Program-made: the position numbers and the translations under genes
Notes under the pieces: model-generated
The model's database searches: none
What the model was told of the DNA's origin: nothing
Seen by the model: the letters and a program-made list of their open reading frames with translations, nothing else
IMG/VR virus record: IMGVR_UViG_3300017772_002961
Span: 1 to 35,293 of that record
Source of the DNA: a virus
Reading direction: 5' to 3' (one strand)
Length of the DNA stretch: 35,293 nt
Shown: piece after piece, positions 1 to 35,293 of the stretch
Position numbering within the stretch: the first letter of the stretch is position 1
How the letters are laid out: each line of letters begins with the position of its first letter

Positions 1-208
1 GTATTACACCCGTTAGGGTATAATTAGCCACTCATTAAGCTATTTTATACCCGTTAGGGTACAATTTAGCATAATAATAAAATAGGCGCCATGTGGTTTG
101 GCAGTATCACCTGGAATCACGATCTTAAAAGAGTGTACTCACTTCTCTTACCTAATTTACACAGCTCGTAGTCTTATTGGTATTGTTGAGACATTACCAC
201 TAGCTATG
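1..208. other. Left-edge intergenic region
   Basis: I see no convincing gene here on either strand. The first 70 bases hold two copies of a hairpin-forming repeat (separate entry). Bases 180-199 form an imperfect hairpin, GGTA.TGT against ACA.TACC with one A/A mismatch, just past the stop of the leftward gene that ends at 209. It lacks a following U-run on the minus strand, so I do not call it an intrinsic terminator. A short palindrome, GAGTGTACTC, lies near 131-140. The region could hold the 3' end of the leftward transcript and regulatory sites for whatever lies left of the window. Confidence 0.4.
8..70. repeat. Two-copy direct repeat with internal hairpin
   Basis: The 12-base unit ACCCGTTAGGGT occurs at 8-19 and again at 49-60, a 41-base spacing. 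Both copies continue with a related tail ending in TTAGC or TTTAGC. Each unit is an inverted repeat, ACCC and GGGT around a GTTA loop, and the second copy extends to TACCC/GGGTA. The array may continue left of the window. Repeated short palindromes in an intergenic region suggest protein-binding operators or origin iterons, but two copies cannot decide this. Confidence 0.6.
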
Positions 209-466
209 TTATCTAAATTTTGCCACTTTACCGTTAGAGCCTAATGATTTAGGGTCTTTGTAAGTTGGCATTAATGATGGCTTCTTGTATGTTTTTGGGT
301 ATCCAAATCCAAATACAAGCTCAAATATATCAGTAGTTACAAAACCTGGTTTGTTTTTTTCTGCTAATTTCTTAGCATGTCTTTCTCTCCAGTATTCAGT
401 TTCTCTTCCCTTGGAAACAAATGGTTTCTTATCAAGAGGCTTATAGTCTAAGTATCCTTTTTTCAA
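209..466 (-). CDS. Small basic hypothetical protein (85 aa)
   Basis: I do not recognise a family. The protein is Lys/Arg-rich in its first half, with a YWRERHAKKLAEK stretch near residues 25-37, and has a Gly/Pro-rich segment in the middle. I see no signal peptide or membrane segment. The apparent start is TTG (466-464), overlapping the TGA stop of the upstream photoproduct-lyase-like gene, which suggests translational coupling. The next in-frame Met lies late (about residue 66), so the TTG start is preferred. It is the last gene of the leftward cluster visible here. Its basic character would suit nucleic-acid contact, but that is only a guess. Confidence 0.6.
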   Translation of the reverse strand: MKKGYLDYKPLDKKPFVSKGRETEYWRERHAKKLAEKNKPGFVTTDIFELVFGFGYPKTYKKPSLMPTYKDPKSLGSNGKVAKFR

Positions 467-1320
467 AATATGTATCTGATTTTATTCCATGGTATAATTT
501 GACCATGAAGGTTTATAAATTGGTTAATGTATTTTCGTTTACGGTGTCTTTCGTATCTAATGTTTCTCCCTCCATACTGTGAGATTTTATTCTCTTGTAT
601 ATCTGGTGCCCACAGTTGTGCTTCTGCATCCGGTTTATCTATAAGATTAGCTCTATGCTTGTTCTCGTTGTGGGTTAGAAATATAACCTCTGCAAGAACT
701 TGCTTTTTGTAATCTACATAGTCGTCTAACATTTGAAACAACTGCTTGTAATCCTCTAGCCATGTCTCCGTCACAATGACTGGACTGAAGTTAACATGGA
801 CGTCATACCCTGCATCTATAAATGCATCGATAGCTTTAATCCTATCAATGATTTTAGATGTAGCGGGTTCATGTAACGTAGACATGTGCTGAGGCATCAA
901 ACTGAAACGTATGCGTATCTTACCTTCAGGGTTATACTCAATCAACTTAGGATTTACGTACTTGGTAGCGAACGAGCCCATGGCTACAGGGTGAGTTCTA
1001 AAAAACTCAAAGATGTTCTCCCAGTCGTGGTGCCTAAGGTGCAATGCAAAGTCTTCGTTACAACTAACGTCGTAAGTAGTGTACTGTGCGTGTGTCTGAT
1101 TAGGTTTGTTAACGTGTGTAAAGAATGCATGGTTGTTTACTGCTGTGAGTATATCTCCTGTATTCTGTGCTATCGTCAACCCATTAGGTTTGTTACGTTT
1201 CATGTAACAGTAACTACAATCGTACAAACATCCATGCCCAAAAGAAGGTGTAATAAAGTCTGTAGATCTACCGCTTGTCTTAATGTCAAGGGCTTTTCTA
1301 TTTACCTTTTTTATTAACAT
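463..1320 (-). CDS. Radical SAM protein, spore photoproduct lyase-like
   Basis: The 285-residue protein carries the radical-SAM cluster motif C31-x3-C35-x2-C38 (in GCLYDCSYCY), which binds a 4Fe-4S cluster and S-adenosylmethionine. About 50 residues later the segment YDVSCNEDFAL holds C87. It lines up, from memory of the family, with the conserved Cys of spore photoproduct lyase (C141 in Bacillus subtilis) that donates a hydrogen atom to the repaired thymine. The C-terminal half (NFSPVIVTETW, EVIFLTHN) also resembles that family. Those lyases reverse the 5-thyminyl-5,6-dihydrothymine UV lesion. It starts inside the end of the helicase gene (23-base overlap) and is co-transcribed with it. A repair or base-modification role is inferred; the substrate is unknown. 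Confidence 0.8.
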   Translation of the reverse strand: MLIKKVNRKALDIKTSGRSTDFITPSFGHGCLYDCSYCYMKRNKPNGLTIAQNTGDILTAVNNHAFFTHVNKPNQTHAQYTTYDVSCNEDFALHLRHHDWENIFEFFRTHPVAMGSFATKYVNPKLIEYNPEGKIRIRFSLMPQHMSTLHEPATSKIIDRIKAIDAFIDAGYDVHVNFSPVIVTETWLEDYKQLFQMLDDYVDYKKQVLAEVIFLTHNENKHRANLIDKPDAEAQLWAPDIQENKISQYGGRNIRYERHRKRKYINQFINLHGQIIPWNKIRYIF

Positions 1321-2272
1321 ACTTTCTCTCGTTTATGGTGAATGTACTAAGTTCAGCTTCGTATGGTATCATACCTAACATGCCGTCCCTGTTCTTCTCT
1401 ATATGTACTGCTAGCAAACCTTCTGGCTCTTCATCGCAGTACAGATCTGTAATACCATAGAGATCGAAGGGTCTCTGTAGCATCATAACAACATGAGCAT
1501 CCTGACCTATACTGTCACCACCAAACAAATCTGTTAGCATTGGTTGGTACTGATTACGGGCACGGTGTTCTTGTTCTATATTCCTATTTAGCTGTGATAA
1601 CAGTATATTAATAACCCCAAACTTAGCTTGCATCCACATGCAACCTTTAGATATTTGGTTTAGTTTTTGCAATTCTGTGTCAGCGTTAGCTAATATTAAC
1701 CTAGAGTGATCGTAAACATTTATGACCAAAGTATCCGGATAGCTCTCTGCTATCTCTGCGTTGGTTCTCTTGATGAATGTTATGTCTTTAGGTACGTTAT
1801 TAAAATAGATAGGATATTCAGTATAAGCAGCAACTTTCTCTGCATATAGATCATACTCGTCTTGTCTCAACTTGTTTTGCACTGATAGTAAATCCATTAC
1901 CTCTTTCTTGACATCCTTAGCACCAGCACGTAATATTTGCTGATGGCCAGGCATCTCGAAAGACCAGTACAATACCATTAAGTTTTTCTTTGAGTTAGTA
2001 TCTAAGAGATCGAAGATCATCTGATTACTGAATGCGCTTTTACCTACACCTGGACGACCTGCTATGACATACATTTTGCCAGGTTGCAGACCACCTAGTA
2101 GGTTTCTGTTTAATCTTGTCCACTTAGTGGGGTAAACCACACGCTGACCAAGCATACCTTTCTTTATCTCATTAAGTGAGGTATTTACTGAGTCTGCTAT
2201 GCTGTGAAATCCTTTGTCTTTAAAGAGATCTTGTGATGCGTGGTTTGGTTTTGTCTCGTGTGTCATTTTCAT
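1298..2272 (-). CDS. DnaB-type replicative helicase (RecA-like domain only)
   Basis: The 324-residue protein matches the C-terminal motor domain of DnaB/gp4-type (SF4) hexameric helicases, which unwind DNA ahead of the replicative polymerase. Walker A is GRPGVGKS at residues 72-79. Downstream come the family's LLSQLNR segment and a DLFGGDSIGQDAHVVMML stretch, which corresponds to the loop and arginine-finger region of DnaB. The Walker B region reads VINVYDHSR, less canonical than the usual VVDYLQ. The N-terminal collar and any primase domain are absent, so primase must be encoded elsewhere. The first ATG is at 2272 and a second at 2266; both sit inside the upstream gene, with about a 50-base overlap. 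The neighbouring upstream protein may be its loader. Confidence 0.9.
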   Translation of the reverse strand: MKMTHETKPNHASQDLFKDKGFHSIADSVNTSLNEIKKGMLGQRVVYPTKWTRLNRNLLGGLQPGKMYVIAGRPGVGKSAFSNQMIFDLLDTNSKKNLMVLYWSFEMPGHQQILRAGAKDVKKEVMDLLSVQNKLRQDEYDLYAEKVAAYTEYPIYFNNVPKDITFIKRTNAEIAESYPDTLVINVYDHSRLILANADTELQKLNQISKGCMWMQAKFGVINILLSQLNRNIEQEHRARNQYQPMLTDLFGGDSIGQDAHVVMMLQRPFDLYGITDLYCDEEPEGLLAVHIEKNRDGMLGMIPYEAELSTFTINERKYVNKKGK

Positions 2273-2771
2273 CTAAGTTTTCATACTTTTCCCAAGTATG
2301 GTTATTAATCCATGTTTCTAAGTTCTGCAAATAAGCTAGGTTATTACGTTCCAACTTGAGCTGTGTATTCAGGCAAGCGATGATCTTTCTATGAACATGG
2401 GGCTTGCCGTTAACAATTCTCTTGTAACGTATTTTAGCTTTTTGATTAGACTTAGCGTTAGGATCCTTAGCATGAAGAATGCGGACACCCTTATCAGAGT
2501 TTACTTTAAGAGGATAGGTTAACGTCAATTCGTTAAACATTTTGTCAAAGTCAGCTAGAAATAAATCTAGAAACTTATGTCTAACAACATGATCTTCAAA
2601 TGTATCTCCGAGTTTGACGTAACCATTCTCTTGTAATCTGTCTAAATTTGGCTTAAGATTAAGCTGTGGTAAATATGATTGACCTTTTCTGTAAACTAGA
2701 TAAAGGTAGGTAAAGTCATCAGGACTCATACCTACCTCTTTAAGCATATTTAAATCTAGTTCAATAGTCAT
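2220..2771 (-). CDS. Probable replisome organiser / helicase loader
   Basis: The first gene after the leftward promoter at 2814-2844 encodes 183 residues. The N-terminal part (about residues 10-55, MSPDDFTYLYLVY through ENGYVKL) reads like a winged helix, as in phage replication initiators. The C-terminal part has a conserved His/Lys-rich stretch and then LETWINNHTWEKY near residues 150-162. That resembles the TWLN..RWE signature of phage replisome organisers and DnaT/DnaD-like loaders. Its position directly before and overlapping the DnaB-type helicase supports a loader role. The family assignment is by motif resemblance and gene order, so it is moderate only. Confidence 0.55.
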   Translation of the reverse strand: MTIELDLNMLKEVGMSPDDFTYLYLVYRKGQSYLPQLNLKPNLDRLQENGYVKLGDTFEDHVVRHKFLDLFLADFDKMFNELTLTYPLKVNSDKGVRILHAKDPNAKSNQKAKIRYKRIVNGKPHVHRKIIACLNTQLKLERNNLAYLQNLETWINNHTWEKYENLDENDTRDKTKPRITRSL

Positions 2772-2813
2772 TGCATATAAAAGATTTTGTTATAATGGCA
2801 TATAACGCATTAA

Positions 2814-2844
2814 CAAATGTAATAAAATTATTTAGCATATCAAA
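2814..2844 (-). promoter_or_regulatory. Bacteroidota-type promoter for the helicase operon
   Basis: On the minus strand the sequence reads TTTG (2844-2841), 19 bases, then TACATTTG (2821-2814). This is an exact match to the Bacteroidota housekeeping pattern TTTG-N19-21-TAnnTTTG. It lies about 43 bases upstream of the ATG at 2771, in the only clear gap (2772-2863) of the replication cluster. It would drive the loader, helicase, photoproduct-lyase-like and 85-aa genes. Confidence 0.8.
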
Positions 2845-2863
2845 ATATATGTTTAAATATTAT

Positions 2864-4030
2864 TTACAACCACTTAACTCCATTTAACTTTTGGACTGAG
2901 TTTTTAAGCCATTTCTCTTCTTGACTGTCCTTAACATACAGGACATACACAAGACCTTTCTTGCCTTCTTCAAACCTTATCAGCCTACCAACACGTTGGA
3001 CCATTGATAAAGCTTTACTAGTCAAGCCGCAGATTACACCCACGTTAGCATTAGGTACATCAAAGCCTTGATTCAGAGCTTTAGTTGAGCAAAGTACATT
3101 GACTTCCCCTTCCTTAAACTTACGCAATGCCTCTTTACGAAGCTTTGCGGATCTCTTGCTGTGATATACTTCTGCTAGTGGGCTAACACTTGCTGCTAGC
3201 TCATCGGTAAATGAATTCTTACCGCCAAAAGTTATTATTCTGTTATCTAAATTATTGTACACAATCTCTCTAAACTTCTCAACCTTGTTAGTTGCGCAGT
3301 CTACAATCTTCTTGCGTTCACGTATAGCACTGTAGAATCCTGCAGCATGTGCTTTCATCTCCCCACTACTATTAGCAGAGGCTAGTATAATACGTGCAGC
3401 ATTGAATGCATCATGACCAAGAGCTAACTTATGTTTAACAAACTTTCTATTAATGCGTTTGTATTCTGTTTGCTCTTCACTAGTCATGTCAATAGGTATG
3501 CAGTGGATTTCATACGGTGATACTAATCCAAGCTCTACACACTCATCTATGCTTATTCTATATACTGTTGGTGCTAATTTAAATAATAGTAATCTGTACT
3601 CCTCCTCTTCAGGTGGAGTAGCAGTCATACATAGAAGACGGTCATACTGATTGTTCTTAAAGAACTTACGGTACTGTGGTGATAGCCCAAGATGGACTTC
3701 ATCACACACTACAATATCATAATGATTGTCTACTAATTTGTATGCGCTCTGGTAACATATTATATCAACACGGTCGAGACACTGCTCAAATCCCCACTTG
3801 ATGAACTCCTCTTTAAACTGATCTTGTAATTGTACTGTTGGTACAAGCAAGAGTGCACTACCTTTGGGTATCTGTTTAAGGACATAGTTGATTGCAACTA
3901 CGCCACATCTAGATTTACCAAAGCCAGTACCAGCTATTATACTACCTCTAAAGTTTTGAGAAGCCCATGCATTTAATGCGGCTCTTTGTTCAGTGTCTTT
4001 GACTGCGTGTGTTTTTATGCTAGTGTCCAT
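2864..4030 (-). CDS. SF2 DEAD/H-type helicase (UvsW/Rad25-like)
   Basis: This is a 388-residue superfamily 2 helicase. Motif I is GTGFGKS at residues 34-40, motif II is DEVH at 110-113, and motif III is TATPP at 136-140. In the second RecA domain the segment STKALNQGFDVPNA and motif VI VQRVGRLIR are clear. The size and motif set resemble phage T4 UvsW and Rad25/SSL2-like helicases, which remodel branched DNA and R-loops during recombination and replication restart. No nuclease or zinc module is attached. It overlaps the upstream winged-helix gene by 16 bases and ends the polymerase cluster, just before the separate promoter near 2830. Confidence 0.88.
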   Translation of the reverse strand: MDTSIKTHAVKDTEQRAALNAWASQNFRGSIIAGTGFGKSRCGVVAINYVLKQIPKGSALLLVPTVQLQDQFKEEFIKWGFEQCLDRVDIICYQSAYKLVDNHYDIVVCDEVHLGLSPQYRKFFKNNQYDRLLCMTATPPEEEEYRLLLFKLAPTVYRISIDECVELGLVSPYEIHCIPIDMTSEEQTEYKRINRKFVKHKLALGHDAFNAARIILASANSSGEMKAHAAGFYSAIRERKKIVDCATNKVEKFREIVYNNLDNRIITFGGKNSFTDELAASVSPLAEVYHSKRSAKLRKEALRKFKEGEVNVLCSTKALNQGFDVPNANVGVICGLTSKALSMVQRVGRLIRFEEGKKGLVYVLYVKDSQEEKWLKNSVQKLNGVKWL

Positions 4031-4275
4031 ACGGTTACTGTCCTGTTAGTTTCAGGATCACGTTTCGTTGAGTTTGATGTTACAATACCACGATTAACTA
4101 GTTCAGTTACCCTACCAGTTACACGATTGATTGGCCATCCCAACGCCTTGGACAGATCTTTGTTGCTTGCTTCCCCCATTACTTTGAGGGCATGCGCAAC
4201 TGCTCTTTGTTTAGCACCTAGCTTTTGCTTGATACTATCAAATGCATCTACTTGAGTTTTTCTAACTTTATTCAT
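4015..4275 (-). CDS. Winged-helix DNA-binding protein (86 aa)
   Basis: This small basic protein has a helix-turn-helix core at about residues 22-62. KQRAVAHALKVMGEASNKD is followed by LSKALGWPINRVTGRVTEL, a recognition-helix pattern, and then a wing with GIVTS and the charged hairpin KRDPETNRTVTVWTL. The layout is that of MarR/LexA-like winged helices and of small phage proteins next to replication genes. It overlaps the DnaA-domain gene by 8 bases and the helicase gene by 16. It could regulate the cluster or mark an origin; the sequence does not decide. Confidence 0.7.
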   Translation of the reverse strand: MNKVRKTQVDAFDSIKQKLGAKQRAVAHALKVMGEASNKDLSKALGWPINRVTGRVTELVNRGIVTSNSTKRDPETNRTVTVWTLA

Positions 4276-4627
4276 GTATTATCTGTTTACAATGTTCACA
4301 TACTTTAACATATGTACGTTCTCTTAGTTTATCTTTTATCTCTAGTTCGATGTAGTTCTTAGTTATACTTAGTCTTTTGCTTACAGCAACTAGCCCTTGC
4401 ATAGTCTTAGTGGCATACACAACAGTAGAGTGATTGCGTTTAATAGCTTCACCTACTTCTATTGTAGTCTTTGTAGTATGCATGCGTGCGAGAAAGCAAA
4501 ACATTTGTCTTGCTTCACACACATCACGCGTCCTATCTCTACTCAAGATTTGATGCTTCTGCACCTTCATCTCTTTGCGTATAGCTTTGAACAATATTTC
4601 GAATGGAGTCAATGCTATTTCTCCCAT
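4268..4627 (-). CDS. Stand-alone DnaA domain IV-like protein
   Basis: The 119-residue protein consists mainly of a DnaA C-terminal (Bac_DnaA_C) domain. RDRTRDVCEARQMFCFLAR at about 30-48 matches the helices that begin with R..V..ARQ in DnaA. IEVGEAIKRNHSTVVYA at 56-72 contains the RNHSTVVYA form of the DnaA-box recognition signature (DHSTV in DnaA). There is no AAA+ ATPase domain. In DnaA, domain IV reads 9-base DnaA boxes in the major groove, so this protein probably binds specific phage or host sites. A CxxC pair near the C-terminus (CEHCKQ) might bind metal. It overlaps the polymerase gene by 13 bases. Confidence 0.85.
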   Translation of the reverse strand: MGEIALTPFEILFKAIRKEMKVQKHQILSRDRTRDVCEARQMFCFLARMHTTKTTIEVGEAIKRNHSTVVYATKTMQGLVAVSKRLSITKNYIELEIKDKLRERTYVKVCEHCKQIIHE

Positions 4628-6504
4628 ACTTTACTTGCGTTTACATCTGCTTTAAGCAGACCATTAGTAACTACTTTGTTTGCTGCTTTCTCCATTAGAT
4701 ATGTAAGCGTTTTTGACCATGTCTCAATGTAATCGTCTCTACAAATACTATCCACTTGATCATGCACAGTCATCACTATCTTAACAGGTAAATCTTTATC
4801 AGCTAAATACTCATAAATATATACAAGAGCAAGCTTAGTCATATCTGCTGATGCACCTTGAATTGGTGTATTCTTGGATGCACGCTCAATACTACTAAGC
4901 TCCATTGATGCTGATTCATCATTCCATATCTTTGGGAACCAATTAACAAACCAACGACGGCGGTTAAATGGTGGGAAAGTCTTGATGTAACCATAATGCT
5001 TACCGAAGTCAGCTAGTTTCTCAAGGAACCCTTTGATGTTAGGGAACGCACTGAAGTAATCTTCAATGAGTTGCTTTGCATCTTCTTTAGCTATGTTAAG
5101 AGTATCAGCAAGCTTGTTAGGACCCATACCATATGCAAGACCAAAGTTAATAGTCTTTACATTAGTACGCAACTTCTTGTGCGTTGGGCAGTCACACTTA
5201 CTTTTGTTGACCATGTAAGCACAGTCATCTTCAGCATAGTTATTCCATCCATCTTTGTACACAAGTTCAGCACAGGTTGAGTGTAAGTCCTGACCTTCTT
5301 CTAACGCTTTAATCCACACGGGATCTTGGCTACCAAAAGCTATGACATTCAGTTCTTGGGAAGCATAGTCAGCACTCACAAACGACCATCCATCAGGTGC
5401 AATGAAGCAGTTTCTAAACGCATTGTCTGCAGGTATTTGCTGCATATTTGGTCTAGAACTACTAACACGCCCAGTGTCAAGTATTTGATTAAAGCTAGTA
5501 TGTATCTTACCACTCTTACGTACATTTTTAAGGAAGGCTTCGCCATAGCTTGTAGCTATCTTCATCTTTTCCTTGTATGTAATGTAGTCGTTGATAAGAG
5601 GAAACTTGTTCCTATATTTATACATACTCTTACTGTTTACATTTTCAAGCTTAGGTATTAAGCATTGAAACACATCAAGTGTTTGCTTAGGTGAATCCCA
5701 ATTGACATCTACTTGTTTTTCAACAGTGTCAAACAAATCACCTTGCACATACTCAGGTATAAACTTTTGCATTCTATGGTCTTCAACCACATATTGATTG
5801 AGAGTATACTTTAGATTTTCAGCATCATAGTATGATTTCTCACTAAGTTTAACCCATTTCTCTTGATCAAGGTTAAGCCCATTGAATTCTATGTCAGCAA
5901 ATGCTAACACAGATTTATTCTCTAGATCTACAACATTTTGTAATTTATTCTTTATGATAGCTGACTCTTGTTTATTTCTTATTTCCATAAGATATTTAAC
6001 ATCATTAGCACCATAAACTATTTGACTTGTTGTAAACTGAGCGTATTGATTATTAATAAATGATGATTGAGTTCCTTTCTCTAAATCTATGTTGAGGTAG
6101 CGTTTAACTACATTCTTTAGACTGTTACTAAGACCTTTACCACAATTTATAATTTTCTCTACAAGCATAGTGTCATAAATGTTTTCACATTTTATATCAC
6201 TGTTACTACGTATAAAGTTTAGATCAAATTTACTGTTATGAAATATTTTAACAATATCTTTTGACTCAAGTATATCTTTAAACACACTGATTGGGTGATC
6301 CCGTACATCTATAACATATTGATGTATATCATCTCCAATTTGAAACATAGTAATGTTATCGTGTGTAAAATCTAAACCGGTAGTTTCTGTATCTACTGCT
6401 AATACTGTTTTAGATGCACAATATTTAACAGCTTCTTCAAGAGTAGCAGGAAAAAACTGCTGACTCTCAAAGATCTGTTCATTGTAAGCTACAAAGTATA
6501 TCAT
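4615..6504 (-). CDS. DNA polymerase, family A, with 3'-5' exonuclease
   Basis: This 629-residue phage polymerase carries both domains needed for proofreading synthesis. Exonuclease motifs are D38xE40 (VDTETTGLD), N90..D94 (HNSKFD) and Y164..D168 (YGAND), a complete DEDDy set. Polymerase motif A is D379 to E384 (DYASQELNVIA). Motif B is R446/K450/F454 in the O helix (RTNVKTINFGLAYG). Motif C is H581-D582-Q583 (VHDQV). The last residue is Gln where most relatives have Glu. Position 454, equivalent to E. coli Pol I 762, is Phe, a state reported as common in lytic phages. A Cys-containing insert (C428, C437, C439) lies between motifs A and B. There is no 5' nuclease domain. Confidence 0.95.
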   Translation of the reverse strand: MIYFVAYNEQIFESQQFFPATLEEAVKYCASKTVLAVDTETTGLDFTHDNITMFQIGDDIHQYVIDVRDHPISVFKDILESKDIVKIFHNSKFDLNFIRSNSDIKCENIYDTMLVEKIINCGKGLSNSLKNVVKRYLNIDLEKGTQSSFINNQYAQFTTSQIVYGANDVKYLMEIRNKQESAIIKNKLQNVVDLENKSVLAFADIEFNGLNLDQEKWVKLSEKSYYDAENLKYTLNQYVVEDHRMQKFIPEYVQGDLFDTVEKQVDVNWDSPKQTLDVFQCLIPKLENVNSKSMYKYRNKFPLINDYITYKEKMKIATSYGEAFLKNVRKSGKIHTSFNQILDTGRVSSSRPNMQQIPADNAFRNCFIAPDGWSFVSADYASQELNVIAFGSQDPVWIKALEEGQDLHSTCAELVYKDGWNNYAEDDCAYMVNKSKCDCPTHKKLRTNVKTINFGLAYGMGPNKLADTLNIAKEDAKQLIEDYFSAFPNIKGFLEKLADFGKHYGYIKTFPPFNRRRWFVNWFPKIWNDESASMELSSIERASKNTPIQGASADMTKLALVYIYEYLADKDLPVKIVMTVHDQVDSICRDDYIETWSKTLTYLMEKAANKVVTNGLLKADVNASKVWEK

Positions 6505-6716
6505 AATCCATTTGGCTCTTGAATATGTTTCTCATAATCAGGCATGCCTTTCTTTTCTACAAATGTAACAACTGCTGCTGCATAAATTGTATCAATCCAG
6601 ACATTATCCCATTTAAATTTATCAACTTTGTTTTCTTTAGCTGTATCTGCAATAGCTTTAAATGCATGATAACTATTATCTTGTATCATAGCATAAATCC
6701 AACCCATATGTCCCAT
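6501..6716 (-). CDS. Small hypothetical protein upstream of polymerase (71 aa)
   Basis: I do not recognise a family. From the ATG at 6716 the product is 71 residues: a Gly/Trp-rich start, an amphipathic helical middle (HAFKAIADTAKENKVDKF), then WIDTIYAAAVVTFVEKKGMP. The upstream GTG at 6749 would add 11 residues, but the ATG is more likely. It overlaps the polymerase start by 4 bases (ATGA type), so the two are probably translated together. No Cys clusters or clear membrane segment are visible. Confidence 0.65.
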   Translation of the reverse strand: MGHMGWIYAMIQDNSYHAFKAIADTAKENKVDKFKWDNVWIDTIYAAAVVTFVEKKGMPDYEKHIQEPNGL

Positions 6717-6770
6717 AATTAAAATGTAGATGCAGGGAAGCTTCCGCACTCCCCCACATCATTACACATT

Positions 6771-7355
6771 TTACATTAATTCCATATCATCAGATTCAAA
6801 AGCAACTACTTTAGTCTTAAGACTAGTGCTATCTGTATCTAAGAATGTATGAGCTTCATCAGTTACACCATTAGTTAAGATAATAGTGCTTTGAGTAAAG
6901 ATATAATCACCATTATGAGTAATATAATCACCATCTTTACCACGACGCTTAGCTTGAGTTTCCCAATTATCTTGTTGATATTCAGTTGGCTCAGTACTTT
7001 CTGTAATAAGTACACGCATTCTAGTTTCATGCATCATTGGATTAAGCACATTTAAGTCTAAGATCTCTTGTTGCTTAGCATTTGTATACCAAGCTTGATC
7101 ATTACCTAAGTTTATACTTAGCAATTCTTCTGCATCTACTACTTCTACAGACATCCAACAACGTCTAGCACCTGATGTAAATCTATCATCTGATTTATTT
7201 AACAATGCTAATACATTTACGCCTGTACTATTTGCTTTAATGATTTCTGCAAATTCTAATTGAATTTTACCACCATTTACTTTGCGAGCATTTACTAATA
7301 AAGTGTCGCCTTTTTTAAGTGTATCTAATGATCCACTGTTGATTTGATTTGCCAT
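6771..7355 (-). CDS. Hypothetical protein, possible ssDNA-binding protein (194 aa)
   Basis: The gene lies just upstream of the polymerase cluster. The start is placed at the ATG at 7355 (MANQINSGSL). A longer reading frame from 7448 runs back through the tRNA-like element and is not credible as protein. The product begins with a beta-rich segment (KGDTLLVNARKVNGGKIQLEFAEIIKA), has further strands and several Trp and Tyr residues, and ends in the acidic tail ESDDMELM. A beta-rich core with an acidic tail beside replication genes is what one expects of an OB-fold single-stranded-DNA-binding protein. No signature proves it, so this role is a guess. Confidence 0.6.
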   Translation of the reverse strand: MANQINSGSLDTLKKGDTLLVNARKVNGGKIQLEFAEIIKANSTGVNVLALLNKSDDRFTSGARRCWMSVEVVDAEELLSINLGNDQAWYTNAKQQEILDLNVLNPMMHETRMRVLITESTEPTEYQQDNWETQAKRRGKDGDYITHNGDYIFTQSTIILTNGVTDEAHTFLDTDSTSLKTKVVAFESDDMELM

Positions 7356-7416
7356 GTTTGTACATGATTTTAAATGTTTATGCTGATTTCGAAGGTATAT
7401 CAGCAACCTTTTTAGT

Positions 7417-7455
7417 TGAGTAGTGGGAATCGAACCCACATTAACCATTTACTCA
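7417..7455 (-). other. tRNA-like minihelix (acceptor stem plus T arm)
   Basis: Read on the minus strand, TGAGTA (7455-7450) pairs with TACTCA (7422-7417). This 6-bp stem encloses a 10-base linker and a perfect T arm, GTGGG-TTCGATT-CCCAC (7439-7423). The 5-bp stem and 7-base TTCGATT loop are canonical for a tRNA T arm, and the outer stem sits where an acceptor stem would. The D and anticodon arms are missing. The element overlaps the last bases of the upstream gene and lies 62 bases before the next start. It could be a decayed tRNA, an attachment-site core, or a transcript-processing signal. Confidence 0.55.
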
Positions 7456-7766
7456 TTTTGTTCTTCAGGATAAGGATAATCAGGATATTCTGGATCATCA
7501 GTATTAGAGTATGGATGCCCATACATAAATTCTTGAGCTAGATCATCCTGTATTTCTTTCTCCATTTTAGCTGCATTCTCTTTTTCCTGGTCATAAATAA
7601 CTGCAGCTTGTTGTAAATATTCGGTTTTAAGATCTTTGATACGTTGATCTTGTACTTCTATGTACTCTTCAAACCCTTTAATTCGTTTGGCTTGTTTACT
7701 ATTTTTATTCTCAAGGAGTACACATCTACTTATTAAGTAGTTTACATTTTTTTCGTCCATTTCCAT
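7449..7766 (-). CDS. Coiled-coil hypothetical protein (105 aa)
   Basis: The first 75 residues are a long charged helix (LLENKNSKQAKRIKGFEEY through KENAAKMEKEIQDD) with heptad-like hydrophobics, so a coiled coil is likely. The C-terminus is acidic and rich in Pro and Tyr (DDPEYPDYPYPEE) and probably disordered. No catalytic motif or family is recognised. The start follows the upstream zinc-ribbon stop by 2 bases, and its stop lies inside the acceptor stem of the tRNA-like element. A structural or adaptor role is possible but unsupported. Confidence 0.65.
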   Translation of the reverse strand: MEMDEKNVNYLISRCVLLENKNSKQAKRIKGFEEYIEVQDQRIKDLKTEYLQQAAVIYDQEKENAAKMEKEIQDDLAQEFMYGHPYSNTDDPEYPDYPYPEEQNE

Positions 7767-7768
7767 AA

Positions 7769-7939
7769 TTATTCTTTGTTATAAAAATCTGTTAATGTTT
7801 GTTTAGTTATTGGATATGCAGTTGTTACGTCGTTAACGTGGTCACAATTTGTGCATTCTGCAAGCATATCATGACCAACGTGTTCAAGAGTATGACCTTT
7901 ATCGTGGCCACACTCTGAACAGTTTATAGTTGCTATCAT
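7769..7939 (-). CDS. Small zinc-ribbon protein (56 aa)
   Basis: The reading frame has two CxxC knuckles, C7-x2-C10 (NCSEC) and C29-x2-C32 (ECTNC), spaced like a single-zinc ribbon, with His residues in between (GHTLEHVGHD). Its ATG overlaps the stop of the upstream 68-aa gene by 4 bases (ATGA), and its TAA lies 2 bases before the next start. This junction pattern is that of a real operon member. Such mini zinc ribbons in phages often bind nucleic acid or a partner enzyme; no specific role can be read. Confidence 0.75.
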   Translation of the reverse strand: MIATINCSECGHDKGHTLEHVGHDMLAECTNCDHVNDVTTAYPITKQTLTDFYNKE

Positions 7940-8142
7940 TTAGCATGATGTTTAAGTCTACTAATTAGTTTATCTAATTTAGTTTTTTCTTTTACAGCAC
8001 CACTAGGATGATTGGTTTCTAAAGCTTGTCTAATTTGAACATAGCCTTTAAGACCATGTTCATTTAGAAAGTCATTACGTAGTTTAGCACGTTCTTGTGC
8101 ATTTTCTTGTCTAATCGCTTTTTTGTATTTAGGATGTGCCAT
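7936..8142 (-). CDS. Small basic hypothetical protein (68 aa)
   Basis: A Lys/Arg/His-rich, mostly helical protein: MAHPKYKKAIRQENAQERA at the start and LDKLISRLKHHAK at the end. No Cys, membrane segment or known motif is seen. Stop and next start overlap (ATGA) with the zinc-ribbon gene, and the upstream membrane-protein gene ends 2 bases before its ATG, so it is a clear operon member. Net positive charge makes nucleic-acid contact plausible, without further support. Confidence 0.65.
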   Translation of the reverse strand: MAHPKYKKAIRQENAQERAKLRNDFLNEHGLKGYVQIRQALETNHPSGAVKEKTKLDKLISRLKHHAK

Positions 8143-8144
8143 AA

Positions 8145-8471
8145 TTAGTTATTTAAATGTTGATTTCCGTGTGCTATTTTTTCCCAAGTAAACATGAGTA
8201 CAAAGAATGGTAGTACAATACTAAATCTTGTAATGTATTTTGTTTTCTCAGCACTAAATGCAAATCCTATTATAAAACCAGCATCGGTTTCACACTTAAA
8301 TACATAGTTTTGAGTGTTAAACAAATAAATTGCAACTGCTGATATTAACCAGCCCATCCACAATATTGTACATAATAGTTTATCAGAATTATCTGATAAG
8401 TTTAGTTTTTCTGTCAATATTGCTAGTGACAAGGTTAACAATCCAAGAACAATTAAGTTTAGTCTTTTCAT
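8145..8471 (-). CDS. Small membrane protein (108 aa)
   Basis: From the ATG at 8471 (MKRLNLIVLG) the protein has three hydrophobic stretches that could cross the membrane: about residues 4-20 (LNLIVLGLLTLSLAIL), 30-50 (LLCTILWMGWLISAVAIYLF) and 82-98 (FSIVLPFFVLMF). Short loops of mixed charge join them. It sits in the inner membrane of the infected cell if made. Phage proteins of this kind can be holins, superinfection-exclusion factors or inhibitors of host enzymes; no lysis gene is next to it to favour a holin. The upstream extension to 8519 lacks a credible start. Confidence 0.65.
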   Translation of the reverse strand: MKRLNLIVLGLLTLSLAILTEKLNLSDNSDKLLCTILWMGWLISAVAIYLFNTQNYVFKCETDAGFIIGFAFSAEKTKYITRFSIVLPFFVLMFTWEKIAHGNQHLNN

Positions 8472-8757
8472 TTTGTTAGTGATTAAGTTAGAATTAATTA
8501 ATTTAAAAGAAACAAACAAGGAGGGGACCTAGCTTTTAGGTTTAATATTATATGCAGCTAGCATGCAAAACCTCAACGATCACGTTACGCACCGTTACTT
8601 CTTGTCTGTTATAATATAGATTAACGAGTTTACGCTCGGAGTTTTATTTAACTATGTCTTCTCTGACACGACCATAACTCGTGGTGTAGTCACCTTGCTT
8701 TTTTTGATTGGTGTTGGAAGGTAACAGGCATTTTCACCATTTATAGAGAAGAGTGTG
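8472..8757 (-). other. Gene-free segment with several hairpins
   Basis: No reading frame above about 20 codons looks real here on either strand. Visible structure: a 6-bp hairpin AGAGTG/CACTCT (8750-8767) over the stop of the upstream zinc-ribbon gene; a CACGA/TCGTG hairpin within TGACACGACC...GTAGTCA (about 8677-8705); a CGAG/CTCG hairpin near 8624-8638; and ACCTA/TAGGT around GCTTT near 8527-8541. Two close copies of CGTTAC lie near 8583-8600. It could be a long structured leader for the membrane-protein gene or hold a small RNA. I see no tRNA cloverleaf. Confidence 0.4.
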
Positions 8758-8940
8758 TTACCACTCTCCTCCCATTTCTTCTTGTTCTTCTGCTAGATCA
8801 TTGATATGTTCTTCTAAGAACTTCTTATCAATGTTAGATTCTCTAACTTTATTTCTATCGTGTGTATACCAATTACAATCCAGGCATACAGCTCCTGTCA
8901 TCTTCAGACGACAAGAGCCATTGCATTTAGGACATTTCAT
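8758..8940 (-). CDS. Zinc-ribbon protein with acidic tail (60 aa)
   Basis: Starting at the ATG at 8940, which overlaps the upstream TAA by one base (TAATG), the protein begins MKCPKCNGSC and has a second knuckle VCLDCNWY, giving a CxxC...CxxC zinc ribbon over residues 3-25. The C-terminal half is helical and acidic (EEHINDLAEEQEEMGGEW). The fold is common among phage and archaeal small regulators and among transcription-factor ribbons. The role is unknown. An AGAGTG/CACTCT hairpin covers its stop codon. Confidence 0.7.
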   Translation of the reverse strand: MKCPKCNGSCRLKMTGAVCLDCNWYTHDRNKVRESNIDKKFLEEHINDLAEEQEEMGGEW

Positions 8941-9113
8941 TAAACTATCTTGTTTACAACGAATACACAAGTAGGTGCTCCAAGCTCTTTATTTAAAGCT
9001 TTAGCCATTATTTGTGCAATATTTTTGTTAGGGAATACTCCCCAAGAGAAAGTATCTTTGAAAGCTTCATCTTTAGGATTAAAAGCTCTTACTTCATGTG
9101 TGTAATCAAACAT
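8940..9113 (-). CDS. Small hypothetical protein (57 aa)
   Basis: The ATG at 9113 (MFDYTHEVRAF) is the credible start; the longer frame up to 9239 begins with TTG and runs through a structured leader. The product has an aromatic N-terminal half and a helical middle (NKNIAQIMAKALNKEL). It ends in a beta-like VFVVNKIV. No family recognised. One-base overlap with the next start suggests coupling. It is the first gene after a possible pseudoknotted leader at 9179-9231. Confidence 0.55.
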   Translation of the reverse strand: MFDYTHEVRAFNPKDEAFKDTFSWGVFPNKNIAQIMAKALNKELGAPTCVFVVNKIV

Positions 9114-9178
9114 AATGTTATAGTATTTAATGTTAGTTAAATGGTTATGTAGGTAGATGTGTTGATTTATGGTGTTAA

Positions 9179-9231
9179 GGCGTTGGGAGAGACACACACA
9201 GTGCCTCCCCTTCAAGGTCACGCCAGACCTT
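9179..9231. promoter_or_regulatory. Possible pseudoknot or attenuator in the 9114-9253 leader
   Basis: Three pairings interlock: GGCGT (9179-9183) with ACGCC (9220-9224); GGGAG (9185-9189) with CTCCC (9205-9209); and AAGGTC (9214-9219) with GACCTT (9226-9231). The loop of the last hairpin contains the ACGCC that pairs upstream, so the set is either a pseudoknot or two exclusive states. On the plus strand the AAGGTC/GACCTT hairpin is followed by TTT and looks like a weak terminator. On the minus strand the same bases lie in the 5' leader of the 57-aa gene. Strand and role are open. Confidence 0.35.
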
Positions 9232-9253
9232 TTTATCAATAGTTATAGCTATT

Positions 9254-9284
9254 TAAAAAAAGAAATAGAGCTATTTAAGCTCTA
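9254..9284 (-). terminator. Intrinsic terminator on minus strand
   Basis: On the minus strand TAGAGCT, loop TAAAT, AGCTCTA forms a 7-bp hairpin (9284-9266) followed by TTTCTTTTTTT (9265-9255). The stem begins in the last codons of the 61-aa gene and includes its TAG stop. It should end most transcripts of that first leftward gene, so the genes downstream probably need their own promoter or read-through. Confidence 0.75.
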
Positions 9285-9456
9285 CTTCTAACCCGATTTT
9301 AATATCGGGGAACAACTTCTTGTTCTCAGTGTAAACAATTTGCCCGGAATAAAAGACATTGTCTTTTATGTAATCGGCGGTGAAACCGATTCGACACTCA
9401 TCACCATTTTTGTTGATTTGTTTGTCAGACATTCTGACAATCTTAGCTGTAGCCAT
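9271..9456 (-). CDS. Small hypothetical protein, first gene of left arm (61 aa)
   Basis: A compact, probably beta-rich protein. MATAKIVRMSDKQ is followed by a strand/turn pattern (RIGFTADYIKDNVFYSGQIVYTENKK), ending IGLEVELK. The size and alternating pattern would fit an OB- or SH3-like small barrel, but no signature confirms this. It is the first leftward gene beside the divergent control region and has its own terminator, so it may be expressed early and strongly. Confidence 0.6.
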   Translation of the reverse strand: MATAKIVRMSDKQINKNGDECRIGFTADYIKDNVFYSGQIVYTENKKLFPDIKIGLEVELK

Positions 9457-9616
9457 ATGCGGAAGATTTAAGGATTAATGAAATTAATAAGTTTGACGGG
9501 GACACTTGGAACCCTAAAACAGGAGGGGGGTGTTGTTTGAATACCCCTGCACGTTCAGTGACTAAACAAATTTTAAAATTTTTCCCCCAAAAATTTTTTA
9601 ATCTTACCAGGATATT
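9457..9616. other. Divergent intergenic control region
   Basis: Here transcription switches from leftward to rightward. I see no gene. The segment holds an unusual homopolymer patch: GGAGGGGGG near 9521-9530, then AATTTTAAAATTTTTCCCCCAAAAATTTTTT (split by the C-run) across about 9569-9599. GGGGT and ACCCC can pair at about 9527-9547 (GGGGGTGTTG with ATACCCC). A near-promoter on the minus strand, CAAATTTTA in plus reading at 9567-9575, has one base too many between its halves. AT-rich tracts at a strand switch could mark an origin or paired early promoters. Confidence 0.4.
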
Positions 9617-9624
9617 TATCTTTG
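9617..9624 (+). promoter_or_regulatory. Promoter -7 box (TATCTTTG)
   Basis: TATCTTTG fits the Bacteroidota -7 pattern TAnnTTTG exactly. The matching -33 TTTG is not present; only TTTT lies at the right distance (9594-9597). It would begin a short rightward transcript that ends at the strong terminator at 9739-9767. Confidence 0.45.
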
Positions 9625-9649
9625 TAGGGACAAGGAATTTCGCTATCCT

Positions 9650-9769
9650 ATGAGTTTTATAGTAACGGTTGGCTGGGCAGGTGTCTTCACACTGTGTTTC
9701 ACCATTGCACTACATTCGAACAGGTACGGAAAAACACTAAGACCTCGCTATCAACGAGGTCTTTTTTAA
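9650..9769 (+). CDS. Possible 39-aa membrane peptide or small RNA
   Basis: Between the -7 box at 9617-9624 and the terminator at 9739-9767 an ATG frame encodes 39 residues. The N-terminal half is hydrophobic (FIVTVGWAGVFTLCFTIAL) and the tail is basic (RYGKTLRPRYQRG), which is the layout of a single-pass membrane peptide. However, the frame ends inside the terminator U-run, and its codons (GTC, TTC, ACC, CTG, GGC) are unlike the A/T-ending codons of the other genes. A roughly 140-nt non-coding RNA is an equal alternative. Low confidence as a protein. Confidence 0.3.
   Translation: MSFIVTVGWAGVFTLCFTIALHSNRYGKTLRPRYQRGLF
9739..9767 (+). terminator. Strong intrinsic terminator
   Basis: AAGACCTCG (9739-9747), a 7-base loop, then CGAGGTCTT (9755-9763) form a perfect 9-bp stem that runs into TTTTT. 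It ends the short rightward transcript begun near 9630. Confidence 0.9.
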
Positions 9770-9788
9770 CCCCTAAATAAAAAAAGTT

Positions 9789-9938
9789 ATGGCATGTAAG
9801 TGTGGAAAAAATGAAGAATGTAAATGTATAAAGAGAGATAATAATGCTTTCGAAGACTACATGAAAGATTTAACGGAGAAGGATCAACCAGCTTGTTCTA
9901 TAGAAGATCAAGAAAATTGTGAAAACTGCGGGAGTTAA
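9789..9938 (+). CDS. Cys-rich small protein (49 aa)
   Basis: The frame begins MACKCGKNEECKC, giving two closely spaced CxC pairs (C3, C5, C11, C13). After a charged helical middle (NAFEDYMKDLTEKD) it ends with C36, C44 and C47 (NCENCGS). Seven Cys in 49 residues, arranged as CxC and CxxC, suggest metal binding. The A-rich leader AAAAAGTT and A/T-ending codons match neighbouring genes. It lies between a terminator and the promoter-like box at 9950, so its own promoter is unclear. No family recognised. Confidence 0.55.
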   Translation: MACKCGKNEECKCIKRDNNAFEDYMKDLTEKDQPACSIEDQENCENCGS

Positions 9939-9949
9939 TAATAATTTAT

Positions 9950-9957
9950 TATATTTG
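9950..9957 (+). promoter_or_regulatory. Promoter -7 box (TATATTTG)
   Basis: TATATTTG is an exact TAnnTTTG match and is identical to the -7 box of the strong promoter at 10262-10269. The -33 element is weak: only CTG lies at about the right distance (9926-9928). A transcript from here would start near 9964 and cover the gene-free, pairing-rich segment downstream. Confidence 0.5.
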
Positions 9958-9963
9958 CAAAGA

Positions 9964-10217
9964 AGCACTCATAGAGTATCACCCCCCAGGTAGCCAATAA
10001 GGGGTCAGAAGTTGGATTGTAGGTTCAAATAGAACTAGAGTTTTCTCCAATAGCTTCGAAAAGAGTAACGTATAGGCTTTAGTTAGGATAAATTGCACAC
10101 AGGTAAGTGCGGTGAATTAACATCAGTATTATTATCCTTGGGTCCCCATCGGGAGCACTGCTAAATGCTAAAATCACACTTGAAATCTAAAAACCAAGGG
10201 GGATACCTGTGTCTTTT
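9964..10217 (+). ncRNA. Candidate structured non-coding RNA
   Basis: These 254 bases hold no convincing gene but many pairings. ACACAGGTA (10097-10105) pairs with TACCTGTGT (10204-10212), followed by CTTTTT, a terminator-like end. Inside it CCTTGG (10136-10141) pairs with CCAAGG (10194-10199), AGTGC (10106-10110) with GCACT (10155-10159), and a CCC/GGG hairpin lies at 10143-10153. In the 5' half CCCC can pair with GGGG and CCAA with TTGG in an interlocked way (about 9980-10017), and GAAGC with GCTTC. An upstream -7 box and the final U-run make a transcription unit plausible. I recognise no known RNA class. Confidence 0.45.
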
Positions 10218-10237
10218 TGGATCCTCTTCAAATAAAT

Positions 10238-10269
10238 TTTGTATTGTAGTAAAAACTTTTATATATTTG
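10238..10269 (+). promoter_or_regulatory. Bacteroidota-type promoter of the right arm
   Basis: TTTG (10238-10241), 20 bases, TATATTTG (10262-10269) is a full match to TTTG-N19-21-TAnnTTTG. It lies 22 bases before the ATG of the GroES-like gene and should start the rightward small-gene and terminase operon. Confidence 0.85.
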
Positions 10270-10291
10270 TGGAAACATAAAACTATATATA

Positions 10292-10555
10292 ATGGCTTTT
10301 AAACCAAACAACTCGTGGGTAGTGTTACCCGATCCAACATCAGAAACAACAGACTCTGGAATCATTTTAGATGAGTCTACAAGAAAATCTAGAGCTACTA
10401 ATATTTTAGAAGTTATCTCTGTTGGCCCTCAATGTAACTTTGTTAAGAAAGGAGATATTGCTGTAATAGATCCTAGAACAGAAGCAATTCAATTAGATAT
10501 TGATGGCAAAGCTTGTCTATTAGTTGGTGAACATCAAATAGTAGGTAAGCAATGA
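10292..10555 (+). CDS. GroES-like co-chaperonin
   Basis: The 87-residue product follows the GroES fold along nearly its full length. An N-terminal strand (NSWVVLPDP) is followed by a mobile-loop region with SGIILDE near residues 22-28, the position of GGIVL in GroES. Then come ILEVISVGPQ, VKKGDIAVIDPRTEAIQLDIDGKACLLVGEHQIVG, which aligns with GroES strands VGDIVIF through ILMSE and IL. Like phage T4 gp31, such a protein probably caps host GroEL so it can fold the phage capsid protein. No GroEL gene is in the window. It is the first gene after the promoter at 10238-10269 and overlaps the next start by 4 bases. Confidence 0.82.
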   Translation: MAFKPNNSWVVLPDPTSETTDSGIILDESTRKSRATNILEVISVGPQCNFVKKGDIAVIDPRTEAIQLDIDGKACLLVGEHQIVGKQ

Positions 10556-10740
10556 TAACAAGCAGTGTTGAAGTGGATACTGTATTTGAATGGCTTTCAA
10601 CTATTATAAAGTTTGAAGAGAAAATAACTGATCTTGATGCTTTAGGGATGATTACAAGTTGGAATACAGAGCTAAGCATCTCTAACACTGGCTTTGTTGT
10701 TAGTATTGAAGTCGAAATGGATGAAGATTATGAGCAATAA
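10552..10740 (+). CDS. Small acidic hypothetical protein (62 aa)
   Basis: The start ATGA overlaps the stop of the co-chaperonin gene, so the two are coupled. The product has a helical N-terminal half (VDTVFEWLSTIIKFEEK), a beta-like segment (ELSISNTGFVVSIEVEM) and an acidic end. No known motif. Its stop lies 11 bases inside the next gene. Nothing in the sequence shows its role. Confidence 0.6.
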   Translation: MITSSVEVDTVFEWLSTIIKFEEKITDLDALGMITSWNTELSISNTGFVVSIEVEMDEDYEQ

Positions 10741-11068
10741 AAAAAGAATTACAGTAAAGATAGACACTACCTACAAGTATATTAGGTTATGGAACGGTCT
10801 TTTTAATTTAACCCCCAAAGAATTAAAAATTTTAGCAGAGTTTATAGACGCTAATAAAGAGGTTACATTAAAAGTATCTAACGTATGTCATGTATCAATT
10901 AAAAAGATCGTAGCAAAAAAATTAAACATTGTAGACTACAATACTTTAAATAACTACGTAAAACGATTTAAAAAGAAAGGGGTCATTATCAAGAAAGGTA
11001 AAGATTATTTGTTTAATAAACTTCTTGATCCGAGTACGGCAAGTGTAGAAATACTTATAACTAAATGA
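10730..11068 (+). CDS. Winged-helix-like DNA-binding protein (112 aa)
   Basis: The credible start is the ATG at 10730 (MSNKKRITVKI); a longer frame from 10694 begins with TTG inside the previous gene. After a strand-rich N-terminus, LTPKELKILAEFIDANKE begins a helix-turn-helix unit, and LNIVDYNTLNNYVKRFKKKGVIIKKGKDYLF reads like a recognition helix and wing. The pattern resembles wHTH proteins seen beside phage structural operons. A late-gene regulator is a possible role but unproven. It overlaps the next small gene by 4 bases (ATGA). Confidence 0.62.
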   Translation: MSNKKRITVKIDTTYKYIRLWNGLFNLTPKELKILAEFIDANKEVTLKVSNVCHVSIKKIVAKKLNIVDYNTLNNYVKRFKKKGVIIKKGKDYLFNKLLDPSTASVEILITK

Positions 11069-11190
11069 ACGTAATAGGAGATGATCACTACATATATACA
11101 ACACACACATCGTACAACTACACACTTGTAGTAGTTCAAAATTCAATTGGAGAAGTTATAGAATTACAAATAGAAAAATATTATGAGTAA
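11065..11190 (+). CDS. Small hypothetical protein (41 aa)
   Basis: The ATG overlaps the upstream TGA (ATGA) and its TAA overlaps the next gene's start region by 8 bases (ATGAGTAA). The product is Tyr/Thr-rich with beta-like alternation (YIYTTHTSYNYTLVVVQNSIGEVIELQ). Tight overlaps on both sides argue that it is real. No function can be assigned. Confidence 0.55.
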   Translation: MNVIGDDHYIYTTHTSYNYTLVVVQNSIGEVIELQIEKYYE

Positions 11191-11602
11191 AAAAAAGAAA
11201 ATTATAAATAAGCAAGATCTTAATTTAAAAGATGCTAAGCCTATTAATAAAGCTATGCAACCAAAGCCTAGAGAGGCTGCACCAGCTCCAGCAAATCCAG
11301 CTGCAACAGTAAAACCCCCAAATGTATTTAAAATGATGAAGTCTTTTGGTAAAGATTTATCTAAATATGTTTTAGCTGGGGCACCTAACTGTTCTAAAGA
11401 GGATTACAAAGATAGATTGTTAACTTGCGATGCTTGTCCTCATTTAATGAGACATTTAATGCGCTGCGGTAAGTGTGGATGTTTAGTTGAGCACAAAGCT
11501 AAATGGAAGACAACCACATGTCCTGATGGTAAATGGAAAGAGCAAGATCTTTCAGATTTACCTAAACCAAAGCAAGCAGAAGATGACAAAAAACAAGGAT
11601 GA
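11183..11602 (+). CDS. Zinc-cluster protein with disordered N-terminus (139 aa)
   Basis: Residues 1-50 are Lys/Pro/Ala-rich and look disordered (KPREAAPAPANPAATVKPP). From about residue 70 a compact Cys cluster appears: C-x3-LTCDACPHL, then RCGKCGCLVEHK and TTCPDGKW. This C-x2-C ... C-x2-C-x-C ... CPxGKW arrangement is a zinc-knuckle type I know from many phage small proteins near structural genes. The function is not established. The acidic-basic tail (QAEDDKKQG) overlaps the HU-like gene by 20 bases. Confidence 0.65.
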   Translation: MSKKKKIINKQDLNLKDAKPINKAMQPKPREAAPAPANPAATVKPPNVFKMMKSFGKDLSKYVLAGAPNCSKEDYKDRLLTCDACPHLMRHLMRCGKCGCLVEHKAKWKTTTCPDGKWKEQDLSDLPKPKQAEDDKKQG

Positions 11603-11804
11603 GATCATTTATAAGTTAGCTACTAAATATAATCTGCCAATTAGTAAGGTAGAAGAGATTGTTACGTTTCAATTTAAATTTGTCACAAACATTATGAAGC
11701 AGGGAAATTTTGACCCTATTCGTTTACCTTACTTTGGTAAATTTTCTGCTAAAAAAGAAAGAATAAAGTATATAAACAAATTAAAAAATGAAACTAAGAG
11801 ATGA
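11583..11804 (+). CDS. HU/IHF-like DNA-binding protein, short form (73 aa)
   Basis: Starting at the ATG at 11583 (MTKNKDEIIYKL), the order of helices and strands follows the HU/IHF family: helix 1 (EIIYKLATKYN), the LPISKVEEIV turn-helix, a second helix (FVTNIMKQGNF) and the strand DPIRLPYFGKFSAKKER, matching HU's VQLVGFGTFEVRER. The long DNA-embracing arms are absent, so this is a short version. HU-like proteins bend DNA and could help packaging or genome organisation next to terminase genes. A longer frame from 11487 overlaps the previous gene and is not credible. Its stop overlaps the next start by 17 bases. Confidence 0.68.
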   Translation: MTKNKDEIIYKLATKYNLPISKVEEIVTFQFKFVTNIMKQGNFDPIRLPYFGKFSAKKERIKYINKLKNETKR

Positions 11805-12309
11805 TTTAATTCATATAAAAGACAATATAGCTGTTCCCAGTGCGTATGCTTTACAGATAAAAGAATTTCAAAAGATTCCGGTTAAAGACTTAGCGTTTAT
11901 ATACTTTATGGTAGATCATAGATCTCCATTTTCAGTTTATGAGTGGAAACAAAGAGAAATTGAAGTAAAAAATAGTATATTTGGGGAAGACGCTAAATGG
12001 ACGCCTTCAAATCGAGTGTTAGCAGCTTGTAAAAAATATGCAGAGCTTATAGAGACATCTGCAGTTAAATTATTAAAAGCTGCTACCGAGTCTGTAACTA
12101 AACTAGAAAAATATTTTAGAACAGTAGACTTGACAGAGCTAGACGATAGAGGTAAACCAATTTACACAGCAAAAGATCTAATAGGTAATTTAGAGAAGAT
12201 GGGAAAAGTTGTAGATGGGTTATCAAGGCTAGAAGAGATAGTTAAAAAAGAAGAGCAGACAAATAATCCAAACAGAGGAGGCGTAGAAGTAAATAAATAC
12301 AGTATGTAA
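11788..12309 (+). CDS. Possible terminase small subunit (173 aa)
   Basis: The protein is mainly helical. Its N-terminal part holds MKLRDDLIHIKDNIAVPS and KIPVKDLAFIYFMVDHRSPF. A central helical segment (ASNRV-like PSNRVLAACKKYAEL, then LLKAATESVTKLEKYFRTVDL) and a C-terminal helix (LSRLEEIVKKEEQ) follow. No catalytic motif is visible. Its place three genes before the large terminase, its size and its helical make-up fit a DNA-recognising small terminase subunit. That is position-based inference, and a different packaging or head protein is possible. It ends 1 base before the next start. Confidence 0.45.
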   Translation: MKLRDDLIHIKDNIAVPSAYALQIKEFQKIPVKDLAFIYFMVDHRSPFSVYEWKQREIEVKNSIFGEDAKWTPSNRVLAACKKYAELIETSAVKLLKAATESVTKLEKYFRTVDLTELDDRGKPIYTAKDLIGNLEKMGKVVDGLSRLEEIVKKEEQTNNPNRGGVEVNKYSM

Positions 12310-12310
12310 T

Positions 12311-12580
12311 ATGGATTTTTTAGAAGAAATAGACGAGTTTAATACAGCAATGGATAATGCTTATGATTTTATAACAGGTAAGGTAACATTAGACACTTTA
12401 GTAACGGATTTAAGTATTGGAGGCATTCAAACCTACGTACTACCTTTTGATCCAGAAAAAGAGACAGGGACAGATCCTGAAACATTAGATCTAGTTATAG
12501 AACATTTTGAAAGCACTGAAGAGTACGAGAAATGTCAAGTACTATTAAGAATAAAGCAAAAAACTCATGGCAAAATATAA
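12311..12580 (+). CDS. Acidic hypothetical protein (89 aa)
   Basis: An acidic protein of mixed helix and strand (MDFLEEIDEFNTAMDNAYDF; IGGIQTYVLPFDPEKE; EHFESTEEYEKCQVLLRIKQK). No recognised motif, Cys cluster or membrane segment. Tight spacing (1 base from the upstream stop, 14-base overlap with the next gene) makes it a genuine operon member in the terminase cluster. Function unknown. Confidence 0.6.
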   Translation: MDFLEEIDEFNTAMDNAYDFITGKVTLDTLVTDLSIGGIQTYVLPFDPEKETGTDPETLDLVIEHFESTEEYEKCQVLLRIKQKTHGKI

Positions 12581-12761
12581 ATGCGCTACTTGCAGCAAAG
12601 AGATAGATCTTGCCACTCAAACTATAGCTGTTGTAGACGGTAATGTAGTTTGCAAAGAGGCTATTTGCTGTGATAAATATATGGATTCTGTAAAAGAGAA
12701 ATTTACAGGGTTTGGTGGAATAATTAAAAAAGCAAACGGCTCAGTAGGTGGCAAATTCTAA
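12567..12761 (+). CDS. Small Cys-containing protein before terminase (64 aa)
   Basis: MAKYKCATCSKEIDLATQTI opens with a CxxC knuckle (C6, C9). VVCKEAICCDKYM supplies further Cys residues (about 31-37), so one zinc site is likely. The C-terminus is Gly/Lys-rich (GFGGIIKKANGSVGGKF). The fold may be a minimal zinc finger. It overlaps the terminase start by 14 bases, implying coupled synthesis. Role in packaging is only suggested by position. Confidence 0.6.
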   Translation: MAKYKCATCSKEIDLATQTIAVVDGNVVCKEAICCDKYMDSVKEKFTGFGGIIKKANGSVGGKF

Positions 12762-14739
12762 GTTTAAAAATATTAATCGGATCCGTCCTGCGGCAGTTCA
12801 CTTTGAAACTTACTCGTACTACACTAACACCCTACCAGGCACTAGAGAATATTATGCTTATTGGGATGAAGAGCGTCATAGATGTTTGTATGGGTATACT
12901 GCTGATGAGGGCACCGAAGATGCCCTGTATGTAACAGGGTTTCACTACTTTTATCTAAACTACTGCCCAATCGATAGAGCAGTAGATGAAGTTATGCCTG
13001 ATGGATCTGTGCAATCTAAACGTGAAAGAACATTCCCTTCATTTTACGACGGAGACCACGATTACTTTACACAGATAGACGAAGCAAGATCTACAAACCG
13101 TCATATGGTTGTACTTAAAGCTCGTCGTAAAGGTTACTCATATAAAGCAGGCTCAATGCTTGCTAGAAATTACTTCTTTGTTAAAAACTCAAAGAACTTT
13201 GTATTCGCAGGCCAAAAAGAATACCTTATTGGTGACGGACTCTTATCTAAAGCGTGGGAATTCTTATCGTTTATCGATGACAACACTGCATGGGCTCAAC
13301 CTCGCTTAAGAGATAGAGAAATGAGTAAGATGTCTGGATACAAGAAAAAAATTAATGGTATTGAGATTGAGATGGGCATGAAGTCGCAAATCATGGGGGT
13401 ATCTTTAAAAGATAACCCAGATAAAGTGAGGGGGAAGGCGGGAGAGCTTGTATTCTTTGAAGAAGCAGGATCTTTCCCTGGACTCCTTAAAGCTTGGGAG
13501 GTAACTATGCCTACAATGCGTCAAGGTGCTAAAACATTAGGGCTTATGATTGCATTTGGTACAGGTGGTACAGAAGGAGCAGACTTTGAAGCTATGGAAG
13601 AGATTTTTTATAACCCAGCTGCTTATGACTGCATGGATTACGAAAATATTTGGGATGAAGGGTCTATGGGTACTAAATGCGGATACTTTGTACCTATATA
13701 TAAAAATTTAGACGGATTTATAGATAGTGATGGTAACTCATTACGGAACAAAGCCGTTGATCATGAAACTGTAATGCGTGACAAAAAGAAAGGGGCCGCA
13801 GATGCTAAATCTTTAGATCAGTACATTGCTGAGCACCCTTTCTCTCCTCAGGAAGCAACTTTGCAAGTTACGGCAAACTTATTTGATGTAGCATCTCTTC
13901 AAGAACAGTATAACTATGTTAAATCTAGAGGGTTACAATCTTTAGGTACTGTTGGTAAACTTTATCACGACGAAAAAGGCTTAGTAAAATTTAAAATGGA
14001 CGGTAATTTAAAGCAAATTACACGTTACCCTCATAGAAGAGAGGATGATAATACTGGAGGGGTAGTAATTTACGAGTCTCCGTATAAAAATGCTAAGCAG
14101 CAAGTTCCAAGAAACATGTATGTTATTTGTCATGATCCATACGGCCAGAATCAGTCTGCGGATAGCACATCGTTAGGGGCTGCGTATGTAATTAAACGCC
14201 CTAACAATATATCGAGCCCTAACGACATGATTGTAGCAAGTTATGTAGGAAGACCTAACACTACAGATGATTACAATAGAAATTTGTTTATGCTTGCAGA
14301 TTATTACGGGTGTAAAATTGGATTCGAGAATGATAGAGGGGAGATAATACCTTATGCTAAAAGGTATAGAAAACTTCACAAACTTCAAGAAGAGTTTGAG
14401 ATGCTAGATAAAAAAGAGTTAAGAAGTAAAACTGTAAAACGACAATATGGGATGCACATGACTGAGCAACGTAAGCGGCAAGGTGAATTATACATAAGAG
14501 ACTGGTTAATTACTCCTAGATCTGTAGACGAAGACGGTAAAAAGACTTTAAACTTACATAAAGTTTATGATTTAGCGTTACTGCAGGAGTTAATTAAATT
14601 TAATCATAAAGGAAACTTTGATAGAGTTATGGCTTTTATGATTGGGATGTATCACACGCGAGAGCTTTACAATGCAGAGGTTCAAGACATTTTAGAAGAT
14701 AGATCCGCGGATGATTGGTTTGATTCGAACTACCATTAG
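12748..14739 (+). CDS. terL: Terminase large subunit (663 aa)
   Basis: The ATP-driven packaging motor and headful or site-specific nuclease of the phage. The start is GTG at 12748. The ATPase half has a divergent Walker A at residues 125-133 (ARRKGYSYK), Walker B with the catalytic Glu at 234-239 (LVFFEEAG) and a coupling motif MIAFGTGG at 268-274. The nuclease half shows the expected acidic positions: ICHDPYG at about 455, IGFENDRGE near 520 and NFDRVMAFMIGMY near the C-terminus, as in RNase H-like terminase nucleases. The Walker A lacks the usual GKT/S ending, a known variation in terminases. The portal gene follows after 77 bases with its own -7 box. Confidence 0.93.
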   Translation: MANSKFKNINRIRPAAVHFETYSYYTNTLPGTREYYAYWDEERHRCLYGYTADEGTEDALYVTGFHYFYLNYCPIDRAVDEVMPDGSVQSKRERTFPSFYDGDHDYFTQIDEARSTNRHMVVLKARRKGYSYKAGSMLARNYFFVKNSKNFVFAGQKEYLIGDGLLSKAWEFLSFIDDNTAWAQPRLRDREMSKMSGYKKKINGIEIEMGMKSQIMGVSLKDNPDKVRGKAGELVFFEEAGSFPGLLKAWEVTMPTMRQGAKTLGLMIAFGTGGTEGADFEAMEEIFYNPAAYDCMDYENIWDEGSMGTKCGYFVPIYKNLDGFIDSDGNSLRNKAVDHETVMRDKKKGAADAKSLDQYIAEHPFSPQEATLQVTANLFDVASLQEQYNYVKSRGLQSLGTVGKLYHDEKGLVKFKMDGNLKQITRYPHRREDDNTGGVVIYESPYKNAKQQVPRNMYVICHDPYGQNQSADSTSLGAAYVIKRPNNISSPNDMIVASYVGRPNTTDDYNRNLFMLADYYGCKIGFENDRGEIIPYAKRYRKLHKLQEEFEMLDKKELRSKTVKRQYGMHMTEQRKRQGELYIRDWLITPRSVDEDGKKTLNLHKVYDLALLQELIKFNHKGNFDRVMAFMIGMYHTRELYNAEVQDILEDRSADDWFDSNYH

Positions 14740-14801
14740 TGGCATATTTATAAATATAAAGGAAAATTTTATAAACTAAGTTAAGTGCGATAAAAATTTC
14801 T

Positions 14802-14809
14802 TAAATTTG
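14802..14809 (+). promoter_or_regulatory. Promoter -7 box before portal (TAAATTTG)
   Basis: TAAATTTG fits TAnnTTTG and ends only 7 bases before the portal ATG at 14817. No TTTG is at -33. A transcript from this box would be almost leaderless, so it may be chance in AT-rich DNA or a weak internal promoter. Confidence 0.35.
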
Positions 14810-14816
14810 TTCGATT

Positions 14817-17120
14817 ATGAGCTACGATAATTTACCAAGACAAAAACTTCCTATTAGCCAAAAAAATAAGAAGTGGAGAGAAGAATGTGTAGATGGATAT
14901 ATTAATTTATCTGCAAATACGTCTTCTTTTTCTAAGCGAAGAGATGACTTACGTCGTTATTATGATATGTACAACGGCTACATAGATGATAGCGATTACA
15001 ACCAGCTATTAAAGCCTTACGGTAAAACAAGAAAAAATTTCCCTTCTACACTACGTAATTTTCCAATTATAAAACCTATAATTGACTTATTACTTGGTGA
15101 GAAAGCTAAACGACCTTTAAATTTTACAGTTAGTGTTTTAAATGCTGACTCAGTAACTAGAAAAGAAGAAGCAAAGCAGCAAACAGTTTTAAAAAATTTA
15201 CAACAGCACTTTGCTAACGCAGCAGCAGAAGCAGGTATAGATACAGGGATGGATCCACAAGATGTGGAGTTGCCAGAACATGTAGAAGCTTTGTTTAACA
15301 ATACTTACGTTGATAATAGAGCTATTATAGGACAAAACTCATTAAATTACGTAATGGCTCAACAAGAAGTTAAAGATAAACTTCAAAAAGCTTGGTTTCA
15401 CTATTTAATTGCTGGAGAATGTTACACACACAGAGGTGTACGTAATGGAGATCCTTTTTACGAAGTTTTAAATCCAATAGATATAGATTACGATCTTGAT
15501 CCAGATTTAGAGTTTGTAGAAGATGGAGATTGGGCAATAGTGCGTAAATTTGTTCACGCATCTACAATCATTGATCATTATCATGAATTACTGTCTGATG
15601 AAGAGATAGTTAGCTTAGAAGAACCTCATGGTATGGGGAATTCACATATTCCTTGGTTATCGGTTGGAGCTACAGGCCCTAACGCTAATCAATTTAACAA
15701 TAGACTAATTGAAGTTATAAATGTATACTGGAAATCTAGAAAACGTATAGGATTTGTATCTTTTATTGATCCTGAGACTGGTGAACTAGAAGAGATCGAC
15801 GTAGAAGATGGATTTAAAATGCCTGCTGAGTTAAAAGCTATTGGTGCTAAAATAGAATGGTTATGGGTAAATCAAGTATGGAAAGGAACTAAAATTGATG
15901 GTAGACTTTTTATTGATATAGAGCCTTTACCAAATCAAAGAGAATCTTTAGATAATCCATCTATTTGTAAATTGCCAATTAACGGTAGAAGATACTCAGA
16001 CACAAATTCTGATAACATATCTTTAGTTTCATTAGGTGTGCCTTATCAATTAACATATAACGTATATAAATATCGTCTTGAACTCGCTATCGCTCGTTCA
16101 AAGGATATTATTGCTCAGTTTGACATTAACATGATTCCAAAAAAATGGGACATGGATAAATTTATGTATTATGTTGAAGGTACTGGTATTGCTTGGGTAG
16201 ATTACAACAAAGAGGGTGTAACATTATCTCCACAACATCAATCTGTACTGGACATGTCTATTAAAACAATTGAGCAGTATATAGTACTGTTAAATTCTAT
16301 CATGGAAGAGTGGGAGAAGCTCTCTGGGGTCAATAGACAGCGTCAAGGTCAAGTTGGTGCCTACGAAGGAAAATCGACGTCTCAGCAAGCTATAATACAG
16401 TCTTCTCACATCACAGAAGATTTGTTCCGTAAATTTAATAGAATGGAGCAACGAGATTTACAGGCGTTAGTAGATTATTCTAAAGAAGCTTGGATTACTG
16501 GTAAAAAATCTTCTTTTGTCATGCCTGATGGTACTCTAGAGTATTTAGATGTAGATAGTATGGAGCATATGGAGTCTGAGTACGGGATTTGGGTTACAGA
16601 TTCTGGAGATGAATCAGAAAGAATTGAAGTTGCTAAACAGCTTGGACAATCAATGGTTCAAAATGGTCTTCCTGCATCAGCTGTATTAGAAATGTTAGAC
16701 GCTAAGAGTTTTACTCAAATTAAATCTAAAATTAAAGCTGCAGAAGTTCAACAACAAGAATTAGAGCAAGCACAACAAAAAGCTCAGCAAGAACAAGCTC
16801 AAGCTCAACTTGAACAGCAAGCAGCTGAAGTAGAGAATGAGAATATGAATCAAGAGAAAGATAGAGAGAATAGAATTGAAGTAGCAAAAATATCTGCAGG
16901 AGTTGCTGAACAAAAAAATCAAATGGACCAGCAATCTAAAGATAGAGAACTAGATATAAAAGATAAAGAAGCTTCTACAAAAGATAGAGAAGCATCAGAA
17001 CAAACTAGATCAAACAGAGCTAATGAATCTTCAAACAATACAAAAATTCAAGAAGATTCTAAAAACGAAGATAAAAAATTAAAAGCAGCAGCTAAGAAAG
17101 AGTCGAAGAATGCTAAGTAG
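14817..17120 (+). CDS. Portal protein (767 aa)
   Basis: The gene follows the large terminase and has the length and composition of the large portal of podoviruses and crAss-like phages. The N-terminal part has RRYYDMYNGYIDD and the segment NFPIIKPIIDLLLGEKAKRP, typical of portal wing/stem entry. The middle contains the conserved aromatic and acidic positions PFYEVLNPIDIDYD and the long helix around GVNRQRQGQVGAYEGKSTSQQAI, which resembles portal tunnel-loop regions. From about residue 640 the protein turns into a Gln/Glu/Lys-rich coiled coil with a disordered basic end. It forms the 12-fold DNA gate at one capsid vertex. It overlaps the next gene by 11 bases. Confidence 0.85.
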   Translation: MSYDNLPRQKLPISQKNKKWREECVDGYINLSANTSSFSKRRDDLRRYYDMYNGYIDDSDYNQLLKPYGKTRKNFPSTLRNFPIIKPIIDLLLGEKAKRPLNFTVSVLNADSVTRKEEAKQQTVLKNLQQHFANAAAEAGIDTGMDPQDVELPEHVEALFNNTYVDNRAIIGQNSLNYVMAQQEVKDKLQKAWFHYLIAGECYTHRGVRNGDPFYEVLNPIDIDYDLDPDLEFVEDGDWAIVRKFVHASTIIDHYHELLSDEEIVSLEEPHGMGNSHIPWLSVGATGPNANQFNNRLIEVINVYWKSRKRIGFVSFIDPETGELEEIDVEDGFKMPAELKAIGAKIEWLWVNQVWKGTKIDGRLFIDIEPLPNQRESLDNPSICKLPINGRRYSDTNSDNISLVSLGVPYQLTYNVYKYRLELAIARSKDIIAQFDINMIPKKWDMDKFMYYVEGTGIAWVDYNKEGVTLSPQHQSVLDMSIKTIEQYIVLLNSIMEEWEKLSGVNRQRQGQVGAYEGKSTSQQAIIQSSHITEDLFRKFNRMEQRDLQALVDYSKEAWITGKKSSFVMPDGTLEYLDVDSMEHMESEYGIWVTDSGDESERIEVAKQLGQSMVQNGLPASAVLEMLDAKSFTQIKSKIKAAEVQQQELEQAQQKAQQEQAQAQLEQQAAEVENENMNQEKDRENRIEVAKISAGVAEQKNQMDQQSKDRELDIKDKEASTKDREASEQTRSNRANESSNNTKIQEDSKNEDKKLKAAAKKESKNAK

Positions 17121-18648
17121 TGAAGATAGATTTAATATTATCAAGCAATCAATTGCAGGACAAATAGAAGGTCCAGCATATGAGGCTATACAAGCTGCTG
17201 AACAAGAATCTTTGCAAGCTAATACAGAAGAAGCGCCCCAGTCTGAACAGCAAACTCAAATACCGCAGACCCCTGTGGGCCCTCCTCCTGCTCAAACTAT
17301 ACCACGAGTGTACGACCAACTAGGATCTTTAATTGAACCCGGCTCAACAGGAGTAGGTTTAAATCAGATGGCTGGTACAAGTCCTGGTCAAACTATACAG
17401 CCTGGTGAGTATAAAACAGGAGGTATAAAAGACGGAGATCCTACTAAGAAGTGGCCAGCTTTAAAAAACTTAGGAGATTTTACTGTAACTTCTGATTCTA
17501 ATTTTACTCAAGGCTATGGTAATATAGAATACTTTTCTCCAAAGCAAGATACTATTAGATATGAGTTAGGAAATCCTGAAACTTATAGGCCTCACCCTAA
17601 CCCTGGCCATCATTCAGTTGTATATAATCCAAATAAGTTTGATTCTCAAAAAGAAGCAGATCAAGCTATAAGATTAGATCTATTACATGGAATGCCTGAA
17701 GCAGATCCAGAATATAAAAAGCATTATGACGAATTTAATAAAGCTTTTAAAAAAAGAAATAAAGGAGATATAGCACAGGCTTATAAGTGGGCTAAATCTG
17801 AAGGTCGTACGCAAGACGGTAAAAAAGCATGGGAAAGTAACTATTTAGATGGTACTATACGTAATCTTCTTTATGATGGGACTGATGAAGAATTTAGTGA
17901 AGCTAAGTATTGGCCAGATGCTAGAAAAGTTTATCTTAAAGACAAAAATACTAGAAATGCCTTTTCTAAACTTGAAAATTATTTAGAGACAGGGTATAAA
18001 AATTTATTACCTCAAGTTGATTTAATAGAAAAAAAGAAAACAGGTGGACCAAAATCTAAAGCACCTAAACCTTTAACAGAATCAGACGCTAAGCTAGAAG
18101 AAGAGTGGCCATTGATGTTACAAAAGCAAAGATTTGTTGAGTCTGGTTTTAATACTAATGCTAAAAGTGAAGCAGGAGCTACTGGTTCTGCGCAAATAAT
18201 GCCAGACACATTAGATTATGCAAAAATGAAAGGCTGGGTACCTGAAACAATTGGCATGAAGGATCTTACCGGAGCAGAGGGGTATTCTATATCTAAGCAT
18301 ATTCAAGAGAAGTACATGGATAATCTATTTAACAGATCTTGGAACAAAGGTACAAACGAAGCTAAAAAAGCAAAAGCTTTACTAGCTTATAACTGGGGAC
18401 CAGAAAACACTAGAGTTAAATTAAATAAATTAATAGACCAAGGAGTTAATGTTTGGGATAACACAGATTTTACTAAATATTTTAATGAAGAGTCTAGGCA
18501 ATATAAAGGTAAGATATTAGACGACCTTACTACTAAAAAAGATCCTTACGTGCAACGAGATTATAAGAAATTAAAAGATCTTAGCCCGTTATTAAGAATG
18601 CATGGAGGCCCTAAAGTGCTATATAATAATAAAAAATTAAAAAAGTAA
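17110..18648 (+). CDS. Virion protein with lytic transglycosylase (SLT) domain (512 aa)
   Basis: The N-terminal 110 residues are Gln/Pro-rich and probably disordered. A central part of unknown fold follows (KTGGIKDGDPTKKWPALKN to about residue 310). Residues about 330-450 form an SLT-type lysozyme fold. The catalytic Glu is E344 in QRFVESGFN. It is followed by SEAGATGSAQIMP (substrate cleft motif) and AYNWGP at 426-431 (AYNxGP). Such domains cleave peptidoglycan. Placed between portal and capsid genes, this is most likely an ejected or capsid-internal protein that opens the cell wall during DNA entry, rather than an end-of-infection lysin. Its ATG lies inside the portal's last codons. Confidence 0.8.
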   Translation: MLSSEDRFNIIKQSIAGQIEGPAYEAIQAAEQESLQANTEEAPQSEQQTQIPQTPVGPPPAQTIPRVYDQLGSLIEPGSTGVGLNQMAGTSPGQTIQPGEYKTGGIKDGDPTKKWPALKNLGDFTVTSDSNFTQGYGNIEYFSPKQDTIRYELGNPETYRPHPNPGHHSVVYNPNKFDSQKEADQAIRLDLLHGMPEADPEYKKHYDEFNKAFKKRNKGDIAQAYKWAKSEGRTQDGKKAWESNYLDGTIRNLLYDGTDEEFSEAKYWPDARKVYLKDKNTRNAFSKLENYLETGYKNLLPQVDLIEKKKTGGPKSKAPKPLTESDAKLEEEWPLMLQKQRFVESGFNTNAKSEAGATGSAQIMPDTLDYAKMKGWVPETIGMKDLTGAEGYSISKHIQEKYMDNLFNRSWNKGTNEAKKAKALLAYNWGPENTRVKLNKLIDQGVNVWDNTDFTKYFNEESRQYKGKILDDLTTKKDPYVQRDYKKLKDLSPLLRMHGGPKVLYNNKKLKK

Positions 18649-18678
18649 GTAATGTGTAAAAGTATTACTTATATTATT

Positions 18679-18686
18679 TATTTTTG
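18679..18686 (+). promoter_or_regulatory. Promoter -7 box before scaffold/capsid genes (TATTTTTG)
   Basis: TATTTTTG matches TAnnTTTG and lies 19 bases before the ATG at 18706, in a 57-base gap. The -33 site is weak (TGTG at 18653-18656, spacing 22). With the terminator at 21308-21333 it would give a scaffold-capsid transcript. Confidence 0.5.
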
Positions 18687-18705
18687 TTAACATAAAACCA
18701 AGAAT

Positions 18706-19794
18706 ATGAGTGAAGAACACGATGAAATTGCGCTAGACGACATCACTATAGACGATGTTGTTTCTGCAGAAGAGTCAGACAATTTAACTGATGGGTTAGA
18801 TTTACCTGAAGAAGAGACTGCAGAGCCTGAAGAAAACTCTTTAGAAGATCTTGTACCAGACGAAGATTTAGAAGAATCTGAAGAAGTAGAAGAAGACGAA
18901 GAAGAGCTAGAAGGCGAAGAAGAAGAAGAAACAGAAGATGACGAAGATACAGATCCAACTGTAGTTTCTGAAGTTCTTGAACAACTAGGGTATGAGCCTG
19001 ATGGAGAGTATGAAGATACACCAGAAGGGCTTGCAGCAATGACAAAAGATATTGCTTCCCAGATAGCTGATGAAAGAATTGATAATGTTTTAGAAAACTT
19101 CCCATTAGTGAAACAACACTTAGAGTACGTACTTCAAGGTGGAGAGTCACAAAATTTTATGGAAGCTCATGACCCTAATATGGATTATGAAAAATTTGAT
19201 TTAAAAGAAGATGATGCTGCATCGCAGAAAGTTATTCTTTCAAATTATTTTCAATTAAAAGGGCATGATAAAGATTTTATAGATGAATTACTAGAGGATT
19301 ATGAAGACACTGGTAAACTTTATAAAAAAGCTGGCGCAGCAAAACAAGCTTTAGGTAAATACCAAGAGCAAGAGCGTCAAGAGATGTACGAGCAACAACG
19401 TCAACAAAATATTGAGTCTCAAAAAGCTCAACAAGAGTTTTGGGATGGAGTTGCAGGGACGATTGAGAATTCACAGGATTTTGCTGGAATTAATATTCCG
19501 CAAAAAGATAAAAGTAAGTTTTTTAACTACATATCAAAACCTGTAAATAGTGAAGGGCATACTCAACGAGATTTAGATCACTCAGAAGCTGACATGGATG
19601 TCAAGCTGGCGATTGATTATTTAATGTACAAAGGTTTTGATATTAATAGTTTAGTAGACAAAAAAGCTAAAACCCAAAGTACAAGATCATTGAGAGATAA
19701 GCTTTCAGGTAGACAAGAAACTATCAAGAGCGCTAAAAAAGCTACAAGACGAACAAAAAGCGTAAATGTAGATGATTTAGATCTTTCATTTTAA
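18706..19794 (+). CDS. Probable scaffolding protein (362 aa)
   Basis: The first 90 residues are extremely acidic (EEEETEDDEDTD-type runs). The rest is helical, with a Gln/Glu-rich coiled-coil segment near residues 205-250 (KYQEQERQEMYEQQRQQ), ending in a basic tail (KSAKKATRRTKSVNVDDLDL). An acidic N-terminus, long helices and a basic C-terminal peptide immediately before the major capsid gene is the usual make-up of a phage scaffold, whose tail contacts the shell. There is no protease motif. The assignment rests on composition and order, not on a signature. Confidence 0.65.
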   Translation: MSEEHDEIALDDITIDDVVSAEESDNLTDGLDLPEEETAEPEENSLEDLVPDEDLEESEEVEEDEEELEGEEEEETEDDEDTDPTVVSEVLEQLGYEPDGEYEDTPEGLAAMTKDIASQIADERIDNVLENFPLVKQHLEYVLQGGESQNFMEAHDPNMDYEKFDLKEDDAASQKVILSNYFQLKGHDKDFIDELLEDYEDTGKLYKKAGAAKQALGKYQEQERQEMYEQQRQQNIESQKAQQEFWDGVAGTIENSQDFAGINIPQKDKSKFFNYISKPVNSEGHTQRDLDHSEADMDVKLAIDYLMYKGFDINSLVDKKAKTQSTRSLRDKLSGRQETIKSAKKATRRTKSVNVDDLDLSF

Positions 19795-19834
19795 AAACGG
19801 CAATATTTAAACTTTGCATATAAATTAATTGAAA

Positions 19835-21262
19835 ATGGCAGTAAACGGAAACAACATCAGTGTTAGAAAATCTTTCTACAATGATTCGCAAATGACTGAT
19901 ATGAACAGTCTTGCAAATGCTATGATGTCTAAGCCAACTGAATTGTCACCGATAATAACACACCTAGCTGGTAAAGAAGATAAGCGTTTTCCGCTTTCAT
20001 TTTTAACTGAAGGTGTAGGTAATGTTAAATCTATTGATAGATTAGAATATGAATATCGTGTGAAGACTCACAGGTTGACTACTAGACCTTTAGCAGCAGC
20101 GCATGCCGCTGGAACAAACTTTTATTTAGAATTTGCTGATAAGTGGTTTATTAAAGACTACGTATTAGTAAATCAACACGGAGAACAAGTTAGAATTATG
20201 TCAGCTCCAGAAGCTTCAGGTTCTACTTATAAATACCAAGTTCAAATGGTAAACCCAGATCCATCAGCTACAGTTACAGCAGGTGAAATTGGAGATCTTT
20301 GGGCTCAAATGTACGCTCCAGTAGGAGTTGACTTCTCTCGTGGGAATGCGTCTAACTGGGAAGTACCTGGTAAAGTACGTAACAAGATTGGTACTATTCG
20401 TAAATCATACCACATGTCTGGTAATGCTAAAGATTTTGTAGCTGAATTTACACTTCCTAAAAGAGGTGGCGGTTCTACAAAGCTTTGGATGGATTACGAG
20501 GAATACACTCACATGCTTAACTTTAAAGAAGAGTGTGAAATGTATTACTGGTACGGTCAAAAGACTTACGATTCTTCAGGAAAGTCTACTATGAAAGATG
20601 AAAATGGACAACCAGTTCTTGTTGGTCCAGGTCTTTTAGAGCAGGTTATTAATAAGGATACTTATTCTACCTTAACGGAGGCTAAGATTAAAAATATCAT
20701 TGGTGACTTATTCTACGGAATGACAGACGCTAATGCTAAGCAAGTTACTTTGTACACAGGTACTGGTGGAGCTCGTGAATTTGACGAAGCTCTTAAAGGT
20801 CACATGGGTGCTGATGGTAACTCTTGGAAAGTTGGTGGTGAAAACCGCTTTATTACAGGTTCAGGTCGTAGCTTAGGTGTTACTGGTTACTTTACTTCTT
20901 ATGATCACGTAGATGGTCACTCAGTAAAAGTAGTTAAACTACCTATGTTTGATCATGGTCCTGTTGCTGATGCTCGTGCTAAGCACCCTGTCACAGGATA
21001 CTCTCTTGAATCATACCGTATGGTATTTGTTGATCAGTCTAATTATGACGGTCAAGCAAACGTACAGATGATCTCTAAGAAAGGTCGTGAAATGATGAGA
21101 TGGTGTGTTGCCGGTTCAGTTGTACCTCGTGGGTTTGATTCTGGTTCTGCTAGAGCTTCCGACGTGGATGGTGCTTCTGTGCACATGTTAAAGACTGCAG
21201 GTATCGTTCTTAAACGATTCGACACCTCTCTTGACATTGAATGTACAGCTGCATCACTATAA
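19835..21262 (+). CDS. Major capsid protein (475 aa)
   Basis: Location after the scaffold, length and strong expression signs point to the HK97-fold shell protein. The ATG at 19835 (MAVNGNNISVRK) is preferred over a TTG two codons earlier. The C-terminal third (TGYFTSYDHVDGHSVKVVKLPMFDHG in two pieces, then SLESYRMVFVDQS, GREMMRWCVAGSVVPRGF and RFDTSLDIEC) recalls capsid proteins of crAss-like and related Bacteroidota phages, from memory. Codons in this gene (GGT, CGT, GAC, AAC, TAC) are visibly more optimised than in its neighbours, as expected for the most abundant virion protein. A strong terminator follows. No N-terminal protease target is evident. Confidence 0.82.
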   Translation: MAVNGNNISVRKSFYNDSQMTDMNSLANAMMSKPTELSPIITHLAGKEDKRFPLSFLTEGVGNVKSIDRLEYEYRVKTHRLTTRPLAAAHAAGTNFYLEFADKWFIKDYVLVNQHGEQVRIMSAPEASGSTYKYQVQMVNPDPSATVTAGEIGDLWAQMYAPVGVDFSRGNASNWEVPGKVRNKIGTIRKSYHMSGNAKDFVAEFTLPKRGGGSTKLWMDYEEYTHMLNFKEECEMYYWYGQKTYDSSGKSTMKDENGQPVLVGPGLLEQVINKDTYSTLTEAKIKNIIGDLFYGMTDANAKQVTLYTGTGGAREFDEALKGHMGADGNSWKVGGENRFITGSGRSLGVTGYFTSYDHVDGHSVKVVKLPMFDHGPVADARAKHPVTGYSLESYRMVFVDQSNYDGQANVQMISKKGREMMRWCVAGSVVPRGFDSGSARASDVDGASVHMLKTAGIVLKRFDTSLDIECTAASL

Positions 21263-21307
21263 GAAGGCGTTAATCGCGTGTCTATATATTGGTTTTTTGG
21301 TTGAGTT

Positions 21308-21333
21308 GTGGGGGAGAAATCCCCCACTTCTTT
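21308..21333 (+). terminator. Intrinsic terminator after capsid gene
   Basis: GTGGGGGA, a GAAA tetraloop, TCCCCCAC (21308-21327) forms an 8-bp GC-rich stem followed by TTCTTT. It should end or strongly reduce transcripts after the capsid gene, helping a high capsid-to-downstream ratio. Confidence 0.88.
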
Positions 21334-21395
21334 AACTTAATTATAGGAGAGTTATACTTTACATCCAGTAATTAAAACTTTAAAAGTACTAAATT

Positions 21396-22202
21396 ATGAG
21401 TAAAAAAATATTTTTACGCCGTAAGGAGATTAATAATCACTTACCAAAAGAGGTGCTAGCAGAAGCTGTATCTAAACTAAGTAGTGTTTATGTAAATAGA
21501 CAGCCACTAAAAGGGTTATCTGTAGAAGACGAAAAAAAATATTTAAATGGTATTTTAGATGTTTCTCCAGAACACCAAGATTGGCCTAAACACATTAAAA
21601 AGTTTTGGGCAGAAATGTCAATCCCTGTAGGATTTACAGGAATGGAATTAGAAGTAGGAACTCATTCAGATGGATCTCCTATTAGAGTTATGGATTGGAT
21701 TAAATACCAATTTGCTTTAAAGCACCCGCATGTTGCAATGTCAGAAAAAGAAATGTCAGGTAGAGATAGATTTTACATTCTTGATACAACGCGAGCAGAG
21801 CAAACTAAATTTAACACTATCCAAGTTAAAAAAGACGCAGACAAAGAGTTTATTAAATTGTCTTCAAATGTAAAAGGAATGAAAAGAGTACTAAGATTAA
21901 TATCTTCTACTTTAAATCCAGACCGTTTAACTGAAGAACAAATTGAAACAGCTCTTTACGATATAAAAGATAAAGAACCTAAAAGGTTTATAAAAATTGC
22001 TACTGATAAAAACTTAGAAGTTAAAGCAGAAATTGAAGAAATGGTAACTGCAGGAGTTTTAAGAAAAATTGGAAACCAAGTTATTTTTATAGATGAAATT
22101 TTAGGGGAGACAATGGAAGACACTGTAGTCTTTTTGAAAAACAAAAAGAATTCAGGTAAATTAACAACCCTAAGAGCAAAGCTTAAAGAGTTGTCAATCT
22201 AA
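21396..22202 (+). CDS. Hypothetical head/connector protein (268 aa)
   Basis: I recognise no family. The protein is basic and soluble. The N-terminal part is helical (KEVLAEAVSKLSSVYVN), the middle contains PVGFTGMELEVGTHSDGSP and a Trp-rich helix (VMDWIKYQFALKHP). The C-terminal half is helical and Lys-rich (VKGMKRVLRLISSTL; AEIEEMVTAGVLRKIGNQVIF), the last part reminiscent of a small winged helix. It follows the capsid terminator after 69 bases and precedes the probable head-completion gene by 15. A structural or assembly role is inferred from position only. Confidence 0.6.
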   Translation: MSKKIFLRRKEINNHLPKEVLAEAVSKLSSVYVNRQPLKGLSVEDEKKYLNGILDVSPEHQDWPKHIKKFWAEMSIPVGFTGMELEVGTHSDGSPIRVMDWIKYQFALKHPHVAMSEKEMSGRDRFYILDTTRAEQTKFNTIQVKKDADKEFIKLSSNVKGMKRVLRLISSTLNPDRLTEEQIETALYDIKDKEPKRFIKIATDKNLEVKAEIEEMVTAGVLRKIGNQVIFIDEILGETMEDTVVFLKNKKNSGKLTTLRAKLKELSI

Positions 22203-22217
22203 TGTAATAATATATTA

Positions 22218-22967
22218 ATGAATATTACACAAATGCATTTAGCGGTTCAGCAAGGAGTGGATAAGATTAATTCATTCCAAGCTGACACGCTTTTACCTCA
22301 AGAAATTGATCTAGAGATTAATAAATCTATTGAAAAATTTATTAACCTTAAGTACGGTAAAAATAATTTATACGGCAAAGGATTTGAAGAGTCTCAGAAG
22401 AGAATTGATGATCTTAGGCCTATTATAAAAACTGAGTTGTTAAAATTTAAATATGAAAGCCAGTCAGTAAACAATACTTTTGTTTATAAAAGTACAGAGC
22501 TTCCAGCAGATTATAGGTATCTAGTAAAAACGTTAGCCACAACTTTATGTTTAAAAACTTGCCAAGCTTTAACTTACAATCAACAGATAGGAGAAGAAGA
22601 GCTAGCTAACAACGAAAGAAAAACCTACATTACCCCTGCAAAATTTGCGCAGCACGATGATATTCACACAATATTAGCAGACCCTTTTAACACTACAAAA
22701 AAAACACGACCGTTGTTTGTTTTTGAAGGTAATGTTATGAAAGTATACACTAATGATATATTTATAATAAAAGGCCTAAAATTAACCTATATAAAAAATC
22801 CGTCTAAAGTTTTATTATCTTTGGATGATGTTACAAATTCTGTAGATTGTGAACTCGCAGAGCACACACATCAAGAGATAGTTGACATGACAATTAATAG
22901 CATCTTGGAAGGTATTTCGGATCCAAGATACAAAACTCAGCAAATTGAGTTAGGTAAAAACGAATAA
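22218..22967 (+). CDS. Probable head-tail connector / tail stabilisation protein (249 aa)
   Basis: The N-terminus (MNITQMHLAVQQGVDKINSF then TLLPQEIDLEINKSIEKFI) is an arrangement of helices I associate with gp4-like head-completion proteins of podoviruses and with their counterparts in Bacteroidota phages. It is followed by a beta-rich middle (NTFVYKSTELPADYRYL; ITPAKFAQHDD) and a strand pair with a C-terminal helix (HTHQEIVDMTINSILEGI). Such adaptors form a ring below the portal. The family call is from memory and gene order, without a diagnostic residue. Confidence 0.5.
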   Translation: MNITQMHLAVQQGVDKINSFQADTLLPQEIDLEINKSIEKFINLKYGKNNLYGKGFEESQKRIDDLRPIIKTELLKFKYESQSVNNTFVYKSTELPADYRYLVKTLATTLCLKTCQALTYNQQIGEEELANNERKTYITPAKFAQHDDIHTILADPFNTTKKTRPLFVFEGNVMKVYTNDIFIIKGLKLTYIKNPSKVLLSLDDVTNSVDCELAEHTHQEIVDMTINSILEGISDPRYKTQQIELGKNE

Positions 22968-23004
22968 TTTAAAATTATATATTAATTAAAAATTTTTGTC
23001 AAAT

Positions 23005-23919
23005 ATGAGACAAGTAATTGTAGGAAAAATTGGAGTTGCTAAAGCCGCAGTGGGAGCAGTCCAATTACAAGTTTTAAACGCTAATGGCGTTTGGACAGAA
23101 TGGGCGGCAGCGTCCACGGAGAAAGATCCATTATATCGAATTTTTAAGAAAGGTGATGCTAATAATGCGGAGCAATCAACTCCTCCATTTAGAAAGTCTG
23201 CGGTTAAATCGCTTGATTTCTTAGAGTATCAAGCAGGTACTGCACAAACAAACACTTTAACACCGACAGCAGCAGTTGCTAACAAAGCATTTACTTTGAA
23301 GATCATTGAAACTTCTCAAGGTTATGAGCCGTTTCCACGAGTAAATCTTGAAATTTCTTCTGCTGCAGCTACAGTTAACGGTACAGCTACAGCTATTCAT
23401 GATGCACTCGATGCAGCAATAGGAGTTGACGGAAGTGTTGCTTCTAAAATCATGACATCTTCTACTGATGGTACAGGAACTGTAGCTATTTTAGCTAAAC
23501 CTGGCATGCGTCTTGAAATAGCATTAGATGCTCAAGATTCAACAGTAGCAATAGCAAATGCTAAAACTGGTGCCGTTGCTGGTATTGGTGATGGTGCTGA
23601 TATTGTTGCAGAAGAAAAATTACAACAAGGTCGTGAATACAGTGGTTATGATCGATTAGTTGCATTTGATTCTTTTGCAGATGTTGTTGTTGGAGTGGTA
23701 GGTCAAACTTATCACTTATGCAGACTGTTAGTTTCAAATCAAGCTCCAAATCAAATTAATGGAGTTGATAACATGCGTGAAATTAAAGTTTATCTTGAAC
23801 AAGCTGGTGCAGGTGATCCGTATGATATGCTAGATGCTACTAATAATTCTGGATTTAATATAGCAATATTAACTGAGCTTCTTCGTACCCCAGTTGCTGC
23901 GGACTACTTAGACGACTAA
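23005..23919 (+). CDS. Abundant-type structural protein of unknown family (304 aa)
   Basis: From the ATG at 23005 (MRQVIVGKIGVAK) the protein is Ala/Val/Gly-rich with many beta-like segments and repeats of A-V-A patterns (TPTAAVANKAFTLKI; SSAAATVNGTATA; GAVAGIGDGADIVAEE). It ends helical (ILTELLRTP). A TTG three codons earlier is not needed. It forms its own unit: an AT-rich leader with AATTTTTG, one base off a -7 box, in front, and a 12-bp terminator immediately behind. Monocistronic, well-terminated genes in this position often encode a tail-tube, head-decoration or other high-copy virion protein. Which of these cannot be read from sequence. Confidence 0.6.
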   Translation: MRQVIVGKIGVAKAAVGAVQLQVLNANGVWTEWAAASTEKDPLYRIFKKGDANNAEQSTPPFRKSAVKSLDFLEYQAGTAQTNTLTPTAAVANKAFTLKIIETSQGYEPFPRVNLEISSAAATVNGTATAIHDALDAAIGVDGSVASKIMTSSTDGTGTVAILAKPGMRLEIALDAQDSTVAIANAKTGAVAGIGDGADIVAEEKLQQGREYSGYDRLVAFDSFADVVVGVVGQTYHLCRLLVSNQAPNQINGVDNMREIKVYLEQAGAGDPYDMLDATNNSGFNIAILTELLRTPVAADYLDD

Positions 23920-23933
23920 GATATAATAATATT

Positions 23934-23970
23934 AATTATAAGGGGGCAGGTTCCCCTTATAATTTTTTTT
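23934..23970 (+). terminator. Strong intrinsic terminator
   Basis: AATTATAAGGGG (23934-23945) pairs perfectly with CCCCTTATAATT (23953-23964) around a 7-base loop and runs into eight T residues. It is the strongest terminator in the window and separates the 304-aa gene from the fibre genes. Confidence 0.93.
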
Positions 23971-23988
23971 CATTTTTAAATTTTTACT

Positions 23989-24486
23989 ATGGCAATAGTT
24001 ATTGACGCTAATTTTACAGGAAACTGCCAAGATTTAATGGTAAGTTTAACTGGTCAAGATAGTGGAGCTACTTATAAAGTTTATTTAAAGCACGTTTCAG
24101 ATCCTAATTCAGCAGAGTATGTTGGTACTATATTACCTAACAGTTCTGAGCCTCACGCATTTACACAGTTAAGTAAAGGTGGAGTATATCAAATTGAAAT
24201 TAGAAATAATGAAATAGTACAAGCTAGAAAATTTGTAGTTTCTACGTGCGCAGTAGACAAATGCCTAGTCTTATTAACAGACAAGTTATTAAGTTGCGGG
24301 TGTACAAGTCCCGCGTGTTCTGCAATTTTAAGCAAGGCACAAAAAATAATGTTACTAATAAAATCAGCTGATTCTACAGCATCCAGAATACTTAGAGAAG
24401 ACGATCTAGTTCTTGTGCAAGATGCTCAAGCTCAATATAGAAAAGCTGTTCAAATGTGTGATGGTAACTGTGATTGCGGCTGCTAA
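23989..24486 (+). CDS. Cys-rich structural protein next to the fibre gene (165 aa)
   Basis: The first 80 residues are beta-rich (AIVIDANFTGNCQDLMVSL; TYKVYLKHV; GVYQIEIRNNEI) and read like a small Ig-like or fibronectin-type sandwich. The second part is helical (LLTDKLLSCGC; AILSKAQKIMLLIKSA; QDAQAQYRKAVQMC). The last residues are CDGNCDCGC. There are about twelve Cys in all, with C-x-C and C-x2-C spacing near both ends of the helical part, so metal binding or disulphides are likely. It lies 11 bases before the giant gene and is probably co-transcribed with it, which suggests a baseplate or fibre-attachment role. No family is recognised. Confidence 0.6.
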   Translation: MAIVIDANFTGNCQDLMVSLTGQDSGATYKVYLKHVSDPNSAEYVGTILPNSSEPHAFTQLSKGGVYQIEIRNNEIVQARKFVVSTCAVDKCLVLLTDKLLSCGCTSPACSAILSKAQKIMLLIKSADSTASRILREDDLVLVQDAQAQYRKAVQMCDGNCDCGC

Positions 24487-24497
24487 CAAAACTGTAA

Positions 24498-27400
24498 ATG
24501 GCTTCTAAAAATTGGACTCTAAAAACTCCTGTTACCGGAAAAATTATTGAATTAACGTCTGGAAGTGACGTTTTAATAGAAGGATCTTCGTATAATTTTG
24601 TATTACCTACTGATCACGGCGTAACAATTAATCAAATTGATTTTACTTATCGTGCCTCAAACGGGTCAGAAACAGAGTTTTCATTTGAAGAATTTATAAA
24701 AGTTGTACCAAAATTAAATTTTAAGGTAGTAGAAGTTGTAAGTAACACTATTTACGTTATTGAGTATTTATCTAATGATAGATCTCTTGATTTTCCTGAA
24801 GTTGTCATACCTTTAGAGCATTACACACGAGGTAAAGTTACTTTTTTAGATGATCGCGGAAGAGAAAAGACATACACTTTACCTACAAAAATAGACGACT
24901 TAACTTCGATTGCAGGGACTTTAGATACGAAATGTCTTAATTATAGTCATATTACTACTACTGAGGCTGGAGTTCCAGATGTTTGTTTTTTAGATCCTAG
25001 CAAACTGGAAAGTCCATGTACAGATAATCGAGCTTGGAATTCTGTTAAACTTGTAGACGAGAAAAATTCTGCTTCTAGTACGGTTTTCGAAGCTAGTTGT
25101 AAGTATGATCAATTTGGTTTTGAAAGTACTAAAGAGTTAACTGAAGATCTTACTGTAAACCCTGCAGCGAAATCTTACGAGTACATATCTATACCTCATC
25201 AATATGAAGGGGGTATGACTTGGGCGTTTGGAGCTTTACTGTCCCCATTAATAACAAATATTGAAAATGTTTTTTGGGATATTAGCTATGATTCAGCGGT
25301 TGGATTTGTTGCTGACTCTAATTACACTGATGAGGGGATGGTTGTAGTTGACCTGCCTGCTGGGGAAAATGTTATTGCTCTTGAGGTAGTAACGTCAAAT
25401 AATACTTTTTTTACTTATATTACTGTTATTGTTGATGCTGTTGTATTAGGATGTACAGATATAAACGCTAGTAATTACAATCCAGACGCTACTACTAACG
25501 ATGGAAGTTGTGTAGGCATTACAAAAGGCTGTATGGATAATGGTTTGACTTATACTAGCACCATTACAGCAGGGGGATTCCCAGTACATACTGTTATTAA
25601 TCCGCTAATTCCAGGACTAGCTGCAACTAATTTTAATAGTAACGCTAACCAACCCCTAGCTGACAGTTGTGTGTACGATATATGTACAGATCCTGGAGCA
25701 AGTAATTATCATAACGCAGAAGAACTAGGATTAGACACAACACAGTACACAGGATGTCAAACTTGTTGTACTTACGTTGGAGTTGTTAGAGGGTGTACAG
25801 ACCCTGGTGATGTAGATGCAGATTTAAATCCTGGAAATATTTATGGAAGTTTTGATGTAGCAACTACTACTGGATCAACAGCTTCAAATGGATCTGTTAC
25901 AATGAATCCTGCTAACAGTAATTGGGATTTTAATCCTCATGCAAATGAGCAATCCGGAAGATGTTTGCCAAAACTTCCTGGATGTATGGATCCTTTGGCT
26001 TCAAATTATATTACTCCAAGTGGTAATCCAGCTATAGATATAAATTGGCATTTACCTGATACATGTGAATACACGGTGTGTTCGGATTCTACAGCATCTA
26101 ACTACAATAAACTTGATGGGACTGGCGCTAATGTTAATTCTACCGGAGTAGATGATTGGGGATATACTGCTAACGGAGGCAGCTGGACTGAAACAGGTTA
26201 TTGGGTAGCTGAAGATTTAGGGACTCAAACTGCACTAACATCTAGTGATGAGCCTTATAATGCAGATACTACTTTATGTACATTTACAGTTCCTGTAGAT
26301 GACTTATGTGCCAATGTTGATGAATTGTTACCAAGAATAGCAAGTAGAAATGTATCTTCCGGTGATTTAGGGTATATGAATACTTTACTTGGGGTTGCTC
26401 CAAATATGCATCAGTTAAACCCAGCTACAGGAGATTCTTGTATTTCGGATTTAACTAGAACAGAGTCAGTAACGGTTTCTGGATTTACATATAATAAAGT
26501 TACAGAAGAAAGAGTTACCACTCAAGTAATTACTCAAAATAATCCTGTTTTATATTTAACAAATCCAGAATTAAATGGAACTATTGTATATAATTATACA
26601 GGAAGTACAGGAGGTAATTCTCCAATAACTTTATCGAATATTTCTGCAAATGACGCTCCCGCAGTTGCTGCTGCTTTATCTGCAGCTAATTATAATGGAA
26701 GTTTAGTACCTACAGTATATTATTATTTTAGAGTTTCTGATATTACTCAAGATCCACTAAATGGTGTGTCGCTGGCTCCAGAATTCTCTCAAAACCCAAT
26801 TGAACATTTATTTAATGATTCTAACATAACTAAAGTTAGTTATCAACAAGGTACGTATTTTTATGTGCCTGGAGGATCATTAGCAAATTTTCAAGCTGGA
26901 AACGACAATACTGATATTCCAATAGGATACGCATTAAATGCTGACCCTGTTGGCGGGCTTGCGTATAATCACTCTTCAGCAACAGGATGTACAGGATTTA
27001 CAAGTGAAGCAATGTACACTGTTTATAGAGTCGAAGTAAGAGATTATTGTGTTGACACAGCATTAAATTTTGTAATTGGCGCAGATTTAAGTAGTGTACC
27101 AGAAGATCTTGCTATTAATAATACTCCTGTTTTTAACAGTTCAGTTGTAGGTTGTACAGATGAGACGGCTACAAATTTTAATTCTGAAGCTACTATTTCA
27201 GGAAGTTCTAATTATTTAATGAGCGATTGGGCAAATTATATTAATGACGGAGGGTGTTATATTTCTGGGTGTGTAGATGAGTATTATTCTGCATCAAACC
27301 CTTCAAATAATTTAATTGTTTCAGAACATTTATTAGAAGGTACCGATATACCGCTGCAAGTTGGATTAGAAGTTCCAGAGTTTGGAGGTGTAATTTACAG

Positions 27401-30400
27401 AATTTATAATGGACAGGCATACATATGCCCTTTAGAAAATCATTTAAGTAGTAGTAGTTTTAATTACGATTCTGCTATAACTGCAGCTGCAAATGCTACT
27501 ACAGGAGGTTTTACTGATTGGTCTTTACCAGATGCAGATCATTTAATTGCAATGTATAAAAATATTCATAGCTCAACATCGGGGTATGAAGATGAATTTT
27601 ATTTTACAGACGCATCTTATTGGAGTAATACTATTCACACGGATAATGTTTACTCTCACTCGTATAATTTTGCTACAGGTCCTGCTACAACAGATGCAAC
27701 AGCTGTAGCAACTGAATTAAAGGTTAGATTAAGTAGAAGAGTTAGTATTGACTCTCTTATTGAAGGAAGGTATACTAATAATTGTGGAGACGGAGTTAAC
27801 GCGTTTGGTTGTACAGACCCGGCAGCATCTAACTACATTGCTTCAGCAATTGTTAGTCCTATTGTAGGAGATACAGCAGATGATTGTATTTATGATTTTC
27901 ATATTGATGATTGGACAGAAGGAAACCAAAATTATAATGACCAAATAATTAGTTTAGGGTACGAAGATAGTCAAGACTTTGTAAATTCTCAAGAGAGTTA
28001 TAGTGACAGTGTAGGGTTTGAAGGTTTTGGTAATTATCTAATTCATTATAGTGCTGTTCATGCTTGGAACCACCCAACTTTACAAGGAGTTATACTACCT
28101 TCTTTCTCATATTGTTTATCTGAAAGATTAGTACCATTTACCTTTACGGTTGTTGCTAATGGTACGCCTGCAACTGTAACTGCTACTCCTGCAGAATCTT
28201 TTGGTTATAACGACATAGTTAACCAGTACAGTAATAAAATACAAGTAATTGGTAAAAAAGATTCTAGTACTGGTAATGTTAATTTTATTTTATATGCGAC
28301 TAATCCAGAAAAAGATTCAATTTATACTTACAGTTTAGCTTCAGGGGCTTATTTAGCGTCTACTCCTACTACATATTTATTAGGAAACAATACTAGTTAT
28401 GCGGATCGTATAATGCCTCATAGTGCAAAAAATTTGGCTACTCAATTTTCAAATTTAGGATATGTTACACCTGAAAATGGTGGATTTAAAAGATCTCCTC
28501 ACGTTTACATGTTTAGGTTTGCAAAAAATTTAACTTATAAAGTAAACCCTATAACAGGCCTTCCGTGGAATTCTTACACTATGCTTCTTGATCTTTTTGG
28601 AGATTCTAACGTTTTAATAAAAGATCTGGCAGGCGACTCTTATTGGCCAATGGTTAATTTACACAACTTAAACGAGAGCAATACTAACTCAAGTGACCCT
28701 CAGTCAAATTCTTATCACAGTGATAATCCAGATTACATGCATTTGTCATTTGGTAGTTTTTTAAGTTCAATAACTTCAGATCCTACAGCAGGAGAAGAAC
28801 TACTTGGTAGTTCTACTTTCCCAGACAATAATACAAATAATGTTTGGACAAATGCCGGAAATGCTTCAGATGCATTTACATTTGTTGATTCAGGCGGAGG
28901 TGATTACGTAGCTAGACGTGCCAGTGTTAGTTCAAATTTAAGAACTGGTTTACACCAATCTATAAGTGTTACTCCAAACAAAAAATATCAAATACTTTAT
29001 AAAAAGAAAGTTGATATAAGTAATACAGATAGTAGTTACCCAGATTATGCTAAAACATATGTAGAACTACAACCAGATGGAACTAATTTTGGTCCAAGTT
29101 CTAAGTACGGCGAAAATCAATACTTTTCTGATAATACAGAACAAACTGTTATTGATTACTTTACTTATGTAGGGTCTTTAACTACACTAGATGTTGTGCT
29201 ATACGTAGAAAGTACTTGGGAAGGAGATATTACTGAATTTAGTATTAAAGAAGTTGCACAATATCCAGACGGATATATTACCCAGCAATTTAAAAACAAC
29301 AATGTTGCGTGTGATGACGCTAAAACTGTTGGGTATTACACATACCAACTTAATACAAACGGCGAGGTTCTTGATAAATATGATTTTTCTCCATATTTAG
29401 AATACGCAGATGAAGTCTCTGGGTGTATGGATGAAACTGCTTTAAATTACGATCCAGCCGCAGTAATAACTGCTGGTAACTATACTGACTGTATGTATTA
29501 CCTTACTTCTTGTACAGGGCATGCTCCAGAAATTAAAGTAGTTCCTCAAGATGAGGATGCAGTAAATGGAGTTGGGTGCGCTCAAGCTTATACTGTAACT
29601 GTAGAAGCTTGCCCATCTGTTTTGTCAAATGCTCAGATTAATATGGTTTTAGGTCAGCTACAAACTAATACTACTAGTTCTCCTATTACAATAGGTGATT
29701 TTGTGTTAGCTCCGTTTGCTTCGGCGTATGTGCCAATATTACAAATTGCTGATATTGAACCTTGTATTGAAGGTATACAACAAACTGATTCTCCAGCGTT
29801 AACTGCTACTTTTACTTACGACCCTACGCTTGATAGTCATAACTTTTCTAATATTGCGCAAACTGCAAATATTCCGTTTATTACTGGCGGCGCAGGCGTG
29901 CCTTTAAATGCAGATATAGAATATCATGCAGATTTTCAACTTCAATATGAAGAATATTACACAAATCCTGACGGATCAATACCTTTTACTCCACAGTCAT
30001 TAACTTATCAGTTTAATGAAACTACACAGTTTAATGGTAATTCAATTATTTCTCCAATAATTAATGGGTGTACAACTCTTCTTGCTTTTAATTATAACGA
30101 AAATGCTACATGTAATGATGGTTCATGTATTGATGTAGTTAACGGTTGTACAGATACTGATGCCTTTAATTACAATTCGAGTGCTAATACCGATGATGGT
30201 TCATGTATTCCTGTAGTACTAGGATGTACAGATCCTGCAGCTCATAATACTAATTATAATATAAATGTAGTAGAAGATGATCCATCTGTATTAGGTACTG
30301 CTCCATATGGTAATATATCAGATGTGTCTGCTATATATGGGCCATTTCCAAATGCTACAACAGACAACACTGCAGTTAACACGGATAACGACAGAATATG

Positions 30401-33400
30401 TTTTTATTGTCCTGCTATTAATGGGCCTACCGGAACATCAGATCAATTTACTGTAGAGTATCTAGAAGAAAGTGTAGTTGGAGACGGTATACTTTATACT
30501 CCACCAAGTACCTCAAATTTAGAGTTTACTTGGACTCCTTCAATAAATACAGGAGATGCAAGTTTAAGTATGGCAACTACCTATGAAACTTCTGTAACTT
30601 TAAAGTATAGAAAAATTCACGTTTTTATAACAATTGACAGTGCTTTAGATGGTCCTTATGAACCTGGTGTATCCTATTATATTGATAAAACACATGTTTT
30701 AGACGAGTTTGAAGTTGTAACATCTCTTGTAACTTATGACGATTTACTAGATGGCGTTTTAGTAGATTATTACAAAATTAATGCTCCTGCACAGATATAT
30801 GTTTTAGACAGCTTAGCTTTTACCGCGTATTACAATGCGCCTGGAGGGGAAAGTAACGTAAATAGATGCGCTCAAACTATTACACATCAAGTCAATTCAG
30901 ATTTATATCCAAATTTAATATTAGGGTGTTTGGATAAAGAGGCTTTTAATTTTTATGCTAATTCTAATTTTTTAAATAGTACTGGTACAACAAATGTATT
31001 TTTCAGAGAAACGGAAGGGGGGGCATTTACTGAAATACTTAATACCGCAGTTCCAAATGTAGATGTAGACAGTTATACAGTTAGAGATTTATGTATACCG
31101 GTTGTAGAAGGTTGTACGGATTCATCGGTTTTAGATGGAACTCCAATTGCAACAAATTATAATCCATTAGCTAACACTGATGATGGTCGATGTACGTATG
31201 ATGGGTGTACTGATGAAACTGCTGACAATTATGAAGCTTGGGCAACTAATGATAATGGTTCTTGTGTAAAGTCAGGATGTATGGAGTCTTGGGCTGTAAA
31301 TTATGACTCAACTGCTACCAGAGATAATAACTCTTGTTATACATATGGATGTACTGATCCTAATGCTTATAATTCTCATTGGTGTTTAGATGATAGTAAT
31401 CCTTGTTTTGGAGCATCTTCTGACTATACCGTTTCTGCAATTACCTCAACTAGTTGTTACTATGAGGGTTGTATGGATTCAGGAGAAGGAGTTAATCAAA
31501 GCGCTATTAATTTAATTACAGAGTTTGCAAGTGAAAATACAGGTAATACTACATTAAATGATGTTTTAGAAAATGTTCCTGTAGGTATTACTCATAACAT
31601 GAATAATGAAATAGCGGCAGTTCAATCTCTTCCAGTAAACCCAGGAGAAGCTGCAACTAATTACCAAGCTAATGCTACAATTTCTGGAGCTTGTATCTAT
31701 GAAGGATGTACAGATCCTAATGCTTCTAACTATGATGCAGACGCAATACAAGACGCTACACCTTCATTGTGTGTATACGAAGCATGTATTGATGAAACTG
31801 CTACTAACTTTGGAGAAGGAATTACAGTAACTGGTAATGTTTCAAATCAAGCAAACGCTCAAAACAGTTGCTTCGGGCCAGACTTACTTGCTCCAGCAAA
31901 CAAGGCTAATATAGAATATTGGGGGTCTACTACATACACAAGTATAGTAGATGAATCTTCTAATGTAAAAGTAGAAACTAATGGGTCTTATACAGGTGAA
32001 GTAGCTGCAAGAGTAGTTCTTAGTCCGTTTAATCCTCAGCCTAGCGCTGTAGGGGAAGTAGTTTCTAAATACAGTATTCTTGAATATGATAGCACTGTTA
32101 GCCAAAACTCTGTGGGAGTACTCACTTCTTTAGAGTACCCGCTAGTCTCTGCTAGTGACATTCTTCTTTATAATTATTATTTTGAAGTATTAATTAAAAG
32201 TGATACACCTGTAACTGCAACTATTAAAGAATTTAACAATGTTACTTGGGACTCTTCCACACAAACTATTAATACCGCTTCTTGGAGTTACGGTTTTGAT
32301 AGTTTAAGTTATACTGAGCTTTCAGCTACAGTTTTAGCAAACCAAGGAGACAAATATTTTGCAACTAAATGGAAACCTCATTACCAAGCTCAATTAATTA
32401 TTTTAGAAATTTCTGGTGCAGCAGCATCTTCTAACTTTATTATAGACGATATAGTTTTAAAACGTGAAACATGTCAAGATGTAGTTTTAAATCAAGAAAG
32501 TTTTAGCAGTTACGCAGGAAGTGAAAGCGGTATTACTTTAGGGTTAGATAATGCAGAATTATATTCTGTTGTAGGAAATACAAACAATGTAGATGGAGAC
32601 TTTCATATTATAAGAACTCACATAGATCAAGGAGAGTACGGGCTTTATGCTAATGGTGATTTATGGCCAACACGAAAAGGTTCTGATTATTTTGCTAACC
32701 CACTTACTGAAACTTGGAGAAGGACTTATCATTTAGGAGATGGGCCTAGAGTTGGGGTTTGGATAACTCCTTATTACGAAGCTAAATTTAGAGCTTCGTG
32801 GCCTGCTTGGACTTATAATTCAAATTATACTCACATTACAGAAGAGCCTAGAGCTGTTTTATCTCAGCTTTTTAATTATGGAGAAGGTAGTATTTATAGA
32901 TTAGACTTTAAAGCTAAAATAGGTTCTAATTGGGATACTGACAGAAATAGACAAGTTGGAATTTCAGATTATGTTGGATCTACTCATAATGAAGCGGATA
33001 CAGCTGTTGGTATACATTACCTTACTGAAGTTAATCCAACTTACTCGACAACGGGAGTTTATAACACTATTCCTAACAATACTAATAAATTTGTATTAGA
33101 AGAAGATTGGGTAGACTACACAGTATATTGGGTTGCTTCTACTCATTCAAATGGTATTGCTTTTTATAATTTTAACACAGGAGATCCGCATGAATTCTTA
33201 GTAAAAGATATTTCGGTTGTAAGAGTAGATCCACAAGTATTCCATACATCGTCTGATACATGCTATCTATTTGGATGTGGAGATTCTGGGCTATATCCTG
33301 CGGGGCACGCTAACGAAGGAGATTCTTGGGCGGAAAATTATAATGAAGACGTAAGCTCTGATATAGGAATTGATTTACCAGTTGGCGCTGTAGGACCTAA

Positions 33401-35293
33401 TGGAGAAGAAGCATGTAAGCTTGGCGGGTGTATGATTCCAGGTATGGATAACTACAATGAATTTGCTACATATGATGATGGATCTTGTTATAAATACGGA
33501 TGTACAGATAGCGGTCTTATTAATGCTCCTTATTCTCCGTACCCAGGAACTTTTACTTTAGAAACCTGGCTAGCGACAAGTGAGTTAAATACAGTAGAAA
33601 ATTACATAGGAGGTTATCCTGCAGATAATTACGACGCATTAGCTACTATTAATGAGGTGAGCGTAACAGATGACTCTAATCCATGTACATACACAGGATG
33701 TATGGACCCAGGTACACCGCCTAATTATCATATTAATTATAGTGCACTATACACTACTCAAGATAATAGTACATGTATAGATGCGATTGGAGGATGTTCA
33801 AGATCTCCTTATCAAAATTATAATCCAAACGCAAATACAAACGATACTAATAGTTGTTGTATACAATTAGCGGGAACTGACTCTGATGGTGACGGTATTT
33901 TTGAGTTACAAGAAAATCCATACGGATATGCTCCAGCAAATTATACATATAGTGGAGTGTCTTCTACTGCTAAACCAATTTTATTTGAATTATATTCAGC
34001 TAATTGTACAGGCGCTGCTACTACAGGAGTTCGATTTAAGTCTGGGTATAGCACTTTCCCAGATGAGCTTTTAAATGCTGACGGAACGCCAAAAATTAGT
34101 AATATTACTGTAAACGCTTATCGTCAAAGTAATGGAGAAATTGACATTGACGACACTACATTCCCTACTCGAACATTTACGTATGACGAACTTGTTGCTG
34201 GAGTTACTGATATTTCAATTTATAATTCAGTTCCAACAGTATTAGCTGTATTTATTGTAATAAAGTTTAATTATAGTAATGTTGCTCAAAGTGGGGATGA
34301 TGGAAATACTGGTACATCTTGCGAGTATAAGCTTGATTTACATTTAGATGATACTTGTGCTACGCATCAGGGGTGTACGGACGACGGATGGAACACTGCA
34401 TCTATTGATGGGTTTAATGCTTTAACTGGTGGTTTTCCGCAACAAGGATTTAATCCAAACGTTAATCAGCATGTAGCTAATGATTGTACTGGTGCGCATG
34501 TTTTAGGTTGTATGGACACTAATTACGCTATACCTGCAAATCAGCATGTAGGTGTAGGAGCGTCTACAACTCAAACATCTCATCCTACCTTTAATAAAAC
34601 TACAGCGCCTTCAGGTAATGACGTAAGAGGTGAAGCATACGATGGATGGAGTACTTCAGCTACTATTAATATGTATGATGATACTTACGCTAACAATAGT
34701 GCCGGTACATTATATGGAACAAGCTTAGGAGCGTACCACCCTATTTATACTGATTTAACTTTAAGTGATGGAACAGATCCATCTAGTAGTCAGTATGGTG
34801 CTACGCCGTCTCCTGATACGTTTGAAGGTTCCGTGTATGGATGTTTCCCTAAAGTATTTGGATGTAAAACTGCTGGTAAGTTTAACTTTAATAATTGGTA
34901 CCATGATGGAAATATAAACCCTACAACAGGTGTCGCTTACGCTGCAACAGATTTTCCTTTATTAAATTTTGGAATACAATATAATCAAGACGTAGATGTA
35001 AATCCATCTACAGGAGTTGTTTACACAAATGAAGAGCTATTACAAAATGTTCCTTATTTATATAATGTAAATACTGATGGTACTTCTACTAGTAGTGCAA
35101 CAGATAGTTGTTTTGATGTTGTGCCTGGGTGTACAAATTCAAGTGCAGCTAATTTTATCTCTAACAATTTAGGTGGTGAAGCTACCACAGCACTCGCGCT
35201 TGCAAACCAACCAAGTACATGGGGGGTAGCTGTAAATCAAGAAAATCAGTCTTGTTGTTTTGATGAAACTGATCTTCCTGCTAACGCAACTTA
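24498..35293 (+). CDS. Giant modular fibre/adhesin with GCTD repeats, partial (3598+ aa)
   Basis: The frame stays open from the ATG at 24498 to the window end, with frame checked at many points. Residues 1-317 have no signal peptide and end in a beta sandwich (VVVDLPAGENVIALEV). From residue 318 about 25-30 degenerate Cys-rich repeats follow, with the pattern GC(T/M)D, A.NY and DDGSC. An Lcl_C/DUF1566-like domain lies at about 955-1090 (GGFTDWSLPDADHLIAMY, SYWSNT, VRLSRRV). Jelly-roll modules like carbohydrate-binding domains lie at about 1434-1590 and 2470-2910 (FIIDDIVLKR, FLVKDISVVRV). A Ca-binding-like DSDGDG is near 3127. It most likely forms a very long virion fibre or adhesin that binds host glycans. 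A minor virion or secreted role cannot be excluded. Confidence 0.85.
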   Translation, partial: MASKNWTLKTPVTGKIIELTSGSDVLIEGSSYNFVLPTDHGVTINQIDFTYRASNGSETEFSFEEFIKVVPKLNFKVVEVVSNTIYVIEYLSNDRSLDFPEVVIPLEHYTRGKVTFLDDRGREKTYTLPTKIDDLTSIAGTLDTKCLNYSHITTTEAGVPDVCFLDPSKLESPCTDNRAWNSVKLVDEKNSASSTVFEASCKYDQFGFESTKELTEDLTVNPAAKSYEYISIPHQYEGGMTWAFGALLSPLITNIENVFWDISYDSAVGFVADSNYTDEGMVVVDLPAGENVIALEVVTSNNTFFTYITVIVDAVVLGCTDINASNYNPDATTNDGSCVGITKGCMDNGLTYTSTITAGGFPVHTVINPLIPGLAATNFNSNANQPLADSCVYDICTDPGASNYHNAEELGLDTTQYTGCQTCCTYVGVVRGCTDPGDVDADLNPGNIYGSFDVATTTGSTASNGSVTMNPANSNWDFNPHANEQSGRCLPKLPGCMDPLASNYITPSGNPAIDINWHLPDTCEYTVCSDSTASNYNKLDGTGANVNSTGVDDWGYTANGGSWTETGYWVAEDLGTQTALTSSDEPYNADTTLCTFTVPVDDLCANVDELLPRIASRNVSSGDLGYMNTLLGVAPNMHQLNPATGDSCISDLTRTESVTVSGFTYNKVTEERVTTQVITQNNPVLYLTNPELNGTIVYNYTGSTGGNSPITLSNISANDAPAVAAALSAANYNGSLVPTVYYYFRVSDITQDPLNGVSLAPEFSQNPIEHLFNDSNITKVSYQQGTYFYVPGGSLANFQAGNDNTDIPIGYALNADPVGGLAYNHSSATGCTGFTSEAMYTVYRVEVRDYCVDTALNFVIGADLSSVPEDLAINNTPVFNSSVVGCTDETATNFNSEATISGSSNYLMSDWANYINDGGCYISGCVDEYYSASNPSNNLIVSEHLLEGTDIPLQVGLEVPEFGGVIYRIYNGQAYICPLENHLSSSSFNYDSAITAAANATTGGFTDWSLPDADHLIAMYKNIHSSTSGYEDEFYFTDASYWSNTIHTDNVYSHSYNFATGPATTDATAVATELKVRLSRRVSIDSLIEGRYTNNCGDGVNAFGCTDPAASNYIASAIVSPIVGDTADDCIYDFHIDDWTEGNQNYNDQIISLGYEDSQDFVNSQESYSDSVGFEGFGNYLIHYSAVHAWNHPTLQGVILPSFSYCLSERLVPFTFTVVANGTPATVTATPAESFGYNDIVNQYSNKIQVIGKKDSSTGNVNFILYATNPEKDSIYTYSLASGAYLASTPTTYLLGNNTSYADRIMPHSAKNLATQFSNLGYVTPENGGFKRSPHVYMFRFAKNLTYKVNPITGLPWNSYTMLLDLFGDSNVLIKDLAGDSYWPMVNLHNLNESNTNSSDPQSNSYHSDNPDYMHLSFGSFLSSITSDPTAGEELLGSSTFPDNNTNNVWTNAGNASDAFTFVDSGGGDYVARRASVSSNLRTGLHQSISVTPNKKYQILYKKKVDISNTDSSYPDYAKTYVELQPDGTNFGPSSKYGENQYFSDNTEQTVIDYFTYVGSLTTLDVVLYVESTWEGDITEFSIKEVAQYPDGYITQQFKNNNVACDDAKTVGYYTYQLNTNGEVLDKYDFSPYLEYADEVSGCMDETALNYDPAAVITAGNYTDCMYYLTSCTGHAPEIKVVPQDEDAVNGVGCAQAYTVTVEACPSVLSNAQINMVLGQLQTNTTSSPITIGDFVLAPFASAYVPILQIADIEPCIEGIQQTDSPALTATFTYDPTLDSHNFSNIAQTANIPFITGGAGVPLNADIEYHADFQLQYEEYYTNPDGSIPFTPQSLTYQFNETTQFNGNSIISPIINGCTTLLAFNYNENATCNDGSCIDVVNGCTDTDAFNYNSSANTDDGSCIPVVLGCTDPAAHNTNYNINVVEDDPSVLGTAPYGNISDVSAIYGPFPNATTDNTAVNTDNDRICFYCPAINGPTGTSDQFTVEYLEESVVGDGILYTPPSTSNLEFTWTPSINTGDASLSMATTYETSVTLKYRKIHVFITIDSALDGPYEPGVSYYIDKTHVLDEFEVVTSLVTYDDLLDGVLVDYYKINAPAQIYVLDSLAFTAYYNAPGGESNVNRCAQTITHQVNSDLYPNLILGCLDKEAFNFYANSNFLNSTGTTNVFFRETEGGAFTEILNTAVPNVDVDSYTVRDLCIPVVEGCTDSSVLDGTPIATNYNPLANTDDGRCTYDGCTDETADNYEAWATNDNGSCVKSGCMESWAVNYDSTATRDNNSCYTYGCTDPNAYNSHWCLDDSNPCFGASSDYTVSAITSTSCYYEGCMDSGEGVNQSAINLITEFASENTGNTTLNDVLENVPVGITHNMNNEIAAVQSLPVNPGEAATNYQANATISGACIYEGCTDPNASNYDADAIQDATPSLCVYEACIDETATNFGEGITVTGNVSNQANAQNSCFGPDLLAPANKANIEYWGSTTYTSIVDESSNVKVETNGSYTGEVAARVVLSPFNPQPSAVGEVVSKYSILEYDSTVSQNSVGVLTSLEYPLVSASDILLYNYYFEVLIKSDTPVTATIKEFNNVTWDSSTQTINTASWSYGFDSLSYTELSATVLANQGDKYFATKWKPHYQAQLIILEISGAAASSNFIIDDIVLKRETCQDVVLNQESFSSYAGSESGITLGLDNAELYSVVGNTNNVDGDFHIIRTHIDQGEYGLYANGDLWPTRKGSDYFANPLTETWRRTYHLGDGPRVGVWITPYYEAKFRASWPAWTYNSNYTHITEEPRAVLSQLFNYGEGSIYRLDFKAKIGSNWDTDRNRQVGISDYVGSTHNEADTAVGIHYLTEVNPTYSTTGVYNTIPNNTNKFVLEEDWVDYTVYWVASTHSNGIAFYNFNTGDPHEFLVKDISVVRVDPQVFHTSSDTCYLFGCGDSGLYPAGHANEGDSWAENYNEDVSSDIGIDLPVGAVGPNGEEACKLGGCMIPGMDNYNEFATYDDGSCYKYGCTDSGLINAPYSPYPGTFTLETWLATSELNTVENYIGGYPADNYDALATINEVSVTDDSNPCTYTGCMDPGTPPNYHINYSALYTTQDNSTCIDAIGGCSRSPYQNYNPNANTNDTNSCCIQLAGTDSDGDGIFELQENPYGYAPANYTYSGVSSTAKPILFELYSANCTGAATTGVRFKSGYSTFPDELLNADGTPKISNITVNAYRQSNGEIDIDDTTFPTRTFTYDELVAGVTDISIYNSVPTVLAVFIVIKFNYSNVAQSGDDGNTGTSCEYKLDLHLDDTCATHQGCTDDGWNTASIDGFNALTGGFPQQGFNPNVNQHVANDCTGAHVLGCMDTNYAIPANQHVGVGASTTQTSHPTFNKTTAPSGNDVRGEAYDGWSTSATINMYDDTYANNSAGTLYGTSLGAYHPIYTDLTLSDGTDPSSSQYGATPSPDTFEGSVYGCFPKVFGCKTAGKFNFNNWYHDGNINPTTGVAYAATDFPLLNFGIQYNQDVDVNPSTGVVYTNEELLQNVPYLYNVNTDGTSTSSATDSCFDVVPGCTNSSAANFISNNLGGEATTALALANQPSTWGVAVNQENQSCCFDETDLPANAT
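25449..25511 (+). repeat. First complete GCTD repeat unit
   Basis: The 21-codon unit is the best-preserved copy: GCTDINASNY, a short linker, NDGSC. It marks the start of the repeat region of the giant gene. At DNA level the copies are strongly diverged, so this is a protein repeat. Confidence 0.85.
27366..27765 (+). other. Lcl_C/DUF1566-like domain in the giant protein
   Basis: Codons 957-1089 give the order expected of the Lcl_C family: a start strand (FGGVIYRIYNGQAYIC), then GGFTDWSLPDADHLIAMY (DWxLP motif), YWSNT, SYNFATG and VRLSRRV. Proteins with this domain have a C-type-lectin-like surface and occur in adhesins and phage fibres. It suggests a ligand-binding site. Confidence 0.7.
30066..30299 (+). 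repeat. Tandem GCTD repeat block 1
   Basis: Glycine codons of successive units begin at 30066, 30144 and 30222, a 78-base (26-residue) period. Each of the first two ends in CNDGSC or TDDGSC followed by a hydrophobic pair (VV) and Asn or Leu before the next GC. Confidence 0.8.
31110..31420 (+). repeat. Tandem GCTD repeat block 2
   Basis: Units begin at 31110, 31203, 31275 and 31347, the last three spaced 72 bases (24 residues). They end in DGRC, NGSC, NNSC and NPC. This is the densest array in the visible part, and each unit carries two Cys at conserved places. Confidence 0.8.

Follow-up and report, generated by a model that had tools for sequence, protein, structure and literature searches.

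CrAss-like phages rank among the most abundant of all known phages. Two RNAs described elsewhere serve as references for the present one: the put RNA of phage HK022, a processive antiterminator that acts as nascent RNA and has two stem-loops, and the EAR RNA of the Bacillus eps operons, a structured 5' leader thought to alter the processivity of RNA polymerase over a long operon. The phage RNAs GOLLD and ROOL are of much greater size and assemble into multimers made only of RNA (PMC12286853). In crAss001 and phi14:2, transcription of the late genes is attributed to the host RNA polymerase (PMC8375218, PMC10136315), and the primary sigma factor of Bacteroidetes has TAnnTTTG as its -7 consensus (PMC7366714). 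Our literature search found no description of how crAss-like phages turn on their late genes, nor of an RNA such as the present one in these phages. Here we analyze a stretch of ~250 bases that, by sequence comparison, is best explained as a structured leader RNA that forms a new family in crAss-like phages; lying where the late (virion) block begins, it probably helps control late transcription.

A gene-free stretch at a divergent junction

The DNA analyzed here (the window) is a 35.3-kb virus record from a crAss-like phage, as judged from its terminase (phrog_6681), portal (phrog_6547), and major head protein (phrog_11589); a CrAss ring protein (Pfam) is also encoded. Genes up to ~9456 run leftward and belong to replication, while those from 10292 run rightward, with a GroES-like gene followed by late and virion genes. 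The structured RNA sits at the junction of these two divergent blocks. An earlier note on this DNA had described positions 9964-10217 as gene free, and no open reading frame of 50 amino acids or more overlaps them; the -7 box it had seen in front was upheld as a Bacteroidetes box, TATATTTG, at 9950-9957. The features of the junction are as follows.

9950 to 9957, + strand: -7 box TATATTTG (TAnnTTTG) of the predicted RNA promoter, from the box-P1 spacing in relatives and the published consensus (PMC7366714)
9962 to 10213, + strand: structured RNA (promoter-proximal leader) from helix P1 to the conserved tail; match to covariance model R1 of 210.6 bits, E 1e-48, model positions 1-246
10262 to 10269, + strand: second -7 box TATATTTG, upstream of the GroES-like gene; a box lies at about that distance past the tail in 46 of 72 relatives
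10292 to 10555, + strand: GroES-like co-chaperonin, the usual first late gene; phrog_3188 E 1e-12, Pfam Cpn10 above cut-off

Other elements of the window were noted in passing. A 49-amino-acid Cys-rich open reading frame (MACKCGKNEECKC...; 9789-9938) is flanked by a terminator (9739-9769) and the RNA promoter; it has relatives in eight loci, some of which run straight into the RNA with no promoter box. A further short + strand transcript could be bounded by a TATCTTTG box at 9617 and by the hairpin with a T-run that ends near 9769. The open frame at 24498-35293 runs past the window end and encodes at least 3598 amino acids, the first 700 of which matched no Pfam or PHROG family.

Relatives of the RNA

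The folding energy of the region was unremarkable relative to shuffled sequences (z -0.55), and a search of the window against Rfam 15 (4227 families) at the gathering score gave no match; the question was therefore settled by comparison of relatives. At permissive E-values, the RNA region, its relative L102, and the gut phage cr128_1 gave only chance-level Rfam matches, which agrees with the earlier statement that no known class fits. A blastn search of the region against a phage collection returned no real match, because the annotated phages are too distant, and the conserved motif was not found in a collection of genome contigs.

Related viral loci were collected by searches with the GroES-like protein (22 loci) and the terminase (80 loci). 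The gene-free stretch is kept at 70-80% identity in many of them, while its flanks and the adjacent genes vary. At least 119 viral contigs match a conserved 22-base pattern, and a profile search detected the element in 179 of 219 loci, several of which share one contig. All 15 larger records tested carry a single copy; the only record with two matches has them at its two ends, as would a circular genome cut inside the RNA. The model R1 was built from relatives, the window not being among them, and its full-model matches outside the building set included the window, L019-L022 (E about 1e-9), and cr128_1 (27.2 bits). The distant relatives L019-L022 have another sequence in place of the P8/P9 junction, and a long insertion in the P3/P4 region sets L064, L077, L083, L174, and L182 apart as a variant group.

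Compensatory changes support one nested fold

In an unsupervised covariation scan, most of the top pairs fell into one nested fold, the predicted elements of which are listed below.

9962 to 9966, + strand: 5' strand of P1 (GAAGC), pairing with 10053-10057; more than 10 different fully complementary P1 combinations among relatives
9967 to 9977, + strand: P1a hairpin, 9967-9970 with 9974-9977, in one subgroup only; 100% paired (21 sequences), two-sided changes in 3 of 4 pairs
9981 to 10005, + strand: P2, 9981-9985 with 10001-10005; covariation 9982/10004, both alignments
10011 to 10051, + strand: P3, 10011-10016 with 10046-10051, enclosing the GUAG/UAGAG internal loop; 100% paired in both groups
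10023 to 10035, + strand: P4, 10023-10026 with 10032-10035, AAAUA loop; top covarying pairs, tree-aware E 0.0016 and 0.0045
10053 to 10057, + strand: 3' strand of P1 (GCTTC); same P1 complementarity, subgroup alignment
10070 to 10076, + strand: GUAUAGG, candidate pseudoknot partner of tail positions 10206-10212 (CCUGUGU); core nearly always paired (50 sequences)
10078 to 10165, + strand: P6, 10078-10082 with 10161-10165; covariation 10079/10164, 10081/10162, and 10082/10161
10085 to 10138, + strand: P7, 10085-10091 with 10132-10138, closing the P8/P9 junction; covariation 10085/10138 and 10091/10132 (tree-aware E 0.016 for the latter)
10095 to 10110, + strand: P8 hairpin, 10095-10098 with 10107-10110; both alignments
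10111 to 10124, + strand: P9 hairpin, 10111-10114 with 10121-10124, loop AAUUAA; both alignments
10145 to 10153, + strand: P10 hairpin, 10145-10147 with 10151-10153; covariation scan and both alignments
10195 to 10213, + strand: conserved 3' tail CAAGGGGGATACCTGTGTC; GGGG invariant in alignment A1

The main set comprised 50 relatives without the P1a hairpin. In these, 95% of the cells in proposed pairs were standard pairs, 24 pairs had changes on both sides, and the compensatory cells numbered 243, versus 64 in shuffles and 13 to 31 in slid controls. An independent subgroup of 21 sequences, which includes the window, was 96% paired, with 23 two-sided pairs and 111 compensatory cells versus 35 after shuffling. 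Against a tree-aware null, in which the observed changes were re-placed along the tree, three pairs were significant among all column pairs, all three of them inside the fold; in the restricted test, 15 of 50 pairs were. P1 occurs in versions that include GAAGC/GCTTC, GCAAC/GTTGC, CCAAT/ATTGG, and CTAAT/ATTAG, and P3 is block-replaced between the groups (AUCGGA/UCCGGU versus GUUGGA/UCCAAU). The compensatory changes among relatives thus support the fold and, together with the promoter spacing given below and the absent Rfam match, strongly support the view of the earlier note that the divergent control region holds a new structured RNA. On this comparative evidence, a structured RNA at ~9962-10213 is almost certainly real.

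Variable pairs contained 75 G-U cells versus 8 A-C cells in the larger group and 51 versus 5 in the other, and the selected RNA is therefore that of the + strand. The same asymmetry bears on a different reading of the locus, as a DNA element such as a replication origin or a packaging site at the junction of two gene blocks. The RNA locus does lie at a divergent junction, and in Crassvirales a GC-skew inversion separates two replichores (PMC10136315); however, compensatory changes that tolerate G-U and not A-C indicate selection on the RNA of one strand, and the promoter-to-P1 spacing is fixed, which leaves a DNA element very improbable.

Two details of the original description held in the window but not in its relatives. 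The proposed 9-bp closing pair of ACACAGGTA (10097-10105) with TACCTGTGT (10204-10212) is literally present; nonetheless, it was rejected, since in both alignments its pairing stays at the level of shuffled columns (63.3% versus 63.3% in the 50 sequences, 69.8% versus 69.1% in the 21). ACACAGGTA turned out to be the conserved end and loop of hairpin P8, and the opposite strand becomes AACTATATC. Similarly, the final U-run exists as a short run at 10214-10218 but is not conserved.

The tail pseudoknot (10070-10076/10206-10212) is suggestive, being kept by one-sided changes only. A hairpin P5 (10063-10066/10076-10079) was omitted because it competes with P6, whose covariation is better, and a tail hairpin (CUUG/CAAG) was left aside, since many relatives are unable to form it.

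Promoter, ends, and downstream genes

In 66 of 72 loci, 4 to 8 nt, mostly 4 nt, separate the end of the TAnnTTTG box from the first base of P1, a fixed spacing that puts the predicted transcript start at P1. The group of L005, L011, and L146 has no promoter box before the RNA. At the other end, a hairpin with a T-run within 130 nt of the tail was found in only 1 of 72 relatives, so that the RNA lacks an intrinsic terminator in the other 71; an intrinsically terminated small RNA was rejected on this count. In ~22 of the 72 marine loci, another rightward gene begins 20-60 nt past the conserved tail with no promoter between, and the gut relatives likewise have a late-direction gene at this distance from the tail and no promoter before it. 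Given the lack of a terminator and the late-direction gene right after it, the RNA is most likely the 5' leader of a late transcript, and from this arrangement we consider a cis leader likely. Of the independent structured RNA proposed earlier, the structure therefore stands, while its independence is doubtful.

The genes after the RNA vary and include those for lectin-like folds, M15 peptidase-like proteins, small zinc-ribbon-like proteins, small basic proteins, and GroES; in four loci (L006, L007, L115, and L123) an opposite-strand gene comes next. Since the place of the RNA is constant while these genes vary, its role is unlikely to be tied to one gene. The spot just past the RNA (window 10214-10291; also L143, L124, L166, L099, L161, and L148) is a gene-insertion hot spot. 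A second promoter box lies after the tail and before the GroES-like gene in 46 of 72 loci.

Three further readings were weighed against these arrangements. A leader acting in cis after transcription, by protecting the 5' end from decay or by promoting or regulating translation of the first gene, would suit both the start of P1 at the predicted transcript start and the genes found 20-60 nt past the tail in many loci. The first gene, however, differs greatly between phages and often has its own promoter after the RNA, and a multi-branched RNA of ~250 nt exceeds the needs of simple end protection; we regard this reading as somewhat unlikely. Less likely still is a free, trans-acting small RNA with a processed 3' end, binding mRNAs or a host or phage protein (e.g., RNA polymerase, in a 6S-like manner). 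Its own promoter, its compact fold, the second promoter after it, and the four loci with an opposite-strand gene would all accord with such an RNA, but no intrinsic terminator follows it, about a third of the loci and the gut relatives have a gene directly behind it, and neither 6S nor any other Rfam family matches. 6S RNA itself was rejected for lack of an Rfam match and because it is a long hairpin with a central bubble, versus the multi-branched fold seen here. Finally, the highly conserved unpaired stretches (the P8 and P9 loops, the GUAG/UAGAG loop, and the AAGGGG tail) recall ligand-binding RNAs, and on this reading the RNA would switch late expression in response to a metabolite or a late phage protein, as a riboswitch or a protein-responsive attenuator. 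Against this, neither a terminator hairpin nor another expression platform follows the RNA, no Rfam riboswitch matches, and the downstream genes have no common metabolic theme, and such a switch seems to us improbable.

Gut relatives and crAss001

R1 matched the gut phage cr128_1 (Mahlunavirus, Steigviridae) with a genome-wide E of 6.3e-5. The match begins shortly past a TACATTTG box, upstream of the first rightward gene, and blastn links cr128_1 to crAss001 (6e-11) and to cr111_1 (6e-5), in which the element occupies the corresponding place after a TAnnTTTG box. By eye, the gut and marine RNAs have three features in common: P4 is surrounded by a GUAG...UGAG loop, UGAA or UGGAA comes after a P6-like helix, and the tail resembles AAGGGATnnnTATAC. 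R1 scored at most 2.7 bits on crAss001 560-1100, and the crAss001 link is hence drawn from the cr128_1 blastn match, the motifs, and the position; within region 640-1000 of this phage, the + strand start is predicted at the first base after TATGTTTGCACC. On the whole genomes of cr60_1, cr115_1, phi14:2, Fpv20, and crAss001, R1 gave no match, which limits model-based family membership to the marine relatives and cr128_1. The crAss001 region was not found among plasmids.

The divergent junctions of cr60_1 (L220, ~2510-2560) and cr115_1 (L224, ~975-1050) have a common stretch, TTCC.T.CCGATACTA.AT.CAGGGGAGT, which is unlike the present RNA and is possibly another element. In cr60_1, positions 710-923 of L220 (- strand) hold the Rfam RNA RAGATH-7 (169 bits).

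CrAss001 is grown in the laboratory, and strand-specific RNA-seq data for it are public (PMC8375218; BioSamples SAMN16810643-SAMN16810654). With a diverged relative at the same place in this phage, transcription of the RNA could be tested at once and its function addressed by ordinary genetics.

Late terminators and a possible effect on elongation

The rightward block contains a strong candidate terminator far downstream of the RNA.

23934 to 23964, + strand: strong intrinsic terminator inside the late block; recurs at this place in all 7 late regions tested

In the window and six relatives, this terminator (dG -12 to -18.6) precedes a gene of ~165-177 amino acids by 22-70 nt, and none of the seven regions has a TAnnTTTG box in between; - strand controls gave 0 or 1. 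Another strong intrinsic terminator of the late block lies at window 21308-21327, also with no TAnnTTTG before the next gene.

The constant place of the leader, the varying next gene, and an operon with terminators suggest an effect on elongation. Comparison of the sequences has established the fold and its strand, the promoter spacing, the single copy (15 records), the synteny, the missing terminator behind the RNA, and the terminators within the late block; beyond these, we infer that the RNA is transcribed, stays on the late mRNA, and acts on elongation. Host RNA polymerase would start where the leftward and rightward blocks meet, at the TAnnTTTG promoter; a promoter of host type fits the view that this enzyme reads the late genes. 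Its first product would be the structured RNA, with the 5' end sealed by helix P1, after which it would continue into the late genes (GroES-like, terminase, portal, and major head protein). Through an effect in cis, either direct or via a protein, the folded nascent RNA would enable the polymerase that is making it to pass the strong terminator or terminators within the late block, in the manner of the put RNAs but not as one of them.

This antitermination-like effect of nascent RNA on the host polymerase is the reading we prefer, and we hold it tentatively, as plausible short of probable. Several observations count against it. The second promoter box in 46 of 72 loci could make late mRNA that lacks the RNA, TAnnTTTG boxes also precede some late genes (window 14802 and 18679), the L005/L011/L146 group has no promoter box before the RNA, and four loci have an opposite-strand gene next. 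The internal terminators may also only tune stoichiometry. Doubtful, if conceivable, is the wider proposal of an RNA-based late switch in Crassvirales, in which a leader modifies the host RNA polymerase in cis both in marine lineages and in gut Steigviridae, including the cultured crAss001. If true, it would mean that tens of kilobases of late genes are transcribed through internal terminators and that nascent-RNA antitermination occurs in phages of Bacteroidota. An RNA family with a fold demonstrated by covariation at the start of the late block offers a concrete handle on how late genes are switched on, and it could be added to Rfam.

Comparison with known RNAs

The present RNA resembles GOLLD and ROOL in being a phage-borne, conserved, structured non-coding RNA without a known function; unlike them, it is smaller, lies promoter-proximal to late genes, and has no Rfam match. 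RAGATH-7 (RF03159), an Rfam small-RNA candidate, is similar in length (about 208 nt) and likewise occurs in a crAss-like phage, cr60_1. The scan that finds it there, however, reports none in the window, crAss001, or L021 regions, and in cr60_1 it has another place and strand than the present RNA.

The EAR RNA, like the probable leader described here, is a structured RNA at the 5' end ahead of a long operon; it differs in belonging to another host phylum, and the present fold is larger, multi-branched, and unmatched in Rfam (window, L102, and cr128_1). The put RNA is much smaller and has no sequence or structure in common with the present RNA, for which readthrough is a proposal. Yet the present RNA is, like put, a structured RNA with terminators in the operon ahead and with no dependence on the identity of the next gene, and it is predicted to lie, as put does, at the start of a phage transcript. 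This predicted position follows from the distance between promoter box and P1 (4-8 nt in 66 of 72 loci), and the put-like terminators within the operon were found in all seven late regions.
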